From an uncultured Thalassospira sp. (lineage in GTDB: Bacteria; Pseudomonadota; Alphaproteobacteria; Rhodospirillales_A; Thalassospiraceae): DNA of 40,573 nt. Every line of letters starts with the position of its first letter. Positions within the stretch are counted from its first letter, which is position 1. Positions 1-40,573 of the stretch are shown here, in pieces. Below the pieces are notes generated by a model. That model worked only from the letters and a program-made list of their open reading frames with translations. It was not told the origin of the DNA and did not search any database. The DNA lies in the NCBI GenBank assembly GCA_946885765.1, contig CAMPHD010000001.1:1-40573 (forward strand), given 5' to 3'. The translations under genes were made by a program, and so were the position numbers.

Positions 1-1063
1 CTATTGATACACGCGATCCGCTGGTCCCACTCGCACCACCTGCCCCGCTGCCGCCTGACGAGGCCCCGCCAATTCCGGTACCACTGCCGTTGCTGTCATA
101 GCCATCAAACCCGGTGGATAGAGGCGGATTACTGGTATTTGTTCGCGCATCCGGCGTGAAGTATTCCGTATCATCCCGGTTAAACGGATCCGCATTCGGA
201 TCATAGACAAACGGATCATCGCGTTCGGTAACGGGTTCTGGCCGTGGTTCTGGCAGGCTGATCCCCCCAACGGTCACGGTCTGATACTGCAACTGTGCGG
301 ATACCTCGTCAAGATAGCCCTGGAATGCCTCTACAATTCCTGATCGTGCCTGATCGGCAATGTTTGGCTCGGCCGCGGCAAGCTGCGCCTGAAGGATATT
401 ATCTCCCACGACCTGCGAAACGCGGCTGCGATCTGCGGCACCGGAAATGCTTTGGCGATCCGCCTGTAATGACAGTTCCCGGCTGGAAAGCTCTTCTTGC
501 GCGGCATCGACAAGATCACGCGCATTCGAAACCGCCGCATCATCGGAAACATCAATGGCGGATAAGCCGGTTGCCAACTCCTCTGTGCCCGATGCAAAAA
601 ACTCGACATTCAAACGATCACTTGATGTCGTACCCGACCCGATCTGCAATTCAAGAGTCTGATCACTATCGAGCAAGTTCCGACCATCGTAACTGCTGCT
701 GGCCGCGATATCGTCGATCTGTTCGAGATAGTCCTGAATTTGCGACGAAATAAATGCGCGTTCAGTTCGCGACAACGATGAATTGTTTTCAACGCTGGTC
801 ACCAGCGTATCGATTTCATCAAGCGCCGAACCGATCCGCGAAAGATCGTCATCCGCTGTTTTCAGAAGATCATCGGCACGCCCAAGCGACCCCCGCAGGT
901 TCTGAGAAGCAGAACCGCTGTTGCGAAGGGCATCGTTGCTGCGGCTGGAATTCTGCGCATTGCTGCTTTGGATCGTATCGACGGACGCAAGCAATCGTTG
1001 CTGCGGCGCGATGGCGCGCGCAGTATCTGTATAGACCGGATAAGGACTACCAACTGCCTGCAA
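1..1063 (-). CDS. Flagellin-like protein with Gly/Ser-rich tail, C-terminus beyond window
   Basis: The frame is open from a TAG at 1099-1097 to the left edge, giving 354 visible codons if translation starts at TTG 1063, the first usual start codon in frame (preceded by GGAAA). Residues 59-132 resemble the flagellin D1 helices: the run GRADDLLKTADDDLSRIG, a stretch of Ser/Asn/Leu, then YLEQIDDIAASSSYDGRNLL, which parallels the flagellin pattern ending in I..IA....F.G..LL. Residues 165-240 (IDVSDDAAVSNARDLVD onward) resemble the returning D1 helices. The usual flagellin N-terminus (INTN, NSAADDAAG) is absent. After residue 260 the chain becomes Pro/Asp-rich and then Gly/Ser-rich rather than closing with a D0 helix. 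Function is unknown: it may be a divergent flagellin, a hook-associated protein, or a surface protein built from a flagellin core. The start is uncertain because an ATG with a strong ribosome-binding site lies 13 codons upstream but is followed at once by TAG. Confidence 0.7.
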   Translation of the reverse strand, partial: MQAVGSPYPVYTDTARAIAPQQRLLASVDTIQSSNAQNSSRSNDALRNSGSASQNLRGSLGRADDLLKTADDDLSRIGSALDEIDTLVTSVENNSSLSRTERAFISSQIQDYLEQIDDIAASSSYDGRNLLDSDQTLELQIGSGTTSSDRLNVEFFASGTEELATGLSAIDVSDDAAVSNARDLVDAAQEELSSRELSLQADRQSISGAADRSRVSQVVGDNILQAQLAAAEPNIADQARSGIVEAFQGYLDEVSAQLQYQTVTVGGISLPEPRPEPVTERDDPFVYDPNADPFNRDDTEYFTPDARTNTSNPPLSTGFDGYDSNGSGTGIGGASSGGSGAGGASGTSGSRVSI

Positions 1064-1096
1064 TGTCGTTTCCGCACAAACAAGCCGGTTATGCAG

Positions 1097-1112
1097 CTAC
1101 ATGCCACCTCCC
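1097..1112 (-). promoter_or_regulatory. Strong ribosome-binding site and ATG followed immediately by TAG
   Basis: On the minus strand GGGAGG (1112-1107) precedes ATG at 1102-1100 by four bases, and the next codon is TAG (1099-1097). This ATG is in the same frame as the flagellin-like gene, 13 codons upstream of its first possible TTG start. It is either a start-stop element, an amber mutation of the second codon, or a sequence error. A TATACT hexamer at 1185-1180 could be the -10 box of the promoter for this transcript. Confidence 0.5.
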
Positions 1113-1235
1113 GGTCCGAACCACATTGATCCGAAGCCGGGCAGCCCATCATGGAAGTCCGGCGGAAAAACCAGACAGAAGTATAGTGCACTTGAAGTTA
1201 AATATTAAGCCAAATCAGGTAACTGATGCGTTTGA

Positions 1236-2630
1236 CTATGATGCTGCGTTCTGACGTTGCAAAACCGCGAATATTTCCAGATGGGCCGACCACAAAAACT
1301 GATCAACCGGCAACACCTGTTTCAATTCATAACCACCATTCCGCAACACTCTGATATCACGCGAAAAAGTCGCCGGATTACAGGATACAGCAATCAGCCA
1401 TTCCGGCCCGTCGACAGCAAGATACTCGCACTGCGCCAAAGCCCCTGCCCGCGGCGGATCAAACAGCACAAGATCAAGCCCGGAAAGATCGGATTTATCC
1501 AGCGGCCGCCGAAACAGGTCGCGTTCGACAACCTTGATCGGACTCGACGATTGCCCCACCGCATATTGAAGGCTGCGCACCGCACGCGGATCACTTTCGA
1601 CCGCCATCACATTTCGACGATCCCCACCCAGTGCCAGCGCAAAGGTAAAGCTGCCAATGCCGCAAAACAGATCGGCAACATGGCGGGCCGGAATGCGTTG
1701 CAAGGCCGTCTTGATGGCATTGACAAGCGATGCCTCGCCACTTTGCGTTGCCTGAAGGAAACCACCGGGCGGAACCGGGACATCAATCCCCTCGAATGCC
1801 ACGGTCGGCGTACGGCGTGCGGCGACCGGCTCATCATTTGCGTCGCCGACTTTCCAGCTTAACCTTGCCAGATCAAGATTTTGGGCAAATTCGGCCAAAT
1901 CCTGGCGCATATCAAGCCCCGGCTCGACACTCGCATGTATCACCACATCAAGTCCGTTGTCAGCACGGGTCGCAAACACTTCCTTGACGGCCTTTGCAGC
2001 ATCCGGATCACATTTGCCAAGAAAGGCCGCAAAGGCACCACGGAATGCCATCAGGTCGGGATGCAGAACGGCACAGTCGGTGATGTCGATGACTGTATGG
2101 CTGAACCGGCCATGGAAACCGACATGCACACCTGTTGCCCCCACATGAACGGCAAAACCCGCCCGACGACGGCTTGCCGGGGGTGAAATTTCAACCGCTC
2201 CCACCAGTTCTTCGGCATCGTCCGGATCAAGTCCGGCACGCTGAACTGCCGTCAGCGCCTTCTGGCGCTTCCAGTTCCGGTAGGCATCGTCGTCCAGATG
2301 CTGAAGCGCACACCCGCCGCAACTTTCATAATGACTGCAACGTGGTGCACTGGCCGGAGCACTGCGTGCAATCAGTTCGATCAGCTCCGCACCATACCCG
2401 TCCCCGCGTTTCTGACGCAGGGCGACGCGAACCTCGTCGCCGGGCAGGACACAATCGACATAAGCAATGATGCTGGCGCCACCGGGGCCCGTAACGCTGG
2501 CAATCCCGTCGCCGCGTGATCCGATCTCGCGAACTGTCGTAGTCGCCTCGAACCCGATCAGCGGATCGCGAGCTGGCGCAGATTTACGACGTCCACCGCG
2601 GGCACGGGGATTGCGGCTGTGATGTTTCAT
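1236..2630 (-). CDS. Class I SAM-dependent 23S rRNA (uracil-5)-methyltransferase, RlmD/RumA family
   Basis: This 464-residue protein belongs to the TrmA/RumA/RlmD family, which methylates C5 of a uracil in 23S rRNA or tRNA. A basic N-terminus and a TRAM-like RNA-binding region (about 25-85) are followed by the iron-sulfur cysteines C98, C104 and C107 in a CxxxxxCGGC motif; a fourth Cys lies in the ITDCAVLH segment. The SAM-binding loop is VADLFCGIGSFTFALA, followed by LFDPPRAGA. The catalytic cysteine is in AVSCNPAT, about residue 417. I chose ATG 2630 because AGAGAGAG lies just upstream and family similarity begins there; an in-frame start at 2771 would add 47 residues without similarity. 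RlmC, RlmD and TrmA cannot be separated by eye, so no gene symbol is given. The gene is divergent from the CHASE-GGDEF-EAL gene. Confidence 0.93.
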   Translation of the reverse strand: MKHHSRNPRARGGRRKSAPARDPLIGFEATTTVREIGSRGDGIASVTGPGGASIIAYVDCVLPGDEVRVALRQKRGDGYGAELIELIARSAPASAPRCSHYESCGGCALQHLDDDAYRNWKRQKALTAVQRAGLDPDDAEELVGAVEISPPASRRRAGFAVHVGATGVHVGFHGRFSHTVIDITDCAVLHPDLMAFRGAFAAFLGKCDPDAAKAVKEVFATRADNGLDVVIHASVEPGLDMRQDLAEFAQNLDLARLSWKVGDANDEPVAARRTPTVAFEGIDVPVPPGGFLQATQSGEASLVNAIKTALQRIPARHVADLFCGIGSFTFALALGGDRRNVMAVESDPRAVRSLQYAVGQSSSPIKVVERDLFRRPLDKSDLSGLDLVLFDPPRAGALAQCEYLAVDGPEWLIAVSCNPATFSRDIRVLRNGGYELKQVLPVDQFLWSAHLEIFAVLQRQNAAS

Positions 2631-3036
2631 GAACTCTCTCTTTGATCGGTCTTTTCGGTTGCCTTGCGGGTTGGCCACCGGACATCGACATACACCAGAT
2701 ATGCCGTTGCGAACAGACCTGCACAATGCATGGCTGCCCAAACGCCCGAAATCCGCCTTTCTATCTGACAAGTGACCACGGGATCAGTTGAAATTTAACC
2801 TTTATTCGCTTTTGCCCACGCTCAAACCCTTAAAATCGTGTAAGAATGTCCCCATAAACAGCCTAGTGGATTAATTTGGGGGCCACAAAGCGCTGAGATG
2901 CTATTTTCGACAATTACAAAAACGCCGTCCCGCCAAGGTATCATTCTGACAGTTGCCACCGGATGCAATCTGTCCCTCTCGGTCGAGACGCAGAATAATA
3001 TCACGATCCACCATGATCGTGACACTTGGGGAAGAC
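2631..3036. other. Divergent intergenic region between the methyltransferase and GGDEF-EAL genes
   Basis: About 400 bases carry the ribosome-binding sites of both flanking genes (AGAGAGAG for the left gene, GGGGA just before 3037 for the right one). Promoters for both genes must lie here, but I see no convincing -35/-10 pair, hairpin or repeat. Small open frames in this stretch have no ribosome-binding site and look accidental. Confidence 0.5.
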
Positions 3037-5634
3037 ATGGAAGACGATAACCGGCCAACTGAAGAAACAGCAACCGAACGCAAAACCGGCATTCGCAAGC
3101 AGGCCCTTCTTGCCAGCTTCATGACTGCCGTGCTGCTGGCACTCGCGACCTTCCTGCTCTGGAGCAACGCACTTCAGAACCGCGATACAATGCTGCTGTC
3201 CTCTGCCCGGATCATGTCCGTTGGCATTGCCCGGCAGGTCAAACAGATTGTCGACAACAATCTGCATGTTCTGGAAACCTTTGCCGACAACTGGCAGGAC
3301 GGGGCACCGACAGAGGAACGCGATTATCTTAGTCTCGCCACCCCGTTGCAGGCGCGGTTTCCTGCCCTGCAGGCCGTCAACTGGGTAACGCCGAATTACA
3401 TCATCATGTATGTCGCCCCGATCAAGGGTAATGTCCCCGCGATGGGGGCTGATCTTAAACGCCATCCGCTTGCCGGGCCGGTCCTTGATATCGCGCTGGA
3501 TCAACGCCGCACACAGATTACGCCCACTCTTGAATTGCTACAGGGTGGACGCGGATTTGCTGTCTATACCCCGGTGCTTAGCCGTGACGGGCAGATCATC
3601 GGCGTCATCAACGGTGTCATCCGCATCCGGACCATGCTGACATCGGTCATCGATGACGAAGGCATTATCGGTTATTCTGTTCGCGTTCGCGAAGGCGACA
3701 CCGTTCTGTTTGATCTTCAGGGCGAAGGCGATGATCCCAGGCTGGAACAGACCACCGCCGTCGACATTGCCGGTCGCCAGTGGCATGTCGATGTCACGGC
3801 TGATCCGGCCCTCGCAAATCAGGCCATGTTCAGCCCCGAAATGGTTCTGTTCATCGGTGCGGCAATCACAATCGTCATGACGATTATGGTCTTTGTTCTT
3901 GCCAACCGGCAGCCGCGATCTTCGGGTCGCATCATCCATCACATGCGTGCCCCCGATGACATCAGCGACCTGTCGCTTGCCATCACGCGTCTGGATGGTC
4001 ATCTGAAATCCATGACGCCCGAAACCGCCGATTTCTTTGACCTGCGCGAAGAGGATTACGGTTTCATACGGTTCTATAATCTGGCACCGGAATTCCAGTC
4101 CGATGGCACCGCATCGCGCCGGGCACAGGAAAAAATGCTGCTTGCGCTTAGCCGTGGCGACGAGGAAATCCGACGCGAATGGGTCGTCCGAAGCGCCGAA
4201 GGCGTGCATGTGGTGTGCGATCTGTCGATGCGACCATCCGTCAATCACGATGATTGCGTCGATATTACCCTGCATCACAATCCGGCGGCCAATGCATCGG
4301 TCAATCGTCTGCGGTATCTGGCGACCCACGATCCGATGACCGGCTTGCCGAACCGGGCCCTGTTTGACGACCGGCTTAATCAGGCGGTTGCCCATGCCAA
4401 ACGTTATGAAAAGCTTCTGGCGGTTCTGGTTGTTGATATTGATAATTTCCGTGCCATCAATGACCGCTTCGGCTCGGACATTGGCGATGAAACACTGCGT
4501 ACCGTTTCGGGGCGCCTGCGGGCGACCGTTCGGGAAAAAGACAGTTGTGCGCGTTTTTCGGGCGATATGTTTGCCGTTATCGCGACCGACCTGTCCGAGG
4601 CAGAAGGTGCTGCCCTTGTCGCTGAACGCATCGTCGAAGCCATGTCGCAACCGATCCAGGCCGGCGGCAATGACGAAATCCGTCTGCATGTCAGTGTCGG
4701 GGTTGCCCTTTATCCCAACGATGCACGGGCGCCATCGCAATTGCTGGCCAATGCCGATGCCGCAATGTATCGCGCACAGAAATCCGCAGAATCGTCCTAT
4801 TGCTTCTTTGTCGAAACGATGAACAGCGTCATGCATGCACGCCTTTCGATGGAAACGCAGTTGCGTCGTGCTGTTGATGAAAAACGCTTTATGCTGGAAT
4901 TCCAGCCGCGCTATCGCACATCCGACCGGACCATTACCGGCTTCGAAGCCCTGTTGCGCTGGATTGATGAAAGCGGCAAAAGACGCCTGCCGCCTGATTT
5001 CATTGCCGTTGCCGATCGTACTGGTCTTTTGTCGCCGCTGGGTCGCTGGATCATTGAGACCGTCTGCGCCCAGATCGCCCAATGGCGTGATGAGGGCTAT
5101 GTCCCGGTCCCGGTCGCGCTGAACGTATCAAGCCGCCAGTTCATTCAGGCCGATCTGCTTAAAAGCATTGTCGAACTGACCAAGGCACATGAGATCGATC
5201 CCGCCATGATCGAAATCGAAGTGTCCGAGGAAATCGCCATGCGCGATCCCGAACGCGCACTTGGCCAGTTCTATCGCTTCGCCGAGGCGGGCATTGGCCT
5301 GACGCTGGATCACTTTGCTGCGGCCAATACGTCGCTTCGTTACCTGAAACGCTTCCCGGTTCAGCGCATCAAACTGTCCAAGGCATTATTCAATATCGCC
5401 CTTGATGAACAACCCGAAAACAGCATCCTGCAACCGGCCATTCGCCTGTGCAAAAGCCTGAACCGCAAGGTGGTTGCCGTCGGGGTCGAGACCGAGGATC
5501 AATTGGCCGTCCTGCAATCGGCAGACTGCGATGAATTGCAGGGCTTCCTGTTATCTCTGCCTGTCGATGCAATTGAAACCACGGCATTGCTGACACGGCA
5601 GAACCCGTCAGACAAACCTCCAGCCCGAAGCTGA
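3037..5634 (+). CDS. Membrane CHASE-GGDEF-EAL protein with degenerate catalytic motifs
   Basis: This 865-residue protein has the layout of a c-di-GMP signalling receptor. TM1 is at about 22-43, a periplasmic CHASE-type sensor at about 100-205, TM2 at about 270-289, a PAS-like cytoplasmic segment at about 312-412, GGDEF at about 427-582 and EAL at about 612-850. The GGDEF signature reads SGDMF (508-512), so diguanylate cyclase activity is unlikely. In the EAL domain the motif FEALLRW (636-642), the Asn in ALNVSS, the Glu in EIEVSEE, the Lys in RIKLS, GVETEDQ and ELQG are kept. However, the DDFGTG loop is DHFAAA (second Asp to His), and the Asp normally after KI is Ser. Metal binding is therefore probably impaired. 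It may act as a c-di-GMP or GTP receptor rather than an enzyme. ATG 3037 is preferred because GGGGA precedes it; in-frame ATG codons at 2953 and 3013 lack one. Confidence 0.9.
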   Translation: MEDDNRPTEETATERKTGIRKQALLASFMTAVLLALATFLLWSNALQNRDTMLLSSARIMSVGIARQVKQIVDNNLHVLETFADNWQDGAPTEERDYLSLATPLQARFPALQAVNWVTPNYIIMYVAPIKGNVPAMGADLKRHPLAGPVLDIALDQRRTQITPTLELLQGGRGFAVYTPVLSRDGQIIGVINGVIRIRTMLTSVIDDEGIIGYSVRVREGDTVLFDLQGEGDDPRLEQTTAVDIAGRQWHVDVTADPALANQAMFSPEMVLFIGAAITIVMTIMVFVLANRQPRSSGRIIHHMRAPDDISDLSLAITRLDGHLKSMTPETADFFDLREEDYGFIRFYNLAPEFQSDGTASRRAQEKMLLALSRGDEEIRREWVVRSAEGVHVVCDLSMRPSVNHDDCVDITLHHNPAANASVNRLRYLATHDPMTGLPNRALFDDRLNQAVAHAKRYEKLLAVLVVDIDNFRAINDRFGSDIGDETLRTVSGRLRATVREKDSCARFSGDMFAVIATDLSEAEGAALVAERIVEAMSQPIQAGGNDEIRLHVSVGVALYPNDARAPSQLLANADAAMYRAQKSAESSYCFFVETMNSVMHARLSMETQLRRAVDEKRFMLEFQPRYRTSDRTITGFEALLRWIDESGKRRLPPDFIAVADRTGLLSPLGRWIIETVCAQIAQWRDEGYVPVPVALNVSSRQFIQADLLKSIVELTKAHEIDPAMIEIEVSEEIAMRDPERALGQFYRFAEAGIGLTLDHFAAANTSLRYLKRFPVQRIKLSKALFNIALDEQPENSILQPAIRLCKSLNRKVVAVGVETEDQLAVLQSADCDELQGFLLSLPVDAIETTALLTRQNPSDKPPARS

Positions 5635-5665
5635 TCGTTGGCTTTCATCCGGGATCGCAATTAAC

Positions 5666-5692
5666 AAAGCCGGGCCTCGTCGCCCGGCTTTT
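5666..5692. terminator. Bidirectional Rho-independent terminator
   Basis: A perfect 10-bp stem, AAAGCCGGGC (5666-5675) with GCCCGGCTTT (5682-5691), closes a six-base loop and has A and T runs at its ends. It lies between the convergent GGDEF-EAL gene and mgtE and can serve both. Confidence 0.88.
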
Positions 5693-5713
5693 GCGTGTCT
5701 GGTAAAAAGAACT

Positions 5714-7120
5714 TTACAGCAGAAATGTCGCCGCCAGCCCAAGGAAGGCAAAGAACCCGACAACATCGGTAATCGTCGTCAGAAACACCGATGAAGACAC
5801 GGCCGGATCAATCCCGGCCCGCTCAAGGCCAAGCGGGATCAATGCGCCAAACAATCCCGCAAACAGCAGATTGATGATCATGGCAGCCCCGATTACGGCA
5901 CCGAGCAAAGCATCACCGAACCAGAACCATGTCACCGCCCCGCTTAACACCGCAAAAGCCAGCCCGTTCAGGCCACACACCGCCACTTCCTTGCGGATCA
6001 CACGCCAGGCGTTGGTGCTGGCCAGTTCACGCGTGGCAATCGCCCGCACGGCAACCGTCAAGGTCTGGGTCCCGGCATTGCCCCCCATCGAGGCAACAAT
6101 CGGCATCAGCACGGCCAGGGCCACCAGTTTCTGAATGGTAGCCTCGAACATTCCGATCACCATTGATGCAGCAATGGCCGTAAACAGATTGACCAGCAAC
6201 CATGTAAAGCGTGATCGCGTGGTATCAAAAATCGCACTTGAAAGATCGTCTTCCTCGCCAACACCGGCAAGGCGCATCATGTCTTCTTCGTATTCTTCAT
6301 CGATGACGTCAACCACGTCATCGACCGTGATCACACCGACCAGTCGGCCGCTATCATCGACAACCGGTGCCGAAATAAGGTCGCGCTGACGGAACAGATG
6401 GGCGACGTTTTCCTGTTCTTCGGTCACGACGACCGTGCGCATGTTTTCGGCATCCATCACATCGCGTATCAGAACCGGACGATTGGTGCGGATTGCGCGC
6501 GACAGCGGCACGATCCCGACCGGGCTGTATCGCGGATCAACAACGATGATGTCATAAAAATCATCGGGCAGGTTCTTCGCCGACCGCAAGAAATCGATGG
6601 TTTGCCCGACCGACCAGTAATCCGGTATCGCCACCAGCTCGCGCTGCATGATACGACCGGCTGTATATTCCGGATAGGACAGTGCTTCTTCGACACGTGC
6701 GCGTTCAATATCGGAAAGCGCGCCCAGAAGTTCTTTCTGGTCCTCTTCTTCCAGATATTCGACAACTTCGACCACGTCATCCGAATCGAGTTCGGAAATC
6801 GCTTCGGCCACCGCTTCGGTACCAAGCAGCGAAATAACTTCTTCGCGCAGCTCGTCATCAAGCTCGGTCAGAAGTTCCGGGTCGAAATCCGGACGAATCA
6901 GATCAACAAGTTTTGCGCGCTGGCTGCTGCTGGCCCACCCCAGAAGGTCGGCGATATCGGCAAAGTGAAGTTCGGAAATCAGTTCTTCGGCGCGCGATAC
7001 GTCATCGTCGCCCAGTGCATCAAGAATCTCGCGCGCATATTCGGGAGTAAGATCGACATAGTCGTCACCAGACGACGTATTTTCCGTCGGACGTTCCAGT
7101 TCTTCGACCTGATCCGTCAT
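5714..7120 (-). CDS. mgtE: Magnesium transporter MgtE
   Basis: The 468-residue product is a full-length MgtE, a Mg2+ channel of the inner membrane gated by cytosolic Mg2+. The acidic superhelical N domain occupies about residues 25-145 (repeated Asp/Glu-rich helices such as ELDSDDVVEVVEYLEEED). Two CBS domains follow at about 150-275, with VGVITVDDVVDVIDEE at the end of the second. The membrane domain (about 305-468) has five hydrophobic segments and the signature PIVASMGGNAGTQTL, which lines the ion pore. Asp residues near the pore (DPAVSSSVFLTTITDVVGF) are also kept. It is an independent unit: a terminator follows it and the terminator of maeB lies upstream. Confidence 0.96.
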   Translation of the reverse strand: MTDQVEELERPTENTSSGDDYVDLTPEYAREILDALGDDDVSRAEELISELHFADIADLLGWASSSQRAKLVDLIRPDFDPELLTELDDELREEVISLLGTEAVAEAISELDSDDVVEVVEYLEEEDQKELLGALSDIERARVEEALSYPEYTAGRIMQRELVAIPDYWSVGQTIDFLRSAKNLPDDFYDIIVVDPRYSPVGIVPLSRAIRTNRPVLIRDVMDAENMRTVVVTEEQENVAHLFRQRDLISAPVVDDSGRLVGVITVDDVVDVIDEEYEEDMMRLAGVGEEDDLSSAIFDTTRSRFTWLLVNLFTAIAASMVIGMFEATIQKLVALAVLMPIVASMGGNAGTQTLTVAVRAIATRELASTNAWRVIRKEVAVCGLNGLAFAVLSGAVTWFWFGDALLGAVIGAAMIINLLFAGLFGALIPLGLERAGIDPAVSSSVFLTTITDVVGFFAFLGLAATFLL

Positions 7121-7172
7121 CTGCCCCTCCTCTGAATGTGTTGCGCGCTAAGTCCGTTCCTGCACTTCAATT

Positions 7173-7208
7173 AAAAATGCCGTGCCGGACCATTTTGCCC
7201 GACACGGC
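7173..7208 (-). terminator. Rho-independent terminator of maeB
   Basis: On the minus strand a 10-bp stem with one mismatch, GCCGTGTCGG (7208-7199) and CCGGCACGGC (7188-7179), is followed by a T run (7177-7173). It lies 55 bases after the maeB stop. Confidence 0.8.
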
Positions 7209-7263
7209 TGTTTCTGCGCTATCGGTCAGGCCCGGTCAAGGGCCGCGCGATAGCAATGTGCGG

Positions 7264-9555
7264 TTAATTGTGTTCCTGACTACGATTGATGGCATCAACC
7301 ACGGCAATCGCACTCATATTGACGATACCACGCACCGTAATCGACGGGCTGACCACGTGGGCCGGTTTGGCCGCACCGACCAGAATCGGACCAACCGGCA
7401 AACCATCACCCAGCATCTTGACCATGTTGTAGGAAATGTTCGCTGCATCAAGCGTCGGCATCACCAGAAGGTTGGCCGAGCCTTTCAACATTGAATTCGG
7501 GAAAATGCGGGACCGGATTTCTTCGGAAATCGCGGCATCGGCATGCATTTCACCCTCAACCTCAAGGTCCGGTGCCAGGGTACGGATCAGCTGCAACGCA
7601 TCGCGCATCTTACAGGCCGATTTGTTTTCATGGCTGCCAAAATTCGAATGCGAAATCAGGGCGGCCTTTGGCGTGATCCCGAAACGTTTGACCACGTCGG
7701 CGGCCATGATCGCGGTTTCCGCAACATGTTCCGGCGTCGGATCAACCGACACATAAGTATCGGTCAGGAAGAATGTCCCCTGCTTCATGATCATCATATT
7801 GACGGTCGAGAAGTCGGTAACACCTTTCTGTACGCCGACAAGGTTCCGCACATAGCGCAGATGACGCAGGAAACCACCCTGACAACCGCACAGCATCGCA
7901 TCCACTTCGCCGCGGCGAAGCATCAGGGCGGCAATCACGGTCGGACGGGTACGCACGATGGAACGCGCATATTCCGGGTTGATACCGCGACGGCCCATGA
8001 TGTTGTGGAAATCCTGCCAATCCTGTTCGAAATGCGGATTGTCCTCGGGATCATGGATTTCAACCTGCTCGTCCGGAATCAGGCGCAAGCCAAGCTCGGC
8101 AATGCGTTCAAGGATCACATCACGACGACCGATCAGAACCGGATGACAAACACCATCATCGACCAGAACCTGACAGGCCTGCAGAACACGGCGCGATTCA
8201 CCTTCTGGATAGACAACACGTTTCTTGTGTGCGCGTGCCATATCAAAGACCGGCTTCATCACCAGACCGGACCGGAAGACAAAGCCTTCAAGCTGCTGAC
8301 GATACGCATCGAAATCCGTGATCGGGCGTTTGGCAACACCACTATCCATTGCGGCTTTTGCCACGCGCGGCGGGATTTCAAGCATCAGGCGCGGATCAAA
8401 CGGCTTGGGAATAAGGTATTCCGGGCCGAAACGCAGTTCCTGCCCACCATAAGCCGCCGCAACAATGTCAGAAACCTCGGCGGTTGCCAGATCGGCAATT
8501 GCCTCGACTGCGGCGATTTTCATTTCCTCGTTGATCTCGGTCGCGCCGACGTCAAGCGCCCCGCGGAACAGGAACGGGAAGCAAAGGACGTTGTTAACCT
8601 GATTCGGGTAATCCGTACGTCCGGTCGCCATAACAGCATCCGGGCGGATTTCCCTGACCAGTTCCGGCGAAACTTCCGGGGTCGGGTTGGCCAGCGCCAT
8701 GATGATCGGGCGTTCGCCCATCTTGCGCAGTTCTTCCTCGCCCATGATATTCGGCGCCGAAAGACCGAGGAACACATCAGCCCCTTCGATCACGTCATTC
8801 AGGGTCCGTGCATTGGTATCGATGGCATATTCCGCTTTCCACGGATCCATCTCTTCCTTGCGTCCCTTGTAAACAACGCCGAACCGGTCGGTCACGGTGA
8901 TGTTTTCACGCGGCATGCCCATGGAAACCAGAAGGTTAAGGCACGCAAGCGCTGCTGCCCCTGCACCCGACGCCACAAGGCGCACCTTGCTGATATCCTT
9001 GCCAACAACCCGAAGGCCGTTGCGCACTGCTGCGGCAACGCAAATCGCCGTACCATGCTGGTCATCGTGGAAAATCGGAATATTGCAGCGTTCGCGCAAT
9101 GCCTTCTCGATAATGAAGCATTCCGGCGCCTTAATGTCTTCCAGGTTAACACCACCAAATGTCGGTTCAAGTGCCGCGACAATGTCGATGAATTTCTGTG
9201 GGTCGGTCTCGTTCACTTCAAGGTCGAAGACATCGATATTGGCGAATTTCTTGAACAGAACCGCCTTGCCTTCCATCACCGGCTTGGATGCCAGCGGACC
9301 GATCGGGCCAAGGCCCAGAACCGCCGTACCATTGGAAATCACGCCAACCAGATTGCCGCGCGCGGTATATTCGGCAGCGGTTTCAGGGTCTTTGACGATT
9401 TCCTCGCAGGCGAACGCAACACCCGGCGAATAAGCCAGCGCAAGGTCACGCTGGTTCGCAAGCGTCGTGGTTGCCGTAACGGACAGCTTCCCCGGGGTGG
9501 GATACCGGTGATAGTCCAAAGCCGCTTCGCGCAGCTTGTCATTTCTGTTTGCCAT
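7264..9555 (-). CDS. maeB: NADP-dependent malic enzyme with C-terminal phosphotransacetylase-like domain
   Basis: This 763-residue protein has the MaeB layout. It decarboxylates malate oxidatively to pyruvate and supplies NADPH. The malic N-terminal domain (about 20-160) contains [29 protein letters not shown] and the catalytic Lys region in [20 protein letters not shown](P) binding follows (about 165-400), with [12 protein letters not shown] and [16 protein letters not shown]. The C-terminal half (about 430-763) is a phosphotransacetylase-like domain, which is often regulatory and inactive in these hybrids; its markers are [15 protein letters not shown] and [15 protein letters not shown]. 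Length matches the family. The start at 9555 is supported by family similarity, but AGGTATTC upstream is only a weak ribosome-binding site. It is a single-gene unit between tRNA-Leu and mgtE. Confidence 0.96.
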
Positions 9556-9863
9556 AAGAATACCTTTTAATTTCAGGTATTTGAGCCAAATTAACCGTAA
9601 ATTGGTTAAATCCTGATTATTTTGCCTTTAAGTGGGGCGCACAGCGTAGAGTACTTTCAAGCCGGTTTGAAGCATTCAGTTCAAAGAAGTGCCCAAACAC
9701 GACAAGGGTCAGCATTGCATAATTTTCAACGCCACACCGCAACTTTCCTCGTTCCCGCCCCAATAGCGGTCCCGTTTCATATGGGGATCATCCGAAACGA
9801 AAAAACCCGCCATCACTGGCGGGTTCTTTTTCATGACCCTTCCCGAAGAAAAGATCCAGATAA
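9556..9863. other. Intergenic region upstream of maeB
   Basis: About 300 bases between the maeB start and the tRNA-Leu 3' end. The part near the tRNA holds a terminator (listed separately), and the maeB promoter must lie in 9556-9790. The first 60 bases upstream of maeB are AT-rich, but I see no clear promoter pair, and no coding frame here looks real. Confidence 0.5.
9800..9831 (-). terminator. Terminator downstream of tRNA-Leu
   Basis: AACCCGCC and GGCGGGTT form a perfect stem around the loop ATCACT, flanked by A and T runs. On the minus strand it lies about 33 bases past the tRNA-Leu end and is followed by a T run, as expected for the tRNA transcript. Confidence 0.82.
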
Positions 9864-9950
9864 TGGTGCGGTCGAGAAGACTCGAACTTCCACGGGGGTT
9901 AGCCCACAGCGACCTCAACGCTGCGCGTCTACCAATTCCGCCACGACCGC
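9864..9950 (-). tRNA. tRNA-Leu (anticodon GAG)
   Basis: On the minus strand the 87-nt sequence begins GCGGTCG and ends CGACCGC-A-CCA, a perfect 7-bp acceptor stem with an encoded CCA. The anticodon stem CAGCG/CGCTG closes the loop TTGAGGT, giving anticodon GAG. A long variable arm, as in class II tRNAs such as tRNA-Leu, and the T-loop GTTCGAGTC are present. It serves CUC/CUU codons. Confidence 0.97.
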
Positions 9951-10067
9951 ATATGTCTTGTCTGCAAACCCATGAGGTAATTTTGCGGGCTTGCCTTGGT
10001 GCGGAAAGGGAGATAGCAAAAAGGTTACCCCTGATCAAGGGCTCATTTCACTTATTTGACAGGAAAA

Positions 10068-10733
10068 ATGCAAACCATCGCCCCTACCGCGCAAATTCCC
10101 GACTGGCGCACCGCCTCCGGGTTGGTTTCCTACCCCGAAGCACTGGCCGAAATGGAAGCGCGCGCCGAAGCCATCCATGAAGGCAAAGCCACGGAACTCG
10201 TATGGTTTCTGGAACATCCGCCGTTATATACGGCGGGGACCAGCGCGCATACCGAAGATCTTGTTGATCCCGATCGCTTCCCCGTCTATGACGCGGGACG
10301 TGGCGGACAATATACCTATCACGGCCCCGGACAGCGCACCGTTTACCTGATGCTGGACCTCAAAAGACGCGGTCGCGATGTCCGCGCCTATGTTCATAAT
10401 CTGGAAGAATGGGTGATTCGCACACTCGCCCTGCTTGGCATTGCCGGCGAACGCCGCGATGGCCGGGTCGGCATCTGGGTTGCCCGTGAAGGCGGGCGCG
10501 AAGATAAAGTCGCCGCCATCGGTGTCCGGGTGCGACGCTGGGTCACATTCCATGGCATCGCGATCAATGTTAATCCCGATCTGTCGCATTTCGGCGGGAT
10601 TGTTCCCTGCGGTATTTCCAATCATGGCGTCACCAGCCTTGCCGATCTTGGCGTCGATATTTCTATGGCGGAACTCGATAGGCTGTTAAAACAGACCTTT
10701 GTCGAAGTATTCCCCGGATTCGCAGATGAGTGA
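10068..10733 (+). CDS. lipB: Octanoyltransferase LipB
   Basis: The 221-residue protein transfers octanoate from acyl carrier protein to lipoyl domains, the first step of lipoate assembly. The family motifs are all visible: [13 protein letters not shown] near the N-terminus, the substrate-binding [12 protein letters not shown], the catalytic Lys in [17 protein letters not shown], and the catalytic Cys in [18 protein letters not shown] 10068 is preferred over an upstream in-frame TTG (10056) because AGGAAA sits immediately upstream. The stop overlaps the start of the next gene, a diguanylate cyclase, so the two are probably translationally coupled. Confidence 0.96.
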
Positions 10734-11763
10734 CAGCCCGAACAAGGTTGCCAAAAACAGCAAAGCCAAACCGGGCAAATCCCGGAAGATGGGCGAAAGC
10801 ATCGCCGAAGTCGGCATGGCCGATGCGGAACGCGATATTCTGGCCGAACTCGACAAGGCGCTAAGCGAGCATATCACTCTCCTGCTGGGATGGAGCCGTC
10901 GCCTTACCTTGCCTGCCGGCAATACCGCCCCCGTCACTCCCCACGACCATAGCGAAGATCACGATTGCGACTTTGGTGCCTGGTATGCTCTTAATCGCCA
11001 TAACAGGCTCATAGACCAGCCTGCGATGCGCGCGCTTGCCGCCACCCATGAACAGCTTCACGCCTCTGCCAGACGCCTTCTGGAAGGCCACGAGATCGAC
11101 GGTGATGTCGACGAAGCCGAGTTCGAGATAATGTCGCTGCGCGCCGAATCGTTTTTTGCGCAACTTCGCCGACTTGAACGCGCCTTCCGGACTGCGCGCT
11201 CCGATGTTGATCCGTTAACGGGCACCTATAACCGGCAAACCATGCTGGGCGACCTTGGCACCGAACGTGAACGTTCTGTGCGGACCGATACACCAACCGC
11301 AATTGCCTTGGTCGATCTGGATCATTTCAAGGCGGTCAACGATACCCATGGCCATCAGGTCGGAGATCTGGTTTTGCAGTCGGTCGCCGGTATCCTGCAA
11401 TCCCATGTCCGCCCGTTCGACAAGGTCTATCGCTATGGCGGTGAAGAATTCCTGATTTGCCTTCCGAATGCCGACATGAAGCAATCCGCCCGCGTTCTTG
11501 AACGTCTGCGCCGCGTGATCGAAGCATCTCCGGTTACGCTTAATGACGGCACGATATTGCCAGTCACTGCCTCTATCGGGGCAGCTCCGATGACAAAAAC
11601 CCGCACCATTGAACAGATCATCGAAAAGGCCGACCAGGCCCTTTATGCCGCCAAGGAAGGCGGCCGGAACAAAGTCCGGGTCTGGCGCAGCCCCGATGGG
11701 GCAAAAAGCACCGGCAAAACCGACGGCTCAAAATCCGACACCGGATCAACCGAGCCGCGTTAA
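10726..11763 (+). CDS. DgcZ-like diguanylate cyclase with N-terminal zinc-binding CZB domain
   Basis: The 345-residue protein makes c-di-GMP from GTP. The C-terminal GGDEF domain (about 160-320) has the intact GGEEF motif (238-242), LVDLDHF, and an intact product-inhibition site RPFD (229-232) exactly five residues upstream. The N-terminal part looks like a CZB (chemoreceptor zinc-binding) domain: H49 in the ALSEH helix, C81 in DCDFGAWY, and H108 and H112 in THEQLH. The C-H and H-H spacings (27 and 4) equal those I recall for the zinc ligands of E. coli DgcZ (H22, C52, H79, H83), and the first gap is 32 against 30. I infer zinc-repressed cyclase activity. ATG 10726 overlaps the lipB stop codon region (10731-10733). 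A low-complexity Lys/Ser/Thr tail follows residue 320. Confidence 0.9.
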
Positions 11764-12056
11764 CCACCTGCCCAACCGACCAATATCGGAAATGTGATCG
11801 TTTTCAAAAACGCGACATGGATATGGGATATCGCGTTGAATCTCCGGCATTTCTTGCGGGATCATGCAGAGTTTGCATCAAAATCAGCTTGAAAATCAAA
11901 AAATTCTACCAAAGCGCAATCTTGTCTTCACAAGATGGAAACATATCTGCAAACTATAATAATAAAAGGCAGCAGGGTTCCGGCAACGGTTCCGAAAACG
12001 AGAGAGAAACGCTGCCTATGGGAGGGAATTCGGTTCGGACAGAACGGAGGCCCCTG
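11764..12056 (+). promoter_or_regulatory. Leader region with two inverted repeats and a candidate -10 box
   Basis: Three elements are visible. An inverted repeat, AACGCGA (11809-11815) and TCGCGTT (11831-11837), lies past the cyclase stop. A perfect palindrome TCTTGT-CTTC-ACAAGA spans 11920-11935. A consensus TATAAT at 11955-11960 is a good -10 box for the next gene, though no good -35 is at standard spacing. The region is more AT-rich than its surroundings. An in-frame ATG at 11817 exists but would read through the candidate promoter. Confidence 0.45.
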
Positions 12057-12596
12057 ATGTCCACTTCGACGGATTTCGTGCCTGGCGATCCCGCCTTGAT
12101 GCTGACGGTGCTACGCTGTGCCGAAGGCAACCTTGACCAAAGCGTCCTTCTTGAACGCATTTTATCCCTGTTTTGCACGGATGATGATGGCAATCAGATC
12201 ATTGTCGAAGACACACCCGATTTGCGACGACGCATCAACATCGCGATTTCACATCTGAAAATTGCCGGCCTGGTGCAGACATCGATGGACGGTAGCCTGT
12301 CGATCACATCCCTTGGCAGGGCCATGATGATGGCCTATCCGATGGGGATTGATGATGGTGTCTTGTGCTCGCTACCGGCATTTCGCAATCAGATTTACGA
12401 TACCAATGCCCCGGTTGTGCATGAACGGCATCTTCCCAATCCTGCTTATGGATCGGGCTTTTCGGCGGGACTGGGTTCCCATCGACTGACCGAAAACCCC
12501 TATCCATCCGACAGCCGTGATCACGAGGACTGGCTAATGGGTTGGGACGAAGCGCTTGATCAAAGCAAACGCGAAGCGGAAACGCTTATAAGCTAG
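12057..12596 (+). CDS. Winged-helix (Mrr_N-like) plus RMF/CrpP-fold-like two-domain protein
   Basis: I do not recognise a named gene. The 179-residue protein appears to have two parts. Residues 10-95 (LMLTVLRCAEG, then LRRRINIAISHLKIAGLV and SITSLGRAMM) match the winged-helix pattern at the N-terminus of Mrr-type and related proteins. Residues 129-170 (PAYGSGFSAGLG, ENPYP, WLMGWDEAL) match the pattern of ribosome modulation factor and CrpP-fold proteins, A-x(3)-G-x(2)-A-x(2)-G, NPY, W-x(2)-G-W. I infer a nucleic-acid- or ribosome-associated stress protein. ATG 12057 has GGAGG six bases upstream; in-frame ATG codons at 11817 and 12018 have weaker sites. There is no obvious operon partner. Confidence 0.75.
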   Translation: MSTSTDFVPGDPALMLTVLRCAEGNLDQSVLLERILSLFCTDDDGNQIIVEDTPDLRRRINIAISHLKIAGLVQTSMDGSLSITSLGRAMMMAYPMGIDDGVLCSLPAFRNQIYDTNAPVVHERHLPNPAYGSGFSAGLGSHRLTENPYPSDSRDHEDWLMGWDEALDQSKREAETLIS

Positions 12597-12605
12597 GGGA
12601 TCATT

Positions 12606-12627
12606 CCGGACACCTAAGGCAGTCCGG
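12606..12627. repeat. Inverted repeat after the winged-helix/RMF gene
   Basis: CCGGAC (12607-12612) and GTCCGG (12623-12628) form a 6-bp stem with a 10-base loop, starting about 10 bases past the stop. There is no T run, so it is at best a weak or Rho-assisted terminator. The remaining bases to 12881 hold no gene I can support. Confidence 0.35.
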
Positions 12628-12881
12628 CATGAAGGATTTGCGGACCGGCACCATTTGGGGGAACCAGGGCGGTGCCGGAATTGACCAAACCGGTATCAAT
12701 CCGGTCGGCCCGGATGCCCGTCCGACGGCCACAGATTGCCCGCCAGCTGTCACCGGATAAGAATGCTTACCGGTTCCAGCCAACAGCAGGGCAACCAGTA
12801 ACCGTCACCCTATTTCCCGAAGATTTAAAACGATACCACATAACACGGCCGCAAGACGGCGGCTCTGGCGCGATAATCGGT

Positions 12882-13226
12882 TTAGTCGTTATCAGGTTTG
12901 GAATTCGGATTGGCGGCACGGAAGAACGAAATCACGTTATCTTTATCCGACCGCGTCATATCGGTGTCATCCGGATTTTCATCGGCCCCGATCACCGTGG
13001 ATTCGGTTTCATCGTCAGTTTTATCGGCATCGGTATTTTCAGACGGTTCAGAAGCACCGCGATAATGGCCGTCATGCTGCCTGTCGGCCTTGCGGTCCTC
13101 GGCGTCTTTTTTCGTGCGCTCGCCTCGCGTGCGGCCATGCAGGGCCCGACTGGCATCGGCCTGCTTTTCCTTGGCACTGCGTTTCTTCTGCTTTCGCGCC
13201 TGCCGCAAATTGACAAGATCGCCCAT
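12882..13226 (-). CDS. DUF4169 family protein with acidic C-terminal extension
   Basis: The first 35 residues (MGDLVNLRQARKQKKRSAKE, then ALHGRTRGERTKK) match the short, highly basic alphaproteobacterial DUF4169 family, whose function is unknown. Family members as I know them are about 60 residues. This one is 114, with a charged, Asp/Glu/Ser/Thr-rich and probably disordered second half (about 50-114) ending in a short hydrophobic patch, NVISFFRAA. The extension could be a species-specific tail. The opposing plus-strand frame over the same bases has no family features and is a shadow. Confidence 0.8.
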   Translation of the reverse strand: MGDLVNLRQARKQKKRSAKEKQADASRALHGRTRGERTKKDAEDRKADRQHDGHYRGASEPSENTDADKTDDETESTVIGADENPDDTDMTRSDKDNVISFFRAANPNSKPDND

Positions 13227-13272
13227 GCGGACGCCACCTTTCTTCCCGGTTTACACGGCCCAAATGACAAAC

Positions 13273-13298
13273 GGGCACCCTGATTGATCAGGGCACCC
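13273..13298 (-). terminator. Probable terminator of the lipoprotein gene
   Basis: GGGCACCCTGAT (13273-13284) and ATCAGGGCACCC (13287-13298) form a 12-bp stem with two G-U pairs when read on the minus strand, followed by GTTTGTCATTT. It separates the lipoprotein gene from the DUF4169 gene. Confidence 0.6.
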
Positions 13299-13342
13299 GC
13301 CGAAACTTGGCAAACCGTTGATAAAACCTGTCTTGAGCCGCC

Positions 13343-14464
13343 TTAGCGGACAAAGACATGTACCTCGTTGGCCGAAACCGAGGCACTGGTCGCATCAGAA
13401 ACACGAACACGCGCGCTGGGCATTCCCATATCTGTCAGGGAACGCAGAACTGACTGTGCATTGCGTTTGGATTTGTTGCTGTTCAGCGCAACCTGCGCCG
13501 GAGTCCCGCGATTCGGCGTTACCGCAACAACATCAAAGCTGGCCTGCGGGCGGCGCTCCAGAACGCGGTTAACCGCGTTATAAAGCGCCTGCTCGTATTT
13601 CACGCTCGGGCTGTCGAAGCGGATAACGACCAGCGGACGATCACTGGTCGATGCCATGCTGCTACCGGCGGATGCCGGTGCAGCCTGCGACTGGAAGACA
13701 CGCTTGGAAAGCGCGTCACCGAAAATCTCGCCATTCTTGACAGCCAGTGCCAGCGCATTGAGGTTCGCACGCTCGTTGCTGACATAAGACGTCTGACGGG
13801 CAAGGCCTTCGCTGATTTCATTGAGAAGACGATCAATCAGCACCGTGGTGCGGTTGGTTTCGTCTTCCAGCAGCGCCAACTGACGATGATCTTCGTCAAC
13901 CGCACCGGAAACCTGATAGGCAGACCGGACGGATTCCAGCAGGAAGGTCGACAGCGTCGAATCAGCAGCCACTTTATTGGCCAGCGAATTCATTGCCGCA
14001 ATGTCGTCATTCACACGATCAAGTTCCTGCTGTGCAGTATTCCACTGCTGCACCAGAACAGGGTTGCCCGGCGTGGTACCAACCTGCAAACGTGCGCTGA
14101 TCGCAGCCACAGTCCCGTGATAGGCCTGCGAGTTGCGAACGGTCTGCGCCCGAAGCTGCTGCAATTCGTTACTGTGATCACTCAACGCCGATTTCAGGCG
14201 ATTGAGTTCGGACTGCATATTTTCGACCTTTGAACCAACAAAGGTTCCGGTCTGCGAGATGCTTGTCAGTGGTTGGGAACTGCGCGCAACATCGGTGGAT
14301 GTCGTAGCATCTGCCCCGCTTGTATCAGCCATTGCTGCTGAATTTTCAGTGCCGGCATTCTCTTCGCCAGCCAAAGTCGGCCAAAGGGCCTCTGAAGAAA
14401 AAGAACATCCCCCCAGCAAAAGGGCGGCGCCGATTACGGCGAGGTAGGTTTTACGAACGGCCAT
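13343..14464 (-). CDS. Outer-membrane lipoprotein with coiled coil and OmpA-like C-terminal domain
   Basis: This is a 373-residue lipoprotein: the signal peptide ends in the lipobox LLGGC with Cys20 as the lipidation site. Residues about 30-65 are Ser/Thr/Ala-rich. A coiled-coil segment is likely at about 75-115 (VENMQSELNRLKSALSDHSN), and more helical repeats run to about 265. The last 100 residues (from VVIRFDSPSVKYEQAL to NEVHVFVR) follow the OmpA-like peptidoglycan-binding pattern: F-D-S, an N-x(3)-S-x(2)-N-A motif and a terminal EV-VFVR strand. A role tethering the outer membrane to peptidoglycan or as a structural cell-envelope protein is inference. It is monocistronic, with a terminator downstream. 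Confidence 0.82.
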   Translation of the reverse strand: MAVRKTYLAVIGAALLLGGCSFSSEALWPTLAGEENAGTENSAAMADTSGADATTSTDVARSSQPLTSISQTGTFVGSKVENMQSELNRLKSALSDHSNELQQLRAQTVRNSQAYHGTVAAISARLQVGTTPGNPVLVQQWNTAQQELDRVNDDIAAMNSLANKVAADSTLSTFLLESVRSAYQVSGAVDEDHRQLALLEDETNRTTVLIDRLLNEISEGLARQTSYVSNERANLNALALAVKNGEIFGDALSKRVFQSQAAPASAGSSMASTSDRPLVVIRFDSPSVKYEQALYNAVNRVLERRPQASFDVVAVTPNRGTPAQVALNSNKSKRNAQSVLRSLTDMGMPSARVRVSDATSASVSANEVHVFVR

Positions 14465-14799
14465 TTCGATCTATTACCTAAGTAGGAATAAGCGAATCTC
14501 CCTGGGCCTGCTTTTTTATGAGTTGAAACAAGCCCCTGCTCCCCCGGGATTGAATGCATCTTAGTCCACGACCACTTGTGGAACAAGACGCATTTGCCCC
14601 TTTTTTAGCCATAGTTTGTCATATCGGTGTCAAACGCAACAAACCGGGGCAGAACAAGGCCCTAGCAGCAGTAAAAAACCTGCATTTGTAAAAAATACGG
14701 TTTTTTGAAATTTACCGCTTGCAATGCCCCGCTCGTTTGCATAAGTTCCGCTCCGCCGACGGGGAGCACTCAGCGCAAACCGGCGGAAACCAAGGCAAA
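14465..14799. other. Intergenic region between the lipoprotein gene and tRNA-Arg
   Basis: This 335-base stretch contains the promoter of the leftward lipoprotein gene (not located with confidence), an AT-rich patch around 14670-14715 and the candidate tRNA-Arg promoter listed separately. No open frame in it has a ribosome-binding site or recognisable product. Confidence 0.5.
14719..14747 (+). promoter_or_regulatory. Candidate promoter of tRNA-Arg
   Basis: TTGCAA (14719-14724) and TAAGTT (14742-14747) are separated by 17 bases. Transcription would begin about 45 bases upstream of the mature tRNA. Confidence 0.4.
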
Positions 14800-14876
14800 G
14801 CGCCCGTAGCTCAGCTGGATAGAGCATCTGACTACGAATCAGAAGGCCGGAGGTTCGAATCCTTCCGGGCGCGCCA
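14800..14876 (+). tRNA. tRNA-Arg (anticodon ACG)
   Basis: The 77-nt sequence has acceptor strands GCGCCCG and CGGGCGC, discriminator G and encoded CCA. The anticodon stem TCTGA/TCAGA closes the loop CTACGAA, giving ACG (wobble base becomes inosine, reading CGU, CGC and CGA). D-loop AGCTGGATAG and T-loop GTTCGAATC are standard. Confidence 0.98.
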
Positions 14877-14879
14877 TTC

Positions 14880-14909
14880 AAAGGCCCGACGTTAACGCGT
14901 CGGGCCTTT
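14880..14909 (+). terminator. Terminator downstream of tRNA-Arg
   Basis: AAAGGCCCGACG (14880-14891) and CGTCGGGCCTTT (14898-14909) make a perfect 12-bp stem around TTAACG, starting four bases after the tRNA. Confidence 0.92.
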
Positions 14910-15097
14910 GCCATTTCCGGACCATGTTTTATTCTGGTCCGACTTTCACACCCACAAACCTGCGAAAATGTGAACCGGATTACACTTTTGGCCGGTTATC
15001 TGCCCTTAATATGCAACTTTTATCCATCATCCTTGCCCTAGCCAATCCCTCAGACATATCTGAGAACAATAGCAATCCCGCCCGCAAGGAGACAGGA

Positions 15098-15850
15098 ATG
15101 GATATCGGAAAAATTCTCGGTGGCGTACTCGGCTCCGGCAGCACCGGCCAGATCGGCGACCGGATCAAGCAAGCCACTTCCGGCGGATCGACCGGCGGCA
15201 TCGGCAACGCACTGGGCAATAGTGGCCTGGGTGGTGGTCTTGTCGGTGGCGCGTTAAGCGGCGGATTGATGTCTGCCGTTCTCGGGTCGAAAAAGGGCCG
15301 CAAGATGGGCGGCAAAGTGTTGGCTTATGGCGGCACAGCCCTTGTTGCCGGCCTTGCCTACAAGGCATGGCGCGATTACAGCAATCGCCAGAAACCGCAA
15401 AACCACGCGCGCGATACCGATCTTGCCAATGTCCCCGCCGACAGCGGTTTTTCCCCCGAGCAGGAACGCGGCGAAGGCGACCTTGATTTCCGTCTTGCTT
15501 TGGTCCGCGCCATGATTGCCGCTGCCAAGTCCGACTGACATATGGATCAGGCTGAAAACAAACGCATCGCGGCCCAGATCGAACAGTTTGAACTTGGCGC
15601 ATCGGAAAAGGCGTTTCTGTTTGATGCCTTCTCGGCCGATGCCGATCCGCTCGCGATTGCCCGCCTTGCGCGGACCAGTGAACAGGGTGCCGAAATCTAT
15701 CTGGCATCCAGTCTGTCGATTGACCCCGATGAACAGGTCGAACAGCAATATCTTGACCGGCTTGCCGGTTGCCTTGGCCTGCCCGGCGACCTGCGGACAC
15801 ATCTTGATACACAGGCCGAAGGCGCACGGCGCGAATTCGCCGCCGGATAG
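15098..15850 (+). pseudogene. DUF533 (TerB-like) protein gene interrupted by an in-frame TGA
   Basis: The gene encodes a DUF533/YebE-type protein, an inner-membrane-associated family of unknown function with a TerB-like C-terminal fold. The first part (15098-15538, 146 residues, AAGGAG ribosome-binding site) has the Gly-rich N-terminus, a hydrophobic segment (VLAYGGTALVAGLAYKAW) and ends in VRAMIAAAKSD. The TerB-like helices continue in the same frame after the stop (from HMDQAENK; MDQAENKRIAAQIEQFELG onward to 15850). In the family this junction normally reads AAAKADGH, so a Gly codon GGA has most likely become TGA (15536-15538). The downstream ATG 15542 has no ribosome-binding site. It may be a recent nonsense mutation, a sequence error or a readthrough site. 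If truncated, the protein keeps only its Gly-rich membrane half. Confidence 0.8.
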
Positions 15851-15874
15851 CAGATCCACACCACATTACACAAA

Positions 15875-15902
15875 CAGGCCCGAACGATATTGTCCGGGCC
15901 TG
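15875..15902. terminator. Hairpin between convergent DUF533 and FAS1 remnant
   Basis: CAGGCCCG (15875-15882) and CGGGCCTG (15895-15902) form a perfect 8-bp stem with a 12-base loop. Short T-rich stretches follow on both strands, so it can end transcripts from either side. Confidence 0.6.
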
Positions 15903-15928
15903 ACTTTGCCGCAATATGTATTGGTGGA

Positions 15929-16080
15929 TTACATTCCCGGCATGATGACGGTATCTATGACGTGAATAATGCCGTTATCGTCTTCGATATCAGCTCGCGG
16001 CATCGTGCCCATCATTTAATTGCAATGTCGGGGCCACTCATCCACACAAGGTCGCCTTGCCTACTGAAACGCTGACACCC
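15929..16080 (-). pseudogene. Remnant of a fasciclin (FAS1) domain gene
   Basis: On the minus strand the frame 16015-15929 reads RADIEDDNGIIHVIDTVIMP and then GM and a TAA stop. This is the typical C-terminal strand of a FAS1 domain (ADI-x-A-x-NG-x-IHVID-x-V-L/I-P). Upstream in the other two frames, short pieces such as GKATLCG and GPDIAIK resemble the preceding FAS1 strands but are broken by stops and frame changes. No full domain, signal peptide or start remains, so this looks like the decayed 3' end of a secreted FAS1 protein gene. The hairpin at 15875-15902 would have been its terminator. Confidence 0.55.
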
Positions 16081-16168
16081 TGAAAAAGGGGAAAAAGCCG
16101 GTGCCGGGACGCGGCAAGGAATGCTATGCTGATGCCATCTTTCCGGATCGCCTCAGGGAGCCCCACGC

Positions 16169-16690
16169 ATGAACGCCAATACGCGCATCACCATTTCCTG
16201 CACCGATCGCGTCGGTCTGGTATCCGATATTTCAGGTCGCCTGTTTGACATCGGTGCCAATCTTGGTCCGACCAGCTTTGTGCTCGATCAGGGGCGCGCG
16301 AATTTCGTCACGACCTGCGAATTGCCCGACACCTGCCCGATCACCGAATGCGAGGCAGCCCTTTTTGAATTACCGATGGATCAGGCCGAAATCACGGTCG
16401 AGGAAATTCAGCCTGCCCCGCTTCTGACCCGCGCACCGGGGGCGACACATATGATTGAATGTTCCGGCATTGATCAGCCCGGTCTGATTGCCCGACTGTC
16501 GGAGATTTTCATCGAATTCAACGCCAACATCGTGCAACTGGCCGCATCGGCAACCGATGAAAAGGACGCGCGCATCTATACCACACGGTTTGCGATTGCC
16601 ATCCCCGCCGGCCGTGCGGCTGCCTGTCTGGCAACACTTGCCAATACCGCCGGATCAATGCGGATGCTGTTCCGGTTTGAAGAACTTTAG
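16169..16690 (+). CDS. Tandem ACT-domain protein, GcvR-like
   Basis: The 173-residue protein consists of two ACT domains, about residues 5-80 (ITISCTDRVGLVSDISGRLF) and 92-165 (IECSGIDQPGLIARLSEIF), the arrangement of GcvR, the regulator of the glycine cleavage system. ACT pairs bind small ligands, usually amino acids. No glycine-cleavage genes are in the window, so the GcvR role is family inference. Start 16169 is supported by AGGGAG nine bases upstream. Its stop lies only 12 bases from the end of the opposing RTX gene. Confidence 0.85.
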   Translation: MNANTRITISCTDRVGLVSDISGRLFDIGANLGPTSFVLDQGRANFVTTCELPDTCPITECEAALFELPMDQAEITVEEIQPAPLLTRAPGATHMIECSGIDQPGLIARLSEIFIEFNANIVQLAASATDEKDARIYTTRFAIAIPAGRAAACLATLANTAGSMRMLFRFEEL

Positions 16691-16702
16691 TGGCGCCGCG
16701 GA

Positions 16703-18559
16703 CTACAAAGTTCCGTAATCGTCGACATCAAAGGCCACGTTGCCTTCAACCAGATCACTGATCTCGATCCCGTCGATCTGAACGCCATAGCTGTAATGTC
16801 GACCGCCACTGAAATCGACATAAACACCCGTGTCGTTCTGTTCGGCGTGATTTATGAAATCGTCAAAATCGTCGATGCCGCTTTTTTCCTGGAATGTTTT
16901 GCCAAGCAGAAAGCGATCGCCGTTTTCGCCCGCTTCAAAATCGGTAATACGATCACGTTCTGCCCCACCTTCGAACGTAGCCCAGACGAAACTGTCCGAC
17001 GATTGGCCGCCCGTCAGAAGATCATTGCCATCCCCGCCAAACAACAGGTCTTCGCCATGCTCTCCCCTCAGGACATCATGACCGTCCTGCCCCAACATCC
17101 GGTCATCATCCCGGCCACCTTCCAGAAGGTCACGTCCTGCGCCGCCCGATAGCAGATCCTCCCATTGCCCACCCCGCAAGATGTCCTGGCCATCACCACC
17201 ATGCATCGCGTCGTCACCAAGACCACCTTCCATAAGGTCGTCCCCTGCACCGCCATAAAGAAAGTCATCCGCATTATTGCCTTTGACAATATCATCACCG
17301 TCATCGCCATAGGCGTGGGTCCCGTCCGGCGGAAAAAGATCATCCCCGTAATATGTGTAACCGGCGAGAACTGTGTCATTCCCCTCTCCGCCATACAGAC
17401 GGTCGCCACCTTCATTGCCCAGAATGGTGTCATCACCAGCATCACCGTAAAGGTAATCACGATCAGGTTGGCCATATTCCGTGCCAGAAACGGTATCGTT
17501 GCCGTCACCACCATAGGCAGTCGCACCGGTTAGCGTGTCATCACCGCCATTGCCATAGATGGTGTCATTTCCGAAATAGCCATCAATATTGTTGTCCTGA
17601 TCGTCACCGATCAAAAGATCGCTATGGCTGGTTCCGAAAATACCCTCGACATCAATCAGGACATCCCCATCAGCATCGCCGCCTTCGGCAATGCCCGCGC
17701 CAAGATCAATGTGCACAGCCTCAGCCGAAGTCTGATAGCTAACAGTATCCTGCCCACTGCCGCCATCAAGGAAATCAGCACCGCTGCCGCCTGTCAGAAA
17801 ATCATCACCGGCACGTCCCATCAGGGTATCGTTACCGCTATCCCCGGACATTGCATTATCACCGCCTCGGCCGATCATCATATCGTCACCACCGGCACCA
17901 AACAGGGTTCCGCCGCGTTCCTCACCGCCAATCAGCAGATCATCATGATTTGATCCGCGTATGTTCAGATCGCGAAGCTCGCTGTCATCGGCAAAGGAAA
18001 TCTCATCCCCCTCGGCATCCCCGCCATAACCGGTCATGCTGTCCTGATCGAAATAAATGGCTTCGGGCGAACTACCATACGCAACAGTCGGCGCATAGCG
18101 GGAATAGGAAGTGGGAAATATATCGCGGAAATCAAAGTTGATGGTATCGGCACCGCCGCCACCTTCGACCGCACTTATTTCTCCTTCAAAATAGTCGTCT
18201 CCGTCAGTACCAATCACGCCCAGCTTCTGGGAAACATGGTCGCCATACTCCCCAACAATCAGCTGATCGCCATCCGCGTCACCACCACTAACGTCAAGCT
18301 GCGCGACCTGTTCGCCTGATGGGGCATCTTCATTATTGTAAAACTTGAATGTCAGGGGCTCCTCAGAAGTCGCATAGGACAGCACGTAATCGTCAGATAG
18401 CCCGCTAACGAAAAAGCTGTCGGCCCCGGCCCCACCAATCACCGTATCCGATTGGCTGAAATGGATATCGTCATCACCATCCAGACCATAGATAATGTCG
18501 CGACCTTGAGAGCTGTGGTTCAACACATCGTCTTCATTGGTACCGATGATCCGTGCCAT
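16703..18559 (-). CDS. RTX calcium-binding repeat protein, probable type I secretion substrate
   Basis: The 618-residue acidic protein is built largely of RTX nonapeptides (GGxGxDxLx). Clusters lie at about 20-30, 205-275, 308-400 and 415-520, with examples such as GGSGADFLDGGSGQD and GGDGNDLLTGG. The last 100 residues (from FVWATFEGGAERDRITDFEAG) have the DRITDF-x-x-GD-x-F-x-L pattern typical of the segment before the type I secretion signal; the C-terminus DVDDYGTL is acidic and uncleaved. RTX repeats fold as Ca2+-bound parallel beta rolls outside the cell. I see no protease, lipase or adhesin domain, so the function is unknown. No type I exporter genes are nearby. ATG 18559 is chosen because AGGAGG lies 7 bases upstream; a start at 18595 would add 12 residues. 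Confidence 0.92.
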   Translation of the reverse strand: MARIIGTNEDDVLNHSSQGRDIIYGLDGDDDIHFSQSDTVIGGAGADSFFVSGLSDDYVLSYATSEEPLTFKFYNNEDAPSGEQVAQLDVSGGDADGDQLIVGEYGDHVSQKLGVIGTDGDDYFEGEISAVEGGGGADTINFDFRDIFPTSYSRYAPTVAYGSSPEAIYFDQDSMTGYGGDAEGDEISFADDSELRDLNIRGSNHDDLLIGGEERGGTLFGAGGDDMMIGRGGDNAMSGDSGNDTLMGRAGDDFLTGGSGADFLDGGSGQDTVSYQTSAEAVHIDLGAGIAEGGDADGDVLIDVEGIFGTSHSDLLIGDDQDNNIDGYFGNDTIYGNGGDDTLTGATAYGGDGNDTVSGTEYGQPDRDYLYGDAGDDTILGNEGGDRLYGGEGNDTVLAGYTYYGDDLFPPDGTHAYGDDGDDIVKGNNADDFLYGGAGDDLMEGGLGDDAMHGGDGQDILRGGQWEDLLSGGAGRDLLEGGRDDDRMLGQDGHDVLRGEHGEDLLFGGDGNDLLTGGQSSDSFVWATFEGGAERDRITDFEAGENGDRFLLGKTFQEKSGIDDFDDFINHAEQNDTGVYVDFSGGRHYSYGVQIDGIEISDLVEGNVAFDVDDYGTL

Positions 18560-18711
18560 GGAAGGCCTCCTGCCGTTAGATATGAAACAGCACAACGGTA
18601 CGCCCTAAAGGCGATCTTAAAAAGAAAAATAAAACCTTAAATATAGTTCTATTTTCAACCGGAAATGCGGGTTTTCTGCGAAAAACAACACACTACCGGA
18701 TCGCGGCAGCC

Positions 18712-19872
18712 TTAAACCGCAACCCGGTTACGCCCCGCCTGTTTTGCGGCATAAAGCTTTTCGTCCGCCTGTTTCAGCACTGCCCAGGGATCGTCGATAT
18801 CCTCGTCACGTTCGGAAAGACCGACCGAGATGGTAACGGAAACCATCTTGTTTTTGTCGGGCGGAGTAATTTTGGTTGCTGCAATCCGCTTGCGAAGGGC
18901 TTCAAGCGGTTCGTGGGCTTTTTCCGCACTGCGTCCGGCAAAGACAACAGTGAATTCTTCGCCGCCATAGCGAAATGCCTTGCCCCCGCCGCCAACGCGT
19001 GCCAGTTCGCGTGAAACCTTGCGCAACACGATATCGCCGACATCATGGCCATAGGTATCGTTGAATTTCTTGAAATGATCGACGTCGAGCATCGCAATCG
19101 CATACTGGTTGCCAAGTTCGGCCAAGGCATGGCCCAATGCCCGACGACCGGGCAAACCGGTCAGATCATCGACAAACGCCATCCGCCACGCTTCCTGCGC
19201 CAACCCGGCCAGAACCACACCGGTCGCCGCCAGATACCCGTACTTGATAAAACCCGGCCCCATCACGGTCGCCACCGCAATGGCAATGATCGCGGCGGCA
19301 AAACTGGTTTCAAGCGGCCGATGCAGTGCAAGCAGAATACCGACCGAAACAACCGCCAGAACCAGGGCAGGCTGCGGCATATCGGCCATGAAACTGCCAG
19401 TATCGATCAGCCTATAATTCAGCACCTGATAAAGGGCCGCCCCGACATCGGCCTTGCCGGCCAGCATCAGCATGACAAAAAGCTGCAACCCCAGAACCAG
19501 CATCCGGGCAATGCCGCGCGGATTAAGAACCCCGCGTTCCTTGGTAAAACCAAGCACCAGCAGATTGACCGGGATCAGGTAAAGCGTCGCAATGCGCATG
19601 AAGGCAAGGCCATCGGCGGAAAAACCACCACCATTGCCCACAAGCAGCCAGTAGCAGACCAAAAGCAGGATCATGACGAAAACCGCACGCCCGCGGTTAA
19701 ACCACCACCCGATTGCACCGCCCAGCACCGCAAGGATGAATGGTCCGTATCGCACAAGCCCTGCCAGCTCAGCCGGAACCAGTCCGGGCGACAGCGCAAG
19801 CACAAGACAGGCCCCCAATATCAGAAAGGGTGCCAGCCCGGTCGAGACGAGAATGGAATAAGCGCGACGCAT
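18712..19872 (-). CDS. Membrane-anchored diguanylate cyclase (GGDEF)
   Basis: From ATG 19872 the product is 386 residues. About six hydrophobic segments occupy residues 5-215, with no recognisable named sensor domain. The GGDEF domain (about 225-386) has DDLTGLPGRRAL, LDVDHFKKFNDTYGHD, the intact signature FRYGGEEF and the C-terminal LKQADEKLYAAKQAGRN. The segment five residues upstream of GGEEF is Gly-rich (VGGGGKAF) and has no RxxD inhibition site, unlike the cyclase at 10726. It should be active. The start is uncertain: no strong ribosome-binding site precedes 19872, and the frame stays open to 20085, with a possible GTG start preceded by AAGGA about 26 codons upstream of 19872. Confidence 0.88.
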   Translation of the reverse strand: MRRAYSILVSTGLAPFLILGACLVLALSPGLVPAELAGLVRYGPFILAVLGGAIGWWFNRGRAVFVMILLLVCYWLLVGNGGGFSADGLAFMRIATLYLIPVNLLVLGFTKERGVLNPRGIARMLVLGLQLFVMLMLAGKADVGAALYQVLNYRLIDTGSFMADMPQPALVLAVVSVGILLALHRPLETSFAAAIIAIAVATVMGPGFIKYGYLAATGVVLAGLAQEAWRMAFVDDLTGLPGRRALGHALAELGNQYAIAMLDVDHFKKFNDTYGHDVGDIVLRKVSRELARVGGGGKAFRYGGEEFTVVFAGRSAEKAHEPLEALRKRIAATKITPPDKNKMVSVTISVGLSERDEDIDDPWAVLKQADEKLYAAKQAGRNRVAV

Positions 19873-20277
19873 GGGCCGTTTGGTTCTGCCTGAAATTCCC
19901 CCAAGGATACGGTATCGGGCAGGCCCGATCCGCAATATCGCCGGTAATCTAACCACTGCATCCTTAAGGGGCCATTGCTTTATGCCGTGTTTCTGCGTTT
20001 TTTCTAATTCAGTCGCAAAGATCCTTTTCCGGGTTACCTTCCGATGAGCATCAGACAATGGTCGTGTGCGCAAAATGGCTTGCATCTGTTAGCATGCGCA
20101 CCATAAATTGGATCAAATTCGTTCTATCTCACTGCGGCGCACAATGATCGCAGATGCAGAATTCTGTCACGGCGGCCACGGTACGATCCCGAAAACGGGA
20201 CAAAAGCATTTAACGCCGGAAGCTTGGCCCAAACAGGCCGATCCTTCCAGAATGACAGGCTTTGGAGAGACGTTACC

Positions 20278-21264
20278 ATGAGCTTCACCACACCAACCCC
20301 GGCACCGGCACGTCTGAACCGGTCCGAACTGGCCGTTCCGGGCAGCCGCATCGAATTGTTTGAAAAGGCCGCCAGATCAAAGGCCGATGCCATCTTCCTC
20401 GATCTTGAGGACGCCGTCGCACCAAGCGACAAGGAACAGGCGCGCAAAAACATCATTGCCGCGATCAACGATATCGACTGGGGCGACAAGGTGCTTTCGG
20501 TCCGCATCAACGGCCTTGATACACATCATATGTATCGTGATGTCGTCGATGTGCTCGAACAGGCTGGTGACCGGCTTGACCTGATCATGATCCCCAAGGT
20601 CGGCACGGCTGCCGATGTCTATGCGCTTGATATGATGGCAACCCAGATCGAGGCCGCCAAAGGCCGCAAAAAACGCATCGGGTTTGAACTGATCATTGAA
20701 ACCGCGCTTGGCATGCAGAATATCCACGAAATTGCAGGTGCGTCGAAACGCAATGAAAGCCTGCATTTCGGGGTTGCCGATTACGCCGCCTCGACCAAGG
20801 CTATGACCACCGGGATCGGTGGCCCGAACCCGCATTATGGTGTACTGACCGACAGGGACGGCGATAATCCGCGCGATTATCACTGGGGCGATATGTGGCA
20901 TTACGCCATTGCCCGCATGGTGGTCGCCGCACGCGCCAATGGTCTGCGCCCGATTGATGGCCCGTTTGGCGACTTTTCCGATCCGGATGGCTACCGTGCA
21001 CAGGCCGCGCGCGCCATGGTGCTGGGCTGCGAAGGCAAATGGGCCATTCACCCCAGCCAGATCACCCTTGCCAATGATGTCTATTCCCCGTCCGAGGCCG
21101 AAGTCACCAAAGCCAAACGCATCCTTGAAGCCATGACCAAGGCACAGGCCGAAGGTGCCGGTGCCGTCGCACTCGACGGCCGATTGATCGATATCGCATC
21201 CATCAAACAGGCCGAGGTCATGGTCCGCCAGGCCGAAGCCATTGCCGCCCGCGACGCGGGATAA
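20278..21264 (+). CDS. mcl1: L-malyl-CoA/beta-methylmalyl-CoA lyase
   Basis: The 328-residue protein is a HpcH/HpaI-family CoA-ester lyase most like Mcl1 of Rhodobacter. That enzyme reversibly cleaves L-malyl-CoA to acetyl-CoA and glyoxylate and beta-methylmalyl-CoA to propionyl-CoA and glyoxylate, as in the ethylmalonyl-CoA pathway. Family markers are LNRSELAVPGSR, the metal-binding LDLEDAVAPSDKEQAR (about 41-56), VRINGLDT, IMIPKVGTAADVY, FELIIETALGMQNI, the stretch GPFGDFSDPDGYRAQA, and GKWAIHPSQI. ATG 20278 is preferred: GGAGAG lies 9 bases upstream and family similarity starts here. It stands alone, followed by a terminator. Citrate lyase beta subunit is a less likely assignment given the GPFGDFSD loop and the closing SIKQAEVMVRQAE. 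Confidence 0.88.
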   Translation: MSFTTPTPAPARLNRSELAVPGSRIELFEKAARSKADAIFLDLEDAVAPSDKEQARKNIIAAINDIDWGDKVLSVRINGLDTHHMYRDVVDVLEQAGDRLDLIMIPKVGTAADVYALDMMATQIEAAKGRKKRIGFELIIETALGMQNIHEIAGASKRNESLHFGVADYAASTKAMTTGIGGPNPHYGVLTDRDGDNPRDYHWGDMWHYAIARMVVAARANGLRPIDGPFGDFSDPDGYRAQAARAMVLGCEGKWAIHPSQITLANDVYSPSEAEVTKAKRILEAMTKAQAEGAGAVALDGRLIDIASIKQAEVMVRQAEAIAARDAG

Positions 21265-21287
21265 ATCATCACATTCTGCCAAATAAA

Positions 21288-21311
21288 AAGGGGTGCCATT
21301 GGGCACCCCTT
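21288..21311. terminator. Bidirectional terminator between mcl1 and the oxidoreductase
   Basis: AAGGGGTGCC (21288-21297) and GGCACCCCTT (21302-21311) form a perfect 10-bp stem with a 4-base loop, flanked by an A run on the left and TTTTT at 21314-21318 on the right. Confidence 0.9.
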
Positions 21312-21335
21312 GGTTTTTATGACAACCGCGACAGA

Positions 21336-22358
21336 TTAATCCGCAATGCCGTCAAAGGTGATTTTGCCAATGGCCTTGCCGGATTCCAGCAGCGCATGCG
21401 CCTTGCGCAGGCTTTCGGGCGTTAAGGCCCCCAAACTTTCATTTGCAGTATTTTTAAGGGTTCCGGCATCGATCAGATCGGCAACGATCGACAGCAATTT
21501 GTGCTGCTCGATCATGTCCGGGGTCTGGAACATCGAACGGGTAAACATGAACTCGTAGGAAAAGCTGGCCGATTTTGCCTTCAGCAGATCGACATTATGG
21601 TTTTCCTTGGCTTCGGTGATCGTCGCGATCCGGCCTTGCGGGGTGATGATTTCGGCCATGACATCGAAATACTGATCGGTTTCGGACGTACACAGAATGT
21701 AATCGACATGGGCAACGCCGATTGCCTTCAACTCGTCATTCAACGGGTTGCGATGATTGATCACCTGATCCGCACCAAGATTTTTGACCCAGTCGATGGT
21801 TTCCGGGCGCGACGCGGTCGCAATGACGCTCAATCCTGCCAGTTTGCCAAGCTGGATCGCGATCGAGCCAACCCCGCCTGCACCGCCAATCACCAGCAGC
21901 GTCTTCCCCGCATTGGCATCCTTGGCATTGCGATCAATCATCATACGGTCAAACAGGGCTTCCCATGCCGTAATCGTGGTCAATGGCAATGCCGCCGCAT
22001 CAGCAAAGCCAAGTGACTTCGGCTTTGGTGCAACGATGCGTTCATCGACAAGCTGGTACTGCGCATTACTGCCAGACCGGGTCACATCCCCGGCATACCA
22101 GACCTCGTCACCCGGACGAAACAGGGTGACATCCTCGCCAACGGCCTCAACGACACCGGCCGCGTCCCAGCCAAGGATTTTGAAATTGCCGTCGTCCGCC
22201 TTGCCACGACGCACCTTGAAATCGACCGGGTTGACGGCAACACCTTTGACCCGAACCAGAATATCCCGGCCTTCTGCCTTTGGAACTTCCATATCAATTT
22301 CACTAAACAACCCGTCCGTCTCGACGGGGGCGGCTTTATAAAGTCCGATAGCTTTCAT
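21336..22358 (-). CDS. Zinc-type alcohol dehydrogenase family protein (NADPH:quinone reductase-like)
   Basis: The 340-residue protein belongs to the medium-chain dehydrogenase/reductase superfamily, in the group of NADPH-dependent quinone and enone reductases. The GroES-like domain is at about 30-125 (LVRVKGVAVNPVDFKVR, ILGWDAAGVVEAVG). The nucleotide-binding fold follows, with LLVIGGAGGVGSIAIQLGK as the Rossmann loop. The structural zinc-binding Cys cluster is absent, as in quinone reductases. ATG 22358 has AGGA eight bases upstream; the longer frame to 22517 would overlap the regulatory region. It is divergent from an HxlR regulator, which in such pairs commonly represses the reductase and responds to electrophiles. 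Confidence 0.92.
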   Translation of the reverse strand: MKAIGLYKAAPVETDGLFSEIDMEVPKAEGRDILVRVKGVAVNPVDFKVRRGKADDGNFKILGWDAAGVVEAVGEDVTLFRPGDEVWYAGDVTRSGSNAQYQLVDERIVAPKPKSLGFADAAALPLTTITAWEALFDRMMIDRNAKDANAGKTLLVIGGAGGVGSIAIQLGKLAGLSVIATASRPETIDWVKNLGADQVINHRNPLNDELKAIGVAHVDYILCTSETDQYFDVMAEIITPQGRIATITEAKENHNVDLLKAKSASFSYEFMFTRSMFQTPDMIEQHKLLSIVADLIDAGTLKNTANESLGALTPESLRKAHALLESGKAIGKITFDGIAD

Positions 22359-22445
22359 TGTCGGCATCCTTTGTAAAAAGGTTTGATTTGCGAATGCCCA
22401 AGACCTAGCGCATAATATCGATAAACGTAAGTACGCACAATTTAA

Positions 22446-22475
22446 GCCAATAGTGTCAATTTGTATACTATTGGC
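22446..22475. promoter_or_regulatory. Perfect 9-bp inverted repeat, candidate HxlR operator
   Basis: GCCAATAGT (22446-22454) and ACTATTGGC (22467-22475) are exact reverse complements with a 12-base spacer. They lie between the divergent oxidoreductase and HxlR genes, about 30 bases before the regulator start. This is the position expected for an autoregulatory operator. Confidence 0.65.
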
Positions 22476-22504
22476 GTTTTCTGCGGATTTTAAGGAACAG
22501 ATAA

Positions 22505-22870
22505 ATGGCAACGACATTCAATTGCCCACCGAATCGCAGCCCCGGCTGCCCGGTCGAAGGCGCGCTTGATGTGATTGGTGGCAAGTGGAAGGGTGTCGTG
22601 TTGTTTCACCTGCTGGACGGCACCAAGCGGTTCAATGAATTGCACCGTCTGATGCCCGGTGTCACGCAGCGCATGCTGACCCGCCAACTGCGCGAGCTGG
22701 AGGCTGATGGCCTGATCCATCGCGAAGTCTATGCCGAAGTCCCACCGCGCGTGGAATACAGCATGACCGCCAAGGGCGAAACGCTTCGCCCTATCATCCT
22801 TGCGCTAAAGGATTGGGGGGAAAGCCACGTCCCCTATTTTGCCATCAAACCCGAAACCGACGTTGCGTAA
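22505..22870 (+). CDS. HxlR-family winged-helix transcriptional regulator
   Basis: The 121-residue protein is a typical HxlR/YodB-type regulator. The N-terminal CPVEGALDVIGGKWKGVVLFHLL with Cys15, the recognition region RFNELHRLMPGVTQRMLTRQLRELEADGLIHR and the wing VPPRVEYSMTAKG are all standard. Members of this family often sense electrophiles or formaldehyde through the conserved N-terminal Cys. Here two Cys are present (C7 and C15). AAGGA precedes ATG 22505. The gene is divergent from the oxidoreductase, its likely target, across a perfect inverted repeat. Confidence 0.94.
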   Translation: MATTFNCPPNRSPGCPVEGALDVIGGKWKGVVLFHLLDGTKRFNELHRLMPGVTQRMLTRQLRELEADGLIHREVYAEVPPRVEYSMTAKGETLRPIILALKDWGESHVPYFAIKPETDVA

Positions 22871-22882
22871 ATCCCGCTTCGA

Positions 22883-23386
22883 TCAGGCCGTTTTCACCAA
22901 CTGTAAGGGCCGCGCCATTTTCCAGTATGTGGTGCGGTCGTATCCGTCATGAACGCCTTCGCCGGAGATTTCAAACCCGCGCGATTTGAAAAAGGCAATA
23001 TTGCCGGTCAGTTCGACCCGAACATGAAGCCGCATGCTTTCCTTGCCCGCGCTTTCGGCATGGGTGCATGCCGCCTCGACCAGTGCCTTGCCGATGCCGC
23101 CGCCCTGAATGGATGGATCGACCGACAATTTATAAAGATAGGCGTCCTTTCCGACATCCTCGACCCAGACCTGCCCAAGAACACGACCAACTGAATCATG
23201 CGCCAGAAACAGCCTGTCACGGGCAAAACGCCACTGCAGTTCGGTAATATTGACCGATTGCGCCGAACTGGGCGGATCAACGATATCGTCCTGAAAGGCA
23301 AAGGCCGCCAGCAGGATTTCGACAAGCCGGTCGAACGGGACAAGGGCGGGATCGCAGGGCGATGTGATCTCGATACTGGATGTCAT
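22883..23386 (-). CDS. GNAT-family N-acetyltransferase
   Basis: The 167-residue protein has the GNAT fold. The acetyl-CoA-binding motif A is visible as LYKLSVDPSIQGGGIGKALV (the Q-x-x-G-x-G/A pattern is QGGGIG), followed by a helix and the C-terminal NIAFFKSRGFEISGEG. The substrate is not predictable. It ends convergently with the HxlR gene only 12 bases away and is divergent from accA. Confidence 0.92.
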   Translation of the reverse strand: MTSSIEITSPCDPALVPFDRLVEILLAAFAFQDDIVDPPSSAQSVNITELQWRFARDRLFLAHDSVGRVLGQVWVEDVGKDAYLYKLSVDPSIQGGGIGKALVEAACTHAESAGKESMRLHVRVELTGNIAFFKSRGFEISGEGVHDGYDRTTYWKMARPLQLVKTA

Positions 23387-23544
23387 GGATTTCCGTATGC
23401 AAAACTGTCACTGTGCAGGATGAAATATACGATATAACCCGTGGATCGATGGATTTTATATGCGTATCGGACCTCAACCCTTGACGTGACGGGTTGATCA
23501 ACTATGTTCCGCCTCATTGTTTCCCAGCCGGATATGATGCCCTG

Positions 23545-24501
23545 ATGCATAACTTTCTGGATTTTGAAAAGCCGATCGCCGAACTCGAAGGCAAGATCGA
23601 AGAATTGCGCCACCTGACCGGCAATGATGAAGTCAACATCGCCGACGAGGTTGCGCGCCTGCAGGACAAGCTGACCAAGCTGCTGCAAAGCACCTATGGC
23701 AAGCTGACCCCGTGGCAGAAAACACAGGTCGCCCGTCATCCCGACCGGCCGCATTTCACCGACTATGTCGCCCACCTGTTCGAGGGTTTCACCCCGCTTG
23801 CTGGCGACCGCCTGTTTGGCGAAGACGAGGCCATCATTGGTGGTCTGGCGCGCCTGCAAGGGCGCAGCGTGATGGTGATCGGTCATGAAAAGGGTCGCGA
23901 TACTGAATCACGTGTGAAACACAATTTCGGCATGGCCAAGCCCGAAGGCTATCGCAAGTCGATCCGCCTGATGCGTATGGCCGAACGTTTCGGCATTCCG
24001 GTCATCACACTGGTCGATACCGCCGGTGCCTTTCCGGGTGCCGACGCCGAGGCACGTGGCCAATCCGAAGCCATCGCACGTTCAATCGAAGCCTGCCTTG
24101 ATATCAAGGTGCCGCTGATTTCGATCATCATCGGCGAAGGTGGCTCTGGCGGGGCAATTGCACTTGCCGTTGCCAATACCGTCATGATGCTTGAAAATTC
24201 GATCTATTCCGTCATTTCGCCGGAAGGCTGCGCCTCGATCCTGTGGCGTTCGGGTGACGAAGCCAAAACCGCTGCGGATGCGCTGCGCCTAACGGCGCAG
24301 GATCTGCATCAGCTTGGCGTCATTGATGAAATCATCACTGAACCGCTTGGCGGCGCACAGCGTTCACCCGTTGATGCCTGCAAACGCGTTGGCGATGCGA
24401 TCATCAAGGCACTTGAATCGATGGACAATGTCGAAGGTGGCGTTCTCAAGGCGCGTCGTCGTGACAAGTTCCTCGATATGGGCCGTCACGGCCTGAACTG
24501 A
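23545..24501 (+). CDS. accA: Acetyl-CoA carboxylase carboxyltransferase subunit alpha
   Basis: The 318-residue protein is the alpha subunit of the carboxyltransferase that moves CO2 from biotin to acetyl-CoA in fatty-acid synthesis; it partners AccD. Family markers are [19 protein letters not shown] at the start, [11 protein letters not shown], the Rossmann-like [21 protein letters not shown], the oxyanion-hole loop [14 protein letters not shown], and [17 protein letters not shown] 23545 is chosen because family similarity begins with [10 protein letters not shown]; the frame is open to 23494, but upstream residues are unrelated. No strong ribosome-binding site is visible. The gene is monocistronic with a terminator downstream. 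Confidence 0.96.
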
Positions 24502-24506
24502 TTTCG

Positions 24507-24554
24507 CAGGGCGCAGTCGTCAGCACGCCTGACCTGCGCCCTGTTTGTGTTTTC
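24507..24554 (+). terminator. Terminator of accA
   Basis: CAGGGCGCAG (24507-24516) and CTGCGCCCTG (24534-24543) are perfect complements with a 17-base loop, followed by a T-rich stretch (24544-24554). Confidence 0.82.
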
Positions 24555-24631
24555 TTTCCGGCGCTGTCCCGCCCGTCGGTGAAAACCCCGGTCGCTGCGC
24601 CTTTTGAACCGGCATTCACCGGGAGGGCCTT

Positions 24632-25447
24632 ATGGAAAAGCTGCGCCGGATTGTCGAATCTTCAAAGTTCCAGAATTTCATCACGGCAGTGATTGCGATC
24701 AATGCTGTCATTCTCGGACTTGAAACTTCCCAAACCGTCATGAATGCCGCTGGATCAATCCTTCATCTGCTTGATCAGATCGCGGTTGCAATTTTCGTCA
24801 TCGAACTTCTGATGAAACTTGCCGTATATCGTCTGGGATTTTTCCGGCGGTCCTGGAATATCTTTGATTTCACGATTGTTGCCATCACCCTGTTACCAAT
24901 GGGGCAGGGCGTATCGGTTCTGCGTGCGCTTCGAATCCTGCGTGCCTTCCGGCTGATCTCGACCGTAGCCTCCATGCGCAAGGTCGTCGAAGCCCTGATG
25001 AAAGCCATCCCCGGTATGGTTTCGGTCCTGACCCTGCTGTCGCTGGTATTTTACGTTTCCGCCGTCATGGCAACCAAGCTGTTCGGGTCGGGTTTCCCCG
25101 ACTGGTTTGGCACAATCGGCGCATCGCTTTATTCCCTGTTCCAGATCATGACGCTGGAAAGCTGGTCAATGGGAATCGTCCGGCCGGTTATGGAAATCTA
25201 TCCACTGGCGTGGATGTTTTTTGTGCCTTTCATCCTGGTTACGACTTTTGCCGTTCTCAACCTGTTCATCGCCATTGTCGTCGATGCGATGGCGACCCAT
25301 GTTGACGTCGAAGAAACGCAGACTCGTAATGAACTCGGCCTTGATCACCATGAAATCCTTGCAGAACTGCGGGAATTGCGCGCCGAAGTCACCCGGCTTG
25401 CCGATGGCAAAAAAGACGTCAATACGGTTCAACACCCCGGTGAATAG
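24632..25447 (+). CDS. Voltage-gated sodium channel (NaChBac/NavAb type)
   Basis: The 271-residue protein is a single-domain six-helix channel that assembles as a tetramer in the inner membrane. S1-S4 occupy about residues 10-125. The S4 helix carries Arg at every third position (R98, R101, R104, R107 in VLRALRILRAFRLIS). The pore loop has the selectivity filter TLESWSM (174-180), the bacterial Nav signature TLESW. S6 is at about 190-222. A C-terminal heptad segment (about 235-257, ILAELRELRAEVTRLADG) is the usual tetramerising coiled coil. ATG 24632 has GGGAGG six bases upstream. It may lead a co-directional group with the next three genes, though the 133-base gap argues for separate transcription. 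Confidence 0.95.
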   Translation: MEKLRRIVESSKFQNFITAVIAINAVILGLETSQTVMNAAGSILHLLDQIAVAIFVIELLMKLAVYRLGFFRRSWNIFDFTIVAITLLPMGQGVSVLRALRILRAFRLISTVASMRKVVEALMKAIPGMVSVLTLLSLVFYVSAVMATKLFGSGFPDWFGTIGASLYSLFQIMTLESWSMGIVRPVMEIYPLAWMFFVPFILVTTFAVLNLFIAIVVDAMATHVDVEETQTRNELGLDHHEILAELRELRAEVTRLADGKKDVNTVQHPGE

Positions 25448-25580
25448 CGCATAATATCTTGCTGAACGACGGGTCAGCCCACCGCTTTTATCGGGAAAAT
25501 TAGCATTTCTCTATCAAAGGGGGTGGTTCTTTGCCCCAAACCTCGTCTAATCTTTCGGCAAAATGTCGGGAGATCGGGGA

Positions 25581-26360
25581 ATGAAGCTTACGTTTGCGGG
25601 GACAGGTTCGGCATTTTGCATGGCGGCTGACAATTTCCAGAGCAATATGGTTCTGGAAGCAGTTCAGCCCGGCAGCGCCCAACCGGCACGCATGTTGGTT
25701 GACTGCGGTTCAGATGCGCGGCACTCGCTACGCAATCTGGGCTATATGCCCAATGACTTTGATGCTGTCTATATCAGCCATCTGCATTCGGATCATATTG
25801 GTGGTCTCGAATGGATGGCACTTGCCAATTATTTCATCTTCGAAGGACACCGGGTCAAATTGCTGGCGGTCCATGATCTGATCGAACCGCTTTGGGAACA
25901 CAGCCTGCGCGGCGGTCTTCAGATTAGCGACACGGGCAACAGCAGCCTGTCATCCTATTTCGACATCAAGGAACTCACCTCTGCCAAGGGCTTTGACTGG
26001 CAGGATGTGCATTTTGATGTCATCCCGGTCGAACATGTCGTAACCGCGCAAAATACCATGCTGTCCTATGCACTGTTCGGGCATGGGAAAAAACAAAGCT
26101 TTTTCCTGACGACAGATGCGATTTTCAATCCTGATGCCCATATGCCGTTGTACCAAAAAGCAGATATCATCTTTCAGGATTGCGAACTTGGCCCCCGCCA
26201 TTCCGGCGTTCATGCCCATTACGAACAACTTGTGACCCTGCCCGCCGAAATCAAAGCCAAAATGTGGCTCTATCACTATCAGGCCTATCCAAAGCCCGAT
26301 GCGATTTCTGATGGCTTTTGCGGATTTGTTGAACCGGGTCAAAGTTTCGAACTTGGCTAA
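25581..26360 (+). CDS. Metallo-beta-lactamase-fold hydrolase (RNase Z / cyclic nucleotide phosphodiesterase-like)
   Basis: The 259-residue protein has the MBL fold. It starts with the strand MKLTFAGTGSAF (common in RNase Z-like and class II phosphodiesterase-like members). The zinc motif is HLHSDHIGG (HxHxDH), with further ligands likely His in VEHVV, Asp in LTTDA and a C-terminal His in WLYHYQAY. It lacks a recognisable exosite arm for tRNA. The substrate is unknown; its place next to a gene with a cyclic-nucleotide-binding domain makes phosphodiesterase activity worth testing. ATG 25581 is favoured (GGAG about 8 bases upstream); ATG 25563 in frame would add six residues. Confidence 0.85.
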   Translation: MKLTFAGTGSAFCMAADNFQSNMVLEAVQPGSAQPARMLVDCGSDARHSLRNLGYMPNDFDAVYISHLHSDHIGGLEWMALANYFIFEGHRVKLLAVHDLIEPLWEHSLRGGLQISDTGNSSLSSYFDIKELTSAKGFDWQDVHFDVIPVEHVVTAQNTMLSYALFGHGKKQSFFLTTDAIFNPDAHMPLYQKADIIFQDCELGPRHSGVHAHYEQLVTLPAEIKAKMWLYHYQAYPKPDAISDGFCGFVEPGQSFELG

Positions 26361-26446
26361 CGCCTTAAAGTCCGGGTACATTCTGCGCCAAACGAGCAAT
26401 AGGAACGGGTAAAAAATCCGTTCTGACAAGAATACGGAACCCGTGA

Positions 26447-29400
26447 ATGCCAAAGTCGGTTTTTGCCTATATCTGGCGCCATAGCAGCACACAGCAAATC
26501 ATCCTGACACTGGTCACGATGATATCCTTTCCGTTTCTGTATTACTCGCTGGATTTGCCGAAACTGATCGTCAACGAGGCAATCGGTGGCGCGGGTGAAC
26601 CTTATGATGTACTCGGGATCGAGCTGAACCAGATCGAATATCTGTTCGCGCTTTCAGGTATTTTCCTGGCACTCGTTTTCATCAATGGCGGGTTCAAGTA
26701 TTTCATCAACGTCTATGTCGGTGTGATGTCCGAACGGCTTTTGCGCCGGTTGCGCTATACCCTGTTTGAACGGGTCCTGCGTTTTCCCCTGCCCCATTTC
26801 CGCAAAACCAGCCAGGGCGAAATCGTTTCGATGATCACCGCCGAAGCAGAACCGCTTGGCGGTTTCTTTGGTGAAGCATTTTCATTGCCGCTCTATCAGG
26901 GCGGCATTCTTCTGACGATTACGGCCTTTATCTTCATTCAGGATCCGCTGATGGGGCTGGCCGCAATTTCGTTTTATCCGTTGCAGGGATATCTGATCCC
27001 GAAACTGCAACGCCGCGTGAACCAGCTTGGCAAACAGCGCGTGCAGAATGTGCGCCGGATGTCTGAACATATCGGCGAAGTCGTCGCCGGTGCGACCGAC
27101 ATTCGCGCCCATGAAACCCAAGGGTACGAACTTACCCATTTCACCCAGCGGATGGGCCGGATTTTTGAAATCCGCAAGGAAATCTATTTCCGCAAATTCT
27201 TTATCAAGTTCCTGAACAACTTCATCGCCCAGATCACACCGTTCTTCTTCTATTCCATCGGCGGTTATCTGGTGATCATGGGGGATCTCAGCTTCGGTGC
27301 GCTGGTCGCGGCCCTTGCCGCCTACAAGGACATGTCCGCCCCCTGGAAAGAGCTTCTGGCCTATTACCAGCGTCTGGCCGATGCCCGGATCAAATACGAA
27401 CAGCTTCACGAACAGTTCGAACTGCCCGATCTTGGCCGCGAACACGAACTTTTGGCATCACCATCGGAATCCCTGCCGGGACCGCTGGATGTCGCGGCCC
27501 TGTCGTGGGTTGATGATGACGGCACCCGGGTTGTTGAAAATGTGTCCTTCAACATGGCGCTGCCGGGTACAGCCCTTCTGACCGGTTCCGCCGATAGCGG
27601 AAAGTCGCAACTCGCCCGCCTGATCGCCCGGTTGCTGACACCAACCGGTGGCCGCATACAGTTTAATGACCGCAATGCCGAAGACCTTCCGGCATCGACA
27701 CTGGGGCAACGCCTGGCCTATATCGGCAATGATGCCTATCTGTTTAATGGCACCATCGCCGACAACCTGTTTTACGGGCTGAAACATCGCCCGATCCTTG
27801 CTTCCCGATCAGATGACGGCGATGACAGCTCGGAAAACCTGAAACTGCCATTGCCGAAATTCGTCGATAATGTCGAACTTGCCGACCCGAGCGATCTGCC
27901 ATGGCGCCTGACCGACGAGATGTACGACGAAATCAAGCGTTCCGGGAATATCCCCTATGACCCGGCAGCGGAATGGATCGACTATGTCGGGCCTGGCTTC
28001 AATTCGATTGATGAATTGAAGGCCGAACTGATGCGCCTGCTCGAAGTTGTTCAGCTTGATCGCGACATTTACCGCATCGGCCTGCAACGCCGCATTGATC
28101 CGAAAGAACGCCCGGATCTGGTCGAAGCCGTTCTGGTTGCCCGCCCGAAACTGAAGGAAATTCTTGCGGAACGCGGCCTGTCTGACCTGGTCGAACCCTA
28201 TGACATTGACCTTTACAACGACAACGCACCGGTCGGCGTGAACATTCTTTTTGGTGCTCCGGCCCGATCCGATTTCGAACGCATGGCATTCCTGTCGCAT
28301 CCCTATATGCAGGAAACCCTGCGGGAAACCGGACTTTACGAAGTCATGATCAGCATCGGCCGCGATACGCTTGATCTGATGATCGAACTGTTTACCGGCC
28401 TGCCGCCCGGACACGAATTCTTTGACCGTTACAGCTTTATCTCGGCCGACGAACTGCCCGAGGTCAAAAACATGCTGAAACGGACCGACGGGGTCGCGAT
28501 CAAGGATATGCGCGCCGAGGATAAGCTGAAGCTCCTTGACGTCGCCATGAACCTGACCCCGGCACGCCATCGTTTGCGCGTGATCGATGACGAATTCCGC
28601 CAGCTGGTCCTGAAAGCACGACCGAAATTCTACGGCAATCTGCCCGACGATCTCGCTGAAATGATCGATTTCTTCAAGGTCGATGAATATGCCGCCGCCG
28701 CCCCGGTCATCGATAACCTTCTGTTCGGTCGTTTTGCCTATGGCCGTGCAAATTCCGAAGAACGTGTCGGCGAAGTACTGTTTGAAATCGCCCATGAAGG
28801 CGGCCTTTACGAGGCGCTTGTCGCACTTGGCCTTGAAAGCCAGGTCGGTGTCGGTGGCAGCCGTGTTTCGCAAAGCCTGCGCCAGAAGATTGCGCTGGTC
28901 CGTGCCCTGATCAAAAATCCCGACCTGATGGTCGTGGACGAAGCCCTTTCGGCACTGGACCGTGAAACACGCGAACAGGTCATTGCCTGGCTGACCGGAC
29001 AGGCCGAACATCGCAGCGTGATCTGGGTCGATGGCGACGATACCGACAGTCAGCGTTTCGGGACTTATCTGCACATGGCGAACGGCAAGATCGTCAAACG
29101 CCAAAGCCATGCAATCGACGACGCCACCGCCGAAGAGGCCGAGGAAGAAGCCGCCGAAGCCGCACCCGATACAAGCGATGGCAGCATCGAAGAGGAAGTC
29201 CGGTTGCTTCGGACCATTCCGCTGTTTGCCGGTCTTGACCCGAGCGTGATCAAGCTGCTGGCCTTTACCAGCCCGCGCCTCACCTTCAAACGCGGCGAAC
29301 TTCTGGTCAAGCAGGGCGATCCGGGCGATGCGGCCTATATCGTGATTTCCGGTCGCGGTGAAATCTGGCTGACGACCGAGGAAGCCCAGACCATCAAACT

Positions 29401-29626
29401 TCGCGATGTCGACCCCAAGGAAGTCATCGGTGAAATCGCCCTTCTGGTCGATGCACCCCGTTCCGCAACCATTCGCGCGGTCGAGGAAATGACGGTCCTG
29501 AAACTCGATAAAAACGAGTTCCTTGGCCTTGTCCGACAGGACCAGGCGGTTGCCGTCCAGTTGATCCGTGTTCTGGCACACCGCGTTGATGTCACCACCA
29601 AACAGCTTACCAGCCGAAATAACTGA
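26447..29626 (+). CDS. ABC transporter-like protein with split, degenerate ATPase and C-terminal cyclic-nucleotide-binding domain
   Basis: This 1059-residue protein has an ABC exporter-type membrane domain (about 10-320, with segments at 15-35, 60-85, 145-185 and 250-290) and an ATPase region that is interrupted. Walker A is present (GSADSGKS, 380-387). The Q-loop position reads YIGND instead of the usual Gln. An insertion of about 320 residues (about 447-770) then separates it from the rest: a degenerate signature VSQSL (807-811), Walker B with its Glu (LMVVDEALSALD, 827-838) and no switch His (WVDGDD). An acidic Ala/Glu linker (about 885-915) leads to a CNB domain (918-1050) with GEIALLVDAPRSATIRA, the phosphate-binding cassette with its Glu and Arg. 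I infer a cyclic-nucleotide-regulated membrane protein whose ATPase may be weak or need a partner. No substrate can be named. The ribosome-binding site is weak. Confidence 0.85.
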   Translation: MPKSVFAYIWRHSSTQQIILTLVTMISFPFLYYSLDLPKLIVNEAIGGAGEPYDVLGIELNQIEYLFALSGIFLALVFINGGFKYFINVYVGVMSERLLRRLRYTLFERVLRFPLPHFRKTSQGEIVSMITAEAEPLGGFFGEAFSLPLYQGGILLTITAFIFIQDPLMGLAAISFYPLQGYLIPKLQRRVNQLGKQRVQNVRRMSEHIGEVVAGATDIRAHETQGYELTHFTQRMGRIFEIRKEIYFRKFFIKFLNNFIAQITPFFFYSIGGYLVIMGDLSFGALVAALAAYKDMSAPWKELLAYYQRLADARIKYEQLHEQFELPDLGREHELLASPSESLPGPLDVAALSWVDDDGTRVVENVSFNMALPGTALLTGSADSGKSQLARLIARLLTPTGGRIQFNDRNAEDLPASTLGQRLAYIGNDAYLFNGTIADNLFYGLKHRPILASRSDDGDDSSENLKLPLPKFVDNVELADPSDLPWRLTDEMYDEIKRSGNIPYDPAAEWIDYVGPGFNSIDELKAELMRLLEVVQLDRDIYRIGLQRRIDPKERPDLVEAVLVARPKLKEILAERGLSDLVEPYDIDLYNDNAPVGVNILFGAPARSDFERMAFLSHPYMQETLRETGLYEVMISIGRDTLDLMIELFTGLPPGHEFFDRYSFISADELPEVKNMLKRTDGVAIKDMRAEDKLKLLDVAMNLTPARHRLRVIDDEFRQLVLKARPKFYGNLPDDLAEMIDFFKVDEYAAAAPVIDNLLFGRFAYGRANSEERVGEVLFEIAHEGGLYEALVALGLESQVGVGGSRVSQSLRQKIALVRALIKNPDLMVVDEALSALDRETREQVIAWLTGQAEHRSVIWVDGDDTDSQRFGTYLHMANGKIVKRQSHAIDDATAEEAEEEAAEAAPDTSDGSIEEEVRLLRTIPLFAGLDPSVIKLLAFTSPRLTFKRGELLVKQGDPGDAAYIVISGRGEIWLTTEEAQTIKLRDVDPKEVIGEIALLVDAPRSATIRAVEEMTVLKLDKNEFLGLVRQDQAVAVQLIRVLAHRVDVTTKQLTSRNN

Positions 29627-29652
29627 TTGATTTTCGCCCTGTCTGATCCGTC

Positions 29653-29901
29653 ATGAACAAGATTGCCTCCATCATTATCGCCGCCGTTTTCGCCATTGCC
29701 GTGCTTGGCGGGATGGCTGCAATGATCGGTGGCGGGCTTTTGGGTGCGATTGTCTTTGTCATCGGCATCCCGGTCGCCTTTCCGATGTCAACCAGCATCG
29801 TCGTCCTGTTCTTTGCGGCGATCATCATCCGTACCGTCATCCAGAAACGGCGCGAACGCCGTGAAATGCGTGCTTTTCTGAAAGACAACCCCGAAGACTG
29901 A
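29653..29901 (+). CDS. Small two-helix membrane protein
   Basis: This 82-residue protein has two hydrophobic stretches (about 4-40, rich in Ile, Ala and Gly, and 45-62), then a basic segment IQKRRERREMRAFL and an acidic end. By the positive-inside rule the C-terminus is cytoplasmic. It begins 26 bases after the ABC-CNB gene and is probably co-transcribed with it. I do not recognise a family. No strong ribosome-binding site is visible. The high content of membrane-type residues and the clean topology favour a real gene. Confidence 0.6.
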   Translation: MNKIASIIIAAVFAIAVLGGMAAMIGGGLLGAIVFVIGIPVAFPMSTSIVVLFFAAIIIRTVIQKRRERREMRAFLKDNPED

Positions 29902-29911
29902 CCCCCGGCAC

Positions 29912-29955
29912 GGCAAGCCAGCAGAAAAAACATCTGCTTTCGACCTCGGCTTGCC
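29912..29955. repeat. Nested inverted repeat after the small membrane protein gene
   Basis: An outer stem GGCAAGCC (29912-29919) / GGCTTGCC (29948-29955) encloses an inner stem AGCAGA (29920-29925) / TCTGCT (29933-29938). An 8-A run follows. It lies 11 bases after the stop and could be a weak terminator or an RNA-stabilising structure. Confidence 0.4.
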
Positions 29956-29998
29956 AAAAAAAACGCATCAAATCGCATCGAGTTCGGAAACCTCCTCT

Positions 29999-30040
29999 GC
30001 CAGCTTGTTGATAGCCTGCTGGCAGTTCAACAAACAGGCT
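29999..30040 (+). promoter_or_regulatory. Leader with overlapping, mutually exclusive hairpins upstream of the semialdehyde dehydrogenase
   Basis: Three short stems compete for the same bases: GCCAGC (29999-30004) with GCTGGC (30018-30023); TTGTTGA (30005-30011) with TCAACAA (30027-30033); AGCCTG (30013-30018) with CAGGCT (30035-30040). The ribosome-binding site AAGGAGG is about 30 bases further on. TTGTTGA/TCAACAA could equally be a protein operator. Confidence 0.35.
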
Positions 30041-30077
30041 GACGCCATATGCGCGGCCTCGTTCCAAGGAGGTTTTC

Positions 30078-31565
30078 ATGACGGCACAACTCAAGGAACA
30101 GCGCTGCGTGTCGTTAAGCCAGCTGTCCGATCTTCGGCTTCTGCGCGAACATGCCTATATCGACGGGCGCTGGTGCTCGGCTGACAACCGTCAGGTTATC
30201 GAAGTCACCAATCCGTTTGATGGTGCGTTTCTCGGAACCGTGCCCAATATGGGCATTGCCGAAACCCGTAACGCGATTGCAGCGGCTCATGCGGCCTTCC
30301 CGGCGTGGGCGGCACTTCTGCCGCAGGATCGCGCGGCTCGTCTGCGTCGCTGGTTCGACCTTCTGATCGAAAACAAGGAAGACCTCGCACTTCTGATGAC
30401 CCTTGAACAGGGCAAACCGATTTCAGAATCGCGTGGCGAGATTGACTATGCTGCAAGCTTCATCGAATTCTTCGCCGAAGAAGCCAAACGGGTGAATGTC
30501 GAAAACATTTCGTCCCACCTTCCCGGCCGCAATATGAGCGTTAAACGCGAACCGGTTGGCGTAACCGCGGCGGTAACACCCTGGAACTTCCCGTGCGCGA
30601 TGATCACGCGCAAGGCCGCTGCCGCACTGGCTGCGGGTTGCACCATGATCGTTCGTCCGGCAACCGAAACGCCGTTTTCGGCCACCGCCCTTGCCGAACT
30701 GGCTGAACGGGCCGGTATTCCGGCTGGTGTGTTTAACGTCGTGACCGGCGATCCCAATCCGGTTGTAGGCGAACTTTGCGGCAACCCGGTTGTGCGTGCG
30801 CTTTCCTTCACCGGCTCCACCGAAGTCGGTCGGTTGCTTCTGTCGCAAGGTGCACAGACCGTCAAAAAGATGTCGATGGAACTGGGCGGACATGCACCCT
30901 TTATCCTGTTCCCCGATGTCGATCTGGATGAAGCCGTCAAACACGCGGTTGGTGCCAAATTCGCCACCAGCGGGCAGGATTGCCTTGCGGCAAACCGCAT
31001 CTTTGTCCATCGCGACATCTATGACGCGTTTCTTGATAAATATGCCAAGGCGATTGGTGAGCTCCGCGTTGGCAACGGCCTTGATGAAACCACCGAAATC
31101 GGTCCGCTGATGCATGACCGGGCAGTTGCCAAATGTGATGAACATGTCGCAGATGCCCGCGCCAAGGGTGCCCGTGTTCTGACCGGTGGCAAGAAAATGG
31201 GCGGGCTTTTCTATGCTCCGACCCTGCTGGCCGACGTGACCGAGGATATGAACATATATCATCAGGAAACTTTTGGCCCGGTTGCCCCGGTAATCCCGTT
31301 CGATACCGAAGAAGAAGTGATCAGTCGCGCCAATGATAGCGAATATGGCCTTGCAGCTTACGTCTATACCAGCGACCATGATCGCGCAGCGCGTGTTTCG
31401 AACGCACTTGAATACGGCATGGTTGCGCTGAACTGCGTGAAAATTACCGGCGCCCCGATCCCGTTTGGCGGGGTCAAGCAGTCCGGCCTTGGCCGCGAAG
31501 GGTCGCGCCACGGCCTCGAAGAATTCACCGAGCTTAAATACATCTGCGCCGCGTTCAAACCGTAA
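30078..31565 (+). CDS. NAD(P)-dependent semialdehyde dehydrogenase (succinate- or aspartate-semialdehyde type; candidate DoeC/Ssd)
   Basis: The 495-residue protein is a full-length aldehyde dehydrogenase. The cofactor site shows TPWNFP and FTGSTEVG; the general-base Glu268 is in MELGGHAP; the catalytic Cys302 is in SGQDCLAANR. The C-terminal QETFGPV and PFGGVKQSGLGREG are present. Class members oxidise succinate semialdehyde. In ectoine degraders a relative (DoeC/Ssd) oxidises aspartate semialdehyde to aspartate. The next gene is a class III aminotransferase, and the ectoine transport and eut genes follow, so an ectoine role is favoured. AAGGAGG precedes ATG 30078. The alternative is a GabD/GabT pair for GABA. 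Confidence 0.92.
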   Translation: MTAQLKEQRCVSLSQLSDLRLLREHAYIDGRWCSADNRQVIEVTNPFDGAFLGTVPNMGIAETRNAIAAAHAAFPAWAALLPQDRAARLRRWFDLLIENKEDLALLMTLEQGKPISESRGEIDYAASFIEFFAEEAKRVNVENISSHLPGRNMSVKREPVGVTAAVTPWNFPCAMITRKAAAALAAGCTMIVRPATETPFSATALAELAERAGIPAGVFNVVTGDPNPVVGELCGNPVVRALSFTGSTEVGRLLLSQGAQTVKKMSMELGGHAPFILFPDVDLDEAVKHAVGAKFATSGQDCLAANRIFVHRDIYDAFLDKYAKAIGELRVGNGLDETTEIGPLMHDRAVAKCDEHVADARAKGARVLTGGKKMGGLFYAPTLLADVTEDMNIYHQETFGPVAPVIPFDTEEEVISRANDSEYGLAAYVYTSDHDRAARVSNALEYGMVALNCVKITGAPIPFGGVKQSGLGREGSRHGLEEFTELKYICAAFKP

Positions 31566-31605
31566 CGCGCGCAGCCGACCACCGCATTCACATGGGAGAA
31601 GCATA

Positions 31606-33006
31606 ATGAATGTCATCAAAAACACCACCGCCGATCTGCAGGAAATGGATCGTGCCCATTTCATGCATCCCTCGACCCATATGCGCCAGCACGCGGCGGG
31701 CGAAACCCCCACACGCATCATCAATGGTGGCAAGGGCATCTATATCCATGACACCGAAGGCAAACAGTCGCTTGATGCCTTTGCCGGTCTTTACTGTGTA
31801 AATGTTGGCTATGGTCGCACCGAAATCGCCGATGCGATTTATGCCCAGGCCAAGGAACTGGCCTATTACCATACCTATGTCGGCCACGGGAACGAACCGA
31901 TCATCCGTCTGTCAGACCGCATCGTCAAATCCGCTCCCGAAGGCATGCAGCGCGTCTATTACGGCATGTCGGGTTCGGATGCGAACGAAACCAACATCAA
32001 ACTGATCTGGTATTACAACAATATCCGCGGCCTGCCGCAGAAGAAGAAAATCATCTCGCGCTGGCGTGGCTATCATGGTTCCGGCATCATGACCGGCAGC
32101 CTGACGGGTCTGGCAGCGTTCCATAACGCGTTTGATCTGCCGCGCAGCCCCATCCTGCACACCACCTGCCCGCACCATTACTGGAATGCCGAAGCGGGCG
32201 AGACAGAGGCCGAATTTGCCAAACGTTGCGCCAGCGATCTTGAAAAACTGATTCTGCGCGAAGGCCCGGAAACCGTTGCTGCCTTTATCGGCGAGCCAGT
32301 CATGGGTACCGGCGGCATCATCACCCCGCCCGAAGGCTATTGGGCCGCGATCCAGGACGTGCTGAACAAATACGATGTGCTACTGGTCGCCGACGAAGTC
32401 GTCACCGCATTCGGCCGCACCGGATCGTATTTCGGGTCACAGCATTACGGCATGAAGCCGGACCTGATCACGATTGCCAAGGGTGTCACCTCGGGCTACT
32501 TGCCGCTATCAGGCGTCATCATTGGCGAACGCGTCTGGAAAGTTCTGGAACAGGGTTCCGATCAGATGGGTCCGATTGGCCATGGCTGGACCTATTCCGC
32601 CCATCCGGTCTGTGCAGCCGCCGCCAACGCCAATCTTGATATTGTCGATGGCGAAAACCTGACAGGCAATTCCGCCGAAACCGGTGGCTATTTCCAGAAA
32701 CGCCTGCGCGAAACCTTTAACGAGCATCCGCTGGTCGGCGAGGCGCGCGGTGTTGGCCTGATGGCGGCACTGGAATTTGTGGCCGATAAGACCAAAAAGG
32801 AACGGTTTGACCCGAATGCGAAAATCGGTCCGCGCGTTTCGGCCGCCTGCCTTGAACGTGGTATGATCGCGCGCGCCATGCCCCATGGCGATATTCTGGG
32901 CTTCGCCCCGCCGCTTTGCATCACCAAGGTCGAAATCGACAAGGTCATCGACATCGCCAAACAGGCCGTCGATGCCGTTGCCGACGAAGTCGCCAGCGGC
33001 AAGTAA
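31606..33006 (+). CDS. Class III aminotransferase (omega-transaminase type; candidate DoeD/Atf)
   Basis: The 466-residue protein is a PLP-dependent fold-type I class III transaminase. Markers are the phosphate-binding GMSGSDANET (about 120-129), YHGSGIMTGSLTG, the Asp that holds the PLP ring nitrogen in LLVADEVVTAFGRTG, and the Schiff-base lysine K292 in TIAKGVTSGYLPL. In ectoine catabolism DoeD/Atf transfers the amino group of 2,4-diaminobutyrate to form aspartate semialdehyde, which the product of the preceding gene could oxidise. Substrate cannot be read from sequence, and GABA or taurine aminotransferases look alike. ATG 31606 has GGGAG about 9 bases upstream; the upstream in-frame extension overlaps the previous gene and is unrelated. 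It is 40 bases after the dehydrogenase gene, so they form an operon. Confidence 0.92.
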   Translation: MNVIKNTTADLQEMDRAHFMHPSTHMRQHAAGETPTRIINGGKGIYIHDTEGKQSLDAFAGLYCVNVGYGRTEIADAIYAQAKELAYYHTYVGHGNEPIIRLSDRIVKSAPEGMQRVYYGMSGSDANETNIKLIWYYNNIRGLPQKKKIISRWRGYHGSGIMTGSLTGLAAFHNAFDLPRSPILHTTCPHHYWNAEAGETEAEFAKRCASDLEKLILREGPETVAAFIGEPVMGTGGIITPPEGYWAAIQDVLNKYDVLLVADEVVTAFGRTGSYFGSQHYGMKPDLITIAKGVTSGYLPLSGVIIGERVWKVLEQGSDQMGPIGHGWTYSAHPVCAAAANANLDIVDGENLTGNSAETGGYFQKRLRETFNEHPLVGEARGVGLMAALEFVADKTKKERFDPNAKIGPRVSAACLERGMIARAMPHGDILGFAPPLCITKVEIDKVIDIAKQAVDAVADEVASGK

Positions 33007-33056
33007 CGCTTCACACCATCCCCGCCCGGTCGTTCATTATCACGACCGGGTGCACC

Positions 33057-33091
33057 ACAGAGGCCGGACCCATGCCGGCCTCTGTTTTTTT
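33057..33091 (+). terminator. Strong terminator of the dehydrogenase-aminotransferase operon
   Basis: ACAGAGGCCGG (33057-33067) and CCGGCCTCTGT (33075-33085) form a perfect 11-bp stem with a 7-base loop, followed by a T run to 33091. Confidence 0.95.
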
Positions 33092-33111
33092 ATAATCAAT
33101 AGATCAGCGGA

Positions 33112-33522
33112 TTATTGCGCCTTCTGTCCGCAAGTTGCCTGATATGGCCCATTCAGTGCAGTTTTGAACGAATAGGCATGGCAGGTTTTGACATAGCTAT
33201 CGTTCTTGTAGACCTCGACCGTGATATGCTGCCACGTCTTGTCGTAATACATATCTCCACCGACATGCCAAAACTTGGTCACCAGAAGTTCGGTATTACC
33301 TACTCCGTTATAGGCATTCTGGATGGATTGCTCGTTCGAATTGGCAATTGTCTGGGCGACCGTTGTTTTCTCGTTATCAGTCGATGCCGTTGCCAGTTGT
33401 TTGGCCGTGATCTGCACGTAATCGTTCTCACTGCCGACATGGACATTGTTGTAATTCTGCGCAAATGCCTGGCTCGAGAAGCCAAACAGCAAGACGATTG
33501 CCAGCATAAGATATTTTTTCAT
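33112..33522 (-). CDS. Small secreted protein of unknown function
   Basis: The 136-residue protein begins with a clear Sec signal peptide (MKKYLMLAIVLLFGFSSQAFA, cleavage likely after AFA). The mature part is polar, with two Cys near the end (in KTCHAYSF and QATCGQ) that could form a disulfide. I do not recognise the family. ATG 33522 is chosen because AAAGGAA lies upstream and it gives a clean signal peptide; an in-frame start at 33537 adds five residues. It sits inside the ectoine region but on the opposite strand to its left neighbours, with its own leftward transcript ending near the aminotransferase terminator. A role in the ectoine system is not shown. Confidence 0.8.
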   Translation of the reverse strand: MKKYLMLAIVLLFGFSSQAFAQNYNNVHVGSENDYVQITAKQLATASTDNEKTTVAQTIANSNEQSIQNAYNGVGNTELLVTKFWHVGGDMYYDKTWQHITVEVYKNDSYVKTCHAYSFKTALNGPYQATCGQKAQ

Positions 33523-33631
33523 CGGCGTTCCTTTCAAGATTGCATGAAATTAGCCGATACGTGACGTAAGGCGAGATTACTTGTGATCTGACTGACTGAT
33601 TATCGGATGCTCGTCAAACGCAGACAAAAAG

Positions 33632-33661
33632 AAACCCCTGCGGCCAACACAGCAGGGGTTT
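33632..33661 (-). terminator. Terminator of uehA
   Basis: AAACCCCTGC and GCAGGGGTTT (33632-33641, 33652-33661) are perfect complements. Read on the minus strand the stem is followed by CTTTTTG. It lies 41 bases after the uehA stop. Confidence 0.88.
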
Positions 33662-33702
33662 CCGATTTCATCCCGCGAAGGGGGAATTGCGGTCAGAGAT
33701 GA

Positions 33703-34722
33703 TTACATCTCGGTCCCGAATTCCTTGCGGAGCGCCTTCAGCACTTCTTCGGTGTCGCCACCGACTTCGCTCACAAGGCTATCACCGATACCGGCAGATG
33801 CCTCTTTGAAGGCAGCACGCTGTTCGTCATTCAGCTTGATGACTTCGATGCCCGGCTTGGCTTTCTTGATGCGATCAAGTGCTTCGGAATTTGCCTTTTC
33901 CTGGGCTTCATAGATAAAGTCATCCAGTTCGGCTTTAACTTCCTTGAGCATTTCTTTGCGCTCGTCCGACAGACCGGCATAGAAATCGGCATTCGACACC
34001 ACAGTCGTGGTGTACTGCTGCTGACCGGCATAGATCAGGTAATCGGTCACTTCATAGAATTTCGCACTTTCGATGAAGAAGATCGGGTTGACCTGCGCAT
34101 CAATCACGCTGGTCTGAAGACCGGAATAAACTTCACCCCACGGCAAGGCCACCGGATCAGCACCGAAAGATTCATAGCTTTCGATCAGGATCGGCGATGT
34201 CATGACACGGAATTTTACCCCGTCAAATTCCGACGGCTGGGTCACCTTTTTCTTGGTGGTCCAGACCATCTCGCCTTCCGGGTACATGGTATAAAGCTTC
34301 AGCCCCTTGGACTCAAAGTCCCCAGACAGACCTTCATAAATCGTCGGGCTGCTCGACAGGACTTCCTTGTTTACCGCGTTATCCTGCGACAGCAGATACG
34401 GTACGCCGAAAACCTGAATTTCCGGGACAAAAGTCCCAAGGTGGCCCGGCGATGCGTTCGAGAACTGAACGGCCCCCGCCGTGGTCAGTTCGGTAATGTC
34501 GTTTTCAGTACCCAGCTGACCATAGGTGTAGATCGTAACTTCAACCTCACCACCGGTCTTTTCCTCGACCAGGCGCTTGAATTCCTGTGCATACAAATCC
34601 TGCACATCGCCCGGGCTTTCTTCATGCGCAAATTTCCATTCTTCGGCATGGGCGGCTGTCCCGGCGACTGCAAAAATTGCGGCAGCAGACAGGGTCGCCT
34701 TGAAGAGCTTGTTCAAACTCAT
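33703..34722 (-). CDS. uehA: TRAP transporter substrate-binding protein for ectoine/hydroxyectoine
   Basis: The 339-residue periplasmic protein has a signal peptide (MSLNKLFKATLSAAAIFAVA, then GTAAHA with cleavage near residue 26) and a DctP fold. It is most like TeaA/UehA: the mature start EEWKFAHEE, and the stretch FRVMTSPILIESYESFG, LPWGEVYSGLQTSVI, VNPIFF and YEVTDYLIYAG. Arg172, Asn212 and Phe216 fall where I recall the ectoine-binding residues of TeaA. The protein delivers the compatible solute to the UehB/UehC permease. ATG 34722 has AAGGGAGA upstream. Unlike the usual uehABC order, it is separated from its permease genes and divergent from enuR, which lies between them. A candidate operator and promoter are upstream, and a terminator follows. 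Confidence 0.93.
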   Translation of the reverse strand: MSLNKLFKATLSAAAIFAVAGTAAHAEEWKFAHEESPGDVQDLYAQEFKRLVEEKTGGEVEVTIYTYGQLGTENDITELTTAGAVQFSNASPGHLGTFVPEIQVFGVPYLLSQDNAVNKEVLSSSPTIYEGLSGDFESKGLKLYTMYPEGEMVWTTKKKVTQPSEFDGVKFRVMTSPILIESYESFGADPVALPWGEVYSGLQTSVIDAQVNPIFFIESAKFYEVTDYLIYAGQQQYTTTVVSNADFYAGLSDERKEMLKEVKAELDDFIYEAQEKANSEALDRIKKAKPGIEVIKLNDEQRAAFKEASAGIGDSLVSEVGGDTEEVLKALRKEFGTEM

Positions 34723-34812
34723 ATCGAAGTCTCCCTTATTATGCCGCGACGACCGGGCTTTAACCCTGTATCGGCGGCGATTAGTTGGCACATCAATGTC
34801 ATGAACGCGCAA

Positions 34813-34841
34813 AGTGTTGAAATGTTCCTGCATCAGGTCAA
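34813..34841 (-). promoter_or_regulatory. Candidate uehA promoter
   Basis: On the minus strand TTGACC (34841-34836) and AACACT (34818-34813) are spaced 17 bases apart. The candidate EnuR palindrome ends 6 bases upstream of the -35 box. The -10 is weak, as expected if regulated. Confidence 0.4.
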
Positions 34842-34847
34842 TGCTAG

Positions 34848-34865
34848 TTTTGTATCATGACAAAA
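34848..34865. promoter_or_regulatory. Candidate EnuR operator, copy 1
   Basis: TTTTGTATCATGACAAAA is an inverted repeat (TTTTGT/ACAAAA around ATCATG). The identical 18-mer occurs again before uehB (36349-36366). This copy lies between divergent uehA and enuR, flanked on the left by the uehA -35 box and on the right by TTGACG (34871-34876), a possible enuR -35. Confidence 0.75.
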
Positions 34866-34949
34866 TAACATTGACGTCTACACATTAACCCTCAGGTCAT
34901 GTTAGGGTCGTAAAAACCCCAAAGGTAGACAAGGGCGGAAATCAACAGG

Positions 34950-36347
34950 ATGTGGCTGCCAAATATCGACCTGAGCGGCGATACGGGACCGAAATACAAG
35001 GCCCTTGTCGAAGCAATCATCACGGATATCGAGGCGGGACGCCTCAGACACGATGTGCGGATGCCAACCCATCGCGAACTGGCGTATAGACTGCATGTCA
35101 GCGTGCAAACCGTCAGTGCTGCTTATAAGGAAGTAGAACGGCAGGGTTATCTCAGATCGGAACGACGGCGGGGCACATTCGTTCAGGCACGCCTGACCGA
35201 TCGCGCATCCACCTTTATTCTCGATAACCGCCAACCTGACCTGATCGACCTGTCGATTGTGCGAACAGCCTATACCGACTTCCACAACGATCTGTCGCGC
35301 CAAATTCACAATAAACTGGCCGAAGAAACCCACCATAACTGGATGGAAAGCTGCCGCCCGGTTGCAGGTTTCGAATATCATCGCGAAATCGGCAGCAAGT
35401 GGCTGGAAACAATGGGGATTTCTGCCGATCTCCCAAACATCCTGATCACCAACGGGGCGGCTCAAGGTATATTTACCGCCCTTGCCACCGTGGTTCAGCC
35501 CGATGACGTCGTCCTGACCGAAAGCCTGACCGATCACGGTGTGATCGGCACGGCCAGCATCCTTAGATTCAAGCTGGGCGCCTTGCCCACCGATGACGAA
35601 GGCATCCTGCCCGATGCGTTTGAGCGCGAATGTCGTACGCGCCATATCCGTGCATTGGTTGTTACCCCGATCTATACCAACCCGACCAATTGCCTGATGG
35701 GGCTGGAACGGCGTAAACGAATCGCCGAAATTGCCGAACATTATGGCGTTTACGTTATTGAGGACGATGTTTACCGCCCGCTTCTCGAACAAAACCTGCC
35801 ACCGATCACAAGTTACCTGCCGCGACTGGGTTTCCATGTTTCCAGCCTGACCAAAATCGTCATGCCGGGCTTGCGGACCGGATTTCTTGTCGTGCCCCAA
35901 CACCTGTCGATTCGCGCCAGCAGCGTCCTGCGCGTCACTGGCTGGATGGGAACGCCTTTGATGGCCGAGATCGGAATACGCTGGATTGCCGATGGCACAG
36001 TCGATCAGGCCGTAACCGTTCAGCGCGCCCTGATGCGTGAACGTCAGGCCCTTGTTGCTGAAATACTGGGCGATGCCGTGGTCCGCCATCACCCTACATC
36101 GCTAAGTGCCTGGGTGCGCATTCCGCATCACTGGCAAGAAGAATGGTTCGCGTCAGAACTAAGGAAAAACGGCGTTGCCGTGACGATTTCAGATCCGTTC
36201 ATGACGGTCAAGGTTCCCCGCCCGAATGCCATCCGGATTTGCGTGGGCGGGGCGGTTGATACCCCTGCACTCCATCATGCTTTGATGCAAATCAGACACA
36301 CGATGGAACAAATGCCGGGTGTCCATGCCTTCGACGTTATGTATTGA
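34950..36347 (+). CDS. enuR: MocR/PdxR-type (GntR plus aminotransferase domain) regulator of ectoine utilisation
   Basis: The 465-residue protein has an N-terminal GntR winged helix (about 10-80: GPKYKALVEAI, RMPTHRELAYRLHVSVQTVSAAY, GYLRSERRRGTFV) and a fold-type I aminotransferase-like effector domain (about 130-455). The PLP-binding lysine is K302 in SSLTKIVMPGLRTGF, the residue number I recall for EnuR of Ruegeria pomeroyi. Other PLP-site features are TNGAAQGIF and the Asp in VIEDDVYRP. Known EnuR proteins repress ectoine-use genes and are released by diaminobutyrate-type intermediates bound to PLP. Its position in the island, next to uehA and before uehB, fits. It likely controls itself and both transport operons through the repeated palindrome. 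ATG 34950 is preceded by a weak AACAGG. Confidence 0.93.
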   Translation: MWLPNIDLSGDTGPKYKALVEAIITDIEAGRLRHDVRMPTHRELAYRLHVSVQTVSAAYKEVERQGYLRSERRRGTFVQARLTDRASTFILDNRQPDLIDLSIVRTAYTDFHNDLSRQIHNKLAEETHHNWMESCRPVAGFEYHREIGSKWLETMGISADLPNILITNGAAQGIFTALATVVQPDDVVLTESLTDHGVIGTASILRFKLGALPTDDEGILPDAFERECRTRHIRALVVTPIYTNPTNCLMGLERRKRIAEIAEHYGVYVIEDDVYRPLLEQNLPPITSYLPRLGFHVSSLTKIVMPGLRTGFLVVPQHLSIRASSVLRVTGWMGTPLMAEIGIRWIADGTVDQAVTVQRALMRERQALVAEILGDAVVRHHPTSLSAWVRIPHHWQEEWFASELRKNGVAVTISDPFMTVKVPRPNAIRICVGGAVDTPALHHALMQIRHTMEQMPGVHAFDVMY

Positions 36348-36348
36348 T

Positions 36349-36366
36349 TTTTGTATCATGACAAAA
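36349..36366. promoter_or_regulatory. Candidate EnuR operator, copy 2
   Basis: The same 18-mer as at 34848-34865, TTTTGTATCATGACAAAA, here one base after the enuR stop and about 135 bases upstream of uehB. The flanking T and A extend the palindrome to 20 bases. Confidence 0.75.
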
Positions 36367-36372
36367 ATCTGA

Positions 36373-36400
36373 TTGAACCGTCACAAACCGTTTTTATTCT
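36373..36400 (+). promoter_or_regulatory. Candidate promoter of the uehBC-eutABC operon
   Basis: TTGAAC (36373-36378) and TATTCT (36395-36400) are 16 bases apart. The -35 box starts 6 bases after the candidate operator, the same gap as at the uehA promoter. Confidence 0.5.
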
Positions 36401-36501
36401 GGCAGTCTGGCGTGAAGCGAACAGGAAACGTGTGGGAGGGAACCGAATAACCACACACAACGTTTAGCAAGAATGTCTCGCACGCGCATCATGGAGGTCG
36501 T

Positions 36502-37086
36502 ATGTCAGATTCTAACGGGGAGGCACCCGCGCCACAAGGCGGGGTGCTATCGGTGCTGAAACGGCTTGATGACGGATTGTCTGTTGTCGAGCGTCAGTTA
36601 CTGGGGTGGAGCATCGTGATCATGGCCGTAAACACGGTCGCCAATGTGATCATGCGTCTGGGTTTCAGTTCGAGTATCTTCTTTTCCGAAGAACTAAACC
36701 AATTTCTGATCATTCTTGTGACGTTCGTTGGTATCAGCGAAGCCGCCCGCATGGGACGCCATATTCGCATGTCGGCCTTTACCGATATGCTTGGTCCCAA
36801 GGCCAGCAAAATCATGATGATCATCATCACGCTTGGTACTGCCGCCCTTCTGTTTCTTCTGACATGGTATTCGATCGGTTATGTTTCATCCCTGATCCAG
36901 TCCAATCGACTTACACCCGCCTTGCGCATTCCCTATTACTTTACCGTCCTCATCGTGCCCTTTGGCCTTGCGGTCACTGGCATCCAGTTCGTACTTGCCG
37001 CGGCGACGAACATCTTCAAACCGGGGACACATCTGTCCTACCGGGTTGAAGATACGTTCACCGACGCTGACGATCATCATCTGTAG
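36502..37086 (+). CDS. uehB: TRAP transporter small permease (ectoine/hydroxyectoine)
   Basis: The 194-residue protein is the DctQ-type four-helix subunit: hydrophobic segments at about 35-55, 65-85, 105-130 and 148-172. The family signature FFSEELNQFLIILVTFVGISEAARMGRHI is split across TM2, with Arg and His close to the membrane edge. It forms the membrane complex with UehC and accepts substrate from UehA. GGAGGT precedes ATG 36502. The gene is first of an operon with uehC only 12 bases downstream. A cytoplasmic N-terminus of about 25 polar residues is seen. Confidence 0.93.
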   Translation: MSDSNGEAPAPQGGVLSVLKRLDDGLSVVERQLLGWSIVIMAVNTVANVIMRLGFSSSIFFSEELNQFLIILVTFVGISEAARMGRHIRMSAFTDMLGPKASKIMMIIITLGTAALLFLLTWYSIGYVSSLIQSNRLTPALRIPYYFTVLIVPFGLAVTGIQFVLAAATNIFKPGTHLSYRVEDTFTDADDHHL

Positions 37087-37098
37087 GGGGACGGAAAA

Positions 37099-38382
37099 AT
37101 GGATCTTGGAACCACAATTCTTCTGGTGATGCTCGGGCTTCTGGTGCTGGGCTTCCCGATGATGGTGCCGCTGACAATGGCCAGCGTCGTCGCCTTTACC
37201 TTCTACATGCCGATTGATCCGAAAATCCTGATCCAGCAAATGGTGACAGGGATTTCACCGGTCGCGCTGATTGCCGTCCCGATGTTCATCTTTGCCGCCG
37301 ACATCGTGACAAAGGGGCATACGGCCAACCGGCTTATTGACCTTGCCATGACGTTCGTTGGTCATGTTCGTGGCGGTCTTGCGGTCACGACTGCCCTTGG
37401 CTGTACGCTGTTTGGTGCGGTATCGGGCTCGACACAGGCCACCGTGGTTGCCATGGGCGGGCCGTTGCGTCCCAAAATGTTGAAAGCCGGTTACAAAGAC
37501 AGCTTTGTCATGGCGCTGGTCATTAATGCCAGCGACATCGCATTTCTGATCCCGCCATCCATCGGCATGATCGTGTTTGGCGTGGTCGGCAAGGTATCCA
37601 TCGGCGAACTGTTCCTGGCCGGTATCGGTCCGGGCATTTTGATCCTGATAATGTTTTCCGCCTATTCGATGTATTATGCGAAAAAGAATGACATCCCGAC
37701 CATCCCGCGCATGAGCTGGGCGGAACGCGGCAAGGCTGTAATCAATGCAGGCCCCGCCATCATGTTCCCGGTTCTGATTGTCGGCGGGATTTATCTCGGC
37801 TGGGTCAGCCCGACCGAGATCGCCGCGGTGTCCGTAGTTTACGCTGTCATACTTGAAGTCATGATCTTCAAGTCGGTGAAATGGTCGGAACTTCTGGAAA
37901 TTGCCCGCTCAACCGGTCTGATCACCGCAGTGGTCTTCATCCTTGTTGGTGCTGGCACGACATTCTCGTTCGTGATTTCCTTTGCCCAGATCCCCCAGCA
38001 TGTGATTGGCGCACTCGGCCTTGAAGAGGCAAACAGCTACCTGATCCTTGCAGCTATCTGCATCGCGTTCTTTATCGGTTGCATGTTTGTCGATCCGATT
38101 GTCGTCATTCTGGTTTTGACCCCGATCTTCATGCCGCTGGTGCGTGATGCCGGTCTTGATCCGGTTCTGGTCGGCACACTGGTGACGCTTCAGGTTGCCA
38201 TCGGGTCGGCCACACCACCATTTGGCTGCGATATTTTCACCGCCATCGCGATCTTCAGGCGACCTTATTTCGAGGTCATTCGCGGGACGCCACCCTTTAT
38301 CTTCATGCTTCTGCTGGCGGCTGTGATCGTGGTTCTCGTCCCTCAGATCGCATTGTACCTGCCGACAATGGCATTCCGTTAA
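37099..38382 (+). CDS. uehC: TRAP transporter large permease (ectoine/hydroxyectoine)
   Basis: The 427-residue protein is a DctM-type sodium-coupled secondary transporter with about 12 hydrophobic segments. Family motifs include VPMFIFAADIVTKG, the loop LFGAVSGSTQATVVAMG, NASDIAFLIPPSIGMIVFG and, in the second half, FIGCMFVDPIVVILVLTPIFMP and SATPPFGCDIF. It imports ectoines bound by UehA, driven by the sodium gradient. AGGGGACGG precedes ATG 37099. The following intergenic stretch (38383-38481) carries a strong hairpin before eutA. Confidence 0.95.
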   Translation: MDLGTTILLVMLGLLVLGFPMMVPLTMASVVAFTFYMPIDPKILIQQMVTGISPVALIAVPMFIFAADIVTKGHTANRLIDLAMTFVGHVRGGLAVTTALGCTLFGAVSGSTQATVVAMGGPLRPKMLKAGYKDSFVMALVINASDIAFLIPPSIGMIVFGVVGKVSIGELFLAGIGPGILILIMFSAYSMYYAKKNDIPTIPRMSWAERGKAVINAGPAIMFPVLIVGGIYLGWVSPTEIAAVSVVYAVILEVMIFKSVKWSELLEIARSTGLITAVVFILVGAGTTFSFVISFAQIPQHVIGALGLEEANSYLILAAICIAFFIGCMFVDPIVVILVLTPIFMPLVRDAGLDPVLVGTLVTLQVAIGSATPPFGCDIFTAIAIFRRPYFEVIRGTPPFIFMLLLAAVIVVLVPQIALYLPTMAFR

Positions 38383-38433
38383 TTCGACGGATAACCGGGA
38401 TCGTCCCGGAAAAGAATAACCACAACAGAAAAT

Positions 38434-38463
38434 CGGGGTGCGGGCATTCATTGCCCCACCCCG
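38434..38463 (+). promoter_or_regulatory. Hairpin immediately before the eutA ribosome-binding site
   Basis: CGGGGTG (38434-38440) pairs with CACCCCG (38457-38463); after one bulged C, GGGCA (38442-38446) pairs with TGCCC (38452-38456) around the loop TTCAT. AAGGAG (38466-38471) starts two bases later. Without a U tract it is more likely an RNA-stability or translation element than a terminator. A second, shorter hairpin CCGGGA-TCG-TCCCGG lies at 38396-38410. Confidence 0.55.
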
Positions 38464-38481
38464 TTCAAGGAGTCGAGGACG

Positions 38482-39264
38482 ATGTCCGTTGCCCCTGCGG
38501 TCACGCCAGAGCCGATAGACCTGTCTTATTTGCCCGATCCGGTTGCCCCGGCCGGGCGGATCGGCCTGATTACGCTCGCCACCGATTTCAATAGCGAAGA
38601 CGACCTGCGCCGCATCATCCCCCACGATGTCGGGCTGTTCACGACCCGCATTGAAAATGCCAATCCCATCACGATTGAAACCCTGCGCAGCATGGCCGAC
38701 GATCTGCCGCGTGCCGCACGCACCCTGTTGCCGGGATATAGTGTGGATGTTGCCATTTTCGGCTGCACATCGGGTACTGCGGTCAATGGATCGGACCGGA
38801 TCGAAGCCCTGATCAACATCGGCATGCCCGGCACGGCCGTGACCAATCCGTTGCTGGCGGCTGATGTCGCATTGCGAACAATCGGTGCGCAAAAAATCGC
38901 CGTTGTCACCCCCTATGTCTTGGATGTCACCCGTTCCGTTGCTGAACAATTGATGGTGCGTGGATTTGATGTGACACGCGTTTTGGGTTTCGGGCTTGAA
39001 AATGATCCTGACATGACAGCGATCCCGCCCGACGCCCTGTTGGCCGCCGCATTGCAGGCCAACAGCCCGGACGCCGATGCGGTATTCATTTCCTGCACCG
39101 CCATCCGGGCCGCCGAAATAGCAGAACGTGCCGAGAAACTTTTGGGCAAGCCGGTGATCACCAGTAATCAGGCCCTGATCTGGCACGCACTGCAACTGAT
39201 GAAATACAAAAAACCGGTCGCAGGGTTCGGAACCCTGTTCGATCACGCCCTGCAAACATCGTAA
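38482..39264 (+). CDS. eutA: Asp/Glu racemase-family protein of ectoine utilisation (maleate isomerase/arylmalonate decarboxylase-like)
   Basis: The 260-residue protein belongs to the Asp/Glu racemase superfamily, in the branch with maleate isomerase and arylmalonate decarboxylase. The two catalytic cysteines are C95 (FGCTSGTAVNG) and C205 (ISCTAIRAAE). Start strand RIGLITLATDFN and the substrate region GTAVTNPLLAADVAL are typical. In ectoine-use clusters this gene is eutA, found with eutB and eutC and thought to serve hydroxyectoine conversion; its exact reaction is not settled as far as I know. AAGGAG is 10 bases upstream of ATG 38482. Its stop overlaps a possible eutB start. Confidence 0.9.
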   Translation: MSVAPAVTPEPIDLSYLPDPVAPAGRIGLITLATDFNSEDDLRRIIPHDVGLFTTRIENANPITIETLRSMADDLPRAARTLLPGYSVDVAIFGCTSGTAVNGSDRIEALINIGMPGTAVTNPLLAADVALRTIGAQKIAVVTPYVLDVTRSVAEQLMVRGFDVTRVLGFGLENDPDMTAIPPDALLAAALQANSPDADAVFISCTAIRAAEIAERAEKLLGKPVITSNQALIWHALQLMKYKKPVAGFGTLFDHALQTS

Positions 39265-39278
39265 TGATCGAGGTCGCC

Positions 39279-40268
39279 ATGAAGGAACCCATCACGCTTG
39301 GTGATGTGCTTTCTGCCCGCAAAACCATCGCGGGACACGTGATCCATACACCACTGCGTCCGTCCGCCAGCCTGTCTGAACGGATCGGATCGCCGGTGTG
39401 GCTGAAATGCGAACACCAGCAATATACCGGCAGCTTCAAGCTGCGCGGTGCTGCCAATGCCGTTTTGAAACTCTCGCCCGAACAAAAGGAAAAGGGCGTC
39501 GTTGGCGTATCGACCGGCAACTATGGTCGTGCCCTTGCCAATGCGGCACGTAATGCCGGGGTGCGGGCCGTTATCTGCATGTCCGAACTGGTACCGAAAA
39601 ACAAGGTCGACGGCATCCGCGCCCAAGGTGCCGAAATTTGCATTTCCGGCACCTCGCAGGACGAAGCCCAAAAGGAAGTCGACCGTCTGGTTGCGGAAAA
39701 GGGCATGACCATGCTGCCGCCCTTTGACCACGCCCATATCATCGCCGGCCAGGGAACCCTTGGCCTTGAAATCCTTGAACAGCTTCCAGAAGCCGACACG
39801 CTTCTGGTGCCTTTGTCCGGCGGCGGGCTTCTGGCCGGTGTGGCACTGGCCGCAAAGTCAATCAATCCGGCCATCCGGGTTGTCGGCATTTCGATGGAAC
39901 GCGGCTGTGCGATGATCACAAGCCTGCAGGAAGGCAAACCGACCGCGGTTAAGGAACTGCCAACACTGGCCGACAGTCTGGGCGGCGGCATCGGGCAAAA
40001 CAACCAATACACATTCGATATGTGCGCCGATCTGACCGATGACTTTGTTCTGGTGAACGAAGCCCAGATTGCGGATGGCATCCGGGCTGCCTATCACGAG
40101 GACCAGCAGGTCATCGAAGGTGCTGCCGCCGTTGGCATCGCGGCCCTTCGCGCCGGTCTGATCGACAATCCCGGCACCACGGTCGTTCTGTCGACCGGCT
40201 GCAATATCGATATGGATTTGCATAAACGCATTGTCGGCGGCGAAGACGTCGACCTGATGGCGGAGTAA
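39279..40268 (+). CDS. eutB: PLP-dependent hydroxyectoine utilisation dehydratase (threonine dehydratase-like)
   Basis: The 329-residue protein is a fold-type II PLP enzyme related to threonine/serine dehydratases. The PLP lysine is K54 in YTGSFKLRGAANAV; the phosphate loop is SGGGLLAGVALAAK; STGNYGRAL and LSTGCNIDM are also seen. In eut clusters EutB is thought to dehydrate the hydroxylated diaminobutyrate intermediate, with EutC. ATG 39279 is preferred because GAGG lies five bases upstream. An in-frame ATG at 39264 overlaps the eutA stop and could be used by coupling. It is 14 bases after eutA and 5 before eutC. Confidence 0.93.
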   Translation: MKEPITLGDVLSARKTIAGHVIHTPLRPSASLSERIGSPVWLKCEHQQYTGSFKLRGAANAVLKLSPEQKEKGVVGVSTGNYGRALANAARNAGVRAVICMSELVPKNKVDGIRAQGAEICISGTSQDEAQKEVDRLVAEKGMTMLPPFDHAHIIAGQGTLGLEILEQLPEADTLLVPLSGGGLLAGVALAAKSINPAIRVVGISMERGCAMITSLQEGKPTAVKELPTLADSLGGGIGQNNQYTFDMCADLTDDFVLVNEAQIADGIRAAYHEDQQVIEGAAAVGIAALRAGLIDNPGTTVVLSTGCNIDMDLHKRIVGGEDVDLMAE

Positions 40269-40273
40269 CCGAT

Positions 40274-40573
40274 ATGCCCAACATCAGAATCCTGACCGAA
40301 ACCGACCTTCGCAACGTTATCACCCTTGATACCGATGCGATTGCCTGCATCGAAAATGCCTTTCTCGCACTGGCGACCAAGGATGTGCGCATGCCGCCGA
40401 TCCTTCGGCTTGATATCGACGACCACAATGGCGAGGTCGATGTCAAAACCGCCTATGTCCCCGGGCTGGACAGCTTCGCCATCAAAATAAGCCCCGGCTT
40501 CTTTGACAATCCGAAACTCGGCCTGCCATCGGTCAACGGGTTGATGAACCTGTTTTCGGCCAAAACCGGCCTG
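40274..40573 (+). CDS. eutC: Ornithine cyclodeaminase/mu-crystallin family protein, C-terminus beyond window
   Basis: The first 100 residues are visible (MPNIRILTETDLRNVI, then MPPILRLDIDDHNGEVDVKT, YVPGLDSFAIKISPGFFDNP). They match the N-terminus of the ornithine cyclodeaminase/mu-crystallin family, which binds NAD(H) in the part beyond the window. In hydroxyectoine clusters this gene is eutC and follows eutB, as here. GGAG is about 9 bases upstream of ATG 40274. The end and active site cannot be checked. Confidence 0.88.
   Translation, partial: MPNIRILTETDLRNVITLDTDAIACIENAFLALATKDVRMPPILRLDIDDHNGEVDVKTAYVPGLDSFAIKISPGFFDNPKLGLPSVNGLMNLFSAKTGL

Follow-up and report, generated by a model that had tools for sequence, protein, structure and literature searches.

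What does an ABC exporter do when its ATPase domain is interrupted, several of its catalytic motifs are lost and a cyclic-nucleotide-binding (CNB) domain is joined to its C-terminus? The question is raised by an open reading frame with an ATG start, encoding 1059 aa, on the forward strand of a 40,573-nt stretch of DNA from an uncultured Thalassospira sp. (hereafter the window). A sequence-only reading had described the product as an ABC exporter-like protein with an insertion in its ATPase domain and a fused CNB, and had suggested that cAMP or cGMP, rather than ATP turnover, may gate it. Our comparisons of sequences and structure models point to a cyclic-nucleotide-controlled pseudo-ABC exporter, which we consider on balance probable, though well short of secure.

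The protein is predicted to fold as a type IV ABC exporter, with a six-helix exporter transmembrane domain (TMD) and an ATPase (NBD) fold in one polypeptide (Table 1). Pfam profile searches recovered ABC_membrane at residues 67-290 (1.8e-24), ABC_tran split into two stretches (1.1e-13) and cNMP_binding at 946-1032 (2.1e-21), and together with PDB alignments and full-length relatives these bear out the combination first proposed. Alignments to PDB exporters cover residues ~64-450 and ~780-888 and leave the stretch between unmatched; the structural matches include TM287/288, TmrAB, SUR2B and many other transporters. The fold and the TMD-NBD order are those of type IV ABC exporters (MsbA, PCAT1/ComA, TM287/288, ABCB1), from which the window protein and its family differ in having a repeated helical-subdomain module and a CNB subunit or domain, and in the loss of the signature, Q-loop Gln and switch His. 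Since full-length relatives share these domains and the insert is present in 80/80 fetched loci (the best 80 of 365 confirmed), the layout is due neither to chance nor to a frame error.

Table 1. Features of the exporter-like gene and its upstream neighbour (positions in the window; residues of the 1059-aa protein).
Feature	Residues	Positions	Strand	Basis or location
Apyc1-type MBL-fold phosphodiesterase homologue, HLHSDH (HxHxDH) motif		25563..26360	+	upstream neighbour, 86 nt gap
Whole gene: TMD - NBD interrupted by apparent helical-subdomain repeats - CNB	1059 aa	26447..29626	+	
Type IV ABC exporter transmembrane domain (predicted)	1-324	26447..27418	+	Pfam, structure match, conservation
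NBD, N-terminal part	341-446	27467..27784	+	Pfam, PDB alignment, motifs
Walker A	380-387	27584-27607	+	in NBD N-terminal part
Degenerate Q-loop	N428	27728-27730	+	in NBD N-terminal part
Insert, tail of repeat R1: conserved helices after a variable link (447-489)	447-575	27785..28171	+	
Insert, repeat R2: apparent extra copy of ABC helical-subdomain module (NAPVGVNILFG ... GLYEVMISIGR)	576-733	28172..28645	+	
Repeat R3: last copy and C-terminal NBD	734-893	28646..29125	+	
Signature VSQSL	807-811	28865-28879	+	in R3
Walker B	827-832	28925-28942	+	in R3
Switch position	G863	29033-29035	+	in R3
Cyclic-nucleotide-binding domain	913-1058	29183..29620	+	Pfam, motifs, PDB match
CNB phosphate-binding cassette	995-1008	29429-29470	+	

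The protein belongs to a large family, most of it alphaproteobacterial. When 5.8 billion proteins were searched, 2870 matches were returned, the best 120 of which all have 982-1206 residues and ABC membrane, ABC_tran and cNMP_binding domains. A profile of the insert (threshold E <= 1e-10) matched 109/289 sampled genomes of the window's class and 38/397 genomes of a phylum sample, every match in the latter falling in that same class; some gamma- and betaproteobacterial MAGs also carry it. Within the window's genus the gene is present in 28/28 genomes. Two sets were used to follow motifs and gene order, namely the window protein with the best 120 of the 2870 matches (121 proteins) and the window with the best 80 of the 365 confirmed loci (81 members); both take the highest-ranking entries of longer lists, and members further removed may not follow the same pattern. 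A GGDEF domain annotation (PF00990) is added in 44 of the best 120 matches. An active GGDEF domain was considered for these long relatives and rejected, given that GG[DE][DE]F occurs in 0/45 proteins longer than 1130 aa, 44 of these 45 being the annotated ones; judged by its motif, the domain is degenerate.

The insert interrupting the ATPase domain spans residues 447-755, or ~310 residues, close to the ~320 that had been claimed to separate Walker A from Walker B. On the evidence of sequence and model it seems to have arisen by internal duplication of the ABC helical-subdomain module: its repeat period is 158-159 residues, a module that extends from the strand of the Q-loop into the helical (ABC-alpha) subdomain occurs three times in the NBD, and R2 gives a weak structural match to ABC NBD regions. 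A normal ABC_tran variant with an intact signature would be a different matter, and exact LSGGQ is found in 0/121 family proteins and in 1/81 of the loci set.

As the sequence-only reading had it, Walker A (GSADSGKS) and Walker B with its Glu (VVDE, ending in D831/E832) are both intact in the window protein, while the Q-loop Gln is replaced by N428, LSGGQ by VSQSL and the switch His by G863, which D862 adjoins. The A-loop aromatic is retained as W354. These residues are retained together throughout one clade, which we call the Thalassospira clade (the window protein and P0002-P0033, n = 33, at least 73% identity to the window protein, the named ones mostly Thalassospira). All 33/33 members hold W354, K386, S387, D831 and E832, and for this reason the window's protein may still bind ATP. 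The full Walker set (P-loop Lys, Ser/Thr, Walker B Asp and Glu) occurs in 33/121 family proteins, which are exactly this clade, and in 8/81 of the loci set, again Thalassospira and the window. Outside the clade no examined member of either set has all four residues, at least one being lost in each. The Walker B Asp is changed to Asn in 75/121 proteins, and in 58/121 something other than Ser/Thr follows the P-loop Lys. The Q-loop Gln is kept in 45/121, and His stands at the switch position in 0/121 (16/81 in the loci set). Nucleotide may still bind elsewhere in the family, since the P-loop Lys is kept in 111/121 proteins (54/81 in the loci set) and the catalytic Glu in 102/121 (51/81). Retention of the Lys and Glu at these frequencies, the Walker set and W354 of the Thalassospira clade, and the 16 switch-position His residues count against a pseudo-exporter.

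The CNB keeps its phosphate-binding cassette, as had been noted: it reads GEIALLVDAPRSAT and includes E996 and R1005. Gly995 and Arg1005 are invariant (121/121) and Glu996 is found in 119/121. Site conservation is 0.81 for the cassette, vs 0.62 for Walker A. The alignments indicate decay of the ATPase motifs across the family, set against a CNB cassette that stays invariant or nearly so. By mean identity to the majority, the TMD (residues 1-330) is the most conserved domain at 0.72, with the whole CNB and the N-terminal NBD equal at 0.57; that the difference lies in the cassette only, and not in the CNB as a whole, also counts against a pseudo-exporter. The closest solved CNBs among the best PDB matches are those of cGMP-dependent protein kinases, followed by PKA RI-alpha, and they share the cassette GE-ALL--PRSATI with the window protein, in which the CNB is, in contrast, joined to a membrane exporter fold. 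The domain can be classed as PKA/PKG-type with an intact cassette and is a predicted cyclic-nucleotide binder. CNB folds can bind other ligands, that of the cyanobacterial exporter HetC taking ppGpp in vitro according to the available text of that report (PMC10986499), and this counts against a cyclic-nucleotide ligand.

A survey of domain order, which the sequence-only reading had proposed, showed that the fused TMD-NBD-CNB arrangement recurs but that most of the 80 loci have another. In 59/80 loci the CNB is an ORF of its own downstream of the ABC gene (gap -3 to 118 nt, once 523); it is fused in 16/80, absent from the adjacent position in 4/80 and cut off in 1/80. L044 has both a fused and a separate CNB, and is counted as split among the 59 and also on the family tree, where the fused state accounts for two changes. 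Because the same CNB occurs either fused or adjacent, we argue that sensor and membrane protein act together. The separate CNB of L012 shows some likeness to the CNB proteins that accompany bacteriocin-type transporters (TIGR03896), scoring 53.6 bits against that model, far under the curated cut-off of 161.

Genes adjacent to family members encode homologues of enzymes of cyclic-nucleotide synthesis and breakdown. The upstream neighbour in the window was identified by Pfam (3.1e-27) and by PDB matches to 7t28, 7u2s and 7u2r (2.1e-28 to 4e-25). It shares this structure match and the HxHxDH metal motif with Apyc1 and the class II MBL phosphodiesterases, of which the motif is typical as described in the available part of the source (PMC9117128), and differs in being a bacterial gene, of putative activity, beside a CNB protein. 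There is one Apyc1-type match per genome in 29/29 genomes of the genus, and it lies directly upstream on the same contig and strand, at 49-124 nt, in 28/28 genus genomes with a mapped family gene. No Apyc1-type match was found in the flanks of the 73 non-Thalassospira loci. There, a class III cyclase is adjacent in 6/73: in L027, L037, L046, L079 and L080 it lies 3' of the CNB and on the same strand, and in L044 it is a convergent neighbour. The earliest possible start of the cyclase frame overlaps the CNB stop codon by 4 nt in both L027 and L046, an arrangement known from translational coupling; the contig ends within the L046 cyclase. Cyclases lie farther off in L049, L066 and L070 (1.3-2.6 kb) and in L077 and L078 (~0.8-1.5 kb and beyond), and more than 5 kb away in L042, L058 and L073. 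On the tree, adjacency represents four changes, with five of the six loci counted and L046 left out. Class III cyclases number 1-16 per genome in 60 sampled alphaproteobacterial genomes and, assuming ~10 cyclases per 4,000 genes, we would expect well under one adjacency by chance. The 67/73 non-Thalassospira loci without an adjacent cyclase, several of which have short flanks, count against cyclic-nucleotide control.

Taken together, the decay of the ATPase, the conservation of the CNB cassette and the adjacent homologues of make-and-break enzymes fit control by a cyclic nucleotide and not by ATP turnover. The gating that had been suggested is therefore upheld in part: these observations favour it, while the Walker set and A-loop Trp of the Thalassospira clade speak against it, and gating itself is something we infer. 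In the pseudo-exporter as we envisage it, cAMP or cGMP, made by the cyclase and removed by the MBL enzyme, would bind the CNB, and binding would move the enlarged NBD platform and then, via the coupling helices, the TMD. Additional copies of the helical subdomain would take the place of the ATP sandwich through which the dimer normally closes, or obstruct it, and for this reason we propose that opening follows the cyclic nucleotide rather than ATP hydrolysis; Thalassospira members may add ATP binding. The output is the least certain step, a passive conduit, a flippase or control of glycosyltransferases being candidates. A more specific version, tentative and in our judgement rather doubtful, is a bacterial conduit gated by cyclic nucleotides, with an ABC exporter as its framework, in which cAMP or cGMP gating would stand in place of ATP gating, tandem helical subdomains would lock what was once the ATPase interface, and the switch would be a detachable CNB subunit.

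As to what might be moved, the flanks of the 73 non-Thalassospira loci gave tblastn matches to a GT28-type query in 53 and to an EpsE/WcaL-type GT4 query likewise in 53, as well as a second GT4 (46), a histidine phosphatase (39), a DUF2334-like protein (36) and Methyltransf_17 (33), with contigs of short flank scored as misses and cross-hits possible among the glycosyltransferase queries. Beside glycosyltransferases, a role in moving or assembling a surface glycan or glycolipid is most likely, and this is the least certain part of the reading. The glycosyltransferase neighbourhood is found in 0/7 Thalassospira loci, which leaves the lineage of the window without an established link to glycans, and in 0/4 loci of an Aestuariispiraceae clade (L023, L029, L030, L036); both absences count against a glycan output.

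The same neighbourhood would suit a regulatory receptor or scaffold without transport, in the sense of a sulfonylurea receptor, that senses cyclic nucleotide and controls partners such as the adjacent glycosyltransferases. ATPase decay across the family agrees with this, as does SUR2B among the structural matches, though many transporters are there too. Conversely, no domain is as well conserved as the TMD, an indication that the path through the membrane is itself important, and the ATPase-free TMD relatives described below adjoin copper- and RND-efflux-like genes, with no CNB match in the 16-kb stretches of five such loci. We regard a receptor as possible but unlikely. An ATP-driven exporter with unorthodox motifs, modulated by its CNB, has a precedent in HetC, where the available text reports both a CNB and an essential ATPase residue (PMC10986499), and could draw on the five nucleotide-site residues held throughout the Thalassospira clade. 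It is nevertheless improbable, in that the window protein is without the Q-loop Gln, LSGGQ and switch His, and outside the clade each member that was examined has lost one or more of the four Walker residues, with the remainder of the protein retained. Heterodimers in which one site is degenerate are an established kind of exporter, and TM287/288 and TmrAB are among the structural matches; it is very unlikely, however, that the window protein is the degenerate half of such a pair, with a canonical partner supplying one good ATP site, as Walker A and B are decayed too in most of the family and no partner recurs next door. The search for one, with a profile from ten canonical exporters, found a second exporter TMD in the flanks (to 10 kb where the contig allows) of 0/80 loci, and a recurrent partner in the neighbourhood was rejected, though one could be encoded elsewhere in the genome. 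Least credible of all is a Pycsar-like antiphage effector, a membrane protein with a CNB and an Apyc1-type regulator, to which the Pycsar-type ones among seven PADLOC matches on the window protein (falling on the CNB, 2.6e-12), a Pycsar match to the L037 cyclase neighbour (3.9e-22) and the inclusion of phage anti-Pycsar nucleases in the Apyc1 family, per the available part of the source (PMC9117128), might point, but those PADLOC matches are to shared CNB and cyclase domains, and the genomic setting (28/28 genus genomes, 109/289 sampled class genomes, and scanned window neighbours that are metabolic except for the Ion_trans and Apyc1-type genes) disfavours it.

The protein is made of parts of known kinds; their combination appears to be new. 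Searches of the open-access literature yielded no earlier description of a characterised protein with this layout, in keeping with the sequence-only reading, nor of the combination of a repeated helical subdomain, decayed ATPase, detachable CNB and ATPase-free TMD relatives, and this bacterial family is apparently undescribed. Besides HetC, the searches brought up a protocol paper on a CNB domain and papers that looked unrelated. CFTR and the sulfonylurea receptors are ABC exporter architectures that no longer pump; they are eukaryotic, and ATP- or ADP-gated or regulatory. Loss of pumping would be common to them and the window protein, with a CNB as the sensor here. The nearest characterised analogue that we found, as far as the available text describes it, is HetC, a cyanobacterial peptidase-containing ABC exporter with an N-terminal CNB, a C39 peptidase and an essential ATPase residue (PMC10986499). 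It resembles the window protein in joining CNB and ABC exporter in one polypeptide; in the window protein, in contrast, the CNB is C-terminal, and Pfam found neither a C39 peptidase nor an N-terminal CNB in the 1059 aa (ABC_membrane, ABC_tran, cNMP_binding and a sub-threshold AAA_29 only). New features here are the insert as an apparent helical-subdomain duplication, Walker decay outside the Thalassospira clade vs the invariant CNB Arg, a CNB that is usually a separate downstream gene, adjacent cyclic-nucleotide enzyme homologues, the glycosyltransferase setting and the ATPase-free TMD relatives.

These relatives are stand-alone TMDs, found with a length filter that excludes full-length members by construction. 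In a TMD tree they and the family cluster apart from ten canonical exporters (support 99), with the rooting uncertain because the canonical exporters sit on very long branches. Exporters of canonical type, degenerate ones in which helical subdomains are repeated and a sensor subunit is added, and TMDs free of any ATPase would form a natural series in which to ask how the ABC transporter fold works without ATP hydrolysis, and the family would allow a direct test of cyclic nucleotides as the driver of an exporter fold, with a possible cAMP or cGMP output beside glycan genes in alphaproteobacteria. If the conduit version were true, prokaryotes would have their own parallel to the loss of pumping seen in CFTR and SUR, set in a broader clade to which ATPase-free exporter TMDs also belong. 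Such a conduit would be distinct from a cyclic-nucleotide-gated cation channel, Pfam having found no Ion_trans or K-channel pore domain within the 1059-aa protein. A separate Ion_trans gene lies two genes upstream of the ABC gene in the window.

In family members of approximately 1150–1200 aa, such as P0037, P0049, and P0058, a GGDEF-type domain lies C-terminal to the cyclic-nucleotide-binding (CNB) domain. This extension is degenerate: PF00990 was annotated in 44 of the 120 best family proteins listed, and the GGDEF motif was kept in none of the 45 family proteins longer than 1130 aa.

Exporter transmembrane domains (TMDs) related to that of the family also occur as stand-alone proteins, with 307 matches at E ≤ 0.001 in a search whose length filter leaves out full-length family members by construction. 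Among the 120 of these matches that were listed, the proteins were 323–521 aa long and none contained a P-loop. Judged by sequence reading alone, the L081 TMD gene is flanked by multicopper-oxidase-like and P-type-ATPase-like genes, and an RND-efflux-like gene is close to the L084 TMD gene.

Location of neighboring genes and stand-alone TMD relatives
Feature	Location	Strand	Context
167-aa ORF	window 23386-23886	-	overlaps accA-like ORF 23494-24501 on opposite strand
Ion_trans protein, 271 aa	window 24632-25447	+	just upstream of Apyc1-type gene
Conserved 167-aa protein	L009:9831-10331		directly between family gene and oligopeptide-type ABC gene set
Methyltransf_17 (PF12692) gene	L012:13129-13614		directly 3' of ABC/CNB pair
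Exporter TMD, no NBD	L081:7447-8646	+	stand-alone
Exporter TMD, no NBD	L082:7705-8670	-	stand-alone
Exporter TMD, no NBD	L083:6964-8268	+	stand-alone
Exporter TMD, no NBD	L084:7409-8662	-	stand-alone

Outside Thalassospira, the ABC/CNB pair is accompanied by a Methyltransf_17 gene in 33 of 73 loci (L012 and 32 others). The L009 167-aa protein, which had no match in Pfam or NCBIfam, occurs with its relatives in 30 of the 73. The window's 167-aa ORF had no Pfam match and is probably not a gene. The Ion_trans gene is present in four of the seven Thalassospira loci, and its product in the window is comparable in size to a bacterial voltage-gated sodium channel. A single Granulosicoccus MAG locus (L044:11520-12389) combines a fused CNB with a second, separate one, and has a class III cyclase gene as a convergent neighbor.
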